Source: Runella sp. CRIBMP
GTDB taxonomy: Bacteria; Bacteroidota; Bacteroidia; Cytophagales; Spirosomataceae
Reading direction: 5' to 3'
Length of the DNA: 64,000 nt
Assembly: GCF_009905605.1 (NCBI RefSeq)
Contig: NZ_JAAAKZ010000001.1
Span: 62,001 to 126,000 of the forward strand
The notes below the pieces were generated by a model, which did not search any database, was not told the origin of the DNA, and saw nothing but the letters and a program-made list of their open reading frames with translations. Each line of letters begins with the position of its first letter. Position 1 is the first letter of the stretch. Of the stretch, positions 1 through 64,000 are shown in pieces. A program made the position numbers and the translations under genes.

Positions 1-227
1 ACACCGATTTGATGCTTACCCATACGGGCGGCGGAAAACGGCCTCGGGCTTTATCGGAAAAAATGGCAAAATCATTTCTCAATTTTGTCAAAACAGGAAA
101 TCCAAACGGTGGCGGCTTGCCCCCTTGGAAATCATATACCACTCAAAATGGTGAAACGATGATTTTGGACGATACCTCCGCGTTGGTAAACGACCCCGAC
201 CGCGATGCCCGAAAATCATTGGCGTAA
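1..227 (+). CDS. carboxylesterase type B, C-terminal end (partial)
   Basis: Only about 74 C-terminal residues are in the window; the frame is open to the left edge and stops with TAA at 225-227. The visible part carries FLNFVKTGNPN followed by LPPWKSY, which matches the family's usual C-terminal pattern (a Trp/Phe-containing helix, 'tGnPN', then 'WP.Y') in type B carboxylesterases and para-nitrobenzyl esterases. The catalytic Ser, Glu and His lie outside the window. It reads toward the aldolase at 299 and is separated from it by a perfect 17-bp inverted repeat. An esterase next to an aromatic-acid type pathway could release an aromatic acid from an ester, but that is only inference from position. 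The C-terminal motif makes the family likely; the substrate is unknown. Confidence 0.75.
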   Translation, partial: TDLMLTHTGGGKRPRALSEKMAKSFLNFVKTGNPNGGGLPPWKSYTTQNGETMILDDTSALVNDPDRDARKSLA

Positions 228-234
228 TTTTTTG

Positions 235-274
235 AATTCTAGGAGGTTTTCGCATCAGAAAACCTCCTAGAATT
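235..274. terminator. perfect 17-bp inverted repeat, likely bidirectional terminator
   Basis: Arms at 235-251 and 258-274 are exact reverse complements with a 6-base loop. The stem starts 7 bases after the esterase stop codon and ends 24 bases before the aldolase start. No clear T-run follows the stem, so termination is likely but not certain; the same shape could be a dispersed intergenic repeat. Confidence 0.6.
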
Positions 275-298
275 ACCACTGATAAGCCATTGTAAAAT

Positions 299-916
299 AT
301 GGAATTACTAAAAGAGCTTTCGAAATTTTCAGCCGCTACGATTTGTGAGGCCCTTGGAAACAAAGGTAATTTGCCTTCGGCCATCAAGCCAATCGCCGCA
401 AGCATGAAAGTCTGCGGCCCAGCTTATACGGTTCAGACCATGCCTCGTGACAATGTTTTGCTGCATCGAGCTTATGCGTATGCTAAACCAGGAGATGTCT
501 TAATTGCCAATTGTTCAGGTTTTTATGAAGCTGGTTACTGGGGTGATTTGATGAGTTTGGGGGCAAAAACCAAAGCAATCAACGGCTTAGTTATTGATGC
601 CTGCGTGCGCGATGCCGACGATATTGAGGCGTTGGGCTTCCCTGTTTTTTCAAGAGGGTTATGCATTCGTGGTACGTCAAATCACGGTGATGGAACACTC
701 AATGAACCCATTATAATCGGAGATGTACTGATCCATCCAGGCGATATTGTGGTGGGTGACCGTGATGGAGTGGTAGTCGTTCCGTTCAATAAACTGGAAG
801 AAACCATCGAAAAAGCTGCCGCAAGAGAAGCCAAAGAAGAAAGAACCAGAGTCGAACTTAGAAAAGGAAGAACTTCTCTTCAGATATATGGCTGGGATGA
901 GAAGTTTGGGTACTAG
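299..916 (+). CDS. RraA/HMG-CHA aldolase family protein (GalC/LigK-like)
   Basis: 205 residues, the usual length of the RraA-like aldolases that split 4-carboxy-4-hydroxy-2-oxoadipate (CHA) or 4-hydroxy-4-methyl-2-oxoglutarate to pyruvate and oxaloacetate or pyruvate. The family core is visible: WGDLMSLGAK at 81-90, then GLVIDACVRDADDI at 96-109, where R104-D105 correspond to the pyruvate-binding Arg and metal-binding Asp of this class. RNase-regulator RraA proteins share the fold but lack aldolase function; the Arg-Asp pair and the neighbours favour the aldolase. The ATG at 299 gives a normal N-terminus. It is followed, same strand, by a DUF1932 dehydrogenase and a PrpF/GalD-like tautomerase, which fits a gallate/protocatechuate 4,5-cleavage-like pathway. 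The exact substrate is not proven. Confidence 0.85.
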   Translation: MELLKELSKFSAATICEALGNKGNLPSAIKPIAASMKVCGPAYTVQTMPRDNVLLHRAYAYAKPGDVLIANCSGFYEAGYWGDLMSLGAKTKAINGLVIDACVRDADDIEALGFPVFSRGLCIRGTSNHGDGTLNEPIIIGDVLIHPGDIVVGDRDGVVVVPFNKLEETIEKAAAREAKEERTRVELRKGRTSLQIYGWDEKFGY

Positions 917-978
917 TACAATGATGAGCAACAACTCATCGGGTTGTGCTCATTACTCATTATTTATCACTTATTATT

Positions 979-1743
979 ATGAAAATTGCCATTTTGGGTT
1001 TAGGCGAAGCGGGTGCTCGTTTTGCCAATGATTTGGCCGAAATGGGCGTGACCGTGATGGGCTACGACCCCAATCCCGTTCGAGAATTACACCCTTTTGT
1101 GATGCTTGCTTCAAGCAATGCCGAAGCCGCTAAAGACGCCGATGTGATTTTCAGCGTCAACCTATCGTCGGTATCAGAAGAAGTGGCACAGGATATTTTT
1201 CCAGTCCTTAAAAACACGCAGTTTTTTCTGGAAATGAATACATCCTCGCCCGACAAGAAAAAAAAAATTGATATGATTTTGAAACCAACGGGTGTCCAAT
1301 TCATTGATTTGGCCATCATGGCACCTGTGCCTCCCAAAGGTATCAAAACCCCATTTTTGGCGGCGGGAGAGGAGGCTATTGCTTTTTTGGAAAAAATGAA
1401 ACCGTTGAAGTTGGACCTGTCGCTCGTTGAAAATGGCAAAGTAGGCGATGCCGCTACCATGAAACTGCTGCGCTCGATTGTCTACAAAGGTGTGGCGGCG
1501 GTTATCTGTGAGGCCGTAGAAGCGGGGGATGTGTTCGGGATGCCTGAGTATATCCGCAAACAAATCAGTTCAATTATTGGCGGAAACGACGACTTGATTG
1601 AACGTTTTGTGGAAGGAAGCAAAACCCACGCCCTGCGCCGAATGCACGAAATGGAAGCCGTGATTGAAATGCTTGAAGAACGCAATCTGGACCCGATTGT
1701 CACCCGTGCTACGAGAGATAACTTGGCAAAACTGATGAACTAA
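979..1743 (+). CDS. NAD(P)-binding beta-hydroxyacid dehydrogenase-like protein with DUF1932
   Basis: 254 residues starting at the ATG at 979, which places the Rossmann motif ILGLGEAGARFA at residues 4-15; an earlier in-frame start at 946 would add an unconvincing leader. The N-terminal half resembles the 6-phosphogluconate/3-hydroxyisobutyrate dehydrogenase NAD-binding domain, with the NTSSPDKKKK and MAPVPP stretches near the active site. The C-terminal 75 residues (LRSIVYKGVAAVICEAVEAG onward) match the helical DUF1932 domain. It sits 62 bases after the aldolase and directly abuts the tautomerase (TAA then ATG), so the three are probably co-transcribed. In this setting it may interconvert a 2-keto/2-hydroxy dicarboxylic intermediate; the substrate is unknown. 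Confidence 0.8.
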   Translation: MKIAILGLGEAGARFANDLAEMGVTVMGYDPNPVRELHPFVMLASSNAEAAKDADVIFSVNLSSVSEEVAQDIFPVLKNTQFFLEMNTSSPDKKKKIDMILKPTGVQFIDLAIMAPVPPKGIKTPFLAAGEEAIAFLEKMKPLKLDLSLVENGKVGDAATMKLLRSIVYKGVAAVICEAVEAGDVFGMPEYIRKQISSIIGGNDDLIERFVEGSKTHALRRMHEMEAVIEMLEERNLDPIVTRATRDNLAKLMN

Positions 1744-2856
1744 ATGCAAACGGCCATTCCATTCATGCAGCTTCGGGGCGGAAGCTCCAAAGGGCTTTTC
1801 TTTAAAGCTGAAGACCTGCCCACCGATAAAAACGAGCGAAACCGTTGTCTTCTACTCGCGATGGAAGGAACTACCGAGGGCGACCCTCGTCAGATTGACG
1901 GCTTAGGCGGAGCCACTTCTTTGACCAGCAAAGTAGCCATTGTCAGCAAATCAATAACACCCGAAGTGGGATATCGCTCAGCCGATTTAGACTATCTGTT
2001 TGTACAGGTAGTGGTGGGCAAAGGCAAAGTGTCGACAGCCCAAACTTGCGGAAACATTTTGGCGGGTATTGTGCCTTTTGCTATTGAATCGGGCATGATT
2101 GAGGCTACGCACCCTGTCACCTCTGCCCGAATTAATATCGTCAATACGGGTGGGATTTGTGAAGTGGTAGTACAAACCCCCAATGGTCAAATTGAAACTC
2201 AAGGTAATGCCAAAGTAGATGGCGTACCGGGCACAGCCGCCCCTATTATTTGTAATTATTTAGAAACTGTAGGCTCAACCTGTGGGGCTTTGTTGCCCAC
2301 AGGCCACGCAAAGGATGTAATTGAGGGAGTAGAAGCTACTTGCATAGACAATGGTATGCCCATTGTGATAATGCGAGCGCGTGATTTTGATTTGATAGGC
2401 AATGAAACCAAAGAAGTGCTTGAAGCTAATGAGCCTCTCAGACAACAAATTGAAGCAATCCGCTTGAAAGCGGGGCATTTGATGAATTTGGGCGATGTCA
2501 AAGACCAAACCATTCCCAAAATGTGTTTGATGTCGCCCCCTGAAAAGGGCGGAGTTGTTAATACCCGAATGTTCATTCCCCACGTAGTTCACGAAGCTAT
2601 CGGTGTTTTGGCGGCGGTTTCGGTCGCTACTGCTTGCGTGGTTCCTGATACAGTGATAAATGATAAACGAGGGGTGATGAGTTATAAATTGAATACGCCA
2701 AATGATAGACACTCCTCCCTAAGTATTGAGCATCCTTCGGGTGAATTTACGGTAAATATTGAGTATGAATTTGTTGATAGTCAAATTGTTATTCACAAAT
2801 CAGGTGTCATTCGTACGGCCCGGTTGTTGAGTAAGGGTGAAGTGTTTATCCCTTAA
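1744..2856 (+). CDS. PrpF-family isomerase, probable 4-oxalomesaconate tautomerase (GalD-like)
   Basis: 370 residues, full length for the PrpF family (diaminopimelate-epimerase fold). Visible family marks are MQLRGGSSKGLFF at 8-20, DGLGGATSLTSKVAIV at 52-67 and the TCGN motif at 101-104, whose Cys and neighbours line the proton-transfer site. A second 'GLAHPSG'-type loop appears here as SIEHPSGEFTV near 330. Members include 2-methylaconitate isomerase PrpF and 4-oxalomesaconate tautomerase GalD/LigU. The adjoining CHA-type aldolase argues for the GalD role, and no prpB/prpC/acnD genes are near. Start codon directly follows the preceding stop codon, suggesting translational coupling. Family assignment is strong; the precise substrate is inference. 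Confidence 0.85.
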   Translation: MQTAIPFMQLRGGSSKGLFFKAEDLPTDKNERNRCLLLAMEGTTEGDPRQIDGLGGATSLTSKVAIVSKSITPEVGYRSADLDYLFVQVVVGKGKVSTAQTCGNILAGIVPFAIESGMIEATHPVTSARINIVNTGGICEVVVQTPNGQIETQGNAKVDGVPGTAAPIICNYLETVGSTCGALLPTGHAKDVIEGVEATCIDNGMPIVIMRARDFDLIGNETKEVLEANEPLRQQIEAIRLKAGHLMNLGDVKDQTIPKMCLMSPPEKGGVVNTRMFIPHVVHEAIGVLAAVSVATACVVPDTVINDKRGVMSYKLNTPNDRHSSLSIEHPSGEFTVNIEYEFVDSQIVIHKSGVIRTARLLSKGEVFIP

Positions 2857-2966
2857 AAGGTTTTGAAAAGCAAATTGCTTCGTCAATTATATAGAGTGCC
2901 CCCCCTTTTCGGAGGCAAATATTTCCGTTTTACTTTGATTTCTGTGGGCTAAGTAGTGCAAACTGG

Positions 2967-2974
2967 TACATTTG
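2967..2974 (+). promoter_or_regulatory. putative -7 promoter element TACATTTG
   Basis: Exact match to the Bacteroidota TAnnTTTG element, 15 bases before ATG 2990 and 24 before ATG 2999. A start site about 7 bases downstream would exclude the in-frame TTG at 2972 as translation start. No good TTTG element is seen 19 bases upstream, so this is moderate evidence only. Confidence 0.4.
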
Positions 2975-2989
2975 AAATGTTTTTGCAAA

Positions 2990-3988
2990 ATGTACCCAAT
3001 GGCTAAAAATACAGCTTTGAAACGATTCGTGTGGGGAGTATCGCTGTTTGTGGCGGTGTTTGTCAATTTTCCCATTATTGTTCTGAACTTACCTCGACTG
3101 TCTAAGCCTATTGTACAGTTGGATATTGTTCTTCAAGTTGTTATAAGTTTTATCTACGCCTTGGTTTTTATCCGATGGATTTACCAAGCTACTAAACGAA
3201 ACGACTCTCTTACAAAACAATGGGTCGGGGCGATATTGATGCTAATTGTTTACTGTGTGGTACTAACGTTGGCAAATACATTTATCATAGGGCTACCTCT
3301 CAAAACTGCGTCAACGGTAGTGACGCGGGGAGGATTGATGGCGATGATTACGTATTTTTTTAGCCGTTTTATGACTGAAACGGAGAAGAAAAATGAAATA
3401 TTAGTCGAGAACGAACAACTCAAGCACGAGAATCTGCTGGTGCAACTCACTTCGCTTAAAAACCAACTCAATCCTCATTTTTTATTCAACTCGCTCAATA
3501 CCCTCAGTTGGTTGATTAACGAAGACAAAGCCAAAAGCCAACTTTATCTCCAAAAACTTTCGCAGGTGTTGCGGTATTCACTGAGTATGCAGGAGCAATC
3601 GTTGGTATCCCTAAAAGAAGAACTAGCGCTGGTAGAAAGCTATATTTTTCTGCTCCAAATGCGTTTTGGGGAAAATCTGAACGTCAGCAAAAAGGTGAAA
3701 ACGTTGGAAGGATTCCAAATTCCTCCCCTTTCGCTTCAGTTATTAATCGAAAATGCCATTAAGCACAACATCATCTCCACAGCCAATCCGTTGGAGGTTA
3801 GCATTGAGTTACAACTTGATGACAAAACGATTTTGGTTCGTAACTCGCTCAATATCAAGGCTAATTCGGCAGGGACAGGCATTGGCTTGGCTAACCTTAA
3901 TCAGCGTTTTAAGCTGTTGACCAATCGTGAAATTGAGATTAAACAAAATGATACATCGTTCTGGGTGGTGTTGCCATTAATAGCCTAA
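2990..3988 (+). CDS. LytS/YehU-type membrane sensor histidine kinase
   Basis: About 332 residues. Four hydrophobic segments in the first 130 residues anchor it in the inner membrane with no obvious sensor domain outside. A short coiled linker (NEILVENEQLKHENLL) leads to the His_kinase signature QLNPHFLFNSLNTLSW, with the phospho-accepting His at residue 163, then the ATPase motifs LLIENAIKHN and GTGIGLANL. This is the LytS/YehU class, which signals to LytTR regulators; one follows 28 bases downstream. Starts at 2990 and 2999 are both plausible and the upstream promoter motif excludes a TTG at 2972. The pair probably controls the DUF3500-HupE genes just beyond. The stimulus is unknown. Confidence 0.85.
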   Translation: MYPMAKNTALKRFVWGVSLFVAVFVNFPIIVLNLPRLSKPIVQLDIVLQVVISFIYALVFIRWIYQATKRNDSLTKQWVGAILMLIVYCVVLTLANTFIIGLPLKTASTVVTRGGLMAMITYFFSRFMTETEKKNEILVENEQLKHENLLVQLTSLKNQLNPHFLFNSLNTLSWLINEDKAKSQLYLQKLSQVLRYSLSMQEQSLVSLKEELALVESYIFLLQMRFGENLNVSKKVKTLEGFQIPPLSLQLLIENAIKHNIISTANPLEVSIELQLDDKTILVRNSLNIKANSAGTGIGLANLNQRFKLLTNREIEIKQNDTSFWVVLPLIA

Positions 3989-4016
3989 GAATTTGGAGAT
4001 TTTCAACCCGAAGTAA

Positions 4017-4775
4017 ATGATAAAAATAGTGATTGTTGAAGATGAGCTCGCTGCCGCAAGTCAACTAAAATTTCTGTTGCAGGAACTTGGGATAAAGCAC
4101 CAAATCAGTGCAATTATTGAAACCGTTGAGGAGGGTATAAAATGGTTTACGTCAAACGAAAGTCCTGACCTGATTTTCTCGGACATTCAACTCGCGGATG
4201 GGATTTCATTTGAGATTTATGAGCAGATTCAACTACAAACACCTATTATTTTCACTACCGCTTTTGACGAATACGCCATTCGGGCCTTTAAGCTCAACAG
4301 TATTGACTATCTACTCAAACCGATTGATGAAGATTCGCTTCGTTTTGCACTAGAAAAACACCAAAACCAGCAGTTAGTAAAGCAAGAAATCCTCAAAGAA
4401 CTCCTCAAACAACAGGCGTTTGTACCCAAAAATTATCGTAAAAGCTTTTTGATAAAATACCGAGACAAATTACTGCCTATCAAAACCAACGAATTTGCCT
4501 TTTTTTTCATTGATAATGGCTTGGTTTTTGGCCAACTCCACGACGGTAAAAAATACATCATGGATTTTAAACTCGAAGACCTCGAAAATCAACTCGACCC
4601 TATTGATTTTATAAGAGCAAATCGTCAGTATATTCTTTCGAGGAAATGTATTGTTGAAATCGAATCGTATTTCAATAGTAGGGTCAATGTAAAGGTACAT
4701 CCGGCGGCGTCGTTTTCGGTTATCATAAGCAAAGAAAAAGTGACGTTTTTTAAAAAGTGGTTTGAAGAACACTAA
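4017..4775 (+). CDS. LytTR-family response regulator
   Basis: 252 residues: receiver domain 1-120 and LytTR DNA-binding domain about 145-250. The receiver has the acidic pocket VEDE at 7-10, the phospho-accepting Asp56 in IFSDIQLADG, the conserved Thr in IIFTTAF and Lys in LLKPI. The C-terminal part (SFLIKYRDKLLPI, FIRANRQYILS) fits the beta-rich LytTR fold that binds direct repeats about 21 bases apart. Such a repeat starts 7 bases after its stop codon, before the DUF3500 gene. Cognate kinase is immediately upstream. Function as transcription factor is secure; its target set is inferred from position. Confidence 0.9.
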   Translation: MIKIVIVEDELAAASQLKFLLQELGIKHQISAIIETVEEGIKWFTSNESPDLIFSDIQLADGISFEIYEQIQLQTPIIFTTAFDEYAIRAFKLNSIDYLLKPIDEDSLRFALEKHQNQQLVKQEILKELLKQQAFVPKNYRKSFLIKYRDKLLPIKTNEFAFFFIDNGLVFGQLHDGKKYIMDFKLEDLENQLDPIDFIRANRQYILSRKCIVEIESYFNSRVNVKVHPAASFSVIISKEKVTFFKKWFEEH

Positions 4776-4781
4776 AAACGA

Positions 4782-4810
4782 CGATTCACCTGCGGTTTTT
4801 TCCGATTCAC
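4782..4810 (+). promoter_or_regulatory. 21-base-period direct repeat CGATTCAC, candidate LytTR operator
   Basis: The octamer CGATTCAC occurs at 4782-4789 and again at 4803-4810, exactly 21 bases apart with a 13-base spacer. LytTR regulators are known to bind two direct half-sites of about 9 bases separated by 12-13 bases. The repeat lies right after the LytTR gene and 83 bases before the DUF3500 start, a sensible activator position. The octamer itself is not a close match to the classical half-site, so the role is inference from geometry and place. Confidence 0.5.
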
Positions 4811-4892
4811 TTCCAAAACATCTCATTGGCTCAACACCTAAGCACTTTTGAGCGTCATAACTGTTGTAAGTAACCATTAAAACTACCTTATT

Positions 4893-6290
4893 ATGAAAGT
4901 AAATAACTTTCTCGCAGGTGTTGTGCTCAGTACAACTTTTCTCATCATTGCCTGCAACAAAACTGATGACACGGGCGTTACGCCAACCACCACTGCCGCA
5001 GTTAGTGCGTTGAGTTGTTCGTCGGCTACGTTTTCGGCTACCGCTACTGCAAGCGCAGCCTACACAGGTACGGCTACCGTACCCTATACGGGTGGGAACG
5101 GTGCCGCCTACTCCACGGGAACCGCCATTGCGTCTACGGGTGTAACGGGCCTAACCGCTACCTTAGCCGCTGGTACTTTGGCTTCTGGGGTGGGTTCGGC
5201 TACTTTTGCCATCACAGGTACACCGTCGGCCGCAGGCACGGCATCGTTTGCGATTTCATTAGGCGGGCAGTCGTGTACATTAGCGCTGACGGTCAATGCT
5301 GCAAGTACTTCAACGGGTGGAACAGCTTGGTCGGTAGATACCGACATTGCGAAAATTGTAGCGGCTGCCGAAGCTTTCAAAGCAACACTTGGGTCGAGTC
5401 AGGTATCTTCGGCTCAATATAGCTATACCGTAGCTCAGGCAAAACTCTGGAGTAATTTGCCTCAATCGTTGTACAAAGGACGCGTAGGTTTGGCTTCAAG
5501 CACGTTTTCTGCGGCTCAATGGACGGCATTTTATAACCTTTTGAAAGCCGCAACGGGAACAGGAGCCAATGAGGGCAACGAAGAATATGCGGGCATTATC
5601 GACGCCGACGATTATCTCAGAGCCAATGGTGGCGACAGCGGTTATGGTTCGGGCAATTATTATATCGGCTTCCTTGGCACGCCAAGCACAACAGGACTGT
5701 GGTGTTTGCAAATCGGAGGTCACCACGGTACCATCATTTATACCTACAATGGTGGCAAAATGACGGGCGGAACGCCTTCTTTTCGTTCGACCGAACCTTA
5801 TCCAACTTGGGTTTCGACCAATACTAGCAAAACTGTACAGCCTTTGGTGCAGGAAACGGCTGCCTTTGCCAATTTCTTGAAAAGCCTTAGTGCATCGGAA
5901 TTAACGACGGCCAAACGGGCGGCAGCTCAAAATGATATCATCGTAGGGCCTCAAAAAGATGGTAGTTTTCCCACTACTAAATCAGGCGTAAAAGCAGGAA
6001 ACCTTACCAGTACTCAAAAAGACCTGTTATTAGCAGCCATCAAAACTTACGTGGACGATTTGGACGACAAAGCAGCGGCAGCGGTTTTGGCAAAGTATAA
6101 GTCTGAATTGGATGAAACCTACGTATCTTACTACGGAGGAACAACCATGGCCGAAAAAGGCGATTACATCTTGATTGATGGCCCAAGCGTATGGATTGAA
6201 TGGTCAATGCAAAGCGGTATTATCATCAGAAACGGAGTACACCCTCACTCAGTTTGGAGAGATAGAAAAGCAGATTATGGTGGAAATTAA
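4893..6290 (+). CDS. DUF3500 lipoprotein with N-terminal Ala/Thr/Gly-rich beta domain
   Basis: 465 residues. A type II signal peptide ends at the lipobox IIAC with Cys21, so the protein should be a lipoprotein of the cell envelope. Residues 38-140 form an Ala/Thr/Gly-rich repeat-like beta-sandwich with two Cys (SALSCSSATF and GGQSCTLALTV), a module common in exported Cytophagales proteins. Residues about 150-460 match DUF3500: the LWSNLPQSLYKGRVGL stretch, YYIGFLGTP, the His-rich LQIGGHHGTIIYTY and a late GVHPHSVWRDR. The clustered His residues could bind metal, but this is not shown. The gene overlaps the HupE-like gene by 14 bases and follows the LytTR gene with a direct-repeat operator between. 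No biochemical role of DUF3500 is known to me. Confidence 0.85.
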   Translation: MKVNNFLAGVVLSTTFLIIACNKTDDTGVTPTTTAAVSALSCSSATFSATATASAAYTGTATVPYTGGNGAAYSTGTAIASTGVTGLTATLAAGTLASGVGSATFAITGTPSAAGTASFAISLGGQSCTLALTVNAASTSTGGTAWSVDTDIAKIVAAAEAFKATLGSSQVSSAQYSYTVAQAKLWSNLPQSLYKGRVGLASSTFSAAQWTAFYNLLKAATGTGANEGNEEYAGIIDADDYLRANGGDSGYGSGNYYIGFLGTPSTTGLWCLQIGGHHGTIIYTYNGGKMTGGTPSFRSTEPYPTWVSTNTSKTVQPLVQETAAFANFLKSLSASELTTAKRAAAQNDIIVGPQKDGSFPTTKSGVKAGNLTSTQKDLLLAAIKTYVDDLDDKAAAAVLAKYKSELDETYVSYYGGTTMAEKGDYILIDGPSVWIEWSMQSGIIIRNGVHPHSVWRDRKADYGGN

Positions 6291-7488
6291 AATCAGATTT
6301 TGGATAGTAATAACGATGGCAGCGTTCCAAACGCTGCCATCGTTCGCCCATCCCATGCCCAACTCTATGGTGGTACTCAATATCCACGAAAAATACATTT
6401 CGGGGGAAATAATGCTTCCACTGAGTGAGTTACAATCTGCGATTGGAATGGGGGTCAATGATAATTCATCTCGTTTGGTAGAGCGCTTAGGCGATTCGCT
6501 TCGGATTTATCTGACACAGCACATTCGCCCTAAGAGTTTTGAAGGGAAGCCCTGGGCTTTAAAACTGGGAGAAATGAAGGTTATCGAGAGTACAGACCAA
6601 CTTGTAGGCCAATACAAAGAATTGGTGGTAGCATTTGAAATGACTCCGCCTCTGAATTATGACCTTCGGAATTTTTATTTCGATTATGACGTGATTTTGC
6701 ACCAAGTAGCCAGTCATCGTGCTTTAATTCATGTCAAACAAGACTGGGCGCAGGGACTGGTTAGAGAAGATACCACTACCCAACAAGTGGGGGTTATTGA
6801 ATGGGATATTGTAAACGGGAAACTATCACCTTTCCAAGTTAGTTTGCAACAGGGAAGCCTCTGGAAAGGCTTCCAAAACATGGTGAAACTAGGCATAGAA
6901 CACATTGCTGAAGGTACCGACCATATACTTTTTGTACTTACCTTACTGTTGCCAGCTATGCTCGCTGCCGATGGTCGCCGATGGGGTAAGTTTAGTGGAT
7001 TGAAGCCGAGTTTGGGCCATCTCCTCAAGATTATTACCGCCTTTACCATTGGGCATTCGCTCACATTGCTGCTGGGCTCGGTACAATGGCTCCATTTTCC
7101 GAGTAAGCCCATTGAAGTGTTGATTGCCTTTACGATTTTGGTTTCGGCTTTTCATGCTTTGCGTCCTATTTACCCAAAATGGGAGGTTCTGATGGCAGGC
7201 GCTTTTGGGGTAATTCACGGCTTGGCTTTTGCCCAAACATTGACAAACCTAGAACTGTCTGCCAAACAAATGATTTTGAGTATTTTTGGGTTTAATGTAG
7301 GCATCGAGTTCATGCAGTTATTTATCATTTTGCTTGTTTTTCCTGTTTTGCTCTTACTTTCTAAAACCCGTTATTATGCAATTTTTAGGCAAGTGGGTGC
7401 CGTATTGATGCTACTCATGGCGTTGGCTTGGATGATAGAACGAATACAGGAAAAGCCTAATTTTATCACAGCGTGGATTGCTGGATAA
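6277..7488 (+). CDS. HupE/UreJ-like membrane protein with exported N-terminal domain
   Basis: About 403 residues from the ATG at 6277, which places a signal peptide (MAAFQTLPSFAHPMP region) at the N-terminus; the frame is open further upstream inside the DUF3500 gene but that would bury the signal. Residues about 25-215 form a soluble, presumably periplasmic domain. The C-terminal 190 residues hold about six to seven membrane helices with the family marks GIEHIAEGTDHILFVLTLL, TIGHSLTL and GVIHGLAFA. HupE/UreJ proteins are nickel or cobalt permeases linked to hydrogenase or urease; the distant HupE/UreJ_2 group seen here has no established substrate. The His in HIAEGTDH and GHS are the likely metal ligands by family comparison. 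Translational overlap with DUF3500 implies joint work. Confidence 0.82.
   Translation: MVEIKIRFWIVITMAAFQTLPSFAHPMPNSMVVLNIHEKYISGEIMLPLSELQSAIGMGVNDNSSRLVERLGDSLRIYLTQHIRPKSFEGKPWALKLGEMKVIESTDQLVGQYKELVVAFEMTPPLNYDLRNFYFDYDVILHQVASHRALIHVKQDWAQGLVREDTTTQQVGVIEWDIVNGKLSPFQVSLQQGSLWKGFQNMVKLGIEHIAEGTDHILFVLTLLLPAMLAADGRRWGKFSGLKPSLGHLLKIITAFTIGHSLTLLLGSVQWLHFPSKPIEVLIAFTILVSAFHALRPIYPKWEVLMAGAFGVIHGLAFAQTLTNLELSAKQMILSIFGFNVGIEFMQLFIILLVFPVLLLLSKTRYYAIFRQVGAVLMLLMALAWMIERIQEKPNFITAWIAG
6312..6344 (+). repeat. perfect 15-bp hairpin inside the signal-peptide codons of the HupE-like gene
   Basis: Arms at 6312-6326 and 6330-6344 are exact reverse complements around a 3-base loop (CCA). It lies 36 bases after the ATG at 6277 and 22 bases after the DUF3500 stop codon, so in mRNA it would form just behind the ribosome start zone of the second gene. 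It could damp translation or stop transcription partially at the gene boundary; no T-run follows. Confidence 0.75.
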
Positions 7489-7598
7489 ATTTCGTAAGGT
7501 TATAACACTTTAAATTTTTCGCGCTTTTTTAAGTACTTTTACTTTAGTGATAACTTTTTATAATAAGTGGTTTTAAGGACCCTCTCATTATTGTAAAA

Positions 7599-10500
7599 AT
7601 GGAAAAAAGAGCTTTCTATCATTGGAGTTTTGGGATTGTAATAATGGCGTTGGTAGGCGCTTGTGGTGGCAATATTGAAATACCGCAGGACGTCGAAAAA
7701 GCGGCGGCGAACTTGCCCGAAAAATTGGACTATAACTTACATGTCAAGCCTATTCTGTCAGACCGCTGTTTTGCGTGTCATGGTCCTGATAAGAATAAAC
7801 AAAAAGCTGATTTGCGTTTGGATATTGCCGACGCTGCCTACGACAAAGAATGCGAAAGCGGCCTAAAAGCCATTGTGGCGGGCAATCCTGCCAAAAGCGA
7901 CTTAGTGCATCGTATTTTGTCAGAAGACCCTGAATATGTGATGCCTGAGCCTGCTTCTCACCTGACGCTGTCGGTAGAAGAGAAAGCCATCCTTATCAAA
8001 TGGATTGAGCAAGGGGCGGAGTATAAACCGCACTGGTCATTTGTAGCTCCTGTTAAGCCAGCGTTGCCAAAAGTTAAAAATGAAGGTTGGGTCAAAAATG
8101 ACATTGACCGATTTATCCTTAAAAAATTAGAAGATAAAAATCTGACTGGCAACCCCGAAGCGCCCAAAACCACCCTGCTCCGACGCGTTTATCTGGATTT
8201 AATCGGGTTGCCCCCAACGCCCGAACAAGTCGAAGCCTTTGTAAAAGATACGTCTCCCAATGCTTACGAAAAAGTCGTTAATGAATTATTGAAAAACCCG
8301 CATTTTGGTGAGCACCAAGCCGTCGACTGGCTCGACGTGGCGCGCTATGCCGATACTCACGGTTATCAGGACGATGGTCTGCGCACCATGTGGCCTTACC
8401 GCGATTGGGTCATTAAGGCCTTCAATCGAAACCTAGCGTTTGACCGCTTTGTGACTTGGCAATTGGCAGGGGATATGTTGCCCAACCCACAAAAAGAACA
8501 TCTGATAGCTACGGCCTTCAACCGCAATCATCAGCAGAGTCAGGAGGGAGGAATTGTACCACAAGAATATTTTGTAGAATACGTAGCCGACCGCACCAAT
8601 ACCTTCGGAAAGGCGTTTTTGGGACTGACGGTCGAATGCGCGCGTTGTCACGACCACAAATACGACCCTATCAGTCAGAAAGATTACTATTCATTGTTTG
8701 CGTTTTTCAATAACAACAATGAATACGGTCAAATCCCCTACAACGGTGAGCCTAGCCCAAGCATTACTCTTCCTAAACCTGCAACGGAAAGACAACTGCG
8801 ATTTATCAAAGAGAAGCTTTCTATCGTTGAAAAAACGCAGTTACAAAATGCATCGGCCCTTCGTCAGCGGTTTGAAAAATGGTTAGCTAAGTCTGTACAA
8901 GCACCGCTAATTGCGCCCAAAACGGCTTTGATGATTGATGTGCCGTTTGACTCCATGACGGTGCGCCCAGCGGGAGAAAAGAAAGACAAAAGACGGCCAA
9001 TATTTACAAACTTGGCCAATGATACCCTCAATTTTGAAACCAACGGAGACTTGGATTTTCTGCCCGTCCGAATCAAAAGCCCACGCGGAAAAGGCGTACG
9101 CTTGGTGGGAGAGAGCTATATGCAAATGCGCGGTATCAACGGTTGGGGTCAATACAAAGAAGTGCCGACCATTTCGGGCTTTTTTGAACGAAACCAACCT
9201 TTTACCGTCGGTTTGTGGGTGGGTATCACTGACCCTAAATTCAAAGGCCCCCTCTTTAACCGCAATTTAGGGCCGTTCAACGGCTTTCGAGGCTACGAAT
9301 GTGAGCGTTTGGAAGACGGGCGGCTAGCGTTTCGTTTGAGCAATGTTTGGCCCGACAATGCCATTGATTTTGAAACTGACTACGTGCTCAAAGCCAATCG
9401 TTGGGCGCATCTTACCATGACTTACGATGGTTCAAGCAAAGCCAATGGCCTGAAAGTATATATCAACGGAAAACGAGCCACGGGTCGGGTCATGTCGGAT
9501 GGACTGCGGGAAAGTATGCTTTGGGGGAAAAATCATACCAATTGGGGAGCCGGCGCACCTAATTTTTCCATCGGCCAACGCCACGATTATAACTACAAAG
9601 GCTACGCGGTGGATGAACTCAAGGTCTTTGCCCGTGAGCTAACACCACTGGAAGTTCACAGTGTGATTGGCCAAAAAGATTTTGTGAAAATTGCCCTTCA
9701 AACTCCAAACGAGAAGCGAACCGATTTTCAAAAAGAGGGTCTTTTTGAGTATTTCGTTACCAACATAGATACCGAAAATCAGAAGCTGCTGTCTGAGCGC
9801 AAGCAATTATTGGCGCAAGAAACGGATTTGCTCAATAAAGAGATTGACGTGATGGTGATGCGCGAACGCAAATACCCTCGCAAAGCGCATATTCTGAAAC
9901 GAGGAGCCTACGACGCCGTTGACCAAGAAGTGACGGCGGATACGCCTGACCAATTTTTTAAAATTCCGAAAGAATTACCACGCAACCGCCTAGGGTTAGC
10001 TCAATGGCTGACCCACGAAGGAAATCCGCTTTTTGCGCGCGTAATGGTGAATCGAATGTGGCAACGGTATTTTGGAAAGGGGCTAGTGGTGTCGGCGGAA
10101 GATTTTGGTAATCAGGGAGATTTACCCACACACCTCGAGTTGTTGGATTATTTGGCGGTCAAATTCAGAAATTCTGGCGGCCCGTCGCACGGCGGCCCGT
10201 CGCACGGCTGGAATTATAAGCTGCTGCAAAAGGAAATTGTCATGTCGGCCACCTATCGGCAGTCTTCAGTGGCTAAACCTGAATTATTGGAGTTAGACCC
10301 CAATAATTTATTATACGCCCGAGGTCCAAGTTACCGTATTTCGGCCGAACAAGTGCGGGATGCTGCTTTGGCAGCAAGCGGCTTATTGAGTCCTCACATC
10401 GGCGGCCCAAGTGTGCACCCTTACCAACCCGATGGTATTTGGGAGGCGTTAGCTACGCGGAATGCAGTACAATATATTCAGAATCATGGTGATACGCTGT

Positions 10501-10964
10501 ATCGACGAAGTATGTATACCATTTGGAAGCGTAGCTCTCCACCGCCAATGATGCTTAATTTCGATGCTTCTGAGCGCCATTTTTGCAGTGTAAAGCGCCA
10601 AAAAACGAGTACGCCTCTGCAGGCGCTGGTCACGCTTAACGACCCCCAGTTTGTAGAAGCTGCCAGGGTATTAGCGCAGCAGAGTCTACTGTTAAACAAA
10701 GGTGCAGATAGTAAATCTCAGGCTGTCACTCGCATTTTTATGGCCCTTACGTCCCGTCCGCCGCGAGCGGGTGAGTTGGCAGCCATGACGCAGTTGTACA
10801 ATGAAGAATATCAGGATTTTCTGAAAAACCCTAAGCGCGCAGATGAGCTATTGAAAGTAGGTGAATATCCCGTGGATATGTCCCTTAATAAACAGGAATT
10901 GGCAGCCATGACCATCGTGGCGAGTACCGTAATGAATTTTGATGAGTTTGTGATAAAGAGATGA
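7599..10964 (+). CDS. PSCyt1-DUF1549-LamG-DUF1553 lipoprotein (planctomycete-type)
   Basis: 1121 residues. The signal peptide ends at LVGAC (Cys22), a lipobox. Residues 45-140 hold a PSCyt1 cytochrome-like domain with C57-x-x-C60-H61 (CFACHGPDK). DUF1549 spans about 160-370, including YLDLIGLPPTPEQV and a second CxxCH in CARCHDHKYDPISQ. A LamG/concanavalin-like insert lies about 490-690 (QPFTVGLWVGI, KVYINGKRATG). DUF1553 fills about 790-1110 (NRLGLAQWLTHEGNPLFARV, TPLQALVTLNDPQFVEAA). Such proteins are abundant in Planctomycetes and some Bacteroidota, usually paired with DUF1501 as here (4-base overlap), and are suspected to act in polysaccharide breakdown or redox chemistry at the outer membrane; no function is proven. 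A 15-base tandem duplication lies at 10176-10205. Confidence 0.93.
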   Translation: MEKRAFYHWSFGIVIMALVGACGGNIEIPQDVEKAAANLPEKLDYNLHVKPILSDRCFACHGPDKNKQKADLRLDIADAAYDKECESGLKAIVAGNPAKSDLVHRILSEDPEYVMPEPASHLTLSVEEKAILIKWIEQGAEYKPHWSFVAPVKPALPKVKNEGWVKNDIDRFILKKLEDKNLTGNPEAPKTTLLRRVYLDLIGLPPTPEQVEAFVKDTSPNAYEKVVNELLKNPHFGEHQAVDWLDVARYADTHGYQDDGLRTMWPYRDWVIKAFNRNLAFDRFVTWQLAGDMLPNPQKEHLIATAFNRNHQQSQEGGIVPQEYFVEYVADRTNTFGKAFLGLTVECARCHDHKYDPISQKDYYSLFAFFNNNNEYGQIPYNGEPSPSITLPKPATERQLRFIKEKLSIVEKTQLQNASALRQRFEKWLAKSVQAPLIAPKTALMIDVPFDSMTVRPAGEKKDKRRPIFTNLANDTLNFETNGDLDFLPVRIKSPRGKGVRLVGESYMQMRGINGWGQYKEVPTISGFFERNQPFTVGLWVGITDPKFKGPLFNRNLGPFNGFRGYECERLEDGRLAFRLSNVWPDNAIDFETDYVLKANRWAHLTMTYDGSSKANGLKVYINGKRATGRVMSDGLRESMLWGKNHTNWGAGAPNFSIGQRHDYNYKGYAVDELKVFARELTPLEVHSVIGQKDFVKIALQTPNEKRTDFQKEGLFEYFVTNIDTENQKLLSERKQLLAQETDLLNKEIDVMVMRERKYPRKAHILKRGAYDAVDQEVTADTPDQFFKIPKELPRNRLGLAQWLTHEGNPLFARVMVNRMWQRYFGKGLVVSAEDFGNQGDLPTHLELLDYLAVKFRNSGGPSHGGPSHGWNYKLLQKEIVMSATYRQSSVAKPELLELDPNNLLYARGPSYRISAEQVRDAALAASGLLSPHIGGPSVHPYQPDGIWEALATRNAVQYIQNHGDTLYRRSMYTIWKRSSPPPMMLNFDASERHFCSVKRQKTSTPLQALVTLNDPQFVEAARVLAQQSLLLNKGADSKSQAVTRIFMALTSRPPRAGELAAMTQLYNEEYQDFLKNPKRADELLKVGEYPVDMSLNKQELAAMTIVASTVMNFDEFVIKR
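10176..10205 (+). repeat. 15-base tandem duplication coding GGPSH twice
   Basis: The same 15 bases occur at 10176-10190 and 10191-10205, in frame, giving GGPSHGGPSH inside the DUF1553 domain. The unit is GC-rich compared with its surroundings. It adds five residues without breaking the frame, which suggests a recent slippage event in a surface loop. Confidence 0.85.
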
Positions 10965-12421
10965 AAAACGCACTGGAAGAATTCGAACAACATACCCACG
11001 ACCAACTCAGTCGTCGGAATTTTTTGTCGCGTACCAGCATTGGCTTAGGGGCGGCGGCTTTTTCGTCGTTGTTGGGAACAAATCAAGCGCAGGCTGCGAC
11101 TGGTCCTGGGGGAGCTTTGGGGAAACCACATTTTCCTCCTAAGGTAAAACGCGTCATTTATCTGCACCAAAGCGGCGCGCCTTCGCAGTTGGAACTGTTT
11201 GATTATAAGCCCAAACTGGAACAAATGTGGGGCAAAGACCTGCCCGAGTCTGTTCGGAAAGGCCAACGCCTCACGGGCATGACTGCCGGGCAAAGTAGCT
11301 TTCCGTTGGCGGCATCGTATTATAAATTTGCCCAACACGGCCAAAGCAAAATGTGGGTTAGTGAGTTGTTGCCTTATATTTCTAAAGTCACCGATGAGGC
11401 CACTTTTATCCGTTCCATGCATACCGAGGCCATCAACCACGACCCCGCCATTACGTTTTTTCAAACGGGGAGTCAGCAGGGCGGAAGGCCTTCTTTTGGC
11501 TCTTGGGTAAGTTATGGCTTGGGTTCAGACAACCAGAATCTGCCTTCGTTTGTGGTATTGCTGTCCAAAGGGCGCGGTGGTGATCAGCCATTATATGCTA
11601 AATTGTGGTCAAATGGTTTTCTGCCTTCCGTGCATCAGGGCGTCGTGTTTCGCTCAGGGCCCGACCCAGTCTTTTACCTAAACAATCCTGCAGGTATCGA
11701 CCGCATGAGCCGCCGACGGATGTTGGATTATTTGGCAAAAATGCATCAGGAACAATACAAACAGATTCTTGACCCCGAAATCAACAGCCGCATGGCGCAG
11801 TACGAAATGGCCTATCGGATGCAAACGGCTGTACCCGAAACAATGGATATATCCAAAGAGCCCGACTATATTTTTGATATGTACGGTCCCGAAGCCAAAA
11901 AAGCGGGGACGTTTGCTGCTAACTGCCTGTTGGCGCGAAAACTGGCCGAGAAAGGCGTGAAATTCATTCAGCTCTATCATCAGGGATGGGACCAACACGG
12001 CAATCTCCCTAATGACATTAAAACCATGGCTAAGTCGGTCGACCAACCTTCGGCAGCGTTGGTGATGGACTTGAAACAGCGTGGTTTGTTGGATGATACC
12101 CTCGTTATTTGGGGCGGCGAGTTTGGTCGAGGCTCTTATTCGCAGGGGAAACTCACCAAAGAAAACTACGGCCGCGATCACCACCCGCGTTGCTTTACCA
12201 TTTGGATGGCGGGAGCAGGGGTGAAAAAGGGCTACATTCATGGAGAAACCGACGATTTTAGTTATAATATTGTACGTGACCCAGTCCACGTACATGATTT
12301 TCAGGCCACGGTCATGCACTTGTTGGGAATTGACCATGAGCAGCTTACGTTCAAGTCGCAAGGCCGACGCTACCGCCTGACCGATGTACACGGAAAAGTT
12401 GTGAAACCTATTTTGGCGTAA
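10961..12421 (+). CDS. DUF1501 protein, Tat-exported, sulfatase-like fold
   Basis: 486 residues. The start ATG overlaps the upstream TGA (ATGA). A twin-arginine signal SRRNFLSRTSIGLG at 17-30 followed by a hydrophobic stretch and AQA predicts export of the folded protein. DUF1501 belongs to the alkaline phosphatase/sulfatase superfamily by fold; seen here are RVIYLHQSGAPSQLELFDYK near residue 66 and the late DDTLVIWGGEFGRG and DHHPRCFTIWMAGAG motifs that form the family core. The partner upstream is the DUF1549/DUF1553 lipoprotein, the standard pairing. A hydrolase role on sulfated or phosphorylated substrates is suggested by the fold alone. Confidence 0.93.
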   Translation: MKNALEEFEQHTHDQLSRRNFLSRTSIGLGAAAFSSLLGTNQAQAATGPGGALGKPHFPPKVKRVIYLHQSGAPSQLELFDYKPKLEQMWGKDLPESVRKGQRLTGMTAGQSSFPLAASYYKFAQHGQSKMWVSELLPYISKVTDEATFIRSMHTEAINHDPAITFFQTGSQQGGRPSFGSWVSYGLGSDNQNLPSFVVLLSKGRGGDQPLYAKLWSNGFLPSVHQGVVFRSGPDPVFYLNNPAGIDRMSRRRMLDYLAKMHQEQYKQILDPEINSRMAQYEMAYRMQTAVPETMDISKEPDYIFDMYGPEAKKAGTFAANCLLARKLAEKGVKFIQLYHQGWDQHGNLPNDIKTMAKSVDQPSAALVMDLKQRGLLDDTLVIWGGEFGRGSYSQGKLTKENYGRDHHPRCFTIWMAGAGVKKGYIHGETDDFSYNIVRDPVHVHDFQATVMHLLGIDHEQLTFKSQGRRYRLTDVHGKVVKPILA

Positions 12422-12441
12422 CTTTCTCACGCTCAAATGTC

Positions 12442-12474
12442 AAAAAGCACAGGGGTGATTCTTGTGCTTTTTTT
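12442..12474 (+). terminator. rho-independent terminator after the DUF1501 gene
   Basis: Stem AAAAAGCACA at 12442-12451 pairs with TGTGCTTTTT from 12463 and is followed by a T-run, 20 bases after the DUF1501 stop. Confidence 0.8.
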
Positions 12475-12524
12475 AACATTTTTTTAGACGTTTAGGAGTC
12501 AATAATTTTTTCAAACGGGCGTTG

Positions 12525-12547
12525 TTAGAGTGAACTATCCACTCTAA
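12525..12547 (+). promoter_or_regulatory. perfect 8-bp inverted repeat just before the barrel-like protein gene
   Basis: TTAGAGTG at 12525-12532 and CACTCTAA at 12540-12547 flank a 7-base spacer and end 11 bases before the ATG at 12559. Position fits an operator or a leader hairpin that controls ribosome access. Only sequence symmetry supports it. Confidence 0.4.
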
Positions 12548-12558
12548 TCTTACACGCC

Positions 12559-13722
12559 ATGAAACACAGCTTTACATTAGGCCTTCTGTTACTTTTTACT
12601 GCGGCCTTTGCCCAAACCGAAAAAGGAAATTCTTTTATTTCCGGCAATATTTCAACGGGGTATTCTTCAAATATCTACCCTAAGAATACTTCTAATACAT
12701 CCGGTACCTTTTCACTTTCCTCGGGAATTTCCTACGGAAAGTTTATTAAAGATGATGTTCTATGGCGTATCGGAGTATCTGAAACCTTTAGTAGGAACTA
12801 CTGGAAAAATAATAATTCAAAACTTTCTAACCCTTATGGCTCACTTTCACTTAATTCGAGCGGGCTTTATTTTTTTGGGAAAGAGCGTTGGCGAGGGTTT
12901 GTAGGAGGGGGGCTTAGTATTTCTGGAAGCTTTTTTAACATTAAGCAAAGCGTTGATGGTAAACAGGAGCTGATCTCTAAAGAACGAAATTTTTCAATTC
13001 AACCTCTTTTTGAAGCCGGTGCACTTTATTTTTTTAATAAACATTTAGCTATCCAACTATCAACTACCTCCAATACCTTTCCTCTCAACAGCTATGGTTT
13101 TTCTACGGGATTACTTTACTGGATTAAGCCTACTTCGTTTGAGGCTGAGACCAAAGAGCTGTCTATTTTAAATAAAGGGGGATGGACTTTGGGTGCAGGT
13201 TTTGATGTGGATACGCGTCGATTAAGAAATAATCTTTCTAACCAATCCTCGAATCCAATGCAAACTGGTGAAAGTGAGACGAATATATCTCTGCAGGTAG
13301 GAAAGTTTATCAAGAATAGAACGATGATTGGAGTAAGAATGGGATATAGTAAAAATTATTCTGAAGTCACTTCTACGCCCCAAATTCTCACTAAAAGAAG
13401 TATGTATCGAGTAGGTGTTTTTAGGAAGAAATATCTTTTTACTACGCGTCTTACCCCTTATTGGGAAGTTGAGCTCAACTATATACGCAATAATCAAGAA
13501 CAAAAAGATGCTTCTAATTTTTCAACTACTCACTTTAATACCTTCGAACTCCGACCCAATATAGGGTTGGCCTATTTGATCAGTAACCATTTTTTAGTGG
13601 AAACCCAGTTGGCTGACCTATTGGTCAGTTATGGTACCCAGGCCAATTCAGAGTATAAAAACTGGAGCGCAAACCTAAGCGGCGGCCTTCGACCCAATCT
13701 ACGTTTATCCTACGTATTCTAA
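12559..13722 (+). CDS. exported protein, probable outer-membrane beta-barrel, unknown function
   Basis: 387 residues with a clear type I signal peptide (LGLLLLFTAAFAQ, cleavage after residue 19). The mature part alternates polar and aromatic residues in short strands rich in Gly, Ser, Tyr and Phe, such as GSLSLNSSGLYFFG, GFVGGGLSISGSFF and TRLTPYWEVELNYI, and ends in LRLSYVF, a terminal Phe pattern typical of outer-membrane barrels. I do not recognise a named family. It stands alone between two strong terminators, with its own short leader containing an 8-bp inverted repeat, so it is probably a single-gene transcript. Base use is more A/T-rich than its neighbours. A structural, porin-like or sensing role is possible; none can be chosen. 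Confidence 0.7.
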   Translation: MKHSFTLGLLLLFTAAFAQTEKGNSFISGNISTGYSSNIYPKNTSNTSGTFSLSSGISYGKFIKDDVLWRIGVSETFSRNYWKNNNSKLSNPYGSLSLNSSGLYFFGKERWRGFVGGGLSISGSFFNIKQSVDGKQELISKERNFSIQPLFEAGALYFFNKHLAIQLSTTSNTFPLNSYGFSTGLLYWIKPTSFEAETKELSILNKGGWTLGAGFDVDTRRLRNNLSNQSSNPMQTGESETNISLQVGKFIKNRTMIGVRMGYSKNYSEVTSTPQILTKRSMYRVGVFRKKYLFTTRLTPYWEVELNYIRNNQEQKDASNFSTTHFNTFELRPNIGLAYLISNHFLVETQLADLLVSYGTQANSEYKNWSANLSGGLRPNLRLSYVF

Positions 13723-13725
13723 CAA

Positions 13726-13764
13726 AAAACAGAGCAGGCACCCGTGAGTGCCTGCTCTGTTTTT
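13726..13764. terminator. bidirectional terminator between convergent genes
   Basis: AACAGAGCAGGCAC and GTGCCTGCTCTGTT are exact reverse complements around a CCGTGA loop, with A-run before and T-run after. It serves both the barrel-like gene and ftsY on the opposite strand. Confidence 0.9.
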
Positions 13765-13788
13765 ACTATTATATTTGCGGGCTATTGC

Positions 13789-14745
13789 TTATTTTTTAAA
13801 CAACGAATCTACAAATTGAGCGCGGTCAAATACCTGTAAATCATCCATTTTTTCGCCTACTCCGATGTATTTGACAGGGATTTTGAACTCGTCCGAAATT
13901 CCGATTACTACGCCACCTTTGGCCGTGCCGTCTAGTTTGGTAATGGCTAAGGCCGTTACGTCGGTGGCTTTGGTAAACTCACGGGCCTGAATAACGGCAT
14001 TTTGGCCCGTACTTCCATCCAGGACCAACAGCACTTCATGCGGTGCTTCGGGCAGCAACTTCTGCATGACGCGTTTGATTTTTGACAGCTCGTTCATCAA
14101 ATTGACTTTGGTGTGAAGGCGACCTGCTGTGTCAATGATGACTACATCGGCGTTCATTTCCACGCCTTTTTTTACGGCATCGTGCGCCACGGCGGCAGGG
14201 TCGGTGTTCATGCCGTGGTCAATGACCAATACTCCCGCGCGCTGACCCCAAGTTTTGAGTTGGTCCACAGCGGCCGCTCGAAAGGTATCTCCCGCGCCTA
14301 AAACTACTTTTTTGCCGCGTTTTGTAAATTGATGGGCGAGCTTACCGATGGTGGTGGTTTTGCCCGCGCCGTTTACACCTACGACCATAATGACGTATGG
14401 TTTTGGCAAGTTTTCGGTCTCAAAACTGTCTTTAAAATCCAGCGATTTATTTTCTGTCAGTAAAGTGGCGATTTCGTCACGCAGGATACTGTCAAGTTCT
14501 GAGGTGCCAGTGTATTTATCGCGCGCTACGCGCTCTTCAATTCGCTTTATAATCTTGACCGTTGTACCCACGCCCACGTCAGAACTGATCAGAATATCTT
14601 CCAATTCATCGAGTACGTCTTCATCAACGGTAGATTTCCCTACAATTGCCCGGCTGATTTTTCCAAAGATACTTTCCTTAGATTTTTCCAGTCCTTTATC
14701 AAGCGATTCTTTTTTCTCTTTAGAGAAGAAATCAAATAAACCCAT
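13789..14745 (-). CDS. ftsY: signal recognition particle receptor FtsY
   Basis: 318 residues from the ATG at 14745 (MGLFDFFSKEKK), the usual short Bacteroidota N-terminus without the long acidic A domain of E. coli. The NG domain is complete: P-loop GVNGAGKT at 123-130, DTFRAAAVDQL, DTAGRLHTKVNLM, TKLDGTAKGG and a closing GVGEKMDDLQVF. It is the GTPase that docks ribosome-SRP complexes at the membrane for co-translational insertion, working with Ffh and SecYEG. It lies downstream of rpmG and DUF4295 on the same strand, the conserved Bacteroidota order, but a terminator precedes it, so it likely also has its own promoter. Frames upstream of 14745 are non-coding in look. Confidence 0.97.
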   Translation of the reverse strand: MGLFDFFSKEKKESLDKGLEKSKESIFGKISRAIVGKSTVDEDVLDELEDILISSDVGVGTTVKIIKRIEERVARDKYTGTSELDSILRDEIATLLTENKSLDFKDSFETENLPKPYVIMVVGVNGAGKTTTIGKLAHQFTKRGKKVVLGAGDTFRAAAVDQLKTWGQRAGVLVIDHGMNTDPAAVAHDAVKKGVEMNADVVIIDTAGRLHTKVNLMNELSKIKRVMQKLLPEAPHEVLLVLDGSTGQNAVIQAREFTKATDVTALAITKLDGTAKGGVVIGISDEFKIPVKYIGVGEKMDDLQVFDRAQFVDSLFKK

Positions 14746-14862
14746 AGTACGTAGCGGCCCGTGCGGCAGTTTATAGTTTACGGCCAACAACGCTCGGCAG
14801 AATAAATAAATTCGGAGGGTTGCTGGAGAACACACAAATAGAAAACGCACAAATATAAAAAC

Positions 14863-14888
14863 AAAAAAAGTCCCTTATCGGGACTTTA
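14863..14888 (-). terminator. terminator after DUF4295
   Basis: AAAGTCCC (14867-14874) and GGGACTTT (14880-14887) form a stem with a 5-base loop; read on the minus strand it is followed by seven T. It lies between DUF4295 and ftsY. Confidence 0.8.
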
Positions 14889-14920
14889 TCAAATATCGTT
14901 ATGGTAACAGAGGTTGCGGA

Positions 14921-15073
14921 CTAGTTTTTCAACGCAGCCTGTACTTCGTCGGTAGGAACGATAACCTCCTTAAATGTGTAAGCGCCAGTCTTTGGTGATT
15001 TAATTGCTTGAATCACTTTGGCGTAAGTCTTACCACCTTCTTTTTTCAGGGTTGCAACTACTTTCTTTGCCAT
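14921..15073 (-). CDS. DUF4295 small ribosome-associated protein
   Basis: A 50-residue gene beginning MAKKVVATLKKEGGK and ending VQAALKN, ATG at 15073, TAG at 14921-14923. It is small, basic at the start and matches the Bacteroidota-specific DUF4295 family, which is always found next to the ribosomal protein genes rpmB/rpmG and ftsY. The start lies 84 bases after the rpmG stop on the same strand. By guilt of association it is probably a ribosomal accessory protein; DUF4295 proteins have no role known to me beyond this linkage. A strong terminator follows it. Confidence 0.9.
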   Translation of the reverse strand: MAKKVVATLKKEGGKTYAKVIQAIKSPKTGAYTFKEVIVPTDEVQAALKN

Positions 15074-15157
15074 TGTTGTATAAGTTAAAATTGTTAATTG
15101 TTAACGGTCAGTCAGTTAACAGCACTTGTTGACTATTAACGATGAACAAATAACGAA

Positions 15158-15340
15158 TTATTTAATTTCTTTATGAACCGTTACTTTTTTCAAATACGGA
15201 TTGTATTTCTTAAACTCCATACGTCCTGGAGTATTTTTGCGGTTCTTAGTTGTGATGTAACGTGACATCCCTGGAACGCCCGATTCTTTCTGCGCTGTGC
15301 ATTCCAAAATTACTTGTATTCTGTTACCTTTCTTTGCCAT
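15158..15340 (-). CDS. rpmG: 50S ribosomal protein bL33
   Basis: 60 residues, [20 protein letters not shown] at the start and the conserved [19 protein letters not shown] core, full length for bL33. It is the single-Cys type (Cys14), without the four zinc-binding Cys of C+ paralogues. In many Bacteroidota rpmB (bL28) precedes it; here rpmB is absent and the gene is first in its transcript, with an excellent promoter match just upstream at 15370-15400. It is followed by DUF4295 and then ftsY. Confidence 0.97.
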
Positions 15341-15369
15341 TGCTTTACGTCAAATTTGAAAACGGAGTG

Positions 15370-15400
15370 CAAAGTTACAGATAGTCAAGCAGAAGACAAA
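15370..15400 (-). promoter_or_regulatory. promoter of rpmG (TTTG-N19-TAACTTTG)
   Basis: On the minus strand TTTG (plus 15397-15400) is followed after exactly 19 bases by TAACTTTG (plus 15370-15377), an ideal Bacteroidota housekeeping promoter. The expected start leaves a leader of about 25 bases to the rpmG ATG. Confidence 0.8.
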
Positions 15401-15434
15401 ATAATTTCTTAAAATTTCAGCAAAAATATTTATC

Positions 15435-15442
15435 TACCTTTG
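15435..15442 (+). promoter_or_regulatory. -7 promoter element TACCTTTG of the PhoR-like kinase gene
   Basis: Exact TAnnTTTG match 18 bases before the ATG at 15461. The -33 region is AT-rich but has no clean TTTG. It is divergent from the rpmG promoter 58 bases away. Confidence 0.6.
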
Positions 15443-15460
15443 CGCTGAAAATCATTCATT

Positions 15461-16495
15461 ATGCGTATCAACCCGCGTATCACCGCTTTATTGTTGGCTT
15501 TGGCTATTTCAGGCATCACAGTGGCCTTCCTTTCGTTTGTCAGCGGCACCACCCTGAGCATGCTTTTTGTGTCGGGAGTTGCTGGTTTTTTTGGGGCATT
15601 TTTTCTGATTTTATACGCTATTGAGATTTTGGTGTACCGCGAAGTCACCAAAATGCACGAAACCATTCAGCGCCTTAAATTGAAGGACTTTAGTTTTCCC
15701 CGTAAAAACATTGTCAGTGACCCCAATCCCCTCAAAAAACTGAATCAGGAGATTTTTGTCTATGTGGCCCGCAAACAGCAGGAAATAGATGAATTGAAGA
15801 AAATGGAGGTTTTTAGGCGGGAGTTTCTGGCCGATGTTTCGCACGAGCTGAAAACCCCCATTTTTGCCGCCCAGGGGTTCATTCATACCTTATTGGACGG
15901 GGCAATGGATGATGAGAAAGTGCGGGATAAATTTCTGCAAAAAGCTGCTAAAAGTTTAGACGGACTGGATGCCTTGGTCAAAGATTTGGTGGCGCTTTCA
16001 CAAATGGAAACGGGCGAAATCAGAATGCGCAAAGACCGCGTCGATTTGCGGTTAATTACCCTAGAAGTGTGCGAGCAGCTCGAAAACAAGGCCAATCAGC
16101 GGAATACAGTTCTTAAAATAAAACCCGACCGAATGCTGCATGTGTGGGTAAAAGCAGACCCGCAGCGGATAAGCCAGGTAATGACAAACCTCATCGAAAA
16201 TGCCATTAAATACGGAAATGACAATGGCAAGGTAATTGTACATTTTGAGGAAGATAAAAAACATTTTCTCGTAACCGTGCGTGACAATGGCCCGGGGATT
16301 CCGCCCGAACATTTGTCGCGGATTTTTGAGCGATTTTATCGGGTAGACAAAAGTCGCTCAAAAGAAAAAGGAGGAACTGGCCTGGGATTAGCCATCGTAA
16401 AGCATATAATTAACGCTCACGGTTCAAAAATTACGGTTACGAGTAAGATAGATAAAGGAACCACGTTTACGTTTAAATTAGACAAAGCGGATTGA
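15461..16495 (+). CDS. PhoR-like sensor histidine kinase, orphan
   Basis: 344 residues. Two close membrane helices at about 7-26 and 31-58 leave almost no periplasmic loop, so the signal is probably sensed in the membrane or cytoplasm. A linker leads to the HisKA motif FLADVSHELKTPIFAAQGF with His128, then N box NLIENAIKYG, G1 DNGPGIP, F box RFYRVDKSRS and G2 GGTGLGLAIVKHI. All catalytic motifs are intact. This is the PhoR/ResE class with the usual TPI/TPL after the His. No response regulator adjoins: rpmG is divergent and a sugar epimerase follows after 161 bases. Its partner must be encoded elsewhere. Confidence 0.92.
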   Translation: MRINPRITALLLALAISGITVAFLSFVSGTTLSMLFVSGVAGFFGAFFLILYAIEILVYREVTKMHETIQRLKLKDFSFPRKNIVSDPNPLKKLNQEIFVYVARKQQEIDELKKMEVFRREFLADVSHELKTPIFAAQGFIHTLLDGAMDDEKVRDKFLQKAAKSLDGLDALVKDLVALSQMETGEIRMRKDRVDLRLITLEVCEQLENKANQRNTVLKIKPDRMLHVWVKADPQRISQVMTNLIENAIKYGNDNGKVIVHFEEDKKHFLVTVRDNGPGIPPEHLSRIFERFYRVDKSRSKEKGGTGLGLAIVKHIINAHGSKITVTSKIDKGTTFTFKLDKAD

Positions 16496-16542
16496 TTCAA
16501 AGACACTATTTATCCTATTCATAAACATGGTCTCTAGATGTA

Positions 16543-16592
16543 TGACTTATTTTACGGATTAGGCTGATTGAACTTTTTTGACTTATTTTACG
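16543..16592 (+). repeat. 14-base direct repeat upstream of the glycan cluster
   Basis: TGACTTATTTTACG occurs at 16543-16556 and at 16579-16592, 36 bases apart start to start, in the 161-base gap before the first glycan gene. A regulator binding two half-sites on nearly the same DNA face (about 3.4 turns) is possible; recent duplication is the alternative. Confidence 0.5.
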
Positions 16593-16656
16593 CCCTTAAT
16601 TCAAGAAAAATAGAAATTTTCCAATATTAATCACACTTCAAAAAGACGATTCTTCT

Positions 16657-17730
16657 ATGAACATTGCACTTGTCACCGGTTCGGCCGGATTGATTGGGAG
16701 CGAATCTGTCGCTTTTTTTGCTGATAAATTTGACCTCGTGATTGGGGTAGATAACAATTTACGTCAATATTTCTTTGGGCAAGACGGAAACACCGAATGG
16801 AATCGAAATCGTTTGCAAGAGGGTTTTGCCAATTATAAACATTACAGCGCTGATATTCGGGAAGTGAGCCAATTGGAGCCTATTTTTAAAGAATACGGCA
16901 CCGATATTAAGCTTATCGTACACGCAGCGGCGCAACCTAGCCACGACTGGGCGGCTCGCGAGCCGTTTACTGACTTTGGGGTAAATGCCGTAGGTACCCT
17001 CAATATGCTCGAAATGACACGTTTGCATAGTCCTGATGCCGTGTTCATCTTTACATCTACCAATAAAGTATACGGAGATAATCCTAACTATCTACCATTG
17101 GTAGAATTGGAAACCCGCTGGGAAATTTCGGAAGACCACGTTTATTACAAAAACGGGATTGATGAACACCACAGCCTTGACCATACCAAGCACTCTATCT
17201 TTGGCGCCTCCAAAGTAGCGGCGGATATTATGTGTCAGGAATATGGCCGTTATTTTGGCATGAAAGTAGGAGTATTCCGTGGTGGCTGTTTGACGGGCCC
17301 GAACCACTCAGGAGCGCAATTGCACGGATTTTTGGCTTACCTTATGAAGTGTACTATTACGGGCAATCCTTACACTATTTTTGGATACAAAGGAAAGCAA
17401 GTGCGCGACAACATTCACAGCTACGACTTGGTAAATATGTTCTGGCATTTTTATCAGAACCCACGCCCTGGCGAAGCTTATAATGCAGGTGGCGGGCGTC
17501 ATGCCAACTGTTCTATGTTGGAGGCCATAGCCATTTGTGAGCAAATTGCGGGCAAAAAATTGACCTATCATTATTCAGAAACCAACCGCATCGGCGATCA
17601 TATCTGGTACGTGAGTGACTTAACCAAATTTAAGAGTCATTATCCAGGTTGGGATTGGAGTTATAACCTTGAGCAGACATTGGTTCAAATTCACGATGGT
17701 ATTGCTGCTCGTTTGGCAATGCCTGCGTAA
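16657..17730 (+). CDS. NAD-dependent nucleotide-sugar epimerase/dehydratase (CDP-paratose epimerase-like SDR)
   Basis: 357 residues. The extended-SDR glycine motif GSAGLIG lies at 8-14, followed by [16 protein letters not shown] and [15 protein letters not shown], all typical of the CDP-paratose 2-epimerase (RfbE) branch. The STNKVYGD active-site strand is present, and the late [14 protein letters not shown] loop binds the nucleotide sugar. At the place of the usual catalytic Tyr of YxxxK the sequence reads HSIFGASK, so the Tyr is Phe while Lys is kept; from memory related cyanobacterial and proteobacterial homologues share this Phe, so it may be a family trait. It opens the glycan cluster, probably making its activated sugar in the cytoplasm. 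The exact sugar is unknown. Confidence 0.85.
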
Positions 17731-17783
17731 TTGTTATCGGGTAACTACAGCTTATGCTCGATAGATAACTGATAACGAAAGAA

Positions 17784-18725
17784 ATGACCCCAAAATACGT
17801 CATACTCATACCACAATACAACGATTGGGAGGCGCTAAACCTGCTCATCGAGCGCATTAATCAAGACGTAGCGACCGACACACTGGCCGCTACGTCTTTG
17901 GTTATAGTGGATGACTGTTCGAGTCAGGAAATGGGAAAAATAGCGCCTTTTGCTGGACAAAAAGTCCAAATCGTGCGGCTGTATCGTAACCTAGGCCATC
18001 AGCGGGCCATTACTATCGGGTTGTCTTACATTGCCAAAGAGCTACCCTGCGAGAAGGTCATTGTCATGGATGCCGATGGCGAAGACGCGCCCAAGGATAT
18101 TAATGCCTTAGTAAAGGCTTCTGAAAAATGGCCCGACAAAGTCATTTTTGCGCAGCGGACTAAGCGGCAGGAAAGTTTTCTTTTTAGGTTCTTTTATGGT
18201 ATTTATAAGTTCATTTTCAGGCAATTGACTGGAAAAGTGATTACGTTTGGTAATTTTTCACTTATCCCCCAGCGTCGCCTACAAAACTTAGTGCGCGTAT
18301 CCGAAATCTGGAATAATTTTCCGGGGGGTATCATTCGTTCCCGGATTCCGTACGAAGCAATACCCACCGAGCGAGGAAAACGCTTGGCTGGCGAAAGCAA
18401 AATGAATTTTGTGTCGCTGGTATTGCACGGATTAAGTACGGTATCGGTTTTAATTGATGTAGCGGCGGTCCGGATATTGATATTTTCCATTGGAATGTCC
18501 CTGGTGGCGCTGTTCATTATTTTTGTGGTATTATTTTTGAAATGGATGGATCATGCTACTCCCGGCTGGGCGTCTACGCTGAGTTCGGCATTGCTGATTG
18601 TGGTGTTGCAATCTTTTCTGATTTCATTGTTTTTAGTTTTTATGGTACTGCAATACCGTACCCAACAGCAATTTATCCCCGTACTTCAGTACCGTGATTT
18701 TATTGAAAAAGTGGAAGAATTGTAA
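17784..18725 (+). CDS. GT2 glycosyltransferase, polyprenyl-phosphate sugar synthase-like, two C-terminal helices
   Basis: 313 residues. The N-terminal GT-A domain shows VILIPQYNDWEAL, the UDP-side SLVIVDDCSS, RNLGHQRAITIGLS and the metal-binding VIVMDADGEDAP. Two hydrophobic helices (about 228-253 and 262-292) form a membrane hairpin at the C-terminus, as in polyprenol-phosphate glucose/mannose synthases of the GtrB type. Such enzymes load a sugar onto undecaprenyl phosphate so that membrane GT-C enzymes can use it outside. A GT-C-like protein follows 39 bases downstream, and the nucleotide-sugar epimerase precedes it by 53 bases. The sugar identity cannot be read from sequence. Confidence 0.88.
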   Translation: MTPKYVILIPQYNDWEALNLLIERINQDVATDTLAATSLVIVDDCSSQEMGKIAPFAGQKVQIVRLYRNLGHQRAITIGLSYIAKELPCEKVIVMDADGEDAPKDINALVKASEKWPDKVIFAQRTKRQESFLFRFFYGIYKFIFRQLTGKVITFGNFSLIPQRRLQNLVRVSEIWNNFPGGIIRSRIPYEAIPTERGKRLAGESKMNFVSLVLHGLSTVSVLIDVAAVRILIFSIGMSLVALFIIFVVLFLKWMDHATPGWASTLSSALLIVVLQSFLISLFLVFMVLQYRTQQQFIPVLQYRDFIEKVEEL

Positions 18726-18764
18726 ACGAATTAATACGAGTCATAACTTGGTAAAAAACAGTAA

Positions 18765-20369
18765 GTGATAAGCTTCGATGATTTCCCTGTAGTTTATTTT
18801 GCACTGGGCTATGCATTGGCCGCTGGAGTCGTATTGCTTTTTTTTCTTCGAAAGAATATCTCCTTTTTTTCTACATTACTACTGATTCTTAGTGCTTTTT
18901 TGGTGGTATTGATGCGTCTGCCGATTCTGCTTTTTAATCAGGAAATCAATCCAGATGAGAGTCAAATTATTGCCCATGCCATTACCCTAAGCCAGTATCC
19001 AACTTATTGGGAATCAGTGGATGGAACGACCATTGGCCCTATCAATAACTATATGCTTTTGATTCCTGCCTTTTTGGGGCTGGGTTTTGATTATACGGCT
19101 ATTCGATTGTTGGGTTTGGTCTGGGTTATTGGGAGTTTGTGGTTTTTCTACCAATGTGTCAAAAACTTTTTTGATGCACCCACGGCCCAGTTGAGTCTTC
19201 TTCCCCCCTTGTTTTTTCTTGCGTTTACCCAAGACCCCGATTTTGTACACTATTCGAGTGAACAATTGCCGCTTTTTTTGCTGAATGTTGCGTTGTGGAG
19301 CATATCAAAAATACATGCGGTTCGCTCAAACGGTTTTGCAGGTATTTTTTTGCTGGGAGTAGTACTGGGATTGAACCCTTTTGCTAAGATACAGGTAGTG
19401 CCGCAGGTGGCGGTAATAGGCCTTTGGGCGGTGATAAGCCTTTATCAACATAAACACTTTTTGAAGTCGGTGTTAGTCTTGATCGCGGGTGGTTTGGCGG
19501 TGCCCGTTTTTATTATTGCATTAGCCGGACTATTGGGGGTGTTGGATGATTTGTGGGACTATTACGTGCTCGGAAACCTCATCTACGCGGGAGGTAGCTC
19601 ATTGGTTGAGTCCATTTTTCGATTGCCCTCCTTTTTTGCGAAAAGTACCGACTTCTTATTATATCTAGGAAGTCTAGGACTGATTATTGTGCTTAGTTTT
19701 TTTCAAAAAGACAAACGGCTTTCTGCCTCCAATCAACTAGGAGCCTTTGTTGTATTGTGGTTGATGGCGGCGCTGTATGCGGCTACAAAAACGGGCAATG
19801 ACTTTGTCCATTATCTTAATCTCTGTATTTACCCATTGGCGCTTTTAGGAGCCTTATTCATTTATAAGAGCCAAAAAAATGGTTCACTTGTGCCAGTAGC
19901 CGCTTTGGCGGTATTGATTCCATTTCTTGTGAGTTTTGGTTTGAAAGCGATTCAGCATAGTCCACTCAATGTGTATGTTTCAGGAAATGACCATCGAGTG
20001 CCAGTGAGTGCTGTTTCTAAGCTAATTCTTAAATATGCTCAACCCACAGACCGTTTGGTGGTTTGGGGTTGGATGTGTCGGTACCACGTCGAAACCCAAA
20101 TGCCACAGGGAACGGCCGAGAATCACTCCGAACGGTCTATTTATCCGCACCCATTGCGCCAAAAATATTACCAACGTTATTTGAATGACCTGAAAAAAAA
20201 CCATCCCAAAGTGTTTGTGGATGCAGTTGGAAATAGTTTATGGCTCAATGATCGCCCCACGCAGGCGCATGAGGCGTTTGCTGAATTAAACGATTTTATA
20301 AGAAAGAACTATCGTTTCGTAGGGGAGGTAGAAAGTACACGCGTCTACATACGGAATACCGAACAATAA
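18765..20369 (+). CDS. multi-pass membrane glycosyltransferase-like protein (GT-C/GT39-like)
   Basis: 534 residues with a GTG start at 18765; no in-frame ATG lies near, and this start keeps the first membrane helix intact. About ten to twelve hydrophobic helices cover residues 5-395. The first outer loop carries NPDESQIIAHAITL, matching the acidic 'DE' motif that GT-C enzymes of the PMT/ArnT type use to bind lipid-phosphate sugar donors. The C-terminal 140 residues are soluble and would face the periplasm (DRLVVWGWMCRYHVETQ). It follows a polyprenyl-phosphate sugar synthase-like gene, which fits a donor-and-transferase pair. Acceptor is unknown. Assignment to GT-C rests on topology and the DE motif. 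Confidence 0.7.
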   Translation: MISFDDFPVVYFALGYALAAGVVLLFFLRKNISFFSTLLLILSAFLVVLMRLPILLFNQEINPDESQIIAHAITLSQYPTYWESVDGTTIGPINNYMLLIPAFLGLGFDYTAIRLLGLVWVIGSLWFFYQCVKNFFDAPTAQLSLLPPLFFLAFTQDPDFVHYSSEQLPLFLLNVALWSISKIHAVRSNGFAGIFLLGVVLGLNPFAKIQVVPQVAVIGLWAVISLYQHKHFLKSVLVLIAGGLAVPVFIIALAGLLGVLDDLWDYYVLGNLIYAGGSSLVESIFRLPSFFAKSTDFLLYLGSLGLIIVLSFFQKDKRLSASNQLGAFVVLWLMAALYAATKTGNDFVHYLNLCIYPLALLGALFIYKSQKNGSLVPVAALAVLIPFLVSFGLKAIQHSPLNVYVSGNDHRVPVSAVSKLILKYAQPTDRLVVWGWMCRYHVETQMPQGTAENHSERSIYPHPLRQKYYQRYLNDLKKNHPKVFVDAVGNSLWLNDRPTQAHEAFAELNDFIRKNYRFVGEVESTRVYIRNTEQ

Positions 20370-20400
20370 ATTTGAAAATGTTAACCGCTGACTTATGCGC

Positions 20401-20428
20401 TAACTTTATGAAAGTTACGCTAATTTTG
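20401..20428 (+). promoter_or_regulatory. 7-bp palindrome and -7 element before the methyltransferase gene
   Basis: TAACTTT-ATG-AAAGTTA (20401-20417) is a perfect inverted repeat, followed after three bases by TAATTTTG (20421-20428), an exact TAnnTTTG match 22 bases before the ATG at 20450. Together they look like an operator next to an internal promoter for the second half of the glycan cluster. Confidence 0.5.
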
Positions 20429-20449
20429 AATTTTGAATAGTAATACATA

Positions 20450-21331
20450 ATGACACATAATCAATTCCTCGAATTGCTGGTTTCCCCAAAAACAGGAGAA
20501 CCGCTGAAAGTAGCCGACAATGGCTTATCTCTTACCGCTCCCGATGGCACTATTTATCCAGTATTGGATTCGGGAATTGTAGACATGGTTCATCCTCGCG
20601 AATTGTTTGAAGACGATGCCCGCGAGCAATATCTGTACGACCAAGCCTATCAGCGCTATGACCGTGGTGTATCGTGGGTGTTTGAAACCCTCAATCACTC
20701 CGACGAAGCCGCTACGCGTGAGTTTATGATTGGTTTGATGGGGCTTAAACCTGGGCAAACGGTGCTGGAAGTAGGAGCGGGAACGGGCAAAGATTCAGCT
20801 TTGATTATCGACCAAATTAGCCCCGGTGGAACGGCGGTGTTGTCAGATTTGTCGCCCAATATGTTGCGTCTGGCTACGCAAAAACTGCAACCAAAAGACG
20901 TAGATGTTCATTTTTTTCTAGGAAATGGCTCTTATTTGCCTTTTGCCGACGGAACCTTTGACTCGGTATTTCACTTTGGCGGTATTAACACTTTCTCCGA
21001 GCGCAAAAAAGCGTTTGCTGAACTTACGCGCGTGGTGAAAGTAGGAGGGAAGGTGGTTATCGGAGATGAAAGCATGGCTCCGTGGCTGCGCAAAGAACCC
21101 ACGTACGAGATTCTTTGGAAAGCCAACCCACTCTTCCGGGCAGAAATACCCTACGAAGATTTGCCAGCGACCGTTGAGAATTTCAAGCTTCATTACATTT
21201 TTGGAAATTGCTTCTACGTGATGGAATACACCGTAGCTGCCAAAGCGCCTGAAATTGACGTTGAGTTGCCGATTCCTGGCAAAGATTTTATTGACAACTG
21301 GCGTATTCGTGCAGAAGGAAGTTCAAAATAA
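20450..21331 (+). CDS. class I SAM-dependent methyltransferase with Trm112-like N-terminus
   Basis: 293 residues. The first 50 residues (LLVSPKTGEPLKV... GTIYPVLDSGIVDM) look like a Trm112/YcaR-type small domain without the zinc Cys. The Rossmann core follows: motif I VLEVGAGTGKDS near residue 104, motif II VLSDLSPNMLRLA, a post-motif ADGTFDSVFHFGGINTF and RVVKVGGKVVIGDES. This resembles methyltransferases acting on small molecules, lipids or sugars, not on RNA. It sits inside the glycan cluster between a GT-C-like enzyme and a glycosidase-like protein, so a sugar or polyprenyl-linked acceptor is the natural guess. The substrate is unproven. Confidence 0.85.
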   Translation: MTHNQFLELLVSPKTGEPLKVADNGLSLTAPDGTIYPVLDSGIVDMVHPRELFEDDAREQYLYDQAYQRYDRGVSWVFETLNHSDEAATREFMIGLMGLKPGQTVLEVGAGTGKDSALIIDQISPGGTAVLSDLSPNMLRLATQKLQPKDVDVHFFLGNGSYLPFADGTFDSVFHFGGINTFSERKKAFAELTRVVKVGGKVVIGDESMAPWLRKEPTYEILWKANPLFRAEIPYEDLPATVENFKLHYIFGNCFYVMEYTVAAKAPEIDVELPIPGKDFIDNWRIRAEGSSK

Positions 21332-21416
21332 ATGTTTTGTCACCCTGAAAGGGTCTAGTGCCTACGGTTGTTAGTTAGATTTTAGGCGCTTTCAGCACGA
21401 CAAATACCGATAAACT

Positions 21417-22352
21417 ATGTGGCAAAAAAAAGGAGTAATTTATAAACCTGATGGCTCGTTGGCGCACAGTCGCTCGCACGCACAGGTACCGTTTGCATAT
21501 AAGCATCCCGATTTTTTACGGGTTTATTTTTCCTCACGCGATGATAATGGGTATTCACGTCCAACCTTTATTGATGTTGATTACGACGACCCTACCAAGA
21601 TATTATACATCCACGACCGCCCGGTACTAGAGCTTGGGGGTCCAGGAGAATACGATGAAACGGGAGCGATGCCCGCGTGGTTTGTCGATATGCCTAATGG
21701 CGATATTTGGCTATATTACACTGGCTGGAACCGTACTTGGAACTCCTATCGGCTTTCGATGGGGTTGGCTGTAAGTCATGACGGAGGGCTTTCTTTTACC
21801 AAAATGTTTAGAGGACCTATCATGGACCGCAGCATTGAGAATCCGCTGTGGGCAGCTCAACCGTCAGTCATTCGTGAAGACGATGGCACGTGGCGGATGT
21901 GGTACATTTCGGGACACAAATGTGAGTACATACACGGATATCCAGAGCCTTATTACCGGGGGCAGTCAGCAACGTCGACCGATGGTATTCACTGGAAAAT
22001 CAGTGATGTGCCAACCCTAGATTTTGACGATTTTTTACACGCGGTAGGGCGTCCGAGCGTTTTTAAAGAAGACGGAATCTATAAAATGTACTACTCGTAC
22101 CGTCACACCCGCGATTATCGTATTGATCGTAATCAAAGTTATCGCCTCGGATACGCCGAATCGGTTGATGGAGAGCATTGGGAACGGAAGGATAATTTGG
22201 TTGGTATTCATAAATCTGAAAATCCAGAAGATTTTGATTATCAGATGATTGATTATGCAAATTACTATACCCATAATGGCAAGAAGTACTTGCTTTACAA
22301 TGGTAATGGCTTTGGTGCAGCGGGTTTTGGGTATGCGGTATGGGAAGACTAA
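21417..22352 (+). CDS. five-bladed beta-propeller glycosidase-like protein (GH32/43/62/130-type fold)
   Basis: 311 residues without signal peptide or membrane helix, so cytosolic. Repeating blades are visible: GDIWLYYTGWNR, RLSMGLAVSHDGGLSFTKM, GTWRMWYISGHK, QSATSTDGIHWKI, GIYKMYYSYRHTR and YRLGYAESVDGEHWERK. The S.DG..W motif repeating once per blade is typical of GH43/GH32/GH130-type propellers. Acidic residues such as D in VDYDD and E in IREDDGTW could be catalytic, but the triad cannot be fixed by eye. Cytosolic location within a biosynthetic cluster is unusual for a hydrolase and could mean a phosphorylase or a sugar-processing enzyme. Confidence 0.75.
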   Translation: MWQKKGVIYKPDGSLAHSRSHAQVPFAYKHPDFLRVYFSSRDDNGYSRPTFIDVDYDDPTKILYIHDRPVLELGGPGEYDETGAMPAWFVDMPNGDIWLYYTGWNRTWNSYRLSMGLAVSHDGGLSFTKMFRGPIMDRSIENPLWAAQPSVIREDDGTWRMWYISGHKCEYIHGYPEPYYRGQSATSTDGIHWKISDVPTLDFDDFLHAVGRPSVFKEDGIYKMYYSYRHTRDYRIDRNQSYRLGYAESVDGEHWERKDNLVGIHKSENPEDFDYQMIDYANYYTHNGKKYLLYNGNGFGAAGFGYAVWED

Positions 22353-22460
22353 ACGATTGGAACGATTGTTGTAATTTTACCTTTTGATTTTTGACCAATG
22401 TCATTCTTTCAAAAGGAGTTGTGTGTTAGAATTGGGTGTTAAACCAAACAAATAAGTAAA

Positions 22461-23303
22461 ATGGCAACATTAGCAGAACAGTTTCGCCAAGAGGGTTTTT
22501 TACTCCTTCGTAATTTCTTAGACAAGAGCGTGGTAGAAAATATTTACCGTGAGGCTCGTGAAATATTTGCCGTTCAAATCAAGCGTGTAACGGGCCGTGT
22601 GGTTGATATTGACAATCGTGATGAGTTTGAAAGTGCAATGTTTGAGTTTTTTGAAAAAGACTTTCCCGCTTTTCGCAATACAGGAGTGACGGTTCAACAC
22701 AGCTTGTCGCTTCACCGTTTTGCGGTCAGCGAAAAAATTACCGATTTACTGAAAGAAGTGGGGATTGAGCAACCCGTCATCGGGGCACGTCCAGCTATGC
22801 AATTCAACAGTCGTTTTTTGTCAAAAGATGGTAGCAAACACTGGAAACTCGACGCCCACCAAGACTGGAGAACGGGCCAAGGCTCGCTAGATAGCACTGT
22901 TATTTGGTTTCCGATGGTGGATGCTGGCGCCGATTTAGGTGCTTTACAGGTGATTCCTCGCAGTCATAAAACGGGGTTGTTGGAATCAAGCACCTCGGGC
23001 TATCAGGGAGGAATTACGGCCGATTTGAAAGACGAAGATTTTGTACAGACCGAGTTTCAGGTAGGAGATTTATTGATTTTCTCGGCTTTTCTGGTACATC
23101 AGTCAGGAAATAATATTACCCGCAACATTCGTTGGTCGGTACAACTACGATTCAATAATTTAGCTGAGCCTACTTTTATTGAAAGAGGATACCCAATGGC
23201 TTATATTTACAAACCAGAAGCCGAATTGGTCACGCCCAACTTTCCGTCAGTGGCACAATTAGAAACGGTTTTTGCGTCTTCACCAGCCCCGGCAGTACAA
23301 TGA
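22461..23303 (+). CDS. phytanoyl-CoA dioxygenase (PhyH) family Fe(II)/2-oxoglutarate oxygenase
   Basis: 280 residues, usual for the PhyH family. The double-stranded beta helix ligands are present: H133-x-D135 in DAHQDWR and the distal His213 in FLVHQSGNN, with Arg221/Arg224 (TRNIRWS) positioned to bind 2-oxoglutarate. VIWFPMVDAGADLGALQVIPRSHK is the central PhyH signature. Such enzymes hydroxylate lipids, nucleotides or sugars-derived moieties. No signal peptide. The stop overlaps the next GT2 start (ATGA), so it is coupled with glycosyl transfer; it probably modifies a sugar or lipid intermediate of the cluster. Substrate unknown. Confidence 0.88.
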   Translation: MATLAEQFRQEGFLLLRNFLDKSVVENIYREAREIFAVQIKRVTGRVVDIDNRDEFESAMFEFFEKDFPAFRNTGVTVQHSLSLHRFAVSEKITDLLKEVGIEQPVIGARPAMQFNSRFLSKDGSKHWKLDAHQDWRTGQGSLDSTVIWFPMVDAGADLGALQVIPRSHKTGLLESSTSGYQGGITADLKDEDFVQTEFQVGDLLIFSAFLVHQSGNNITRNIRWSVQLRFNNLAEPTFIERGYPMAYIYKPEAELVTPNFPSVAQLETVFASSPAPAVQ

Positions 23304-24271
23304 AAGTAAGTGTCACGATTCTTACGTACAACCAAAAGAATTTCATCGGTAAGGCCATCGACAGCGCCCTTGCTCAGCAGACTGATTTCGATTTTGAAAT
23401 TTTAGTGGGCGACGATTGCTCAACAGATGGTGCGCAAGAAGTGATTCAAGCATATCAGGACAAATATCCGAACAAAGTAAAGGCTGTTTTGCACTCCAAA
23501 AATTTGGGTCAAAATGGCCTTTTCAATACCATAGAAACCCTCAAATTGGCCAAAGGGCGCTACATTGCTCCCATGGATGGCGACGATTACTGGACCGAGC
23601 CTTTGAAGCTTCAAAAGCAGGTGGATTTTATGGAAGCTCATCCCGATTTTTCGGCCTGTTTTCACAATGCATTGATTACTTACGAAGATGGAAGCGCGTC
23701 TCATGTATTGAATCCGCCTGATCAAAAAACCGTTATTACCGTGGAAGACCTCGTGGGGGAGGATGAAATTTGGTTTATGGCTACCTCCGCCGTGATGTTT
23801 AAAAACGGACTTATGCACTATCCTGAATGGTTTTTGCAATCAACCAGTGGGGACATTCCACGCTACGTGATTTTGGCAAAACAGGGGCCAATCGGCTATG
23901 TGCCTGGCGTTATGTCGGTATATCGTAAGAACCGAGGCGGTGCTAGTTTTAGGGACCATTATCAGGATGCTCGATTTTTATACAATCGTATTCGGATGTA
24001 TGAAGGAATCAACAAAGAACTTGGACATCAATACGATGCGTTGCTCAAACGAAACATTGCCCGCTATTATCGTATGTTGTTGGATGCTCGCCAATACCAA
24101 AAACGGTATTTCCAACGGGCTGGATTGGCGTTAAAATACCTGTACTTAGGAAAACCCAATAAAGAAACCACAAAAGAGACCATTCGCGACTATATTTTGC
24201 CCAAGTGGCTGTTGCAGGTGTATAGCTTTTTTGCGCTGTTGCCCCACCGTTTGAAAGAATCATCTCGATGA
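23300..24271 (+). CDS. GT2 family glycosyltransferase, first of a tandem pair
   Basis: 323 residues. The GT-A fold starts with VSVTILTYNQKNFIGKAIDSAL and continues with ILVGDDCSTDGAQEV, NLGQNGLF and PMDGDDYWTEPLKLQKQVDF, holding the DxD-type metal motif (DGDD). It shares the block QKQVDF.EAHPDF and the YEDGS.SH.. NP pattern with the next gene, so the two arose by tandem duplication. Both start codons overlap the previous stop (ATGA), showing tight translational coupling with PhyH upstream. A C-terminal 100 residues is basic and helical. It should add sugars to a lipid-linked or oligosaccharide acceptor in the cytosol. Confidence 0.92.
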   Translation: MKVSVTILTYNQKNFIGKAIDSALAQQTDFDFEILVGDDCSTDGAQEVIQAYQDKYPNKVKAVLHSKNLGQNGLFNTIETLKLAKGRYIAPMDGDDYWTEPLKLQKQVDFMEAHPDFSACFHNALITYEDGSASHVLNPPDQKTVITVEDLVGEDEIWFMATSAVMFKNGLMHYPEWFLQSTSGDIPRYVILAKQGPIGYVPGVMSVYRKNRGGASFRDHYQDARFLYNRIRMYEGINKELGHQYDALLKRNIARYYRMLLDARQYQKRYFQRAGLALKYLYLGKPNKETTKETIRDYILPKWLLQVYSFFALLPHRLKESSR

Positions 24272-25083
24272 AAGTAAGCGTCTGTGTTCCCACCTACAAC
24301 CACGAAAAATACATTGCTCAGATGCTTGACGGTGCGCTCATGCAGCAAACCGACTTTGCGTTTGAGATTGTCGTCGGCGACGATGCATCTACGGATTCAG
24401 CCCCCGCTATTATTGAAGAATACGCCCAGCGTTTTCCCGATAAAATTCGGGCCTATCTTCATCCCCAAAATTTAGGTCCTAAAGACCCTAAAGAATTTGG
24501 AGGACGCAACAACGTTCTTTTTTTACTAAAAGCCTGTCGGGGTCAATATGTGGCGCTTTGCGAAGGAGATGACTACTGGACAGACCCGTTTAAGCTTCAA
24601 AAACAGGTTGATTTTTTGGAAGCTCATCCTGACTTTGCCATTTGCCACCACGATTTGGAGGTAATTTATGAGGATGGCTCCGAAAGCCATTCATTTAACC
24701 CTAAAACACAAAAGTTGATTTCGGGGATTGAAGATTTATTGGAAGACCGTTGGTTTGTAGGTACTGCCAGTTTGATGTATCGCAATTTTTTTCAGGAAGA
24801 AGAGTTTGCTGATTGGCACCACCGGGCCGCCGCTGGCGATTGGGCGTTAGTGATTCAATTGGCGGCGCGGGGCGGTATCGGGTATATTCCAGAAGTGATG
24901 GGTAACTATCGAAAACACCAAGGTGGTTTAAGTAACGTCCATGCTGTAACTAACGCTTATTTTCTGCGTAATCGCCGCCAAATGTTTGCCGATGTCAATG
25001 AATGGCTGTCATATAAATACAATGATACCGTGCAGCAAACGCTCCGAAAATACGACCAGTTAATAGAAGAAATTGGAAATTAA
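24268..25083 (+). CDS. GT2 family glycosyltransferase, second of a tandem pair
   Basis: 271 residues, paralogue of the preceding gene. The core motifs are VSVCVPTYNHEKYIAQML, IVVGDDASTDSAPAI, NLGPKDPKEFGG and CEGDDYWTDPFKLQKQVDF, with EGDD at the metal site instead of DGDD. It lacks the basic C-terminal tail of the first copy. The start overlaps the upstream stop by four bases. Sequence drift between the copies, for example around the acceptor side (IWFMATSAVMF against RWFVGTASLMY), suggests different linkages or acceptors. Cytosolic GT of the same glycan pathway. Confidence 0.92.
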   Translation: MKVSVCVPTYNHEKYIAQMLDGALMQQTDFAFEIVVGDDASTDSAPAIIEEYAQRFPDKIRAYLHPQNLGPKDPKEFGGRNNVLFLLKACRGQYVALCEGDDYWTDPFKLQKQVDFLEAHPDFAICHHDLEVIYEDGSESHSFNPKTQKLISGIEDLLEDRWFVGTASLMYRNFFQEEEFADWHHRAAAGDWALVIQLAARGGIGYIPEVMGNYRKHQGGLSNVHAVTNAYFLRNRRQMFADVNEWLSYKYNDTVQQTLRKYDQLIEEIGN

Positions 25084-25167
25084 AGCAAAACAAACCAATT
25101 TTGCCTTCACCGTCATTAATTTAACAACTACCTAATCGTACCGGCAGCCCGGTCATTCCGCCACTAA

Positions 25168-25911
25168 ATGAAGCTTAGCGTTGTCATTCCCGCCTATAAC
25201 GAACAGGAATCTTTACCGCAAACGTTGCAGACTCTCTACGCAGCTTTGTCTAAACATGCTGTACCCCATGAGATTTGGGTGACAAATGATAACTCTAAAG
25301 ACAATACGTTGGAGGTTTTGGCAAATTTGTCAAAAGAAATTCCTACGTTGGTTTACGAAACGAACCCTGGCCCAAATGGGTTTGGTTATGCGGTGCGCTA
25401 TGGCCTAGAACGTTTTTCGGGCGATTGTGTGGCGGTCTTCATGGCCGACTTATCGGACGACCCCGAAGATTTGGTGAAGTTTTATAAAAAAATGGTGGAG
25501 GGGAATTATGACGCCGTGTTTGGAACCCGCTGGGGCAAAGGAGGTAAAGTGTACGATTATCCAATGGTAAAAAAAGTTATCAATCGGATGGCAAATTTTA
25601 TCATTCGGGTGATAATGGGGGTGAAGTACAACGATACAACCAATGCTTTTAAACTTTATAAAAGAGAAACGATGGAAGGACTGAAACCCTTTCTTTCGGC
25701 TCACTTTAACCTAACGGTTGAACTACCGCTCAAAACGATTGTACGAGGCTACTCATTTGCCATCGTTCCCAATAGCTGGACAAACCGAAAATACGGGGAG
25801 TCAAAGCTGAAAATCAAAGAAATGGGCAGCCGCTATTTCTTTATTTTGATGTACTGCTTCATTGAAAAGACGTTTTCGCGCGGGGATTATCGCAAAAAAA
25901 CCCAGAAATAA
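25168..25911 (+). CDS. DPM1-like polyprenyl-phosphate mannosyl/glucosyl synthase (GT2)
   Basis: 247 residues: LSVVIPAYNEQESLPQTL at the start, IWVTNDNSKDNTL, GFGYAVRYGLERF and AVFMADLSDDPEDL with the DxD-like site, then GTRWGKGGKVYDYP and MGVKYNDTTNAFKLYK. These are marks of dolichol/polyprenol-phosphate mannose synthases. No C-terminal membrane helices are present, so this is the single-domain type. It closes the co-directional glycan cluster, 84 bases after the tandem GT2 pair, and is convergent with the next gene, only 8 bases away. It likely provides a second lipid-linked sugar donor. Confidence 0.9.
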   Translation: MKLSVVIPAYNEQESLPQTLQTLYAALSKHAVPHEIWVTNDNSKDNTLEVLANLSKEIPTLVYETNPGPNGFGYAVRYGLERFSGDCVAVFMADLSDDPEDLVKFYKKMVEGNYDAVFGTRWGKGGKVYDYPMVKKVINRMANFIIRVIMGVKYNDTTNAFKLYKRETMEGLKPFLSAHFNLTVELPLKTIVRGYSFAIVPNSWTNRKYGESKLKIKEMGSRYFFILMYCFIEKTFSRGDYRKKTQK

Positions 25912-25919
25912 TTTTCTTC

Positions 25920-27776
25920 TTAGTTTGTTTCTACCCGAATAACCGCTGGTACTGTATCAGTGGTTCCAGTGCCGCATGTATTGTTTACCATCACAACTTT
26001 ATACTCGGTTGTTGTGCGGGGATTTACCGTGAGTTGATACGGATTGATAAAGGTTCCGTTGATGGTGGTGCCGTCAGAAAGCACAAAGGACCAAGGTGGT
26101 AGCCCATTTTTGAACGATACGCGCAGGCGTGCAGCACCTCCAGGACGAATCACAGCTCCGCCCGTCACGAGGGCTTGGGCGGCATTAGGCATCATCACTT
26201 GAAGCGTAGTTGGGGTTCCTTCAATGAGTGGGTCGGTAGAAATAACCCGTACCTGTTGTGTTGAAAGTGTGTCTTTCAAGTAGGGCGGTAGAATCTTGGC
26301 TCGTAGTGAGCTTGTGCCACCGATGGTAGGTAAATACACCCAACGCCCGCTGGTATCTTTGATTTGTACCAAGAATTTATTGGCGTTGTTGAAACGACCC
26401 GTGGTACTGAAAGGAACCGTAATTTCGGTGCCCGAACAAATCGTTTTATCTGATAAATTCCCAGTGGCAATCGTTGGCGGGGGTATTTTTACGTTAACAA
26501 ACGCCGTCCCCGACAAATCGCCCACGCCGCAAAACCCACCAGCTGAGGTGATTGTGTATGCTGTGGGGTTGAGGGGTGATACTTTTACGGTATAGGGGGT
26601 GGTCCGAATGTCATTTTGGTAGGTTCCATCCGAAAGCAAAACAAACCAAGGTCCACCACCGCTGAAATCTAGGGTTAAGTTGGTGGATTCTCCTTCGGCG
26701 ATTTGAAGCGTGTCACGACGTAAAACGGTTTTGGCAGGGGCCGAAATAGCCACGTCGACGGTGTCGCTCATGATGGTCGGAAAGGTCGAAACAACGCGCA
26801 GTTTATAAATCCCTGGCTCTAAGCCTGCGGGTGTTTTGGCCATGATGGGACTTTGCGGAATCAACTCCGAAATATTCTTAAAATTCTGCCCAGTCGTATC
26901 GCTCAATTGAACGATAAAACCGTTGCCAGCCTCGTATTTTCCTGTTGCACTGAAATTAATTTGAAAAGGTGTGGCGGTACAAAGCCTAAAACCGACGCGA
27001 GGAATGGCCTTGAGGGCAATAACGGGGAGCGTATCCTGACTTACCTGAACTACAACTTCGCCTGAGGTGGTGCCGCTTCCGCAGGTATTATTGACGCTTG
27101 TTACTTTAAAAGAACTCGTTTGCTCGGGAGCCACTTGCGCCGTAAACGGATTCACTAACGTATTAGTGACCGTAGTGCCATCAGAAACGGTAAACGACCA
27201 AGGAGCAGCGCCCGTGAGCATCACGCGGTAGGAGGCAGCTTGTCCTGGGCCAATTTTGGTATTTGTACTGCCATCTATTAGCTCCATACGGGCGTGAGGC
27301 AAGGGCAAAATCGTTAACCGTGTGGGCTTACTAATAATTTCAGGATTGGTAGATACAACTCTAACCAATACACTTCCTGAGCGGTTAGTGGGCAAAGTGA
27401 CTGCAACAGGCCCTTCTTTGGCTGGCTCAGAAAGGTTGACAAACTTACCCGAAGCATTGGTTATCTGAACAATGAATTTATTGTCTTCTTTAAAAGTCCC
27501 TGCGGTTGTAAAAGGAATCAGAACGGGGCTGCCCGGACAAACCGATAGGTAGGAGAGGTCGCCGATACGAACCTCGGTTTTAATCACCGTATCTGGCTTG
27601 AAAGTAGTATCACGCTGCAAGCCAATGAGCGTAGGCTTAAGCGTGTCTTTGCGAATCGTATCGGCACGCAAAGCGTTTTGAGTGGACTTCAATTGGCCGA
27701 TATTTTCACTCCCTGACCACAGCCCCAGACTCGTCCAAGTCACCACGAAACAACTAATAATGAATTTATGATACAT
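25920..27776 (-). CDS. exported protein with three tandem Ig-like double modules, unknown function
   Basis: 618 residues with an N-terminal signal (MYHKFIISCFVVTWTSLGLW). After a spacer, three copies of a roughly 180-residue unit follow. Each unit has a first half with the pattern 'P F.TTG.F...NKF.VQI.D.SG..V.L' (near residues 90, 270 and 450) and a second half with 'PWSF.LSDGTT....NPY...V.P..T..Y.V..VNNTCG.GT'. One Cys recurs in 'NTCG' of each second half and one before the first half, possibly forming disulfides. No sorting domain such as PorSS/T9SS tail is evident, because the last unit ends six residues from the C-terminus. Probably a surface or periplasmic adhesin-like or scaffold protein. 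Confidence 0.8.
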   Translation of the reverse strand: MYHKFIISCFVVTWTSLGLWSGSENIGQLKSTQNALRADTIRKDTLKPTLIGLQRDTTFKPDTVIKTEVRIGDLSYLSVCPGSPVLIPFTTAGTFKEDNKFIVQITNASGKFVNLSEPAKEGPVAVTLPTNRSGSVLVRVVSTNPEIISKPTRLTILPLPHARMELIDGSTNTKIGPGQAASYRVMLTGAAPWSFTVSDGTTVTNTLVNPFTAQVAPEQTSSFKVTSVNNTCGSGTTSGEVVVQVSQDTLPVIALKAIPRVGFRLCTATPFQINFSATGKYEAGNGFIVQLSDTTGQNFKNISELIPQSPIMAKTPAGLEPGIYKLRVVSTFPTIMSDTVDVAISAPAKTVLRRDTLQIAEGESTNLTLDFSGGGPWFVLLSDGTYQNDIRTTPYTVKVSPLNPTAYTITSAGGFCGVGDLSGTAFVNVKIPPPTIATGNLSDKTICSGTEITVPFSTTGRFNNANKFLVQIKDTSGRWVYLPTIGGTSSLRAKILPPYLKDTLSTQQVRVISTDPLIEGTPTTLQVMMPNAAQALVTGGAVIRPGGAARLRVSFKNGLPPWSFVLSDGTTINGTFINPYQLTVNPRTTTEYKVVMVNNTCGTGTTDTVPAVIRVETN

Positions 27777-27813
27777 ACCTCTTCCGATTGACCCGCAAAG
27801 TTAAGACAATCTC

Positions 27814-29280
27814 TTATAAATTTCCCACTGCCTGATGGATGTGTGCTGCTTGTTTGGGTTCAAATACCACGCATGGGAATCCAAACAAACATTTATCTTT
27901 AATCATTTGCGCGACTTCGACGGGGACTTTATCTTCCCAGCCTGGTTCGCCGCGTTTGATAAGGTCTAACACACTGTCGGTCGAGATTCGGAGATTATCT
28001 TCGTCGAAATCACGAATGTCTTCGATTTTATCGTTGCAAAGTAGGAAGTTAAAAAGGGGTTGTAGATTGGTGGGCAACGCAAAGTTTTGACAGGTTGAAA
28101 GTTTTCCATCTTTGAAAGTTGGATAAACAAAGAGTTTAACGTTTCGGCTAAATAAAGTCGAAAACGACTCCAAGATTCCGCCCGGCAGTTTTTGGTAGTA
28201 ACTTTCTTCAAAAATGTATTCCAAATTAGGAATCCCCAACACCAGTCCGATTTTGAGGCGGGTTGTTTTTGCCAGAAAAGCTACCAAACGATGATATTCG
28301 TAGTAGTTTGAAATCAACACGGTTTGTCCCAACGAAATCAGAATATCCACGCGGTCCAGAAAGTCTTTTTCGTTGATGTCCTGATCGCCTCCGCGCAGGT
28401 TGTGGAGCGTAAGTTCGGCCACCATGACCACCTTTTTCTCGTCGACGTCGGGTTCTGCCTTAAACTGCTTGAGGCCGTTGCGCAGCATATCTACGTGTAC
28501 ATTGGTGATGGGCCGCAGGCGTCCGCGCAAGAGCAGGATATTTTTCTTGTAAAGTGCTTCCGACGGTTGTAAAACGTGGCCATCAGGGCCAAACATGGCT
28601 ACTTCGGTAAACCCGTGTTTGACGAGGTAAAGACTCATGAGCCGATTGTCAACTTTTTGAAAATCAGGACCCTGAACGCGAATCATGTCGATTTGGATAC
28701 GGTCAGGGCTGAGGTCATCCATCAAAGAAATCAAAAGGGTTTCGGGTGATTTATGGTAAAAAAAACAGCCATAAATCAGGTTGACGCCGATGATTCCCAA
28801 GGCCTGCTGTTGCAGAATGCTGTCGTTATCAAGCATTTTAATGTGGATAACCACATCGTTGTAGGGAGCGCGGGGAGTAAGCTGAAATCGCAGACCAAGC
28901 CAGCCGTGGCCTTCATTGCTTTTTTGGTAATTGAGGGCAACAACGGTATTGGCAAAGGCAAAAAATAAACTGTCGGCACCGCGTTTTTCGGCGAGTCGTT
29001 GCTCCACAAGGTCGTACTCGTGTTGAATCATTTTCATCAACCGCGATTCAACCACGTAGCGGCCACTTGGCTCAGGGCCGTAAATTTCATCACTGAATTT
29101 CATGTCATAGGCCGACATGGTCTTAGCGATGGTTCCTGAAGCGCCACCTGCTTTAAAAAAATTGGCCGCCGTGTCCTGTCCAGCGCCGATTTCGGCAAAA
29201 GAGCCATAAATACGTCGGTCTAAATTGATGCGAAGGGCTTTTTGTTTGGTACCGAGGTTTTTATCGTATTTATTATTCAT
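27814..29280 (-). CDS. conserved 488-residue soluble protein of unknown function
   Basis: 488 residues from the ATG at 29280 (MNNKYDKNLGTKQKAL); a longer frame begins at 29382 but that leader is unlikely. No signal peptide or membrane helix. The opening INLDRRIYGSFAEIGAGQDTAANFF, the central GIIGVNLIYGCFFYHK, FGPDGHVLQPSEALYKK and ISNYYEYHRLVAFLAK stretches are of the strongly conserved kind. From memory, close homologues occur across Bacteroidota and cyanobacteria and carry conflicting automatic names (a nucleotide adenylyltransferase, or a TonB-related label); none of these is supported by a motif I can see. It is monocistronic in look, 37 bases upstream of the Ig-like gene on the same strand. 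Function is open. Confidence 0.8.
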   Translation of the reverse strand: MNNKYDKNLGTKQKALRINLDRRIYGSFAEIGAGQDTAANFFKAGGASGTIAKTMSAYDMKFSDEIYGPEPSGRYVVESRLMKMIQHEYDLVEQRLAEKRGADSLFFAFANTVVALNYQKSNEGHGWLGLRFQLTPRAPYNDVVIHIKMLDNDSILQQQALGIIGVNLIYGCFFYHKSPETLLISLMDDLSPDRIQIDMIRVQGPDFQKVDNRLMSLYLVKHGFTEVAMFGPDGHVLQPSEALYKKNILLLRGRLRPITNVHVDMLRNGLKQFKAEPDVDEKKVVMVAELTLHNLRGGDQDINEKDFLDRVDILISLGQTVLISNYYEYHRLVAFLAKTTRLKIGLVLGIPNLEYIFEESYYQKLPGGILESFSTLFSRNVKLFVYPTFKDGKLSTCQNFALPTNLQPLFNFLLCNDKIEDIRDFDEDNLRISTDSVLDLIKRGEPGWEDKVPVEVAQMIKDKCLFGFPCVVFEPKQAAHIHQAVGNL

Positions 29281-29419
29281 GAAAAAGTCGTTTGTTGATA
29301 CCGGTGGGTTTAAAGTTTCCAAGTTTTTTTGTGATAAAAGCCTGAAAATGTAAGTAGCCGTTCCGTATTTACAAAAATACAATAAACTCCTTAATCCGCA
29401 CCGTACAAACAGACATAAA

Positions 29420-29638
29420 CTACTCTTTGGGTGATGTAAAATAGGCGATGATGGAATAGACTAACCCCACCAAAATGACCCTAAAAAGCCAATTGATAAG
29501 TGTATCGCTCACTGAATGTGAGTGTTTATCAACTTCGATAAATGCCAATACACAATAAGCGAGTGTGCATGTCAATAGCCCCCAGCCAACCAAGGAAGAT
29601 GGTTTAAAAAAGAGCCCTTTTCGAACAAACCAATGCAT
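29420..29638 (-). CDS. small two-helix membrane protein
   Basis: 72 residues with two membrane helices (about 17-35 and 46-67), a basic start (MHWFVRKGLFFKP) and a His/Ser loop between (DKHSHSVSDT). I recognise no family. It is last in a three-gene minus-strand operon after an ECF-type sigma factor and a 170-residue membrane protein, 11 bases after the latter's stop codon. It may help the larger membrane protein hold or sense something for the sigma factor, but that is inferred from position only. Confidence 0.6.
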   Translation of the reverse strand: MHWFVRKGLFFKPSSLVGWGLLTCTLAYCVLAFIEVDKHSHSVSDTLINWLFRVILVGLVYSIIAYFTSPKE

Positions 29639-29649
29639 AATTTTTACGT

Positions 29650-30162
29650 TTAATTAGTTTTTTCTATGTGAGGAGTGTCAAGACGATGAATGTTTTTTTC
29701 CATCATATTTTCAGTAATTACATAAAAGCCTAGGGTTAAGGCGATGCCAAATCCGAGAACAATCAGGAATAAATTCCAGAAACGTACTTTTATGGTAATT
29801 GAAATTTCATTTCGCTCCTTATCGTAGATAATTTTTAAGAGCGAAAGTAAATTCATACCTGCGGCTATCAAGGGGAAAAACAGGAAAAGCATCGGTGAAA
29901 ACCACCATCCGTGTGCGCGGTCGAAGACAGAAAGAGTTGCAAATACAGTATCGATAAAATGTAAATCTACCTTAAAGACATATTTCATGACCACGCAAGC
30001 CAAAAAGAAAGAAGGTAAAGCCACCAGCCACCAACCCATGGCGGCCGATTTATGGGCGTTGAGAAGCGGGAGTTTCAAATACTCTTGATGCTGAGTCATT
30101 ACTTCAGGTTTTTTTAGGTTTTGTAATCTTTTTTCAAAATCGTCCTGATTTTCCATAGTCAA
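29650..30162 (-). CDS. membrane protein encoded with an ECF sigma factor, possible anti-sigma partner
   Basis: 170 residues (or 168 if translation begins at the second ATG at 30156). The first 45 residues are charged and cytosolic (DDFEKRLQNLKKPEVMTQHQ), followed by four membrane helices (about 46-62, 88-110 and two later, the last near 140-160). It starts 26 bases after the sigma factor stop codon. Cytosolic N-terminal segment plus membrane anchor directly after a sigma gene is the arrangement of anti-sigma factors, yet no zinc HxxxCxxC motif is present. I recognise no named family. Confidence 0.65.
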   Translation of the reverse strand: MTMENQDDFEKRLQNLKKPEVMTQHQEYLKLPLLNAHKSAAMGWWLVALPSFFLACVVMKYVFKVDLHFIDTVFATLSVFDRAHGWWFSPMLFLFFPLIAAGMNLLSLLKIIYDKERNEISITIKVRFWNLFLIVLGFGIALTLGFYVITENMMEKNIHRLDTPHIEKTN

Positions 30163-30188
30163 TTTTCAATGCTTGTACGGTTGACTGG

Positions 30189-30821
30189 TTACTCAAATTT
30201 TTGGCGTAATTGTTCCAAACCGCGGGATAATAGGGACTTTACAGTTCCTTCGGGTTTGTCCAGAATGGCACTGATTTCCAAAAGCGTTTTTTCTTCAAAG
30301 TATTTCAGCGCGATCACTTCCTGGTATTTGACAGGCAGGGTTTTTAGGTGTTTTTGAACTTCCGTAAAAGCTTCATACTCTTCCATTTGGCGTTCGGTGT
30401 CCATCCTTTCTTTTTCAAAAACTGCCATCAATTCACGGTCAGAAAGCATCTCCTCCGAAATTTGGCCAAACAAATCTGGTCGGTATTTTTGACTTCTGAA
30501 AAAGAGATTAATTTCGTTGGTGGCGATTTTATACAGCCACGCCGAAATAGAATGTCCCTCAAACCGGTATTTTTTTACATTCAAAAAGGCTTTCAAAAAC
30601 GTTTCGGCTGCTACATCCCTTGCAATATCGTAGTCTCCGACGCGCCGAAAGGCATACCCAAAAATCTTTGGATAGAATACGTCATAAATTTTCCCAAAGA
30701 CCTGCGGGTCGTTTGTGTCAAATTCTTTAAAGTCGGAGGCGGCAGTTTTCAAACGCAAAACGATTTGAACCTGTAATGCAAAAGAGAACGAAAGGTTGCA
30801 GGTTTTGGTGGAATTTAACAC
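30189..30821 (-). CDS. ECF-type RNA polymerase sigma-70 factor
   Basis: Up to 210 residues with a GTG start at 30821; the first about 25 residues fit the family poorly and a TTG start near LRLKTAASDF is possible. Region 2 is clear: VFYPKIFGYAFRRVGDYD, DVAAETFLKAFLNV and SISAWLYKIATNEINLFFRS. Region 4 has LPVKYQEVIALKYFEEKTL and AILDKPEGTVKSLLSRGLEQLR, the DNA-binding helix-turn-helix. It should direct RNA polymerase to a stress or envelope regulon, probably including its own operon, and to be held by the downstream membrane protein. The divergent gatC promoter and paired DnaA-box-like sites lie just upstream. Confidence 0.88.
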   Translation of the reverse strand: MLNSTKTCNLSFSFALQVQIVLRLKTAASDFKEFDTNDPQVFGKIYDVFYPKIFGYAFRRVGDYDIARDVAAETFLKAFLNVKKYRFEGHSISAWLYKIATNEINLFFRSQKYRPDLFGQISEEMLSDRELMAVFEKERMDTERQMEEYEAFTEVQKHLKTLPVKYQEVIALKYFEEKTLLEISAILDKPEGTVKSLLSRGLEQLRQKFE

Positions 30822-30857
30822 TTATCCACCCACATTGTGGATAAAATCCTAATTTTG
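30822..30857 (+). promoter_or_regulatory. inverted DnaA-box-like pair and gatC -7 element
   Basis: TTATCCAC at 30822-30829 and GTGGATAA at 30837-30844 are perfect inverted arms. Read on the minus strand, 30836-30844 is TTATCCACA, identical to the strong E. coli DnaA box; the plus copy (TTATCCACC) has one mismatch. TAATTTTG at 30850-30857 is an exact -7 element 15 bases before the gatC start. A DnaA-responsive control of gatC or of the divergent sigma gene is possible but not shown. Confidence 0.5.
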
Positions 30858-30872
30858 TAAAAAAATCAAGCA

Positions 30873-31160
30873 ATGCAAATCGACAAAGCCACCCTTCACA
30901 AGATTGCCAACTTGGCACGTTTGGAAATCACCCCCGAAGAAGAAGCGCCCTTACTCCAAAGCCTAGAAAATGTACTTTCGTGGATGGAGCATCTCAATGA
31001 ACTGGACACCGAGAATGTAGCCCCGTTGACGCATATTTCTTCCGAAATCAATGTTATGCGCGAAGATGTGGTTGGAAATCACCTGCCCCGTGAGCAGGGC
31101 CTGTACAATGCCCCCTCACAAGATGGAACGTATTTCAGGGTGCCAAAAGTGATTGAATAA
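30873..31160 (+). CDS. gatC: Asp-tRNA(Asn)/Glu-tRNA(Gln) amidotransferase subunit GatC
   Basis: 95 residues, the normal GatC length. Opening MQIDKATLHKIANLARLEIT, the EEEAPLLQSLENVLSWMEHLNELDT helix and the late VAPLTH and REDVVGNHLPREQGLYNAPSQ... FRVPKVIE are the family pattern. GatC wraps around GatA and holds the GatCAB complex that converts misacylated Glu-tRNA(Gln) and Asp-tRNA(Asn) in the cytosol. gatA and gatB are not in the window. A promoter motif lies right before it. Not co-transcribed with a recognisable partner: a broken toxin-antitoxin pair follows. Confidence 0.95.
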   Translation: MQIDKATLHKIANLARLEITPEEEAPLLQSLENVLSWMEHLNELDTENVAPLTHISSEINVMREDVVGNHLPREQGLYNAPSQDGTYFRVPKVIE

Positions 31161-31199
31161 ACAGGAATTAGAAAGTCCGTAACACTAAAACTGGTCATT

Positions 31200-31446
31200 A
31201 TGAAACAAATACCGTTGAGTGTCCCCGACCGTGAATACGTTTTTTATCAAGGTAATCAAAGCCTTCAGTTTTGTAAAAATTGAAAAAACAAAAACCGTTA
31301 AAGAGTTTGTGCCGACGCCTGAACAATTGGAATGGGTCGAGGGACTGAAATTGGTATTGGAAAAAGTGGAAGAACATCAGCAGGGGAAAAAGAAACTCCA
31401 ATCGGCCCGAGAATTTTTAAGGGAACTTAAAGAAGAACAGGCATGA
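31200..31446 (+). pseudogene. frameshifted antitoxin-like gene
   Basis: Translation from ATG 31200 gives MKQIPLSVPDREYVF, a normal start for Bacteroidota antitoxin-like proteins ('IPD..Y.FF'), but then runs out of frame and stops at 31281-31283. The remainder continues in the +1 frame as FFIKVIKAFSFVKIEK to LREFLRELKEEQA with stop at 31444-31446. The switch falls in a run of six T at 31240-31245; one extra T would restore a single frame of about 81 residues. A GTG at 31219 could also start the second part. Simplest reading is an inactivated antitoxin; sequencing error or programmed slippage are alternatives. A toxin remnant follows. Confidence 0.6.
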
Positions 31447-31534
31447 ATATCTTCTTTCAGACTATGACAAAAGTGAAAAGGATTCCCTTGATGAAAAAGA
31501 ATTGAATATCTTAATCAAAATGGCGGGAATTTGA
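31445..31534 (+). pseudogene. C-terminal remnant of a RelE/HigB-like toxin
   Basis: From 31445 the frame reads EYLLSDYDKSEKDSLDEKEL and ends at TGA 31532-31534. The 'LL..YDKSEKD.L..KEL..L' pattern is the C-terminal end of RelE/HigB-like toxins, which usually follow an antitoxin of the type just upstream. It has no start codon of its own and about 70 expected residues are missing, so the gene is truncated and almost certainly inactive. The short length makes the family call tentative. Confidence 0.4.
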
Positions 31535-31570
31535 GTTTGATAGTTATCAATACTTATTGACCGTTATGCC

Positions 31571-32386
31571 ATGCCAGAACTTCCCGAAGTTGAAACCTAT
31601 CGACGCTATTTTGAAGCCACCTGTCTTCACCAGCCCATCGAAGCCATCGATGTAGAAGACCGAAAACTCCTCACCACCGATTACGCTACGCTTACCGAAA
31701 CGCTTATTGGCCAGACCTTTGCCAGTACCAAACGCGTCGGAAAAAATCTCTTTATTTATACCAACGGCGGCTCCACGCTCCACATGCACTTTGGCATGAC
31801 GGGCGATTTGGAGTATTATCATTCGTCGCTCGACCGGCCGCGTCATGCGCGGATTGTGTTCATTTTGAAATCAGGATTCAATTTGGGGTTTATCTGTCCG
31901 CGCAAATTTGAACGCATCGGATTGGTAGAAAGTGTAGATGCTTATCTTAAAAAGAAGAAAATCGCACCCGACGCGCTTGATATAAGTTTAGAGGAATTGA
32001 CGTACAACATCAGAAAACGCAAGAGTTTTATCAAACCCGTTTTGCTGGACCAAAGTACGGTGGCGGGCATTGGTAACTGGATTGTGGATGAGGTATTGTT
32101 TCAGGCGAAAATTCACCCTGAAATGCTGAGTAACCAATTGAATGACAGTGAAATCGGACGTATTTTCAGCGCTACGCGCTACGTACTCGAAACGGCCATT
32201 GAGCACGAAGCCAACTACGGACGTTTCCCCCAGCATTTTCTGATTCACTCCCGAGAATGGGACGTATCTCCTTACGAAGACGCGCTGCGTCACAAACGCT
32301 GCCCGTGCGATAAAGTACGAATTGAACACCTGCAAGTAGGAGGGCGCACCACGTATTATTGCCCTGAGTGTCAGGTTTTAAGATAA
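31571..32386 (+). CDS. Fpg/Nei-family DNA glycosylase/AP lyase
   Basis: 271 residues. The catalytic N-terminus MPELPEVETYRR keeps Pro2 and Glu3, needed for Schiff-base chemistry. Lys in KRVGKNLF, the His in LHMHFGMTGDL, the NWIVDEVLFQAKIHPE helix-two-turn-helix (with GIGN before it) and a C-terminal zinc finger with CPC near 251 and YYCPEC near 264 complete the family set. The enzyme removes oxidised bases such as 8-oxoguanine or ring-opened purines and cleaves the strand. It is too divergent by eye to decide between MutM and a Nei-like branch. It stands alone between the broken toxin-antitoxin pair and rplU. Confidence 0.92.
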   Translation: MPELPEVETYRRYFEATCLHQPIEAIDVEDRKLLTTDYATLTETLIGQTFASTKRVGKNLFIYTNGGSTLHMHFGMTGDLEYYHSSLDRPRHARIVFILKSGFNLGFICPRKFERIGLVESVDAYLKKKKIAPDALDISLEELTYNIRKRKSFIKPVLLDQSTVAGIGNWIVDEVLFQAKIHPEMLSNQLNDSEIGRIFSATRYVLETAIEHEANYGRFPQHFLIHSREWDVSPYEDALRHKRCPCDKVRIEHLQVGGRTTYYCPECQVLR

Positions 32387-32431
32387 ATCGGGAGAAATGT
32401 GCGTAATGACCTGATTTTTTTTAGAAATAGC

Positions 32432-32462
32432 TTGGTAATTTTTCTCGAAACCGCTATTTTTG
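32432..32462 (+). promoter_or_regulatory. promoter of rplU-rpmA (TTGG-N19-TATTTTTG)
   Basis: TTGG at 32432-32435 and TATTTTTG at 32455-32462 are 19 bases apart, a good Bacteroidota promoter, with a leader of about 34 bases to the rplU ATG at 32503. Confidence 0.7.
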
Positions 32463-32502
32463 CACTCCATTTTTGGAAAAAACTGTTTTAATCGAAAATA
32501 AC

Positions 32503-32814
32503 ATGTACGCAATCGTAGAAATCGCGGGACAGCAATTTAAAGTTGAAGAGGGCCAACAAATCTTTACCAATCGTTTGGAAGGAGATGTGGACGCTGCGCT
32601 CGTATTTGAAAAAGTATTGTTGGTGGATAACGAAGGAACCATCAGCATTGGCGCACCGACGGTAACCGGTGCCAGTGTAAAAGCCACAATCGTTGAGCAC
32701 CTTAAAGGTGAAAAAGTGATTGTTTTCAAGAAAAAGCGTCGCAAAGGCTACGTGAAGAAAAACGGTCACCGTCAGTCATTAACGAAAGTAAAAATTGACG
32801 CAATCGTCGGCTAA
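32503..32814 (+). CDS. rplU: 50S ribosomal protein bL21
   Basis: 103 residues from ATG 32503 (MYAIVEIAGQQFKVEEGQ); an in-frame ATG at 32473 would add a ten-residue leader not seen in the family. EVLLVDN-type strand appears as EKVLLVDNEGTISIG, and the basic KKKRRKGYVKKNGHRQ tail is typical. It binds 23S rRNA and sits next to bL27 at the exit-side of the 50S subunit. rpmA follows after 44 bases in the universal order. Confidence 0.97.
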   Translation: MYAIVEIAGQQFKVEEGQQIFTNRLEGDVDAALVFEKVLLVDNEGTISIGAPTVTGASVKATIVEHLKGEKVIVFKKKRRKGYVKKNGHRQSLTKVKIDAIVG

Positions 32815-32858
32815 TTCCTTAATTAATCGCATCTTAAAATTTTAAAATACCCAAAGAA

Positions 32859-33128
32859 ATGGCACACAAGAAAGGTGTAGGTAGTTCGAAAAACGGTCGT
32901 GAATCGGAAAGTAAACGCCTTGGCGTTAAAATCTACGGTGGCCAGCCTGCTACAGCCGGTAACATCATCGTGCGTCAGCGTGGTACTAAATACCACCCAG
33001 GTCGCAACGTAGGTGTTGGCCGTGACTATACGTTATTTGCATTGGCAAACGGTACAGTGAAATTCTCTCGCGGACGTGACAACAAGTCATTCGTTCACAT
33101 TGAATTGCCTGAACTGGCCGAAGCATAA
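32859..33128 (+). CDS. rpmA: 50S ribosomal protein bL27
   Basis: 89 residues. Starts [20 protein letters not shown], as in mature-type bL27 whose N-terminal tail reaches the peptidyl transferase centre. The cleavable Firmicutes-type leader is absent. [17 protein letters not shown] is the family core. Second gene of the rplU-rpmA operon, ended by a strong terminator. Confidence 0.98.
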
Positions 33129-33156
33129 GCATTTTTTACAGAAGAAACTTGGCATA

Positions 33157-33188
33157 AACCCGTCTGAATTTATTCGGACGGGTTTTTT
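33157..33188 (+). terminator. terminator after rpmA
   Basis: AACCCGTC (33157-33164) pairs with GACGGGTT (33177-33184), followed by a T-run. Confidence 0.85.
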
Positions 33189-33243
33189 GCTGAAAAACAA
33201 TTTTTCTGCTCACCGAAAACTGTTTACTGCCAACTGGTATTAT

Positions 33244-34281
33244 ATGCAACTCCGTGTCGCTCCCGAAAATCCGTTGGAATGGCTAGCCCTGAAAACCAAT
33301 CAGGTGCCCATTCCGCTGTTGCATGTTCAGATGTATTTTATCATGGCCAAAGCCGTGATGGAAGCCGCAGATGCAGGAGTTTTTGACGCCATTTATCAGG
33401 GGAAAAATACATCGGAGACCATTGCGGAAGCCTGTCATTTACATCCGCGCCCTACGGCACAATTGCTGACATTGTTGGTGTCGATGGAATATTTGTCGTT
33501 TGAAAATGACCAATTTCGGTTAACAGCAATGGCCCAAAAATGGATCGTATCCCAAAGTCCACATTCAGTACATGCCATTGCGGTCTATAACAATCGGGTT
33601 GCCTGGGATTGGGTAAGCAATTTAGGGAATTATCTTCGCACTGGACAAGGAATGGAGTCGCATGAGGTATTTGACGAAAAACAATGGCAGCTGTATCAGG
33701 ATGCTATGCAATCGGTGGCTAAATCGGAAGTAAGGGAGTTTGAAAAAAGGGTGCCCATTTCCAAAAAAGCCACGCGTTTGCTGGATATTGGCGGGGCCAA
33801 CGGTCAATATGCCGCTGCTCTCTGTCGTAAATTGCCTAATCTGGAAGCAGTCATTCTGGATTTGCCCGAAGCTATTGAGAAGTCATCGCTTCCCGCTGAT
33901 GTTCAGAATCGAATTACGTATCAGGCAGGAAACGCGTTGATGGATGATTTGGGGGAAAACCAGTACGATGCCGTTCTTTTGTCAAATGTGGCCCACCATT
34001 TTACGGAGGCGCAAAATCAAGAACTAACCGGTCGGGTAGCGCGTAGTTTGCGCAAAGACGGCATTTTTATTGTCAATGAATTTATTCGTCCTGCGTTGGA
34101 TAGTGCGCCCGAATTAGTGGGCAGTTCAAGCAGCCTATTTTTTGGGCTGACCAGCACGTCTGGGAATTGGACGGTGCAAGAAATTCAGGCGTGGCAACGG
34201 GCCGCAGGATTGAAAATATATAAAACGATTCGATATTTTACCATCCCTGGAATGGCGATGGTGATTGCTAAAAAAAGTTAA
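33244..34281 (+). CDS. O-methyltransferase of the acetylserotonin/hydroxyneurosporene type
   Basis: 345 residues from ATG 33244 (MQLRVAPENPLEWLALK). An N-terminal winged-helix dimerisation domain (MAKAVMEAADAGVFDAI, TSETIAEACHLHPRPTAQLLTLL) is followed by a SAM-binding Rossmann domain with RLLDIGGANGQYAAALC, VILDLPEAIE and a YDAVLLSNVAHHF motif. This layout is typical of small-molecule O-methyltransferases (plant-type COMT, hydroxyneurosporene or polyketide methylases). The substrate is not visible. It overlaps no gene but runs into the rRNA methylase with four bases between stop and start, so the two may be co-transcribed by chance of genome compactness. Confidence 0.85.
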   Translation: MQLRVAPENPLEWLALKTNQVPIPLLHVQMYFIMAKAVMEAADAGVFDAIYQGKNTSETIAEACHLHPRPTAQLLTLLVSMEYLSFENDQFRLTAMAQKWIVSQSPHSVHAIAVYNNRVAWDWVSNLGNYLRTGQGMESHEVFDEKQWQLYQDAMQSVAKSEVREFEKRVPISKKATRLLDIGGANGQYAAALCRKLPNLEAVILDLPEAIEKSSLPADVQNRITYQAGNALMDDLGENQYDAVLLSNVAHHFTEAQNQELTGRVARSLRKDGIFIVNEFIRPALDSAPELVGSSSSLFFGLTSTSGNWTVQEIQAWQRAAGLKIYKTIRYFTIPGMAMVIAKKS

Positions 34282-34285
34282 TAAA

Positions 34286-35089
34286 ATGGCATTTGAAAGA
34301 AACGAATATCCTAAAAAAAGGACAATTCATACGACAAAACCCGTCGACAAAACGCGGGAGAAAGAACTGGTTTTCGGTACTCAGCCGGTGATTGAAGCAC
34401 TAAAGGCAGGACAGGAAATTGACAAAATAATCGTGTTTCGGGAGCAAAGTTTTGCCGACATTCTGGAAATGGCCATTGAGCGGGGTATTCCCGTTCAGCG
34501 CGTTCCGATGGAAAAATTGAACCAGATTACGCGTAAAAATCATCAGGGTGTTATTGCCTTTGTATCAGCTATCCGTTATGTATCGCTGCATAATATATTG
34601 GCAGGCATTTTTGAAAAAGGCGAAGTGCCATTGTTATTAATGCTAGACCGAATTACGGATGTGCGCAATTTCGGAGCGATTGCCCGTTCGGCAGAGTGCA
34701 TGGGCGTTCATGCAATTGTCGTTCCGATGCGTGGGGCGGCTCAAATCAATAGCGATGCTATTAAAACTTCCTCGGGTGCGTTGAGTCACTTGCCAGTTTG
34801 TCGTGAAAATAATTTGATGGATACCGTACAGTACTTGCAGGACAGTGGGGTGCAGGTCATTGCCTGTACCGAAAAAGCCGCTCAGATTTTGACCAATGTT
34901 GATTTCACAACCCCTACGGCCATCATCATGGGCTCGGAAGAGGACGGGGTTTCGCCTGAACTGATTCGCCGGTCGAATATGAATATCAAAATTCCGATGA
35001 AAGGGAAAGTTGCGTCGCTGAATGTATCGGTAGCGGCGGGAATGGTGATTTATGAAGCTGCGCGGCAGCGGATGCAAGAGATTGTTTAA
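34286..35089 (+). CDS. rlmB: SPOUT-family 23S rRNA 2'-O-methyltransferase (TrmH/RlmB type)
   Basis: 267 residues from ATG 34286. An N-terminal substrate-binding domain starts at VFGTQPVIEALKAGQEIDKI. The C-terminal SPOUT knot has motif 1 NFGAIARSAECMGVHAIVVP, motif 2 IIMGSEEDGVSPELIRRSN and motif 3 IPMKGKVASLNVSVAAGMVIYE, all complete. Such enzymes methylate the 2'-O of G2251 in 23S rRNA (RlmB) or G18 of tRNA (TrmH); the N-terminal domain favours RlmB. A strong bidirectional terminator separates it from gmd. Confidence 0.9.
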   Translation: MAFERNEYPKKRTIHTTKPVDKTREKELVFGTQPVIEALKAGQEIDKIIVFREQSFADILEMAIERGIPVQRVPMEKLNQITRKNHQGVIAFVSAIRYVSLHNILAGIFEKGEVPLLLMLDRITDVRNFGAIARSAECMGVHAIVVPMRGAAQINSDAIKTSSGALSHLPVCRENNLMDTVQYLQDSGVQVIACTEKAAQILTNVDFTTPTAIIMGSEEDGVSPELIRRSNMNIKIPMKGKVASLNVSVAAGMVIYEAARQRMQEIV

Positions 35090-35093
35090 AATA

Positions 35094-35137
35094 AAAACAG
35101 TTCACAGCCAGAGAATCTCCTAACTGTGAACTGTTTT
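35094..35137. terminator. bidirectional terminator between rlmB and gmd
   Basis: AAAACAGTTCACAG (35094-35107) and CTGTGAACTGTTTT (35124-35137) are exact reverse complements around a 16-base loop, with A- and T-rich ends. Confidence 0.85.
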
Positions 35138-35154
35138 CTAAAAGCCCAGTTCCT

Positions 35155-36270
35155 TTATTCAAAATAATTCAACGGACGATGCCCTTCGCGTTCCAGAATC
35201 TGGTCACGTTTGAAAATATCTAAATCTGATTCAATCATTTCTTTCACCAAAGCAGGCAAATCATATTTAGGAATCCAGCCTAATTTTGTATTTGCCTTGG
35301 TTGGGTCACCAATGAGCAACTCTACTTCGGTAGGACGGAAATAACGCGGGTCAATTCCTACTACTTCTTTTCCAATGGGCAGTTGATAATCGGGGTTGTT
35401 ACATTTAGAAACAATTGCTTTTTCGTCAACGCCTTCGCCCACAAACTCAAGTTCAATGCCTACTTCATCAAACGCCATACGCACAAAATCGCGGATGCGT
35501 GTTGTAACTCCAGTGGCAATTACAAAATCCTCGGGCGTATCCTGCTGGAGCATCAGCCACATGGCTTCTACATAATCTTTGGCGTGGCCCCAGTCGCGTT
35601 GCGCGTCTAGATTGCCCAAAAATACTTTTTCTTGTAAGCCCAATGCAATCCTCGCTACGGCACGGGTGATTTTACGGGTCACAAACGTCTCTCCGCGCAA
35701 GGGTGATTCGTGGTTAAATAAAATCCCGTTGACGGCGTACATGTTGTAAGCTTCACGGTAATTGACCGTTATCCAATATCCGTACAACTTGGCAACGGCA
35801 TACGGAGAACGTGGGTAAAAAGGAGTGGTTTCTGACTGCGGAACGGCTTGTACCAAGCCATATAGCTCAGAGGTAGAAGCCTGATAGATACGCGTTTTTT
35901 GCGTCATACCCAATAACCGAACGGCCTCCAAAATACGCATAGTACCCAACCCATCCACTTGTGCGGTATATTCGGGTTCTTCAAAGCTGACGCGTACGTG
36001 CGACTGTGCCCCCAAGTTATAGATTTCATCGGGCTGAATTTCCTGAATCAAGCGAATGATATTGGTAGAATCAGAGAGGTCGCCGTAGTGAAGAAAAAGA
36101 CGAACGTCGGTTTCGTGCGGGTCGGCATAAAGGTGGTCAATCCGCTGGGTATTAAACAAAGAGCTCCGGCGCTTGATACCGTGTACTTCGTATCCCTTTT
36201 GTAGTAAAAATTCGGCCAGATAAGCACCATCTTGACCCGTAATCCCTGTAATTAGTGCGCGTTTTCTCAT
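35155..36270 (-). CDS. gmd: GDP-mannose 4,6-dehydratase
   Basis: 371 residues, the usual length. NADP-binding [15 protein letters not shown] at 8-22, [16 protein letters not shown], the active-site [10 protein letters not shown] and [12 protein letters not shown] (Tyr and Lys of YxxxK), [19 protein letters not shown] and [14 protein letters not shown] are all diagnostic. It converts GDP-D-mannose to GDP-4-keto-6-deoxymannose, the entry to GDP-fucose, GDP-rhamnose and GDP-perosamine for surface glycans. The next enzyme (GDP-fucose synthase or equivalent) is not in the window. A TAnnTTTG promoter motif lies just upstream, so it is probably transcribed alone. Confidence 0.97.
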
Positions 36271-36295
36271 ATAGAATTATTGAACAACGAAACAG

Positions 36296-36303
36296 CAAAC
36301 TTA
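36296..36303 (-). promoter_or_regulatory. -7 promoter element TAAGTTTG of gmd
   Basis: On the minus strand TAAGTTTG lies 26 bases before the gmd ATG, partly in the 3' end region of the SPOR gene. Exact TAnnTTTG match; no clear -33 element. Confidence 0.5.
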
Positions 36304-36304
36304 G

Positions 36305-36838
36305 CTATTTTACCATTAAACTTTTCTTTAAATCAATCTTTTCAGCTAAAATGACCGCACTCTCGTAACGGCTCCGTACCTGTTGCAGATAACGTTCTGC
36401 TTCCAAACGCGTCATAAAATCGCCGATTCTGACGCGATAGGTGGGTTGACTGTAGACCAAGTAGGGGTTTAATTCTGGGAAAGTTTGATAGGTAAACAAG
36501 CGCGCATCGTCGGCTTCTTTGCGCGTATTACCTACATAAATTTGAATACGATACCCCGAAGCAAAACGAATGGCGCGGTTTTTGGAAGCGATGGTGTCCA
36601 CTACGGCATCCAATTTACGATTTACGTGCAGTGGCTGGTCCGACAAAACCCGTTTTACTTCGGGTTTTTTGGCCGTTTCGACAGGGGCTGATTCTTTGTA
36701 TTTTGGCCTTACTGCAGACAAATCCTCGTCGTAATTGCTGTAAGCATCAACGGTGGTGGAGCGTACAGGTTTGGAAGATGCACAACCCATGAAAACAGAC
36801 CCCGAAATGAGCAGTAAGACAAAAAATTTCAAGTTCAT
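36305..36838 (-). CDS. SPOR-domain lipoprotein
   Basis: 177 residues. Signal peptide with lipobox FMGC (Cys19). A polar linker with low complexity covers 20-85. The C-terminal SPOR domain about 92-175 shows GYRIQIYVGNTRKEADDARL, YLVYSQPTYRVRIGDFMTRLEAERYLQQV, the ligand-binding pattern for denuded peptidoglycan strands. It should be anchored in a membrane and locate to division or remodelling sites. It lies upstream of gmd and downstream of the DUF3857 gene, with its own promoter motif. Confidence 0.9.
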   Translation of the reverse strand: MNLKFFVLLLISGSVFMGCASSKPVRSTTVDAYSNYDEDLSAVRPKYKESAPVETAKKPEVKRVLSDQPLHVNRKLDAVVDTIASKNRAIRFASGYRIQIYVGNTRKEADDARLFTYQTFPELNPYLVYSQPTYRVRIGDFMTRLEAERYLQQVRSRYESAVILAEKIDLKKSLMVK

Positions 36839-36905
36839 TGGAAGCGATGGAAAAATAAATGTTTAGGTCAAAATCGCCCAGAACTGCGCTGGTCTGATTA
36901 GAAAA

Positions 36906-36913
36906 CAAAGTTA
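36906..36913 (-). promoter_or_regulatory. -7 promoter element TAACTTTG of the SPOR gene
   Basis: Exact TAnnTTTG on the minus strand, 68 bases before the SPOR gene start. No clear TTTG at the -33 distance. Confidence 0.45.
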
Positions 36914-36932
36914 TAGATTCTGGATGATTCTT

Positions 36933-38885
36933 TTATTTTTTCTCTAATAAGAGCGTCACTTTGTTGAAATCGGCTGCAGCATTGATAATCTTCTGGAAAA
37001 TTTCGTACGTTTCAAGCGGTTGTAAAACCTGTTTGTAGTACTCATCAATCGTGACGGTCAATAAATTTCCTTCCATCTTATAATCAGACACAAAACCCAT
37101 GATGGGCTCGGCCTTACCATCGGTAATAGAACGCTTTAGGCTTTCTAAGCCGCTTACTTTATAACCTTCTGGAATCCGAATCTTCATCACACGTTTGTAC
37201 GAGTGAGCATTGCCCATATCAATCGAAAACTGACGGGCGCCTTCATTGTACATTTCAACCTGTGGCCCAATCAACTCGCCTACTTTAAATAAATACTTTT
37301 TACCAGCGCGTTCCAAAACGCTTTTAAGTACCATATCGGTAGATAAAATAAACGGTTTAAATACTTCGTCGCTGTTGAGATTGGTGTTTTTGATTTGGAC
37401 GTTGGTGTAGGTTACATCGGGCTTGAGTGTCGATTTGATGATTTCATTGGTGAGGTTTTTGCGCTCTTCTTCGGCTTTTACAAAATGATAGTAGGGGCGC
37501 AATTGTGCCGCCTGATGCCCCGTCATTTGGCGAGTTACTTTCCCCTGAACCTGATCCATAGCGGGAGAAAAAGATACCTCCATAGCCAAGTCGTCGTGGT
37601 TGTCGGCGATTGTGGAAAAAGGAATGAGCCGAATTTCTCCTTCGGGAATTGTTTCGGTGCCCGCTTTTTTCTTTTTAATAAAGAGCGCGTAGTTCCCTTC
37701 CATAAATTGGTCAATCATGCCGTACCGCAGAATAGGACTGCCAGGATCAAGAAACTTTTTTGTGGTGGGGAAATAGAGTAAATATTCATCCAAAAAACTC
37801 CAAGAGTCAAATTCTTTGTCAAAAACCGCACTGGCGCGACTGGTTCCTACGACAATCTCGTACGGAATATTGAGCGACTCCAAGGCCGTGATGTACAGGC
37901 GCATCATGCCCGCTTTGGATGCGTATTGTTTTTGTAAAATAGCGGAGGCCGTTTCGGCATCTTCCTCTTCTTTGACTGCAATGTTGGTTTTGGCGTAATT
38001 TTCAAATTTCTTAATCGCAATTTCTGGCGGAAGTCCTTTGATTTTTTCCTTGACCAATACAGCATCTACGGCCTTTTTAGACTCTTCGAGGCCCGTTCTT
38101 AAATAGTCAAAAAACGTTTCGGCGGCACTTTGCCACGTATACAGTCGTTCTTCGCCTCGGCTGAGGTTGTACGATAATTTATAATCGGCTCGTACCAAGT
38201 TGGCCTTTATGTTGGCGTATTTTTCTTCGTGAATGGGTTTTAGATTATTAACCAAAACAGTGGTAGTTCGTTTTTCATTCAAGGTGTCTGTCCCAATGGC
38301 AGCGGGTGCATTGTATACTTTGGCCTCAAATTGTAGGTAAGAAGGCGTAATGATTTTTAACTCAGAACTACGAACGGGAATATCGCTTTGCAGGATTTCG
38401 GAGCCAAAAAGTGTGCTGTTACGTCTAAACAGGCTGATGTATTCCAATTCTCCGCCCGCTTCTATGCCTTCAACGGCCAGAATTTTATACACGCGGCCCT
38501 GTTCTTCCAATTCTTTCACGGCTTCCAGTCCGACTTCCTTGATGGTACCGTTTTTGCTGATACTTCGGGCTTTCAGATAAAGGAGGTCATTGGTATTGGG
38601 AACAGGAAGGATGATTTTGTTGTACATTTCAATGGCTTTGGAGTCATTGATACGAATCCGCTTATAAATTCCCTGAATGCAGGAAAACTGCCCCAGCGAA
38701 TCAAACGTATATTCGATAAAAAGTTGATTTTTGAGCACTACGCCCGACTCACTTTGTTCGGACTCGGTGAGGGTAGCAAGCGTGGGATCAACTTTTTGAT
38801 TGGCAATGATTTTCTTAAAGGCAACGTCTTGGGCGTATGATGTGGCGGTGATCAGGATAAGGGCTATCCAAAGGAAATGTTTCAT
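36933..38885 (-). CDS. DUF3857 protein with degenerate transglutaminase-like domain
   Basis: 650 residues from ATG 38885; signal peptide MKHFLWIALILITATSYAQ predicts export to the periplasm. The DUF3857 domain covers about 45-205 (RIRINDSKAIEMYNKIILPV, VEGIEAGGELEYISLF). A transglutaminase-like region follows about 255-390, but the usual catalytic Cys in 'GDCKDKA' is replaced: the sequence here is YASKAGMMRLYITALE, and the His/Asp pair of the family is not where it should be. The C-terminal 220 residues are beta-rich. Paired DUF3857/transglutaminase proteins are common in Bacteroidota with no proven function. This one is probably non-catalytic. Confidence 0.85.
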   Translation of the reverse strand: MKHFLWIALILITATSYAQDVAFKKIIANQKVDPTLATLTESEQSESGVVLKNQLFIEYTFDSLGQFSCIQGIYKRIRINDSKAIEMYNKIILPVPNTNDLLYLKARSISKNGTIKEVGLEAVKELEEQGRVYKILAVEGIEAGGELEYISLFRRNSTLFGSEILQSDIPVRSSELKIITPSYLQFEAKVYNAPAAIGTDTLNEKRTTTVLVNNLKPIHEEKYANIKANLVRADYKLSYNLSRGEERLYTWQSAAETFFDYLRTGLEESKKAVDAVLVKEKIKGLPPEIAIKKFENYAKTNIAVKEEEDAETASAILQKQYASKAGMMRLYITALESLNIPYEIVVGTSRASAVFDKEFDSWSFLDEYLLYFPTTKKFLDPGSPILRYGMIDQFMEGNYALFIKKKKAGTETIPEGEIRLIPFSTIADNHDDLAMEVSFSPAMDQVQGKVTRQMTGHQAAQLRPYYHFVKAEEERKNLTNEIIKSTLKPDVTYTNVQIKNTNLNSDEVFKPFILSTDMVLKSVLERAGKKYLFKVGELIGPQVEMYNEGARQFSIDMGNAHSYKRVMKIRIPEGYKVSGLESLKRSITDGKAEPIMGFVSDYKMEGNLLTVTIDEYYKQVLQPLETYEIFQKIINAAADFNKVTLLLEKK

Positions 38886-38963
38886 AAATGCGTATGAACT
38901 GCTCAATTGTTCTATTTTTTTATCAATCTTACTATCTTTCTTTCAACTATCCAACCCAAACGA

Positions 38964-39596
38964 ATGATTTGCTCAGTTATTGTTTTTGTTAAAAACCCGA
39001 TTTTAGGTAAAGTAAAGACGCGGGTGGCGGCTAGTGTAGGCAATGAAAAAGCCGTAGAGGTATACGTCGAGTTGCTTAAACATACCAAAAATGTTATGAA
39101 GGAATGGGTAAGTGAGGTCGTTGGGTCTACCCAAAAACGGGTTTGTGTTTACTACGGGGATTTTATCAACCACGATGACCTGTGGAATGAACCTTTTTTT
39201 GAGAAAAAATTACAATGTCAAAGCAGTGATTTAGGCGACCGAATGAAAGCGGCATTTGCAACGGAATTGAAAACCGCTGACCGTATCGTTATTGTAGGAA
39301 GTGATTGTTTGGCCATTCGGCCTGAGCATTTATCAAAGGCATTTGCCGCATTGGAAACCCATGAGGTGGTCATTGGCCCTGCCGATGACGGAGGATATTA
39401 CTTATTGGGAATGAAAAACTTGCATCGAAATTTGTTTGAAAACAAATCATGGAGTCAGCCCACGCTCTTGCAAGAAACCATCGCCGATTTAGCGCAAACA
39501 AGTCCACATAACCCTGATTCTGCGAGGTATTATTTGTTAGAAACGCTGTCAGATATTGATACGTGGGAAGACTACGTAGCGGCCAAAAGTCAGTGA
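38964..39596 (+). CDS. TIGR04282-family glycosyltransferase (DUF2064)
   Basis: 210 residues from ATG 38964. The opening SVIVFVKNPILGKVKTRVAASVG is the family signature (nucleotide-binding loop), followed by RMKAAFA, IVIVGSDCLAIRPEHL and HEVVIGPADDGGYYLLGM, typical of the rSAM/selenodomain-associated transferase 1 family. GT-A-like fold, cytosolic. Its usual partner is a radical-SAM protein or another glycosyltransferase (TIGR04283); neither is next to it. Substrate unknown. It is divergent from the DUF3857 gene with 78 bases between the two start codons. Confidence 0.88.
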   Translation: MICSVIVFVKNPILGKVKTRVAASVGNEKAVEVYVELLKHTKNVMKEWVSEVVGSTQKRVCVYYGDFINHDDLWNEPFFEKKLQCQSSDLGDRMKAAFATELKTADRIVIVGSDCLAIRPEHLSKAFAALETHEVVIGPADDGGYYLLGMKNLHRNLFENKSWSQPTLLQETIADLAQTSPHNPDSARYYLLETLSDIDTWEDYVAAKSQ

Positions 39597-39782
39597 ATCA
39601 GCTTGGATAAATGAATATTTTTGTAGGCTAAAAACCCGTTTTATCTTCTCGGTTAGCTCTTTTAATTTTATTGTTAAAAAAGTGTCTTCTACACCGAAAA
39701 ATCAGTTTTTGGCGAGATTTGTCGTAATAATTCCTATTTTTACCCGCTTTATAAGCAAGCTAAACCCTAAACAACACTTCAA

Positions 39783-41435
39783 ATGAATAATTCCCTTTTT
39801 CGAAAAAAATCATTAGAGCAAATTCTAAAAAATGCCGAAGCCGAGAGTCATGCTAGCGGCGGGATGTCAAAAATCCTTGGGGTTCGTGATTTGGTATCGA
39901 TGGGAATTGCGGCGGTTATCGGAGCAGGGATTTTTTCGACGATTGGCGCTGCCGCCTATGATGGAGGGCCGGGCGTTATTTTCTTATTTGTGATTACGGC
40001 CATTACTTGTGGATTTACGGCCCTGTGTTACGCCGAATTTGCCTCCCGAGTACCCGTATCAGGAAGTGCCTATACCTATTCTTACGTCACCTTTGGCGAA
40101 GTGGTCGCTTGGATTATTGGCTGGGCGTTGATTTTAGAATATGCCATCGGCAATATCGTGGTCGCAATATCGTGGAGTAGCTATTTCGATAATATTTTGC
40201 AGGGCGTTGGCATTATTTTGCCGCGTTGGATGGTGACCGATACCACCACCGCGCTAAAGCTTTACGAAGCGGCCCAAGCGGCGGGTACGTCGCTCGAAAA
40301 TCTCGCTTGGACTACGGCACCCGCCTTGGGAGATACAAAGTTGATTTTCAATTTACCCGCTTTTGTTATCGTTATTTTGGTTACGATTTTGGCTTACATT
40401 GGCATCAAAGAGAGCAAGAAAAGTGCCAACGCAATGGTAGGTTTAAAGCTCCTTGTGTTGCTGGTAGTGGTAGTAGTTGGGGTGTTTTTTATCAATACCG
40501 ACAACTGGACCCCATTCTTTCCCAACGAATTTGGGGGGGTGTTAAAAGGCGTATCGGCGGTGTTTTTTGCTTACATCGGTTTTGATGCCATTTCAACCAC
40601 TGCGGAAGAATGCGCTAATCCGCAGCGCGATTTACCCCGAGGAATGATTTATTCGTTGATTATTTGTACTGTGATTTATATCGTTATTGCGTTGGTTATT
40701 ACGGGCATGGTCAATTATTCGGAGTTTCAGGGCGTAGCCGACCCATTGGCCTATGTATTTGATAAGATTGGTCAGCCGAAAGTAGGTTATTTTGTTTCAG
40801 TTAGTGCTGTTGTGGCGGCTACGAGTGTATTGTTGGTATTTCAGATAGGTCAGCCGCGTATTTGGATGAGCATGAGTCGCGACGGACTGTTGCCCAAGGC
40901 CTTCAGTAAAATCCACCCCAAATACAGTACGCCCTCTTTTGCAACGATTATAACTGGTTTTTTGGTAGCGATTCCCGCACTGTTTATGGATGCTTCTTTG
41001 GTGACCGATTTAACCAGTATCGGTACGTTGTTTGCGTTTGTGCTGGTGTGTGGTGGAGTCTTGGTGCTGCCAAGAGAAAGCCGTACGGTCAAAAAATCCT
41101 TTAGTTTACCTTACATCAACGGTCAATTTATTGTGCCTGTTTTATGGATTGTATTTGCTTTTTTGACACGAGAAAGAATCTTTGGCGGCTTTTCGCATTT
41201 TGGCAATGAACAACATCAAGAATACCTGTTTTTGATTTTTGTATTTCTCTCTTTTGCCTTTTCTGTTTTTAGTTTTCTGCGTAAATGGTCCTTGATTCCC
41301 GTGTTGGGAGTGCTTTGTTGCAGCTACTTGATGATTGAAATCCCCGTCAATTCATGGTTTGTATTTTTTGCATGGATGGCTGCTGGGCTAGTCATTTATT
41401 TCGGTTATGGATACCGTAAAAGCAAAATTGCGTAG
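39783..41435 (+). CDS. APC-superfamily amino acid permease (CAT/YfnA-like)
   Basis: 550 residues. About twelve to fourteen membrane helices; the first carries LVSMGIAAVIGAGIFSTIG, the conserved unwound helix 1 that binds the amino-acid alpha carboxylate, and helix 6 shows VSAVFFAYIGFDAISTTAEE. NPQRDLPRGMIYSLI and FQIGQPRIWMSMSRDGLLPKAFSKIHPKY are typical of the cationic amino acid transporter (CAT) group, including Bacillus YfnA. A long loop after helix 3 (WMVTDTTTALKLYEAAQAAG) is insert-like. Imports amino acids with protons or by exchange. A 186-base leader with no clear promoter lies upstream. Confidence 0.92.
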   Translation: MNNSLFRKKSLEQILKNAEAESHASGGMSKILGVRDLVSMGIAAVIGAGIFSTIGAAAYDGGPGVIFLFVITAITCGFTALCYAEFASRVPVSGSAYTYSYVTFGEVVAWIIGWALILEYAIGNIVVAISWSSYFDNILQGVGIILPRWMVTDTTTALKLYEAAQAAGTSLENLAWTTAPALGDTKLIFNLPAFVIVILVTILAYIGIKESKKSANAMVGLKLLVLLVVVVVGVFFINTDNWTPFFPNEFGGVLKGVSAVFFAYIGFDAISTTAEECANPQRDLPRGMIYSLIICTVIYIVIALVITGMVNYSEFQGVADPLAYVFDKIGQPKVGYFVSVSAVVAATSVLLVFQIGQPRIWMSMSRDGLLPKAFSKIHPKYSTPSFATIITGFLVAIPALFMDASLVTDLTSIGTLFAFVLVCGGVLVLPRESRTVKKSFSLPYINGQFIVPVLWIVFAFLTRERIFGGFSHFGNEQHQEYLFLIFVFLSFAFSVFSFLRKWSLIPVLGVLCCSYLMIEIPVNSWFVFFAWMAAGLVIYFGYGYRKSKIA

Positions 41436-41462
41436 CGAAAATCAAAAAATAAATATCCCTTA

Positions 41463-41490
41463 AAAAACCAATAATTAGAGGTTTTTGGTA
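41463..41490 (+). terminator. weak hairpin after the permease gene
   Basis: AAAAACC (41463-41469) pairs with GGTTTTT (41480-41486), ending in T. It is 28 bases after the permease stop. The stem is AT-rich, so efficiency is doubtful. Confidence 0.35.
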
Positions 41491-41622
41491 ACAAAAGGAG
41501 GTGTTTTTTGTTTTTATGGAACAAATTTGGGCGTACCAAAGTTATAAGAGGTAAAACCAAGTATTTTTACTTTCGGAGCTTTCCGGAAAAAAATATAATG
41601 GTAGAGGTTTAGGTAGTATACA

Positions 41623-41656
41623 ATCCATCATCCTTTCTGAGGGTGATGGATTTTTA
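41623..41656. terminator. 11-bp hairpin terminator between permease and AlbA-domain gene
   Basis: ATCCATCATCC (41623-41633) pairs with GGGTGATGGAT (41641-41651) with one G-T pair, followed by TTTT. It lies between convergent genes and ends 10 bases before the stop of the minus-strand gene. Confidence 0.7.
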
Positions 41657-41661
41657 GTTTA

Positions 41662-42366
41662 TTAAAACCCGGCCACGGTAAAACGATCAACCACTTCGTC
41701 GGGATGCACTTCGAGCACATTGGCGAGAACCAACAATACGAGGGTTTTGGAGGCTAAATTTCGGGGAATGTTTGCAATGGTGGCAAATACATCGACCGTT
41801 ACGCTTTGGTGTTGGTCTAAATGCTGCATAAGTTTACGCTCTTTTTCACCGTACCTGAACTGAACATTGCGGTCGTCGCTTTTACGGCGTAAAATCTCCC
41901 GCATTTCCCAACTGGCTTGAATAGACTTATCCGCAACGCGTACATAGGCCTTACGGACCTGATTGGTATTTTTTTGAGGAACGTATTTTTTACGGACGAA
42001 GGTCGTATTTACGCGTGGGTGTTCGGCTTCTTGCAACACGTAGTGCGGGCGCCCCTTGCTAGGATACACCGTAAACACCAGCACGTCGCGCTCTTCGCCG
42101 ACGGGAATGCGGTCAATGGAGTATTCGATGCCAGGGGAGCAGTATTTTTCGATGGCCCGTGTCAGAAGGTACTCGTCTTCGTCGACGTACTTGAGGCCTT
42201 TGATAGTGCGGTCATCGCCGATGCCGATGAGGAGGCGCCCGCCGTCAGTATTGGCAAAAGCCACCACTTCTCGGACGATTTTTTCGGGGTGATTGGTTTT
42301 GAGTTTAAACTCTACCCGTTTGCCTTCACCCTGTCTGACCAATTCTTTGAGTGCCTTATAGTCCAT
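41662..42366 (-). CDS. Schlafen/AlbA_2-domain ATP-binding protein
   Basis: 234 residues from the ATG at 42366 (MDYKALKELVRQGEGKRVEF), which leaves space for a promoter; the frame extends to another ATG at 42489, adding 41 residues of less family-like sequence. The AlbA_2 domain is visible in EFKLKTNHPEKIVREVVAFANTDGGRLLIGIGDDRTIKGL. A helical domain with EWMREILRRKSDDRNVQF follows and a winged-helix-like end (LASKTLVLLVLANVLEVHPDEV). Such proteins occur near transcription or defence systems and bind nucleic acid or nucleotides; their role is unknown. No partner is visible: the gene faces DUF4286 divergently. Confidence 0.75.
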   Translation of the reverse strand: MDYKALKELVRQGEGKRVEFKLKTNHPEKIVREVVAFANTDGGRLLIGIGDDRTIKGLKYVDEDEYLLTRAIEKYCSPGIEYSIDRIPVGEERDVLVFTVYPSKGRPHYVLQEAEHPRVNTTFVRKKYVPQKNTNQVRKAYVRVADKSIQASWEMREILRRKSDDRNVQFRYGEKERKLMQHLDQHQSVTVDVFATIANIPRNLASKTLVLLVLANVLEVHPDEVVDRFTVAGF

Positions 42367-42533
42367 TGGACAGGTCTTAAAATTGGAGGGACGCTTTAGA
42401 CTGCCTGAGCAGTTGATAAAGCTACCAGTTTCTCCTGAAACGCCAAAGAAATCAAGATTATTTTTTTGTTGTGACGAATAATCGCTCATTTTTTTAAATA
42501 TTGCGCTAATTAGAGAACAAAAAAATAATTGAT

Positions 42534-42836
42534 ATGATTCTTCACAGTGTTACTGTAAACATAGATAAGACCCTAGAGTTGGAATGGCTACAATGGATGA
42601 AAAACGTTCATATCCCCGAAATTATGGCTACCGGATTGCCGATGGGCAATAAGATATTAAAACTGTTGACTGAAATAGACAACGAAGGAACGACCTTTTC
42701 GTGTCAGTACTATTTTCAGACCATGGAAGATTATTTTACCTACGATAAACTTCACGCAAAAGAATTTCAGGATAAACATCACGTACGTTTTCTGAATAGA
42801 TACGTTTCTTTCCGAACGTTGTTGGAGGAAGTATAA
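42534..42836 (+). CDS. DUF4286 family protein
   Basis: 100 residues. LHSVTVNIDKTLELEWLQWM, HIPEIMATGLP and SCQYYFQTMEDYFTYDKLHAKEF.DKHH match DUF4286, a Bacteroidota family with a ferredoxin-like, dimeric alpha-beta barrel look. No signal peptide. The stop is 20 bases from the pbpC start, so the two are probably one transcript. Function unknown. Confidence 0.85.
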   Translation: MILHSVTVNIDKTLELEWLQWMKNVHIPEIMATGLPMGNKILKLLTEIDNEGTTFSCQYYFQTMEDYFTYDKLHAKEFQDKHHVRFLNRYVSFRTLLEEV

Positions 42837-42856
42837 TTTTAATTGGGGCAGTAGCG

Positions 42857-45199
42857 ATGTGGAAGGCATTCAAGTTAATGAAAGAAGGTGGCCAAAAATC
42901 TTCTAACGTACTGAAAAAATGGCTTCGTTCTTCCCGTTTTTGGCTATTGATAACCCCTTTTTTGCTTTTTTTACTGTTGGATGTTGCGATTCCTTTTAAG
43001 GTTTCGCCGCGCTACTCAACGCTTATTGCAGCTTCCGATGGGACAATTCTGCACGCATTTCTGAATGATGATGACAAATGGAGACTTTATACGGAGTTGG
43101 AGGAGATTACGCCAGTACTTCGACAAACTATTCTCCAAAAAGAAGACCGTTATTTTTATTATCACCCTGGATTTAACCCCGTTGCCTTAGGGCGGGCTTT
43201 CCTTAAAAACACAGCGACAGGGCGACGAAGCTCGGGGGCTTCTACAATTACGATGCAGGTAGTGCGTTTGTTGGAGCCTCGGCAACGCACGTATTTGAGT
43301 AAAACAATTGAACTTTTCAGGGCGGTACAGCTGGAACTGCACTATTCCAAGGACGAAATCCTACAACTCTACCTCAATCTGATTCCGTACGGTGGCAATA
43401 TTGAAGGGATGAAATCGGCGTCATTATTGTATTTTGGTAAACTGCCGCAGTTGCTGAGCTTGGCCGAAATCACAACGTTGACCATCATTCCCAATCGTCC
43501 TTCCAGTTTGCGATTGGGCCAAAAAAATGCTTTTATTGTTCAGGAACGAAACAAATGGCTCCGTCGATTTGAAAAAGCCGCCTTGTTTGATAAACAAGTC
43601 ATTGACGATGCCATAAACGAACCTCTGACTGCCTATCGTCGTGAAGCGCCCAAGTTGGCTCCTCATTTGGCATTTCGTTTGAAAAAAGAGCATAAAAATA
43701 CGCCCATTATCCGAACCACCATTTTGCCGACCCGGCAGGCACTGGTAGAGCAAATGACCCAAAATTATGTCAATCGACTTCAAAGTATGGATATTCACAA
43801 TGCGGCGGTTATTGTGGTTAATAATGAAACCATGCGTGTAGAAGCCTACGTAGGTTCGGCTGATTTTAATAATCCGTACGACGGGGGGCAGGTGGACGGT
43901 ATCAGGGCGGTACGCTCGCCGGGTAGTACCCTAAAGCCCCTGCTCTACGCTATTGCGTTTGACAAAGGAATGATTACGCCCAAGTCAGCCATCAATGATG
44001 TGCCGACCAATTTCGGTGGTTTTGAGCCAGAAAACTTTGACCGCCGGTTCAATGGAAAAGTGACGATTGAGTTTGCTTTGGCCAACTCGCTCAATATTCC
44101 AGCCGTAAAGGTGTTAAAAGAACTGACTCCGAGTGTTTTGATTGGTTATCTGAAAAAAGCAGATTTTCAAACCGTGAAAAAACAGTCTAAAGACTTGGGG
44201 CTTTCCATGATTTTGGGCGGTTGTGGAGTCACTTTGGAAGAACTGACGCGCCTTTTTACAAGTTTTGCCAATGAAGGAAAAATACACGGTTTAAATTATT
44301 CGACAGATGCTAAAAAATCAAAAGGAGAAGTGCTGGTTTCTCCCGAATCGGCGTATTTGATTAACGGGATTTTAACCCAAATTACCCGACCTGATTTGCC
44401 CAATAATTTTGATAACACCTACCATTTGCCGCGTATTGCGTGGAAAACAGGAACTTCTTACGGTAAAAAAGACGCTTGGAGCATTGGCTACAACCGCCGT
44501 TATACTGTCGGGGTTTGGGTGGGAAATTTTTCGGGTGTGGGCGTGCCCGAACTCAACGGGGCCAACATTGCCACCCCGCTGCTGTTTGATGTCTTCAACG
44601 CCATCGATTATAATTCGCCCACGGGATGGTTCAAACCGACCACCGATATTACGCGCCGAAAAGTATGCGCCGAAAGTGGTGACTTACCCGCTGAATTTTG
44701 CACGCATCAGGTCTTGGATTATGCCATTATGGGCATTTCGCCCACGCGCAAATGCCAACATTCGAAATGGGTATTGACCGATAAAAACGCTGAAATTTCG
44801 TACTGCACTCAGTGTCTTCCCGACAGCGGCTACGTGCGAAAATTATACCCCAATATGGCCCCCGAATTAATTGCGTACAATGAATTAAATCATATTCCTT
44901 TTCAACGAATTCCGCCGCATAATCCTAAATGTACCAGAGTATTTGAGGTAGGTGCCCCCGTGATTACGAGTCCGAATGATGGGAGTGAATACTTTCTTGA
45001 AAATCAGGAGTTACAGTTGGCTTGTCAGGCAAGCAATGACGTGCGGGAGGTCTACTGGTACATCAATGATAAATTGATTCAAAAAGCAAACCCACAGGCA
45101 GCTTTGTTTGTAAAGCCACCTGTGGGTAAGGTAAAAATATCCTGTAGCGACGATAAAGGCCGAAACGTGGACGTATTTATAAAAGTGCTGAGTCGCTAG
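42857..45199 (+). CDS. pbpC: penicillin-binding protein 1C
   Basis: 780 residues. One N-terminal membrane anchor (about 29-45). Transglycosylase domain about 75-245 with KEDRYFYYHPGFNP (catalytic Glu), SGASTITMQVVRLLE and LYLNLIPYGGNIEGM. Transpeptidase domain about 305-560 with SPGSTLKPLLYAI (nucleophile Ser in SxxK), SLN, and KTGTSYGKKDAW. The C-terminal BiPBP_C domain begins near VITSPNDGSEYFLENQEL. All catalytic motifs are kept. It polymerises and crosslinks peptidoglycan in the periplasm. The usual E. coli neighbour, an alpha-2-macroglobulin gene, is not adjacent; DUF4286 precedes it. Confidence 0.95.
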   Translation: MWKAFKLMKEGGQKSSNVLKKWLRSSRFWLLITPFLLFLLLDVAIPFKVSPRYSTLIAASDGTILHAFLNDDDKWRLYTELEEITPVLRQTILQKEDRYFYYHPGFNPVALGRAFLKNTATGRRSSGASTITMQVVRLLEPRQRTYLSKTIELFRAVQLELHYSKDEILQLYLNLIPYGGNIEGMKSASLLYFGKLPQLLSLAEITTLTIIPNRPSSLRLGQKNAFIVQERNKWLRRFEKAALFDKQVIDDAINEPLTAYRREAPKLAPHLAFRLKKEHKNTPIIRTTILPTRQALVEQMTQNYVNRLQSMDIHNAAVIVVNNETMRVEAYVGSADFNNPYDGGQVDGIRAVRSPGSTLKPLLYAIAFDKGMITPKSAINDVPTNFGGFEPENFDRRFNGKVTIEFALANSLNIPAVKVLKELTPSVLIGYLKKADFQTVKKQSKDLGLSMILGGCGVTLEELTRLFTSFANEGKIHGLNYSTDAKKSKGEVLVSPESAYLINGILTQITRPDLPNNFDNTYHLPRIAWKTGTSYGKKDAWSIGYNRRYTVGVWVGNFSGVGVPELNGANIATPLLFDVFNAIDYNSPTGWFKPTTDITRRKVCAESGDLPAEFCTHQVLDYAIMGISPTRKCQHSKWVLTDKNAEISYCTQCLPDSGYVRKLYPNMAPELIAYNELNHIPFQRIPPHNPKCTRVFEVGAPVITSPNDGSEYFLENQELQLACQASNDVREVYWYINDKLIQKANPQAALFVKPPVGKVKISCSDDKGRNVDVFIKVLSR

Positions 45200-45204
45200 A
45201 AGTA

Positions 45205-45705
45205 TTACTCTTCTGCAATTTCAGCCCCTTCTAGATTATAGTTTAATTCATAGATGTTATCAGCATTGAGTTTCATCACACCGCGCAGGGTATGCCGTTC
45301 GTCGGTTTTGAATTTACGTCCGTTTTTCTTGAACTTCAAGCCAACCACAGATTCTGGACCTGCCCCGCCGCAGAAGAAACACGCGCTAAACGGAAAGGCC
45401 GAAAGAGCGTATAAGTTTGATTCTACGTCAATCGGTAAAATATAACCAGTCAACAGTACTTCTTTACCATTGAGTTTATTGACATTCGGGCCAAATGTTG
45501 GGTAAAGCATGTAAACCGACTCCTCAGGGTACCATTTTTTCTTGAAAGTAACATCCCGCAGGGTCTCCCATGTGATTTTTACGGGGTTATTTCCAGTAAG
45601 TGCCCGATAGCGAAATTTATCACCCGATTCAGACGGTTGTTCAGATTTTACAAATCCTGTGAGGACAACCGAAAACAGGACTAGGGCAGCGACTAAACTT
45701 TTCAT
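45205..45705 (-). CDS. exported DUF3299-like protein
   Basis: 166 residues with an N-terminal signal (MKSLVAALVLFSVVLTGFVKS). The core ITWETLRDVTFKKKWYPEE, FGPNVNKLNGKEVLLTGYILPID and the Cys pair in FSACFFCGGAGPESVVGLKFK match DUF3299, periplasmic proteins of an OB-like fold with a CxxC that can be redox or metal linked. It is convergent with pbpC (5 bases apart) and upstream of the fasciclin gene only by divergent spacing. Function unknown. Confidence 0.75.
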   Translation of the reverse strand: MKSLVAALVLFSVVLTGFVKSEQPSESGDKFRYRALTGNNPVKITWETLRDVTFKKKWYPEESVYMLYPTFGPNVNKLNGKEVLLTGYILPIDVESNLYALSAFPFSACFFCGGAGPESVVGLKFKKNGRKFKTDERHTLRGVMKLNADNIYELNYNLEGAEIAEE

Positions 45706-45766
45706 GCGTTTATTGATTGATTGGCAACAAGTTTAATACAATTTTTAGGGCAATTATGTTCCCGAT

Positions 45767-46720
45767 TTAGGGTTTAGTATATAAAACATGATCAATGGCA
45801 AAAATAACGCCATTGGTAGCCGTTATATCTGCTCTGACAACATTGGCCGTGGTGGCGGGGGCAGCGGTTAGCTCGTCCGCAATTTTTATCCCTGTCGCTG
45901 ACTTTACAATACGGGTTACGTACACGGCATTAAACATTGGCAGGCTGCCTGAAGGCAGTGTCGGTGAAAAATACCGACTCAATGCAATGTGATACGAGAC
46001 TAGATTGGCCAGTGCCGCTGAAGAAACCGCCGTTGAATTGATTCTTGCCAAATTGAGTCCAGCCGCCTCCATGGCTTGATTTGTGGGTACAAATAGCGTG
46101 TAGGAGGGGTCGATGGGGTTGGCTCCCGTAGAATCAGCGAATATTCTCAAACGAGTTTCGCTGGCCACGGCTTTTAAGAGAGCCGCGCGGAAAAGGCTGA
46201 ATTCAGGCGTATTTTTGAGGAGTTGGCCTACGGTCTGTTGAGGAATACGAATAAGGCCGTTGATTACGTGAACGACTCCGTTTGTGGCATTCAAATCCAA
46301 TTTGCTGGCTCGAGCCTGATTCAAGTACGCAATTCCATCGTTGTATGTCAAATAAAGTCTGGATTTTGACATCATGCTAACGGGATTGTGCGTGCCAAGC
46401 GCCATGCTTGTCGAAGGGTAATTGGAAGTAATGACATGGTTCGTAATCAACGCCCTGACTTGCTCGGCGGGTAAGGCCGTAATGGCCGAAGCATCTGCAA
46501 ATCCTGCCGCTTTAAATCCCTCATCGGTCGGTGCAAAAAGCGTTACAGTGCTAGTTTTAAAGGCATCTTGCAAACCTGCGTGGCTGATGGCTGCACGCAG
46601 CATTCCGAGGTCGTCTTGTTCGAGTAAGATATCTGAAATGCTTTTGGGTTGTGGCTCATCCTGACTACAGCCTGCTGCTAAAAATCCTGCGAGAAAAAAA
46701 ACACCAATGAGTTTTTTCAT
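45767..46720 (-). CDS. fasciclin-domain lipoprotein (two FAS1 domains)
   Basis: 317 residues from ATG 46720. Signal peptide with lipobox AAGC (Cys18). Two FAS1 domains are seen: about 30-165 with TLFAPTDEGFKAAG and NATNGVVHVINGLIRIPQ, and about 170-315 with TLFVPTNQAMEAAGLN and ITATNGVIFAIDHVLY. FAS1 pairs act in adhesion or as periplasmic binding modules. The 120-base region upstream has no strict promoter motif. Single-gene unit by look, with hemB behind it on the same strand. Confidence 0.92.
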   Translation of the reverse strand: MKKLIGVFFLAGFLAAGCSQDEPQPKSISDILLEQDDLGMLRAAISHAGLQDAFKTSTVTLFAPTDEGFKAAGFADASAITALPAEQVRALITNHVITSNYPSTSMALGTHNPVSMMSKSRLYLTYNDGIAYLNQARASKLDLNATNGVVHVINGLIRIPQQTVGQLLKNTPEFSLFRAALLKAVASETRLRIFADSTGANPIDPSYTLFVPTNQAMEAAGLNLARINSTAVSSAALANLVSYHIALSRYFSPTLPSGSLPMFNAVYVTRIVKSATGIKIADELTAAPATTANVVRADITATNGVIFAIDHVLYTKP

Positions 46721-46840
46721 TACACTAAACAATGATTAGGTGTAAAATAAACGTAGTTAAGGCTAAAAAGTTAAAATGACCGTAGCCTTTCAACCTTAAT
46801 ACATGTCTAAACGCTTAGAAAAGCCGAAAATTGTTGCACT

Positions 46841-47821
46841 TTACGCTTGCAAAAGGGCAAATTCTTTGGCAAAATACGTCAGGATAATTTTGGCTCCCGC
46901 TCTACGAATGGAGAGCAGGGTTTCGAGCATGGCGCGATTGCCGTCCAACCACCCGTTTTGGGCCGCGGCTTTAATCATAGCATACTCACCAGATACATTG
47001 TAGGCAGCAATGGGCAAATCAAAATTTTGATTTAAGGTTTTGATAACATCCAAATACGCCAAGGCGGGTTTAACCATCAGAAAATCAGCGCCTTCTTCGT
47101 AATCAAGTGCCGCTTCGATGAGGGCTTCGCGTACGTTGGCGGGGTTCATCTGATAGGTTTTCTTGTCGCCAAAACGCGGTGCAGAGTCGAGTGCATCGCG
47201 GAAAGGGCCGTAAAAAGCACTGGCAAATTTGACCGAATACGACATAATGCTGACATCGGTAAAACCTTCTGCATCCAATGCCTGACGGATATACCCAACG
47301 CGCCCGTCCATCATATCGCTCGGGCCGAGAATATCAGCGCCAGCGCGGGCTTGTGCCACGGCCATTTTTGCTAAAATATCGAGGGTTTCGTCGTTAAGGA
47401 TTTTTCCATTTTTAACCAAGCCATCGTGCCCGTCGCTGCTGTATGGGTCCATCGCAACGTCGGTCATCAAGGCCAACTCTGGAAAATTATCCTTTACTGC
47501 CTTCAGTGCGTCCAGATAAAAGGTGCCTTCTCGGTAACTTTCAGTAGCGAAAGTATCTTTTTTGTCTTCTGCGTAATTAGGAAACAAATCAATGCACTTA
47601 ATACCCAAATCCGTTACTTCTTTGAGTTCTTCCAACAACGTGTCGAGGGAGTATCGATAAATACCCGGCATTGATTTGACTTCACTCTTAATGCCCTGAC
47701 CCTCCATGATAAACATAGGGTAAATAAGGTCATTGACCGATACGGCTGTCTCCTGTACTAAGGCTCGAATGGCCTCCGACTGTCGATTGCGACGCGGACG
47801 GCGAATGATGGGATAATTCAT
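46841..47821 (-). CDS. hemB: porphobilinogen synthase (delta-aminolevulinate dehydratase)
   Basis: 326 residues. The two Schiff-base lysines are at 198 (SYSVKFASAFYGPF) and 251 (LMVKPALAYLDVI). The metal-binding stretch at 121-134 reads DVAMDPYSSDGHDG, the Asp-rich form instead of the Cys-rich zinc form, so the enzyme is expected to depend on magnesium rather than zinc. It joins two 5-aminolevulinate molecules in the cytosol to make porphobilinogen for heme. It lies downstream of a PfkB-type kinase gene, 67 bases apart, with a weak hairpin between. Confidence 0.97.
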   Translation of the reverse strand: MNYPIIRRPRRNRQSEAIRALVQETAVSVNDLIYPMFIMEGQGIKSEVKSMPGIYRYSLDTLLEELKEVTDLGIKCIDLFPNYAEDKKDTFATESYREGTFYLDALKAVKDNFPELALMTDVAMDPYSSDGHDGLVKNGKILNDETLDILAKMAVAQARAGADILGPSDMMDGRVGYIRQALDAEGFTDVSIMSYSVKFASAFYGPFRDALDSAPRFGDKKTYQMNPANVREALIEAALDYEEGADFLMVKPALAYLDVIKTLNQNFDLPIAAYNVSGEYAMIKAAAQNGWLDGNRAMLETLLSIRRAGAKIILTYFAKEFALLQA

Positions 47822-47846
47822 AACATCGAACGATTAAGATGAAATT

Positions 47847-47876
47847 TCTCAAGCCCGATTTTCATCAGACTTGAGA
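47847..47876 (-). terminator. weak hairpin between the PfkB kinase gene and hemB
   Basis: TCTCAAG (47847-47853) and CTTGAGA (47870-47876) can pair around a 16-base loop. On the minus strand it follows the PfkB stop and is followed by AATTTC, not a clean T-run, so it may be partial or incidental. Confidence 0.35.
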
Positions 47877-47888
47877 GCACTGATTTTT

Positions 47889-48803
47889 TTATATCTGAAA
47901 ATGTGCTAACTGTACAAATTCCTGCACACGAGCCGTGATTTCCTCCTGAGTCAGTCCGACGATTCGCTCGGAGCCAAATTTTTCAACGCAAAAAGAGGCC
48001 ATTGCCGACCCGTACACGATGGCACGTTTCATGTTTTCAAAACTGATGTCGTCAGTGCTGGCAAGATAACCGATAAAACCACCCGCAAATGTGTCGCCTG
48101 CGCCCGTTGGGTCAAATACATCTTCTAAGGGTAGTGCAGGGCAAAAAAACACTTGGTCGCCTTGAAATAACAGTGCACCGTGTTCACCCTTCTTGATAAT
48201 CAATGTTTTAGGCCCCATTGCCATGACGGTTTTGGCCGCGCGGCGCAGCGAGTAGTCGCCAGAAAGAATACGGGCTTCTTCGTCGTTGATGGTAAGTACG
48301 TCTACCATTTTCAAGACAGACTTAAGGTCATCCATGGCAATATCCATCCAAAAATTCATGGTATCAAGCATGACCAATTTGGGGCGCTTTGTGATACGCT
48401 CCAGCACCATTTGTTGAATGGCGGGGGCGGTATTGCCAAGCATGAGGTATTGACAGTCTTGGTAAGAATCAGGGATAATGGGGTCAAATTTTTCCATGAC
48501 ATTGAGTTGTACCTCGACAGTGTCGCGGCTGTTCATGTCGTTGTGGTATTTGCCCGACCAAAAGAAAGTTTTCTCGCCCTGTTTGATTTGCAACCCCTCG
48601 GTGTCAATGCCATGTTCTTGGAGTAATCCAATCATTTCTTGGGGGAAATCGTCTCCTACAACGGCGACTAAATTGTTTTTTGTTGAAAAATAAGAAGCCG
48701 AAAGGGTGATATAAGTGGCGGCGCCGCCAATAATTTTATCCGTTTTGCCAAAAGGAGTTTCGAGCGCATCAAAAGCAACGGAACCAACCGTAAGTAAACT
48801 CAT
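47889..48803 (-). CDS. PfkB-family sugar kinase
   Basis: 304 residues. The PfkB C-terminal signature DPTGAGDTFAGGFIGYL places the catalytic Asp at 237; ATP-binding KKGEHGALLF precedes it, and the N-terminal GGAATYITLSASYFS substrate loop is typical. It phosphorylates a sugar or nucleoside in the cytosol; branch members include adenosine kinase-like and ribokinase-like enzymes, and the substrate cannot be told. It is followed by hemB on the same strand and preceded by the TPR gene. Confidence 0.9.
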   Translation of the reverse strand: MSLLTVGSVAFDALETPFGKTDKIIGGAATYITLSASYFSTKNNLVAVVGDDFPQEMIGLLQEHGIDTEGLQIKQGEKTFFWSGKYHNDMNSRDTVEVQLNVMEKFDPIIPDSYQDCQYLMLGNTAPAIQQMVLERITKRPKLVMLDTMNFWMDIAMDDLKSVLKMVDVLTINDEEARILSGDYSLRRAAKTVMAMGPKTLIIKKGEHGALLFQGDQVFFCPALPLEDVFDPTGAGDTFAGGFIGYLASTDDISFENMKRAIVYGSAMASFCVEKFGSERIVGLTQEEITARVQEFVQLAHFQI

Positions 48804-48848
48804 GGGAAATGTTGGGGTGTTAAATGTGGGACAAAGTGTGTTGAAAAA

Positions 48849-48882
48849 GCAAAAGGGATAAAACTGGTGAGTCTTATCCCTT
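48849..48882 (-). terminator. terminator after the TPR gene
   Basis: AAGGGATAA (48853-48861) and TTATCCCTT (48874-48882) are perfect complements; on the minus strand the stem is followed by TTGCTTTTT. Confidence 0.75.
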
Positions 48883-48907
48883 ACAATTTTATTTCATCAT
48901 GAAATGA

Positions 48908-49603
48908 TTATTCTGCTGCACTTTCGAGCAAGCCCTTAAACTTCTTCGCGTTAAGAACTTCGGACGATTGTGGATATTTTTCGATGAGGTTGCCATATAC
49001 TTCGATGGCCTCCTTATTCTTCTTCGCTTTTTCGTACGCAATACCTAATTTAACCATGTACATAGGTGTAAAATAGGCATTCGGCTTATAATCAACGGCT
49101 TTTTGATAATAGCTGATAGCTTCTTCGGCGTTGTTTTTTTCCATGTAAGCATCGCCGATGAGCGAGTAAGCGCGAGCCTGTACCAGCAAATCAGAAGAAC
49201 TAAACGATTTTAGACGCTCAATGGCTTCGTCAAATTTACCTTGCTTCAGAAGAGCAGTTCCCGCATAAAAGTTGGCCAGATTTCCCGCAGGCGTAACACT
49301 GTACTCATCAGCGATAGCCAGCAAGCCAGGGTTTCCGCCGCTGCCTTTGAGGGCTTTATTGAGAGAATCAGATTCGATGGCAAATACAGGGTTGAATAAC
49401 ACCGCCTGTGCTTGCTCGTCTTGGCTGTTCACATACCAGTGATAGCCCAACCATCCTGCCAAAGCTGCTACTATTACGCCACCTACAATAAAAAAGATAT
49501 TACGGTTTTTTTCGAGGTTTTTCTCGAACTTGGTTAACTCCCCCGCTAAGCCTTCCGGGCTCTCCAAGAACTCTAAACCAGAATCTGTGTCTTTGTTGCT
49601 CAT
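48908..49603 (-). CDS. TPR-repeat membrane protein (YfgM/Bam-like helper type)
   Basis: 231 residues from ATG 49603 (MSNKDTDSGLEFLESPEGL). A single helix about 36-56 (IFFIVGGVIVAALAGWLGYHW) anchors it, with the cytosolic start short and acidic, so the bulk faces the periplasm. At least four TPR-like helical pairs follow, for example ANFYAGTALLKQGKFDEAIERL, ARAYSLIGDAYMEKNNAEEAISYY and YMVKLGIAYEKAKKNKEAIEVY. The plan resembles YfgM, a SecYEG- and chaperone-linked protein, but the length of the family allows only a general call. A good promoter motif precedes the gene. Confidence 0.85.
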   Translation of the reverse strand: MSNKDTDSGLEFLESPEGLAGELTKFEKNLEKNRNIFFIVGGVIVAALAGWLGYHWYVNSQDEQAQAVLFNPVFAIESDSLNKALKGSGGNPGLLAIADEYSVTPAGNLANFYAGTALLKQGKFDEAIERLKSFSSSDLLVQARAYSLIGDAYMEKNNAEEAISYYQKAVDYKPNAYFTPMYMVKLGIAYEKAKKNKEAIEVYGNLIEKYPQSSEVLNAKKFKGLLESAAE

Positions 49604-49911
49604 TACCATTGATTTCAAATTGGACTGCAAAATTAGGAAAACTGTTGGAAGTCAAAAAGAACTATTTATTTTTTTCGTGAATTCTATCCATTTATCACTA
49701 ATTTTTTTAATTATTTTCTTAATCGCTTGATGTTAAGTTATTTCGTCTCTTGATTGTTGACTTGCCATTTTGGCGTACGCAAGGGCCTAAAATGGACTAA
49801 TTACGCCCTTTTCTTATTTCTAGCATAATATCTGGTGCGTAAAGCACTACTTGTGTGGCGGCAAATAGGTGAATCAAATGCGAATTATAGGTTATAGGGC
49901 TTGATAAACAT
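49604..49911. other. 308-base gene-free region between TPR gene and wzc-like gene
   Basis: AT-rich. It holds the promoter of the TPR gene at its low-coordinate end and, at 49765-49774 against 49785-49795, a 10-bp stem with one bulge (CCATTTTGGC / GCCTAAAATGG) that may terminate the exopolysaccharide operon. No open frame, tRNA or other RNA pattern was seen. Confidence 0.6.
49628..49656 (-). promoter_or_regulatory. promoter of the TPR gene
   Basis: TAATTTTG on the minus strand (plus 49628-49635) is an exact -7 element 24 bases before the start; TTTG lies upstream at plus 49653-49656, a spacing of 17 rather than 19 bases. Confidence 0.6.
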
Positions 49912-52362
49912 TTAGGTACGACTGAATGGCTTTTTTATCCATTGAGCTGCTCTTTTGAGCAACGATTTGCCTTTTTCGCCTTCATCGGTGTAATAGCCGT
50001 TGGTTTTTCCGTAGTAATCATACGTGTACTTATAACTGTACCCATAGCCCTTAGAAGCATAATAAGAAGCAGAGGCTAGCGAAGCATAAAGATTATCTCT
50101 ATAAAAATCGTTGACAATGACGCCCACTGATTTGAGGTCAAATTCTTCCGTAATTTGGTCGGCGAGCAAATACGATTCTTCATTTGAATACAGCCAACGA
50201 ATAATAAAAATGACCAAATCACTTTTTCTTAGCAGCGGAATATTATCGGAAACCAAACCGATGGGGGCTGTGTCAATTAGTACAAAGTCATATTCTTTTT
50301 GGCAGGCTTCAATCATATTTTCGAAGCGGTCATTCTGAATGAGTTCTGTCGGATTAAAAGGCACGGGCCCTGCAGGGATGTAGTCTAAGCCTTCAATCAC
50401 AGAGTGTTGAATCACCTTTGCGTAATCTTCCACTTTTTTTGTCAAAAAGGTGCTGAGGCCAACTTTATTGTTGTTGTTGAAGAATCGATGCAGTTTTGAG
50501 CGACGTAAATCCGAGACAATAATTAATACTTTTTTGCCTACTTTGGTCAGTGAGGTTGCCAGATTAATGGTAACAAAAGATTTTCCTTCGCCCGATACTT
50601 CCGATGTAATCACAATCATTTTTCCTTTCGTATCCTCACTATTGATGAGAAAATTTAGATTGGTTCGTACGCTATTGACCGATTCGGCAAAGAGCGAGCG
50701 ATTGTCTAAGAAGTGTAAAAGGTCTTTTTCGTTATTTTGGACCTTTTCTCCGTAGCGGTGAATAGTACCCAGTAAATTGACATTGCTGTTTTGACCGATT
50801 TTGGGAATCTCAGTAAACTTCCCGTTGAGGTAGCGCGCCAAAAAGATAGACCCCATTCCTATAAGCAAGCCAAGCAGGATAGATGATAATAGCAATCGGG
50901 CGGATCGCGGGTATACTTTGTAGGAGTCGGTTCTGGTTAATACCGTAAAGGAAGGTAACATCCCTGCCTTCACGATGGAGGTTTCGATTTCTTTGTTGAT
51001 AAGAAGAAGGTAAATCTTTTCGTTGACGTCGCGGTCGTTTTGAAGGTAGCTCAACTCGCGCTCCACAGAAGGCAGCGCATTCATGCGGCTTTCGAGCAGC
51101 GATAAATTCTCGTTGATGATTTTAAGCGTACCTTCGTTTTTTTGGCGTTGGAGCTTGATGTTACTCAAAATTTGCTCGCGCAGGTGTTCAATTTCATCGT
51201 CGGTGGCTTTGACAACGGGATTGTTTACGCTCAGGTTTTTGCCGATGGTGAGGCCTTTGCGGTCCAAAATCAGTTTGTTTAGTTCAGTCACCAACCTTAC
51301 CAGCACGCCGTCGCTGTTGTTGTCAAGGCCAATGTTGCCAATATTGATGGGTTCAAAACGGTTAGAAAGGCTTTGTTCGAGAAGATTGATGTATGACTTC
51401 TGGATTTCGAGCATATTCTTTTGGGTTTTGAAACCCGTAATCTGATTCATCACGTCCGACATCGACGCCTGTAAATTGGGCACTGACCGGCCCTGTTTGT
51501 ACTTTTCTAGTTCAGAAGATGATTTTCGCAACGCATCAAAGTATATTTTGATTTGTTCACGAATAAAATCAATGGTCAGATTGGAAGAGCGCTTCTTTTG
51601 TTCGAGGTTGTATTTTTGGTAGGATTCAATCAGATTTTGCAAAAAATCCTGCGTGAATTTCCGATTGTGGTACGTAAATGAAATCGTCAGAATTGGCATG
51701 TTTTGCTCAGCTTCTTCTACGTAAATCAGGTCGTCCATGCGTTCGCGCATGGCGTAAATATCATTGTAAGTAAACCCGTAATCTTGGGTGAAGGTAGCTA
51801 CTGAATTGACTTTAAACGACAGGCCTTTGACCGCAATTAAGGTGTCTTTGGCTAAGTCAAAACGACTGATTTCTTCGCTTAATTCTGTCTTATACGTAAT
51901 TATACCACTGGGCTGGATTTCAAACTTGCCGTACTCATATTCACTTGATTCATACGAGACGATTTCGGCCGTAAACGGCTTAAACGGATAAACATCTTCG
52001 GTCAGGAAGGTAGACTCACTATAAAACGTAAAAGGATATTTGAGGCGCTCTACGGCGCCATTGATAACCTCCTCTGATTTGATAACGTATTTTTCGGTTA
52101 GGTATTCCTGAACACTTGCGTCAGGTTGGATGAGTTTATTTAGCTCATCTATTTCCGTCTGTTTTTCATTGTATCTCAAAAGTACTTCGGCCACATAGCG
52201 CGGCTTGGCTACTTGTAAAAAGATAATACAGCTAACGGTGGTGACGGTTAGAGCCCCCAAAATCCAGTACCAGCGACTCCAAAGGACCCGCAAGATGCGT
52301 TTTACGTCAATGTCTGCGGATACTTCTACATATCTATCCCGCGATTTATTCTCATTCTGCAT
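49912..52362 (-). CDS. Wzc-type tyrosine autokinase / polysaccharide co-polymerase
   Basis: 816 residues. Two membrane helices (about 31-51 and 525-545) flank a long periplasmic coiled-coil domain typical of Wzz/Wzc co-polymerases. The C-terminal BY-kinase domain has Walker A SEVSGEGKSFVTINLA and Walker B YDFVLIDTAPIGLVSD. Its Walker A' motif reads VLIIVSDLRR: the first Asp of the usual 'DxDxR' is Val, only the second Asp remains. The tail holds a Tyr cluster (YYASKGYGYSYKYTYDYYG), the autophosphorylation site. It controls chain length and export of an exopolysaccharide through cycles of phosphorylation. Upstream genes are the phosphatase and the Wza-like export protein, making the operon complete in its control parts. 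Confidence 0.93.
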   Translation of the reverse strand: MQNENKSRDRYVEVSADIDVKRILRVLWSRWYWILGALTVTTVSCIIFLQVAKPRYVAEVLLRYNEKQTEIDELNKLIQPDASVQEYLTEKYVIKSEEVINGAVERLKYPFTFYSESTFLTEDVYPFKPFTAEIVSYESSEYEYGKFEIQPSGIITYKTELSEEISRFDLAKDTLIAVKGLSFKVNSVATFTQDYGFTYNDIYAMRERMDDLIYVEEAEQNMPILTISFTYHNRKFTQDFLQNLIESYQKYNLEQKKRSSNLTIDFIREQIKIYFDALRKSSSELEKYKQGRSVPNLQASMSDVMNQITGFKTQKNMLEIQKSYINLLEQSLSNRFEPINIGNIGLDNNSDGVLVRLVTELNKLILDRKGLTIGKNLSVNNPVVKATDDEIEHLREQILSNIKLQRQKNEGTLKIINENLSLLESRMNALPSVERELSYLQNDRDVNEKIYLLLINKEIETSIVKAGMLPSFTVLTRTDSYKVYPRSARLLLSSILLGLLIGMGSIFLARYLNGKFTEIPKIGQNSNVNLLGTIHRYGEKVQNNEKDLLHFLDNRSLFAESVNSVRTNLNFLINSEDTKGKMIVITSEVSGEGKSFVTINLATSLTKVGKKVLIIVSDLRRSKLHRFFNNNNKVGLSTFLTKKVEDYAKVIQHSVIEGLDYIPAGPVPFNPTELIQNDRFENMIEACQKEYDFVLIDTAPIGLVSDNIPLLRKSDLVIFIIRWLYSNEESYLLADQITEEFDLKSVGVIVNDFYRDNLYASLASASYYASKGYGYSYKYTYDYYGKTNGYYTDEGEKGKSLLKRAAQWIKKPFSRT

Positions 52363-52382
52363 AGAGGCGTCACCAAAACTTT

Positions 52383-53123
52383 TTAGCCCAGACGGTTGAG
52401 CAAAGGTAATTGTTGTATGTTGTCAAAGAGAGGATTTTGCGTCAATTCACTTAATTTTTGCAAATGCCGTAGTCCGTGGGCGTCCGTTCCGACGGCATCA
52501 ATGTAATCTGCTTCCAGCAATTGCTCGGCGGCCCGCCGTTCGGACGCTCCGTAAAACCCCGTCAATGATAATAGATTGAGTTGAAAACAGACCCCGCTGT
52601 TTTTCCAAAGACTCCATTCTTTCGGCTTGTTGTGCCAATAACGATAGCGTTCAGGATGGGCTAAAAGGGGGGTATAACCCTTTTTCTGAAGCATTTCGGC
52701 CAACTTAACGCCCCAAAGGCTGGCGTTTTGCATGGGTAATTCAAACAAAATGTACTGATTTTCAATAGGTAATAATTGACCGTGTGTGATGAGTTCAAAA
52801 AAATTTTCATCGGCATAATACTCCGCCGACGCTTCTAAAACCAACGGCAAGTTATGCGTTTGAATCAGGTTTTGTACTTTTTGAGAAGCGGCTGTGATTG
52901 TCTCGTGGGTATTTTTATAAAAATCGGCCCGTACATGAGGGGTAGCCACTATTTTTTTGATACCCATTTGTACATAATAATGCAGCATTTCTAAACTCTG
53001 TTCTTCGTTTTGACTGCCATCATCAATTCCGGGCAGAATGTGGCAATGCCAATCGCTTTCGATGGCTGCCAGCGATACGGCCTGCGGAGATTTGCTTTTG
53101 GAACCTTTTAAAAACGAAAACAT
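52383..53123 (-). CDS. CpsB/YwqE-type tyrosine phosphatase (PHP fold)
   Basis: 246 residues. The metal-binding DWHCHILPGIDDGSQNEEQSLEML opens the PHP domain, followed by VATPHVRADFYKNT, the EYYADENF and LAHPERYRYW motifs and a final DAHGLRHL, supplying the His/Asp ligands. CpsB/YwqE enzymes remove phosphate from the Tyr tail of the cognate Wzc-type kinase. Lies between the export gene and the kinase with gaps of 11 and 20 bases, so the three genes form one operon. Confidence 0.93.
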   Translation of the reverse strand: MFSFLKGSKSKSPQAVSLAAIESDWHCHILPGIDDGSQNEEQSLEMLHYYVQMGIKKIVATPHVRADFYKNTHETITAASQKVQNLIQTHNLPLVLEASAEYYADENFFELITHGQLLPIENQYILFELPMQNASLWGVKLAEMLQKKGYTPLLAHPERYRYWHNKPKEWSLWKNSGVCFQLNLLSLTGFYGASERRAAEQLLEADYIDAVGTDAHGLRHLQKLSELTQNPLFDNIQQLPLLNRLG

Positions 53124-53134
53124 AGAGGGTGGAA

Positions 53135-53923
53135 TCAGTTTCGGCTGATGGTTATGTAAAGCCCAAGTAATATAGCTATTGCATTTAAAGTTAGGGCAAT
53201 AGGTTGTAAAATGCTGGAGAATTTTTGGTTTTTTATCACCCTTAAACTGCTTTTGGATGGGGGTATAAACACATAGTCGCCATCAAAAATCGGGATGTTG
53301 GCCACAGCTGGGTCGCTCAGATTTCGAACATCATAACTGATTTCTTGTTGCATACCTGAGCGGGTACGAATCAGCTTGATGGTATTGTCAGCGATGGTAA
53401 AATCAATTCCGCCCGACATCGCAATGACTTCTCCCAAGGTTATTTTTTCCATATCCATGGTAATGACTCCTTGCTTAGCCACCGCTCCCAACACCTGAAT
53501 ACGACGATTGGTGATTTCAACGTCAAAAACGGGGTTATTTATCAATTGTTGATATTGCTTCTCTATTGCCGCTGCCGCTTCGGCTTTGGTAAGTCCAGTC
53601 AGGCTGATGCGCCCCACTTGGGGCAGAATGATTTGGCCTTTTAAATCTACCGTAGCGAAATACGCGGGCGTACCGCTTGCCTGTCCGCCCGTCATAGGAG
53701 AATTTCCCACCGTAATATTTCCACCTTGCGGATAGATAATTTCGAGGGCATTTAGACTCTGAATACGGAGTTTATCGCCCACTTTAATACGATAAACGGA
53801 GGTGTCTTTGGGAATCCCAAAATAGTTTGTACTGATAATTCCGCTTGTTTTTAGGGTGTCAGTGGCGCTTTTTTGGGCCACAACCTGAAAACACAACAGT
53901 ATAAATAATAATGTTAAACGCAT
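53135..53923 (-). CDS. Wza-like polysaccharide export protein
   Basis: 262 residues from ATG 53923 (MRLTLLFILLCFQVVAQK, signal peptide); no lipobox Cys is seen. A poly_export domain begins at YRIKVGDKLRIQSLN and a SLBB domain near 158-230 (RRIQVLGAVAKQGVITMD). A C-terminal helix (QPIALTLNAIAILLGLYI) may anchor it in the outer or inner membrane. It forms the outer-membrane channel for exopolysaccharide with the downstream phosphatase and Wzc-type kinase. First gene of the operon. A -7 motif at 53926-53933 overlaps the start and is too close to be its promoter unless the mRNA is leaderless. Confidence 0.9.
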   Translation of the reverse strand: MRLTLLFILLCFQVVAQKSATDTLKTSGIISTNYFGIPKDTSVYRIKVGDKLRIQSLNALEIIYPQGGNITVGNSPMTGGQASGTPAYFATVDLKGQIILPQVGRISLTGLTKAEAAAAIEKQYQQLINNPVFDVEITNRRIQVLGAVAKQGVITMDMEKITLGEVIAMSGGIDFTIADNTIKLIRTRSGMQQEISYDVRNLSDPAVANIPIFDGDYVFIPPSKSSLRVIKNQKFSSILQPIALTLNAIAILLGLYITISRN

Positions 53924-54082
53924 AGCAAAAATAGAAAAGGAGATATAACCTCGAAACAAAATTAAGTAAATTGCCCGCCAGACCAAAATTGCGACCGACG
54001 TCAAAGGTATGACCTTAAATTATATACGTCTGTTTGAAGGTCAATGTCTGTTATTGCAACCGTTTTATTTTCTAAAAACAAC

Positions 54083-54658
54083 ATGCTAAAACCTTTTTAT
54101 CATCCACATCTCATTGAAGCTGGGCTCGACGAAGTAGGGCGTGGATGTTTGGCGGGCCCCGTGGTAGCGGCGGCGGTTGTTTTACCCAAAGACTACACGA
54201 ATCCTTTGCTCAATGATTCTAAGCAGCTTACCAAAGCGCAGCGTAACCAACTGCGTAATGAAATCACCGAAGCGGCCTTGGCTTGGGCCGTAGCAGAGGT
54301 CTCTAATCAAGAAATTGACCAAATCAATATTCTAAAAGCTAGTTTTTTGGCTATGCACCGTGCGCTAGACCAGCTGGAGATGCGCCCCGAACATTTGTTG
54401 GTGGATGGAAATCGTTTTACGACTTACCCTTTTGTAGCGCATACTTGTATTGTGAAAGGAGATGCTAAATTTATGAGTATAGCGGCGGCGTCGGTGCTGG
54501 CAAAAACCTACCGTGACGACCTCATGGAGCGGCTTTCCGAAGAATTTCCACAGTACGGTTGGGCCAGAAATGTGGGGTATCCTACTCCTGTTCATCGGCG
54601 AGCCATTAAGGAGTTTGGCCCCTGTCACCACCATCGAATGTCATTTAAGTTAATATGA
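54083..54658 (+). CDS. rnhB: ribonuclease HII
   Basis: 191 residues from ATG 54083 (MLKPFYHPHLIEAGLDEVGRG); an in-frame ATG at 54044 adds 13 residues. Active-site D16-E17 in GLDEVGRG, D in LVDGNR and D in KGDAKFMSIAAASVLAKTYRDD, plus the closing YGWARNVGYPTPVHRRAI, complete the family. It removes RNA from RNA/DNA hybrids in the cytosol. Divergent from the export operon with about 160 bases between starts; followed by glyA after a promoter. Confidence 0.96.
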   Translation: MLKPFYHPHLIEAGLDEVGRGCLAGPVVAAAVVLPKDYTNPLLNDSKQLTKAQRNQLRNEITEAALAWAVAEVSNQEIDQINILKASFLAMHRALDQLEMRPEHLLVDGNRFTTYPFVAHTCIVKGDAKFMSIAAASVLAKTYRDDLMERLSEEFPQYGWARNVGYPTPVHRRAIKEFGPCHHHRMSFKLI

Positions 54659-54705
54659 ATTTCAAAGGTTTACAGAATAACACTGTAAGTTTTAACGCGT
54701 CTTTG

Positions 54706-54713
54706 TACCTTTG
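54706..54713 (+). promoter_or_regulatory. -7 promoter element TACCTTTG of glyA
   Basis: Exact TAnnTTTG 51 bases before the glyA ATG, in the 105-base gap after rnhB. Confidence 0.6.
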
Positions 54714-54763
54714 CCGAAACATTTCCCCATTTTGTATTTCGTAAATCCCAAATTGTAAATCCA

Positions 54764-56050
54764 ATGGTTGCTACGACAACAGGGCGCGACACCCAAATAT
54801 TTGATTTGATCGCTAAAGAACACCACCGCCAAGAGTCGGGTATTGAACTGATTGCTTCCGAAAACTTTACTTCTAAGCAAGTAATGGAAGCTCAGGGAAG
54901 CGTGTTGACCAATAAATACGCCGAGGGCTTGCCCGGCAAACGTTACTACGGTGGCTGCGAAGTAGTAGATCAAATTGAGCAGATTGCGATTGACCGCCTC
55001 AAAGAATTGTTTGGAGCCTCTTGGGCCAACGTACAGCCCCACTCGGGAGCTCAGGCCAACACGGCAGTGTTTTTGGCGTGCTTGCAGCCCGGTGATAAAA
55101 TTTTAGGCTTCAACTTAGCGCACGGTGGTCACTTGACCCACGGCTCACCAGTCAACATTTCTGGTAAATATTTTCAGCCGTTTTTCTACGGAGTAGAGCA
55201 GGAAACCGGACTGATTGATTGGGACAAAGTAGAGGCTACTGCCCTCAAAGAGCGCCCCAAAATGATGATTTGCGGGGCTTCTGCTTACAGCCGCGATTGG
55301 GATTACGTGCGCCTGCGGGCTATTGCCGACCAAATCGGCGCGGTTCTTTTGGCGGATATTTCGCACCCAGCGGGCCTGATTGCCAAAGGATTATTGAATG
55401 ACCCGCTTGAGCATTGCCACATCGTAACCACGACTACGCACAAAACCCTGCGCGGACCGCGCGGCGGGGTGATTATGTTGCGGAATGACTTCCCCAATCC
55501 GTTTGGTATTACTACACCCAAAGGAGAGATTCGTATGATGTCGTCGTTGCTTGACTCTGGCGTATTTCCAGGTACACAGGGCGGCCCGTTGGAGCATGTG
55601 ATTGCGGCCAAAGCGGTTGCTTTTGGCGAAGCATTGAGCGATGATTATACCGAATATGCCGTTCAGGTACGTAAAAACGCGCAGGCTATGGCCGCCGCGT
55701 TTGTAGAAAAAGGCTACAAAATTATTTCGGGAGGTACAGATAACCACTTGATGTTGATTGATTTGAGCTCCAAAGGATTGACGGGTAAGTTGGCTGAGAA
55801 TACCCTTATCAAGGCAGATATTACGGTAAACAAAAACATGGTGCCGTTTGATACTAAATCACCGATGGTCACCTCGGGAATGCGCGTCGGAACGCCGGCC
55901 ATGACCACTCGTGGCCTCAAAGAAGCCGATATGGAGCGCATTGTTGATTTGATGGATACGGTATTAATGAATGCCGACAACGACGCAAAAATCGAAGCCG
56001 TAAAGCAGGAAGTAAACGACTGGATGGCAAAAGTGCCTCTCTATTTATAA
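54764..56050 (+). CDS. glyA: serine hydroxymethyltransferase
   Basis: 428 residues. PLP lysine K227 in [27 protein letters not shown] at 28-40, the pyridoxal pocket [15 protein letters not shown] and [18 protein letters not shown] are diagnostic. It converts serine and tetrahydrofolate to glycine and methylene-tetrahydrofolate in the cytosol, the main source of one-carbon units. Single gene with its own promoter; a long inverted repeat follows it. Confidence 0.98.
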
Positions 56051-56062
56051 GAAATCAGTCTT

Positions 56063-56123
56063 CAGTTTACAGTAGGCAGTAAATAATGCAAAACTTTGTT
56101 TTTGTACTGCCTACTGTAAACTG
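56063..56123. terminator. perfect 19-bp inverted repeat after glyA
   Basis: Arms at 56063-56081 and 56105-56123 are exact reverse complements with a 23-base loop that contains a T-rich tract. It lies between convergent glyA and the pseudouridine synthase gene, five bases before the latter's stop. It is likely a bidirectional terminator, though its length suggests a mobile or dispersed repeat origin. Confidence 0.7.
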
Positions 56124-56128
56124 CCTAC

Positions 56129-56851
56129 TTAATTATTCTTCTCCAACAACTTCACCAATACTGCAAAGTCTTTGGGGTAAGGGGCTTCTATCTTAACGGT
56201 TTCGCCGTTCATTAACTGAAACGAAAGCGAAAAAGCGTGCAGCGCTACTCGTTGCATGATGGGACGCTCTTCGGTCTCTTGCTTTAATTTATAATCCTTT
56301 TTCAATGAAGACAAAAGCACGTTGGCGCCGCCGTAAGTTGGGTCGCACACGATGGGTGCTTTGAGGCATTGCAGGTGGATACGTATCTGGTGCATCCGGC
56401 CCGTGATAGGAATACATTCCACCAATGTGTGTCGGCGAAAGGCTTTAAGTGTAAAGAACACGGTTTCGGCCGCCTTCCCTTTTTGACGGTCAATCTTTAC
56501 GGCGGTGCCATCTTTTACGGGTGAAATTGGTAAAAACACCGAAATACTGTCAAAATCGTGGAGGCCGTTGGCCACGGCGTGGTAGCGCTTGGTCACTTCG
56601 CGGTGTTCAAACTGCATGGCCAAATGACGGTAGGCCTCGGGATTTTTAGCGATAGCCAATGCTCCAGAGGTTTCTTTATCCAATCGGTGTCCTACCTGGG
56701 CGTCAAAACTATATTCCTTAGCCATACGCAGAATACTCACCGACTTGTCGGCGGTACGTTCATTAATGGTGGCTACGTGCGGTGGTTTATTGATAACGAT
56801 GTAATCTTCGTTTTCAAATAATATCAAATCTTTAAAATCAAATTTTGTCAT
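56129..56851 (-). CDS. RluA-family rRNA pseudouridine synthase
   Basis: 240 residues. Catalytic Asp58 in HRLDKETSGALAI, ENEDYIVINKPPHV before it, and the family pattern GRMHQIRIHLQCLKAPIVCDPTYGG after it. No S4 RNA-binding domain is present at the N-terminus, so it is the RluA/C short type. It converts uridine to pseudouridine in rRNA or tRNA in the cytosol. A promoter motif lies about 105 bases upstream of its start. Confidence 0.92.
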   Translation of the reverse strand: MTKFDFKDLILFENEDYIVINKPPHVATINERTADKSVSILRMAKEYSFDAQVGHRLDKETSGALAIAKNPEAYRHLAMQFEHREVTKRYHAVANGLHDFDSISVFLPISPVKDGTAVKIDRQKGKAAETVFFTLKAFRRHTLVECIPITGRMHQIRIHLQCLKAPIVCDPTYGGANVLLSSLKKDYKLKQETEERPIMQRVALHAFSLSFQLMNGETVKIEAPYPKDFAVLVKLLEKNN

Positions 56852-56955
56852 TTATTGGGGGTCCTGCTATTGTGGGAGGATAAAACCAAAACCAAAAGAA
56901 GCGGTTGGGAATTCCGAACTTTGCTTAGAAAGGTGCGTTTTTTTAGTAATTGCCA

Positions 56956-56963
56956 CAAAATTA
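56956..56963 (-). promoter_or_regulatory. -7 promoter element TAATTTTG upstream of the pseudouridine synthase gene
   Basis: Exact TAnnTTTG on the minus strand, 105 bases before the start codon, in the gap after the kinase stop codon. The distance gives a long leader; no -33 element was found. Confidence 0.4.
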
Positions 56964-56987
56964 GCCTTTTATTTGACGACTTACCAA

Positions 56988-58424
56988 CTACGGCGTAAAA
57001 GGCAAGTCAAGAATGACTTGTTTGAGGGGAATATTTTGGAGGGACACCGCCGCTTTGCCGCCATACAGTAGCTTGAGTTTGTTCTGAACACTTTGCAAAC
57101 CATACCCGCCGCTGATAGGCTCGGGAAAGCTAGGACCGTTGTCATGGACCGTAATTCGCAGCAGGTTTTGTTCTTTAGTGACTCGGACTTCAATCACGCC
57201 GCGGTCGGCAATACGCGCAATTCCGTGTTTGATGGCATTTTCAACTACGGGCTGAATTAAAAAACGGGGAACGGGTATGTTTCGGAGCGTTTCGTCGCGA
57301 ACAATTATTTTAAAGGACAGACGGTCACCGAAGCGCACTTGCTCAATTTCGAGGTAGGTTGCGACCATTTCTAATTCGTTGTCGAGGGAATCAAAATAAT
57401 CCGCTTTTTTATTGGTCACGTATCGGAATAATTTCGATAGCAGCAACGTCATTTGCTCGGCTTTGTCAGGGTCAAGATGAACCAAACTTGCGATGCTGTT
57501 GAGAGAGTTATACAAAAAATGAGGGTTGATTTTGGCCTGAAGCGCTTCCAATTCGGCTTTGGTTTTTGATTTTTCCAATTCCGAAAGTTGCAGTTCTTGC
57601 TCGGTAATGATGAGCGTAAGCTGTTTGCCCTGTTTTTGAAAATAATGAAAAACGTTGGCGACAAAAATCGGGCACAGGACGTACACGTACCAAGGCGCGC
57701 TGTTGGTGACTTGATTTGGGAATTTTTCCAGCACATCGCTAATGATTTTGTCGCCGAATTGAAAATAAGAAAATGTTATTAAGCCCAAATAGCCAATTCC
57801 CACAATCAACGACAGTGTCAAGTGTTGAATCCAAGGGGCTTTAAAATACTTTTCTAATGGGCCAGAGAGCCAATTGGTTATGAGGACTGTAATGATTCCA
57901 CCCGAAATATTATTGCCAACAATGTATTGATTGAGCATGGCCAAGCGTGGGTCGGAGGCGGTCAGAATCTGGTGCGTAAAATAAATGACCGCACTGACTC
58001 CGTAGAAAATAAATGCTCCGATAAAAATCCCGATGACGGTCCCAAACCAGCCTGTTCGGTATAAAAAATGGGTAAGAGAGGCAAAACGGTCGGTGGGGTT
58101 TCTTTTGCTGATACCTGAGAAACTGAAGTTTGCTCCCGCAATTTTAGCGTTGGTGAGGTTGGCTTCGACCAGCGACGAGAAGCTTAAATTGGCATCGGTC
58201 AGGTCAGCATTTTCAAAATTGGCATCGTCAAGATTTGAAAAACTGAGGTTTGTTTTCTTTAAAATTGAATTGCTGAAATTAACCCCTGACAAATCAGAAA
58301 ATCGAAAATCTGCTCCCGACAAATCCATTCCGCTCAAATCCATGCCCGTTATCTCCGTTTTACGAAAATTGGAACGGGCATTTTTGAGGTCTTCGTAAAT
58401 TTGGTCGCGCGAGGCCGATTTCAT
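56988..58424 (-). CDS. LytS-type histidine kinase with N-terminal pentapeptide-repeat domain
   Basis: 478 residues from ATG 58424 (MKSASRDQIYEDLKNAR). Residues about 20-112 are pentapeptide repeats of the A(D/N)LxX type, for example GMDLSGMDLSGADFRFSDLS and NANFENADLTDANLSFSSLV, forming a right-handed beta helix. Four membrane segments follow about 130-155, 185-200, 212-235 and 255-278, then a linker and the kinase core ALQAKINPHFLYNSLNSIAS with its phosphorylated His and ATPase motifs VVENAIKHG and GYGLQSVQ. No response regulator adjoins. Pentapeptide domain fused to this kinase class is unusual and may sense the membrane or DNA-like partners. Otherwise a complete LytS-type kinase. Confidence 0.85.
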   Translation of the reverse strand: MKSASRDQIYEDLKNARSNFRKTEITGMDLSGMDLSGADFRFSDLSGVNFSNSILKKTNLSFSNLDDANFENADLTDANLSFSSLVEANLTNAKIAGANFSFSGISKRNPTDRFASLTHFLYRTGWFGTVIGIFIGAFIFYGVSAVIYFTHQILTASDPRLAMLNQYIVGNNISGGIITVLITNWLSGPLEKYFKAPWIQHLTLSLIVGIGYLGLITFSYFQFGDKIISDVLEKFPNQVTNSAPWYVYVLCPIFVANVFHYFQKQGKQLTLIITEQELQLSELEKSKTKAELEALQAKINPHFLYNSLNSIASLVHLDPDKAEQMTLLLSKLFRYVTNKKADYFDSLDNELEMVATYLEIEQVRFGDRLSFKIIVRDETLRNIPVPRFLIQPVVENAIKHGIARIADRGVIEVRVTKEQNLLRITVHDNGPSFPEPISGGYGLQSVQNKLKLLYGGKAAVSLQNIPLKQVILDLPFTP

Positions 58425-58566
58425 TTCTGTACAACGGATTCGTGGTGCATGTATTTCAATAAAAATACAAATCAATAAGCAAACAGGCGGTTTGTTTTTG
58501 ACAAATCAATGTATCGAAGGGGTGAAGTCCGTAATTCTTCTGACAAATCTTCTCCTCCATTCGTTA

Positions 58567-59454
58567 TTAAAACTCTTCTTCTCGGCGGTCAATTCTCGGT
58601 GTGTCGTTTTTGCCGATGTCTTGAATCGCGCCCATAATCCCCGAACCATCCCGACGTTCTACTAAATTATAATACTGAAATCCTACTGCTACCAGCACCA
58701 ATGACCGCACTAGAACAGAACCCACGGTTCCGATTACCCCGCCCACGGTAGTCCAGAAAGTATTGATGCCATCGCCGATTTGAAGAATTGAAGAAAACGT
58801 AACAATCAGCGTCGGAATCTGAAACACATAACCTATAATACCTGAGATGATTCCCATAATCATCAACAGCCCAAATGTAGACCACCATTTATCATTAATA
58901 AGATAAAAACACCGCCGAAACGTAGCTTCCAGACCCAGGTTTTCGCGCATCATGACCATGTACATTAGCGAGAGCGTAACCCCCACGTAGATGCCTGGAA
59001 TGAGAAAAAACATCGTTGCTACAATCACGGCTGCTACCATCACAATGCTGAATCCTACGCCTTTCCCAATGTGTTCTTTTACTCGGTTCCACATGATTTC
59101 GGGCGTAATGTCTCGGCTCCCTTTTTCATATTCAATCAAGTAGGCGTTGACCACTAGCGTGGCAGCTAGACCCGCCGCTCCCAAAAAGATGAACAGTAGC
59201 AACATGGATGAACCCATGGAATAGATACTAGAAAGGGAGCTGTCGACGTCGTCGGAGCCTAAGATTTGCTGTTGGAGTGAGAGCATATTGGACTGGTACG
59301 CGCCCATAAAAAAGCCGCCAATCAGCGCTGGTGGGCCCGCAATGTACAAAAGAGAAAGCATCAACGGCTTGAAATTCTGGATGATAAACTCAAATGTTAC
59401 ATTGATTTTTTGTCCAAAATCGCGCTCCTGTTGTAATTGGATAGGTGGTTTCAT
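58567..59454 (-). CDS. multi-pass membrane protein of the SpoIIM/RDD group
   Basis: 295 residues with about six membrane helices. A charged start (MKPPIQLQQERDFGQKINV) precedes the first helix and a charged tail (DIGKNDTPRIDRREEEF) ends it. It resembles the 'glycerophosphoryl diester phosphodiesterase membrane-domain'-like proteins that accompany SpoIIM and RDD genes in Bacteroidota. It lies 40 bases after the SpoIIM stop on the same strand, so they are one operon. Function unknown. Confidence 0.7.
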   Translation of the reverse strand: MKPPIQLQQERDFGQKINVTFEFIIQNFKPLMLSLLYIAGPPALIGGFFMGAYQSNMLSLQQQILGSDDVDSSLSSIYSMGSSMLLLFIFLGAAGLAATLVVNAYLIEYEKGSRDITPEIMWNRVKEHIGKGVGFSIVMVAAVIVATMFFLIPGIYVGVTLSLMYMVMMRENLGLEATFRRCFYLINDKWWSTFGLLMIMGIISGIIGYVFQIPTLIVTFSSILQIGDGINTFWTTVGGVIGTVGSVLVRSLVLVAVGFQYYNLVERRDGSGIMGAIQDIGKNDTPRIDRREEEF

Positions 59455-59494
59455 CGGTTAGAAAGTTAAGAGGAGATGGTTCGTTAGGAGGGAA

Positions 59495-60442
59495 TTAAGA
59501 GAGGGTCGTTTGTCGGTAAATTTTGCGCGGGTAAATAACAAAATACCACACGATAAACAAGGCCGAAGCAATAATGATGACGCTGCTGACTACGGGATGC
59601 AAGGTAAGCCGGGTAATAAAACTTTCTAAAAAACCCGCAGCAATAAAGACGGGTACCAAGCCAATAACAATTTTCATGCCCTTTTTTGCACCCTGTTTAA
59701 AGGATTCTAGCCGGCTGTAAGTGCCGGGGAAAAGTAAACTGTGGCCCATTACCAATCCAGCAGCTCCCGCAATCACAATGGCGGAGATTTCGAGCGTACC
59801 GTGAATCCATATTTTCAAAACAGAAGTCAATAGCAGGTCGCGCTCAAAGAAAAAGTACTGAAAAGAACCCAACATAACGCCATTTTGGAATAGTACAGCG
59901 ATTGTGCCAAACGAAAAAAAAGCCCCCAACGCAAACGCGACAAACGAAACTTTAATGTTGTTGACGGTGATTTGCATAAACATATCGGCTTGGCCTGTAC
60001 CGCCATAAATAGCTAACGGGTCGCCATTCTTAATGTTTTCAAGAGTTTGATTTACGTACGCATCGCCCATGATGAGTCTTACGTAAGTATCGTCGTGAGC
60101 CGCCGATAGCCAGCCCAGAATACACGCACCGAAAAAAAACAAGAATGAATACAACAACTTAAACCGCGATTCAAACAGCAACAGAGGCAGCTCGTATCTC
60201 CAAAAAGCGGCAATACGGTTGCGGTCTTCCTGGCGGTTGGAATAGAGTTTTTGATGAAACTGAGCCGCCACCCCGTTGAGATAACGCGTTACGGTGGACT
60301 TGGGATAGAACGTCCGGGCGTACGAAAGGTCATCGGTCAACTCAATGAATCGCTCCGTAAGCTGGTCGGGGTCATGGGCGGGGGTAGACTCGTATTCGTG
60401 CCACTTTTCCGTATTTCGTTTGACAAAAACAGCTTCTTTCAT
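59495..60442 (-). CDS. SpoIIM-like membrane protein
   Basis: 315 residues. The first about 100 residues are cytosolic, with the Bacteroidota-type FVKRNTEKWHEYE and FIELTDDLSYARTFYP start. About six membrane helices follow, with FVAFALGAFFSFGTIAVLFQNG, IHGTLEISAIVIAGAAGLVMGH as SpoIIM family core. In spore formers SpoIIM takes part in peptidoglycan breakdown during engulfment; in Bacteroidota the role is unknown and it is found with RDD and DUF4129 genes. Divergent from the RDD gene by 109 bases. Confidence 0.88.
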   Translation of the reverse strand: MKEAVFVKRNTEKWHEYESTPAHDPDQLTERFIELTDDLSYARTFYPKSTVTRYLNGVAAQFHQKLYSNRQEDRNRIAAFWRYELPLLLFESRFKLLYSFLFFFGACILGWLSAAHDDTYVRLIMGDAYVNQTLENIKNGDPLAIYGGTGQADMFMQITVNNIKVSFVAFALGAFFSFGTIAVLFQNGVMLGSFQYFFFERDLLLTSVLKIWIHGTLEISAIVIAGAAGLVMGHSLLFPGTYSRLESFKQGAKKGMKIVIGLVPVFIAAGFLESFITRLTLHPVVSSVIIIASALFIVWYFVIYPRKIYRQTTLS

Positions 60443-60551
60443 TAAAATGAATAAATGATAGAATGAGTAAATAAACGAATTGTCTATTTTGCGGAAAAGT
60501 TATAAAAAACTATTCACTCATTCACAAATTCATCCTTTTCCACCCAAAAAA

Positions 60552-61262
60552 ATGTCTGTCCGTATCCAAACTTCCCAAAATGTTGAATTAGAATATGAAC
60601 CAGCCAGTGTGGGAGACCGTATTTTGGCGACCATCATCGACCGATTGATTTATTTGGGGTGGGCTATGGCGTGGTTTGGGTTGTTTTCTTTGCTCAAACT
60701 GGGCGATGATCAATCCATGTTTTTGATGGTTTTAACTATCATCTTGCCCGTTTTACTTTATCCTTTGCTTGCCGAATATTTTTTAAATGGACAAACGTTG
60801 GGAAAACGGGCCATGAATATTCGGGTGGTGCGCTTGGACGGCAACAAGCCAACGCTCAGTGCATATCTGTTGCGGTGGCTATTGTTGATTATTGACACGG
60901 GTATTTTTACGCCGATTGTGGCCATTATTGCGATAGCGGCCAATGGGAAAGGCCAGCGGATAGGCGACATTGCGGCGGGTACGACCGTCATAAAAACGAC
61001 CAAACACGTAAAGCTAAGCCAAGTGGTGTATCAGGAACTGCCGGAAGACTATAAAGTTACTTATGCAGAAGCCGCACAATTGAATGATCGGGATATTGAA
61101 ACCATTCGGCAGGTACTTAGAAGACGTAATGAAGAATTGACGGTCCAAACGGCCGAAAAGGTGTCGAATGTGCTGAGTATCAATAATGTCACCGAGCCGC
61201 GTACTTTTCTGCTGACCATCATTAACGATTACACGTATTTGGCTTCTCAGGAAAATAATTGA
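60552..61262 (+). CDS. RDD-family membrane protein
   Basis: 236 residues from ATG 60552. The RDD signature is visible: PASVGDRILATIIDRLIYLGW in the first helix and LNGQTLGKRAMNIRVVRLDG after helix two. About three membrane helices lie in the first 150 residues, with a soluble helical tail of 80 residues. RDD proteins may carry out Na+/H+ antiport or other transport. It forms, with divergent SpoIIM and the multi-pass gene beyond, the group common in Bacteroidota. A thioesterase follows. Confidence 0.9.
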   Translation: MSVRIQTSQNVELEYEPASVGDRILATIIDRLIYLGWAMAWFGLFSLLKLGDDQSMFLMVLTIILPVLLYPLLAEYFLNGQTLGKRAMNIRVVRLDGNKPTLSAYLLRWLLLIIDTGIFTPIVAIIAIAANGKGQRIGDIAAGTTVIKTTKHVKLSQVVYQELPEDYKVTYAEAAQLNDRDIETIRQVLRRRNEELTVQTAEKVSNVLSINNVTEPRTFLLTIINDYTYLASQENN

Positions 61263-61295
61263 TTGAATTTACAATACTGAAACGCCCCTAAAAAC

Positions 61296-61727
61296 ATGCT
61301 TTTTATTCAGGAATTTATCAAAGACTATCCTTCTTATCTCGAACTGCCCGTTCAGTGGGGGGATATGGATGCCATGCAGCATGTAAACAATGTTTCGTAC
61401 CTGCGGTATATGGAGTCGGGCCGAATTCGTTTTTTTAGTGATTTTTTACAATTAGCGGCCTTACCAGAAGGAATTGGACCTATTTTGGCCGAAATAAACT
61501 GCCGCTATAAGTTTCCTGTCACGTATCCTGATACGGTTGTGGTGGCGTCGCGGGTCAAACCTGAGTCGGTGGATGAATTCAGTATTCAATTGCAACAACT
61601 GGTCATCAGTACACGCCATGAGCGCATCGCGGCCGAGGGTGTTGCCAGGGTAGTATTTTATGACTATGCCCAAAAAAAGAAAGCCCCCATTCCGGAGGCC
61701 ATCAGAGCACGACTTTTGAAAGGGTAA
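61296..61727 (+). CDS. 4HBT/YbgC-like acyl-CoA thioesterase
   Basis: 143 residues, hot-dog fold. The catalytic pattern VQWGDMDAMQHVNNVSYLRYMESGR is the YbgC/4HBT signature with the active Asp in 'GDMD'. No signal peptide. It hydrolyses an acyl-CoA in the cytosol; the chain is not known. It lies 33 bases after the RDD stop, so possibly the same transcript. A 13-bp inverted repeat after it acts as terminator. Confidence 0.9.
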   Translation: MLFIQEFIKDYPSYLELPVQWGDMDAMQHVNNVSYLRYMESGRIRFFSDFLQLAALPEGIGPILAEINCRYKFPVTYPDTVVVASRVKPESVDEFSIQLQQLVISTRHERIAAEGVARVVFYDYAQKKKAPIPEAIRARLLKG

Positions 61728-61738
61728 GAGAATGTCGT

Positions 61739-61785
61739 AACGTCGTCGAGGATTAGGCGTCCCCGTTCAAAACCTCGACGACGTT
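61739..61785. terminator. perfect 13-bp inverted repeat between convergent genes
   Basis: AACGTCGTCGAGG (61739-61751) and CCTCGACGACGTT (61773-61785) are exact reverse complements around a 21-base loop. It lies 12 bases after the thioesterase stop and 8 bases before the M48 stop. GC-rich stem; no strict T-run. Confidence 0.7.
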
Positions 61786-61792
61786 GTGTTTG

Positions 61793-62647
61793 CTATCGTC
61801 TTCCCGTTGATTTAGTATTTCCCGTCGATTTGTTATAAAGCTTCACTGCATCGGGCATCAACTTCTGAAGGTTGGATACGCGGCTATTATCAGCGGGGTG
61901 GGTTGAGAGCCACTGTGGAGGTTTCTGACCACCACTTGCCTGCGCCATCCGTTGCCAAAAATCAACGGCAGCGCGTGGGTCATAGCCTGCCATGGCCATA
62001 AACGTAAGTCCCAAACGGTCGGCTTCACTTTCCTGATTGCGGCTATTGGGTAAAATATACCCCACACTGGCCGCCGCTGGGGCCGCTATCCCGTACAGAC
62101 CCATCCAAATGTTTTGGGTTTCTTGGGGCTTGTTGGCCATCGCTACGCCCAATCCTACTTGACCAGCAGTGAGCGCTCCCTGTGCGAGCAACCCCTGGCT
62201 CATGCGCTCAGCGCCGTGACTGGCAATGGCGTGTGATATTTCGTGGCCCATCACCACGGCAATGCCCGTTTCATCGCGGCAAATGGGCAAAATCCCTGTG
62301 TAAAAAACCACTTTCCCGCCGGGCATACACCAAGCGTTGACGGCTTTGTTTTCGATGACGTTAAACTCCCATTGAAACCCTTCCAGTACTTGACTGTAGT
62401 TATTGGCAGTCAAATAGGCTTCAACGGATTTTTTGATGCGTTGCCCAGCGCGTTTGACCATTTCTACCTGAGCACCGTTTCTTAGCACTTTGCTAGTGTC
62501 GAGTACTTCTTTGTAGCTGCTGAAACTCATGGGTAATAGCTCTTTACTGTTGATGAGCATCAACTGATTACGGCCCGTGAGCGGCACTTTTTGGCACGCA
62601 ACCACGAAAACCAACGATGCGAAAGAAGCAATTATGAACTTTTTCAT
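61793..62647 (-). CDS. M48-family lipoprotein metalloprotease (LoiP-like)
   Basis: 284 residues. Signal peptide with lipobox VVAC (Cys18). Zinc site HEISH at 135-139 (His135, Glu136, His139), the third ligand in ESEADRLG near residue 215. VNAWCMPGGKVVFYTGIL precedes the active site. LoiP/BepA-like periplasmic proteases act in quality control of outer-membrane proteins. The C-terminal tail is Ser/Thr/Lys-rich. Divergent from a GMC oxidoreductase. The Cys in 'NAWCMPGG' may pair with the Cys in LPICRDE. Confidence 0.92.
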   Translation of the reverse strand: MKKFIIASFASLVFVVACQKVPLTGRNQLMLINSKELLPMSFSSYKEVLDTSKVLRNGAQVEMVKRAGQRIKKSVEAYLTANNYSQVLEGFQWEFNVIENKAVNAWCMPGGKVVFYTGILPICRDETGIAVVMGHEISHAIASHGAERMSQGLLAQGALTAGQVGLGVAMANKPQETQNIWMGLYGIAAPAAASVGYILPNSRNQESEADRLGLTFMAMAGYDPRAAVDFWQRMAQASGGQKPPQWLSTHPADNSRVSNLQKLMPDAVKLYNKSTGNTKSTGRR

Positions 62648-62849
62648 TTTGATGTAGAGATTAGTGAATTTCGAATAAGGCAGCGAATAAATAATGCTGC
62701 ACAGAGAATGCTTAAAAAAGTGTGCCAGTAGGGTAGGAAAGTGTGGAATTATTTACACACCCACACCTTTTATTCCCATCATAAATCTTAGTACCTTCGA
62801 ATTCCTGAATTTACTTTTTGTAGTTGTTTATAAAAGAAACCGTTTCTAT

Positions 62850-64000
62850 ATGTATTTGAATATCAACGCTCAAAAACAAAACACTTACGACGCCATCGTT
62901 ATCGGGTCGGGTATATCGGGCGGCTGGGCGGCCAAAGAGCTCTGTGAAAAAGGCTTGCGTACGCTGGTGCTGGAGCGCGGGCGCGATGTAAACCACATCA
63001 CTGATTACCCCACGGCCATGAAAAATCCGTGGGAATTTGAGCACCATAATCGCCTTCCGCCGTCGTTTAGGGAAGAAAACCCCATTGCAAGTAAGTGCTA
63101 CGCGTTGGACGAAGCCACACAGCAGTTTTTTACTAAAGATGCTGAGCAACCCTATATTCAGGAAAAACCCTTTGACTGGATTCGGGCGTATCAGGTAGGC
63201 GGTAAATCGCTTTTGTGGGCGCGGCAGGTGCAGCGTTGGAGTAAGTTTGATTTCGAAGGGCCCGCCCGTGATGGCTTCGCTGTGCCTTGGCCTGTTACCT
63301 ATGACGAAATGGCCCCTTGGTACAGTTATGTAGAACGATTTGCCGGCATCAGTGGCAATAAAGACGGATTGGAGGGGTTGCCCGATGGGGAATTTTTACC
63401 CCCGTGGGAATTAAACTGCGTTGAGAAGCACCTGCAAAAATCGCTGAACGCTAATTATACCGACCGTCACCTTATCATTGGTCGCTGTGCGCACCTCACC
63501 AAGCCACAGCCTTGGCATACGGCCCTTGGCCGGGCGCAGTGTCAGGCGCGGCATTTGTGCTACCGGGGTTGTCCTTTTGGTGCGTATTTTAGTTCACAAT
63601 CGTCTACCTTGCCCGCGGCACGCAAAACGGGAAAGCTCACACTGAGGCCGCATTCGGTAGTTCATTCCATTATTTATGACGAAAAACTGGGCAAAGCCTC
63701 AGGCGTTCGGATTATTGATGCCAATACCAAGGAGGTGATTGAATATTACGCAAAAATCATTTTTCTGAATGCTTCTTGTTTGGCAAGCAACCAGATTTTG
63801 CTCAATTCAACCTCCAACCGCTTTTCGGCAGGGCTGGGAAATGACAATGGACTGCTCGGTCATTATGTGGCTTTTCACAATTATCGCGGAAACGTTTATG
63901 CCGATATTGATGGCTTTGAAGATCAATATTATTTTGGTCGGCGGCCAACGTCGGGTTTTATGCCACGTTATCAGAATGTGCATAAACAAGAAACCGACTT
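62850..64000 (+). CDS. GMC oxidoreductase (gluconate 2-dehydrogenase-like), partial
   Basis: The frame runs open from ATG 62850 to the window end, 383 codons, so the C-terminal third is missing. FAD-binding GSGISGGWAAKEL near residue 19 and LVLERGRD near residue 39 show the GMC N-terminal domain; QVGGKSLLWARQVQRW is the second GMC signature, and a Cys pair follows in ARHLCYRGCPFGAYF. It oxidises a sugar or alcohol with FAD, most likely gluconate or a related polyol as in the Bacteroidota group usually paired with a DUF1080 or gluconate dehydrogenase subunit. The catalytic His/Asn lies beyond the edge. No signal peptide or Tat motif is seen in the N-terminus. Confidence 0.9.
   Translation, partial: MYLNINAQKQNTYDAIVIGSGISGGWAAKELCEKGLRTLVLERGRDVNHITDYPTAMKNPWEFEHHNRLPPSFREENPIASKCYALDEATQQFFTKDAEQPYIQEKPFDWIRAYQVGGKSLLWARQVQRWSKFDFEGPARDGFAVPWPVTYDEMAPWYSYVERFAGISGNKDGLEGLPDGEFLPPWELNCVEKHLQKSLNANYTDRHLIIGRCAHLTKPQPWHTALGRAQCQARHLCYRGCPFGAYFSSQSSTLPAARKTGKLTLRPHSVVHSIIYDEKLGKASGVRIIDANTKEVIEYYAKIIFLNASCLASNQILLNSTSNRFSAGLGNDNGLLGHYVAFHNYRGNVYADIDGFEDQYYFGRRPTSGFMPRYQNVHKQETD

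Follow-up and report, generated by a model that had tools for sequence, protein, structure and literature searches.

A candidate signal-controlled module of a DUF3500 lipoprotein and an anglerase-type permease in Runella sp. CRIBMP

Gene organization and predicted two-component control

The window, by which is meant the whole 64,000-nucleotide stretch of Runella sp. CRIBMP DNA that was analysed, contains a run of co-directional genes with the following features:

299..916, + strand: 4-carboxy-4-hydroxy-2-oxoadipate aldolase, GalC/LigK-like (NF006731, 190 bits, cut-off 179)
946..1743, + strand: NAD-binding dehydrogenase of the same ring-cleavage cluster (PF03446 and PF09130)
1744..2856, + strand: 4-oxalomesaconate tautomerase, GalD-like (NF033377, 466 bits, cut-off 440)
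2999..3988, + strand: sensor histidine kinase (PF06580), with ATG 2990 as an alternative start
4017..4775, + strand: response regulator with a LytTR DNA-binding domain
4783..4812, + strand: predicted LytTR operator GATTCACCTGCGGTTTTTTCCGATTCACTT, with TTCAC repeats 21 bp apart, between the regulator and DUF3500 genes
4893..6290, + strand: DUF3500 lipoprotein (AlphaFold2 model, pLDDT 96)
6277..7488, + strand: anglerase-type HupE_UreJ_2 permease

The four genes from kinase to permease had been singled out in a first-pass annotation as a candidate undescribed module, and all were confirmed at these positions on the + strand, together with the 14-base overlap between the permease gene (ATG 6277) and the DUF3500 gene (stop 6290). 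The kinase reading frame opens at TTG 2972, contains in-frame ATG codons at 2990 and 2999, and stops at 3988. Its product matches PF06580 at 90 bits and had been called LytS; this name holds in a loose sense only, as PF06580 was the sole Pfam family reported at E ≤ 1e-3 and the 5TMR-LYT sensor domain was not reported at that threshold. The regulator consists of a receiver (PF00072) coupled to a LytTR domain (PF04397).

Targets of LytTR regulators consist of two repeats with a spacer of 11–13 bases (PMC4847170), a geometry shared by the predicted operator, in which the repeat starts lie 21 bp apart. At two or fewer mismatches it is the sole match in the window and in the 7.1-Mb genome, and it recurs in relatives, being conserved in 13 aligned loci. 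The repeats were phased at 21 bp in 32 of 48 loci (0.44 in shuffled sequences), and this phasing was conserved where the regulator is present. The position of this LytTR-type operator directly 5' of DUF3500 supports the earlier suggestion of dedicated signalling. No clear promoter 5' of DUF3500 was found in consensus promoter and terminator scans. A division of the systems found 5' of the pair into two unrelated two-component types was rejected, given that both carry PF06580 and LytTR.

The module is immediately preceded by ring-cleavage genes of the gallate type, which had been left unused in the first-pass interpretation.

Conserved pairing of DUF3500 and the permease

Co-occurrence of DUF3500 and HupE genes in other genomes had been named beforehand as the observation on which the module would stand or fall, and the association found was strong. 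A survey of 200 genomes from the family found 64 copies of the long permease gene, each with a related DUF3500 gene no more than 2.5 kb away; for 63 copies the two lie within 1 kb. Every genome with a long permease also carried DUF3500 (63/63), whereas the permease was found in 0 of 131 genomes lacking DUF3500 (Fisher 1.5e-45, a value inflated by relatedness). The arrangement is therefore far beyond chance. The pair was present in 57 of 60 family loci and was kept in 73 of 80 loci drawn from many phyla, among them Actinomycetota and an Acidobacteria bin; a survey of Microbacteriaceae showed the long permease to be rare there (4 of 250). In several family loci, DUF3500 copies stand in tandem next to just one permease gene, and solitary DUF3500 copies without a permease also occur, two of them in the Runella genome of the window. 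DUF3500 and the permease thus form a real, conserved module and an almost obligate partnership. This pair is the core of the four-gene module initially proposed, and the kinase and regulator accompany it often but not always. Neither a name for the pair nor a description of the module was found in the literature covered, mostly open-access papers.

The surroundings of the pair vary. Of the 80 loci, 12 (two of them from Actinomycetota) have a ring-cleavage cluster next to the pair and 68 have none nearby. Tannase_B was identified in 16 of the 200 family genomes; a related DUF3500 accompanies it in 14 of these (Fisher 8e-6), and in seven of the 16 the tannase lies within 8 kb of a DUF3500. In 21 of 60 family loci the pair is accompanied, on the same strand in every case, by a TonB receptor whose N-terminal residue is predicted to be histidine. 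The TonB form was never found together with the tannase or ring-cleavage form (0/60 and 0/80 loci), so the pair may have two separate uses, one in metal uptake and one in polyphenol catabolism. The gallate- and tannin-breakdown neighbours hint that plant polyphenols and metal uptake are connected.

Predicted properties of the two proteins

The DUF3500 protein matches PF12006 at 210 bits (Pfam cut-off 27.2). Its signal peptide contains a lipobox-like IIAC at residues 18–21, followed by a Thr/Ala/Gly-rich spacer of about 130 residues, with the DUF3500 domain beginning at about position 5328. The clustered histidines remarked on at first pass were borne out by an alignment of 133 sequences, and the following residues may contribute to a metal site:

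5721..5726, + strand: His277-His278 (GHH), predicted metal ligands, kept in 130 and 131 of the 133 sequences
6198..6200, + strand: Glu436, predicted ligand or catalytic residue, 130 of 133
6240..6248, + strand: His450-x-His452, predicted metal ligands, 130 of 133 at each histidine

The GHH motif is also kept in distant DUF3500 copies, and the domain has further conserved residues (W41, E176, E291, R311, D312 and D316). On these sequence features, the exported lipoprotein is probably metal-binding. Its only structural relative was 9X86 (E 1.6e-16), titled dehydratase ApmL, and a DUF3500 protein of Aspergillus nidulans has been proposed to act as the dioxygenase that opens the ring in gallate breakdown (PMC12388069). 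The family thus carries two differing proposed activities. In view of these two relatives, DUF3500 is more plausibly an enzyme than a protein with a passive part in uptake. Of the uptake module first envisaged, the metal-related permease is supported, and a passive role for DUF3500 is the less likely reading.

The permease matches PF13795 (HupE_UreJ_2) at 142.7 bits (Pfam cut-off 24.5), the sole family at E ≤ 1e-3; the classical HupE_UreJ family was unmatched. Two of its features are conserved among 102 aligned permeases:

6349..6351, + strand: His1 of the mature protein (predicted cleavage SFA|HPMP), 101 of 102
6901..6924, + strand: HX5DH motif, HIAEGTDH, with H, D and H in 102 of 102

The HX5DH motif of the HupE nickel permease is thus common to the window permease. 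Its N-terminal extracytoplasmic domain begins with a histidine after the predicted signal peptide, the cleavage site having been judged by eye, and the single exception to His1 is an N-terminally short ORF. A sequence search against solved structures gave nothing useful. In Foldseek, the top match of the outer domain was 9GCE (E 5.9e-5, probability 1.00), a remote relationship at 14% identity and a TM of 0.59 on the target, followed by the zinc-binding ZrgA and PA4063. 9GCE is the Cu-bound Ang-1 domain of a copper-binding 'anglerase' (Nat Commun 2025), and domains of this N-terminal-His type were shown in that year to bind Cu2+ (PMC12537917). By sequence and fold model, the permease is an anglerase-type PF13795 protein with a predicted metal-catching tip and not a classical HupE. 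The HupE/UreJ identity assigned at first pass accordingly holds at the level of PF13795 but not as a urease or hydrogenase HupE, and the lack of either enzyme in the window is unsurprising. Nickel supply to a urease or hydrogenase was rejected: genes for these enzymes were not seen around the pair, and the domain with the N-terminal histidine accounts for the permease more convincingly.

Proposed mechanism, alternatives and known systems

From the gene order, cross-phyla pairing, residue conservation, fold matches, operator repeats and neighbouring genes observed here, we infer the signal, substrate, reaction, metal and direction of transport as follows. The kinase and LytTR regulator would perceive a signal and bind the 21-bp-phased operator, activating DUF3500 together with the permease gene that overlaps it. 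Once exported, the DUF3500 lipoprotein would act as a metalloenzyme through its GHH...E...HxH site, its substrates being metal chelators of the polyphenol type, for instance derivatives of gallate or tannin. This step would free or present a metal, in the likeliest case copper but possibly nickel, for capture by the permease's N-terminal histidine and passage into the cell by the HX5DH membrane part. In many relatives, the TonB receptor may carry the substrate through the outer membrane. That the locus is such a signal-controlled, two-protein metal-acquisition module is a tentative reading, put at somewhat under an even chance. A wider claim is more doubtful still: that Bacteroidota and Actinomycetota share an unrecognised kind of metal acquisition, LytTR-switched in Bacteroidota, with extracytoplasmic cleavage of polyphenol chelators by an exported enzyme and capture of the freed metal by the permease.

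The permease could instead be an enzyme accessory that supplies DUF3500 with its metal cofactor, in the manner of HupE and hydrogenase; the module would then serve aromatic breakdown and not metal nutrition. This would suit the near-strict one-to-one pairing irrespective of other neighbours, the gene overlap, the strongly conserved putative metal site and the ring-cleavage neighbours. It appears rather unlikely, however, as an inward permease would not directly load an extracytoplasmic DUF3500, other copies do without a permease, and the TonB receptor beside the pair suggests uptake. Protection from polyphenol-driven copper stress, with DUF3500 destroying redox-active phenols and the permease removing or withdrawing copper, is quite improbable given that HupE-type proteins are known importers, that the TonB receptor likewise suggests import, and that no known copper-efflux gene was recognised in the recurring neighbour clusters. 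Polyphenol-related neighbours, dedicated two-component control and an outer domain of copper-binding type (PMC12537917) are nonetheless consistent with it.

A non-enzymatic DUF3500, a lipoprotein that binds metal in the periplasm or at the cell surface and passes it to the permease, would account for the four conserved histidines, the lipoprotein anchor, the near-constant permease partner and the tandem copies served by one permease. It is unlikely in view of the many conserved non-histidine residues, the catabolic neighbours and the description of named members as enzymes (9X86 title; PMC12388069). Inheritance of four generic genes with no common function, to which the variable kinase–regulator and ring-cleavage neighbours might point, is hardly credible, and is already disfavoured by the adjacency of all 64 permease genes, the retention of the pair across phyla and the operator phasing conserved wherever the regulator is present.

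These results give the anglerase permease type of the window an almost obligate partner and a predicted operator, and place it in the chemical setting of gallate and tannin breakdown. The bacterial neighbourhoods also add to the single fungal proposal that DUF3500 acts on gallate-derived aromatics. ApmL/Amc20 (9X86), which keeps GHH and HxH at about 21% identity in the structural alignment, and AN10530 of A. nidulans share the fold or Pfam family of the window DUF3500, but neither is described as an exported lipoprotein with a permease partner. The two-component system resembles YpdA/YpdB of Escherichia coli (PMC4847170) in its PF06580 kinase, LytTR regulator, two repeats and usual spacer length; here, however, a single predicted genomic target would control the adjacent pair, and, in contrast to LytS/LytTR-type systems, no 5TMR-LYT domain was detected in the kinase. 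HupE of Rhizobium leguminosarum (Brito et al. 2010, cited in PMC12537917) is a metal permease accessory to a metalloprotein, whereas the window permease has an extra N-terminal domain and no hydrogenase or urease was recognised beside the pair. The closest likeness is to the Anglerase-HupE/UreJ-2 proteins (Ang-1 of Pseudomonadota, Ang-2 of Actinomycetota), first described in 2025, which have the same PF13795 membrane part and an outer beta-sandwich-like domain with a histidine right after the predicted signal peptide. In the accessible sections of that description (PMC12537917), their neighbours are mainly of unknown function and DUF3500 is not named; the window type, by contrast, belongs to Bacteroidota and has DUF3500 as its partner, with a LytTR operator and a TonB receptor in many loci.

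Gene set and pairing

The four genes named in the first-pass annotation were borne out by ORF and Pfam analysis:

2990 or 2999-3988, + strand, PF06580 kinase
4017-4775, + strand, receiver-LytTR regulator
4893-6290, + strand, DUF3500 lipoprotein
6277-7488, + strand, long permease of 403 residues, with HupE_UreJ_2 as its last part

The DUF3500 and permease genes share 14 bases. The window spans C1:62001-126000 of a 7.13 Mb assembly, which holds two more DUF3500 genes (C1:938745, locus L001, and C23:382099, locus L002), both of a different subgroup and without an adjoining long permease.

Relatives of the window's DUF3500 domain were found in 69 of 200 genomes of the family, and a separate search of the 200 genomes located the long permease at 64 places in 63 of them. 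DUF3500 was present in all 63 permease genomes, and the permease in none of the 131 genomes lacking DUF3500. For each of the 64 permeases a DUF3500 gene lies no more than 2.5 kb away, and for 63 of them no more than 1 kb, with a median gap of about 125 bp. In gene maps of 60 family loci the permease was nearby on the same strand in 57, mostly directly downstream of DUF3500. Relatedness among the genomes inflates the P-values for this pairing; its spread across phyla carries more weight as evidence for a module. Within a cross-phylum scan taking one genome per species, the pair was kept in 73 of 80 loci, drawn from Bacteroidota, Actinomycetota (Cryobacterium, Microbacterium, Rhodococcus, Promicromonospora, Leifsonia, Klenkia and Arthrobacter), one Acidobacteria bin and others. 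Both the module and its pairing are well supported.

Variant arrangements were also seen. Two Chryseobacterium loci (L194, L197) read kinase, regulator, DUF3500, TonB receptor, second DUF3500, permease, and at L189 the first pair is adjoined by a divergent second pair in opposite orientation. The module is followed in the window (7599-12421) by genes of a kind named after planctomycetes, a PSCyt1-PSCyt2-PSD1 protein with a Laminin_G_3 domain and then DUF1501; among the fetched family loci both occur only in L104, and in L095 the first is present, reaching the contig end.

The permease and DUF3500 proteins

A reading of the permease as a urease or hydrogenase HupE does not hold, given an outer domain with an N-terminal His and a fold match to Ang-1. 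Of 102 aligned permeases, 101 have His as the first residue beyond the predicted signal peptide (A|HPMP in the window protein), and the one without it is an N-terminally short ORF. All 102 carry HX5DH. The first structural match of the AlphaFold2 model (pLDDT 91) was PDB 9GCE (Foldseek E 5.9e-5), reported as the Cu-bound Ang-1 domain of a HupE/UreJ-2 protein (PMC12537917), followed by the zinc-binding ZrgA and PA4063. A full-text search turned up DUF3500 in three papers, of which that anglerase paper is not one. The permease type is well supported, and metal handling by the module is likely. Paralogues with 37-38% identity to the long permease occur in Microbacteriaceae (G591:C12:193810-194943, G750:C3 and G796:C1; genome:contig), and in two genomes (G078:C99:246992-248107 and G037:C24:17996-19108) the permease match crosses one in-frame TAG.

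Residues H277, H278, E436, H450 and H452 of DUF3500 (window numbering) are conserved in 130-131 of 133 sequences and kept in the genome's two distant copies. The DUF3500 model (pLDDT 96) had a single significant structural relative, 9X86, which retains GHH and HxH; its title names it as ApmL, a dehydratase of amipurimycin biosynthesis, and its chain is called Amc20. The dioxygenase proposed to act on 1,2,3,5-tetrahydroxybenzene in gallate breakdown by Aspergillus nidulans is a DUF3500 protein (PMC12388069). The 9X86 title and the fungal proposal each point to an enzyme, with different reactions, dehydratase and dioxygenase.

Two neighbourhood settings

An AraC-type regulator lies within 4 kb of the pair in 14 of 60 family and 16 of 80 cross-phylum loci, and hardly ever occurs together with LytTR (1 of 60 family loci has both; Fisher 2e-5). 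Some of the AraC loci also encode a secreted tannase_B (scoring 650 bits against a cut-off of 300), an aromatic-acid-type MFS protein, a catechol-2,3-dioxygenase-like protein, a GalB-like PIG-L protein, an aldolase and a 4-oxalomesaconate tautomerase. Ring-cleavage clusters are present in 12 of the 80 loci, two of them actinomycetotal. Tannase_B occurs in 16 of the 200 family genomes, 14 of which also have a module-type DUF3500. For 7 of these 16 tannases, a DUF3500 gene lies no more than 8 kb away; the window's own genome has no tannase_B above threshold. A polyphenol link is suggestive, being strong in a subset of loci, joined by one fungal proposal, and absent from most loci.

In the other setting, kinase and LytTR genes stand upstream of the core pair (34 of 60 family, 27 of 80 cross-phylum loci). 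A TonB receptor, whose predicted mature N-terminus is also His, lies downstream in 21 of 60 family loci, 20 of them with LytTR (Fisher 6e-6). Away from the window module, a 62% relative of this receptor on contig C4 of the same genome (L265:5703-7985), also with a predicted N-terminal His (AFA|HLGS), has as its neighbours a TPR lipoprotein and a pair of SSHREAPLISNDPLADNTD-type, DUF4331-like proteins. At L166 and L176 (Emticicia), L108, L109 and L153, the kinase is preceded by a lipoprotein that has a Cthe_2159 carbohydrate-binding domain and whose N-terminus is of a similar spacer type.

The window is a hybrid, combining LytTR control with, directly upstream, AraC, dioxygenase, PIG-L and carboxylesterase genes, identified by likeness to annotated relatives in other loci, and aldolase, dehydrogenase and tautomerase genes. 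Since a TonB receptor and ring-cleavage genes never shared a locus among those surveyed, the two settings may use the core pair differently.

Predicted LytTR operator

4783-4812, between regulator and DUF3500, predicted LytTR operator GATTCACCTGCGGTTTTTTCCGATTCACTT, TTCAC repeats 21 bp apart

A TTCAC pair at this spacing occurs once in the 64 kb (expected 0.16). With up to 2 mismatches allowed, the operator sequence is matched nowhere else in the genome, and an alignment of 13 loci shows it to be conserved. A relaxed repeat at 21-bp spacing was found in 32 of 48 regulator-DUF3500 gaps, compared with 0.44 in shuffles. No other spacing between 15 and 29 bp gave more than 3 of the 48. This profile is the fair control, since the motif was first recognised in the window and related loci. 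As a sequence-based prediction the operator is well supported, and its two-repeat geometry fits that of LytTR sites (PMC4847170).
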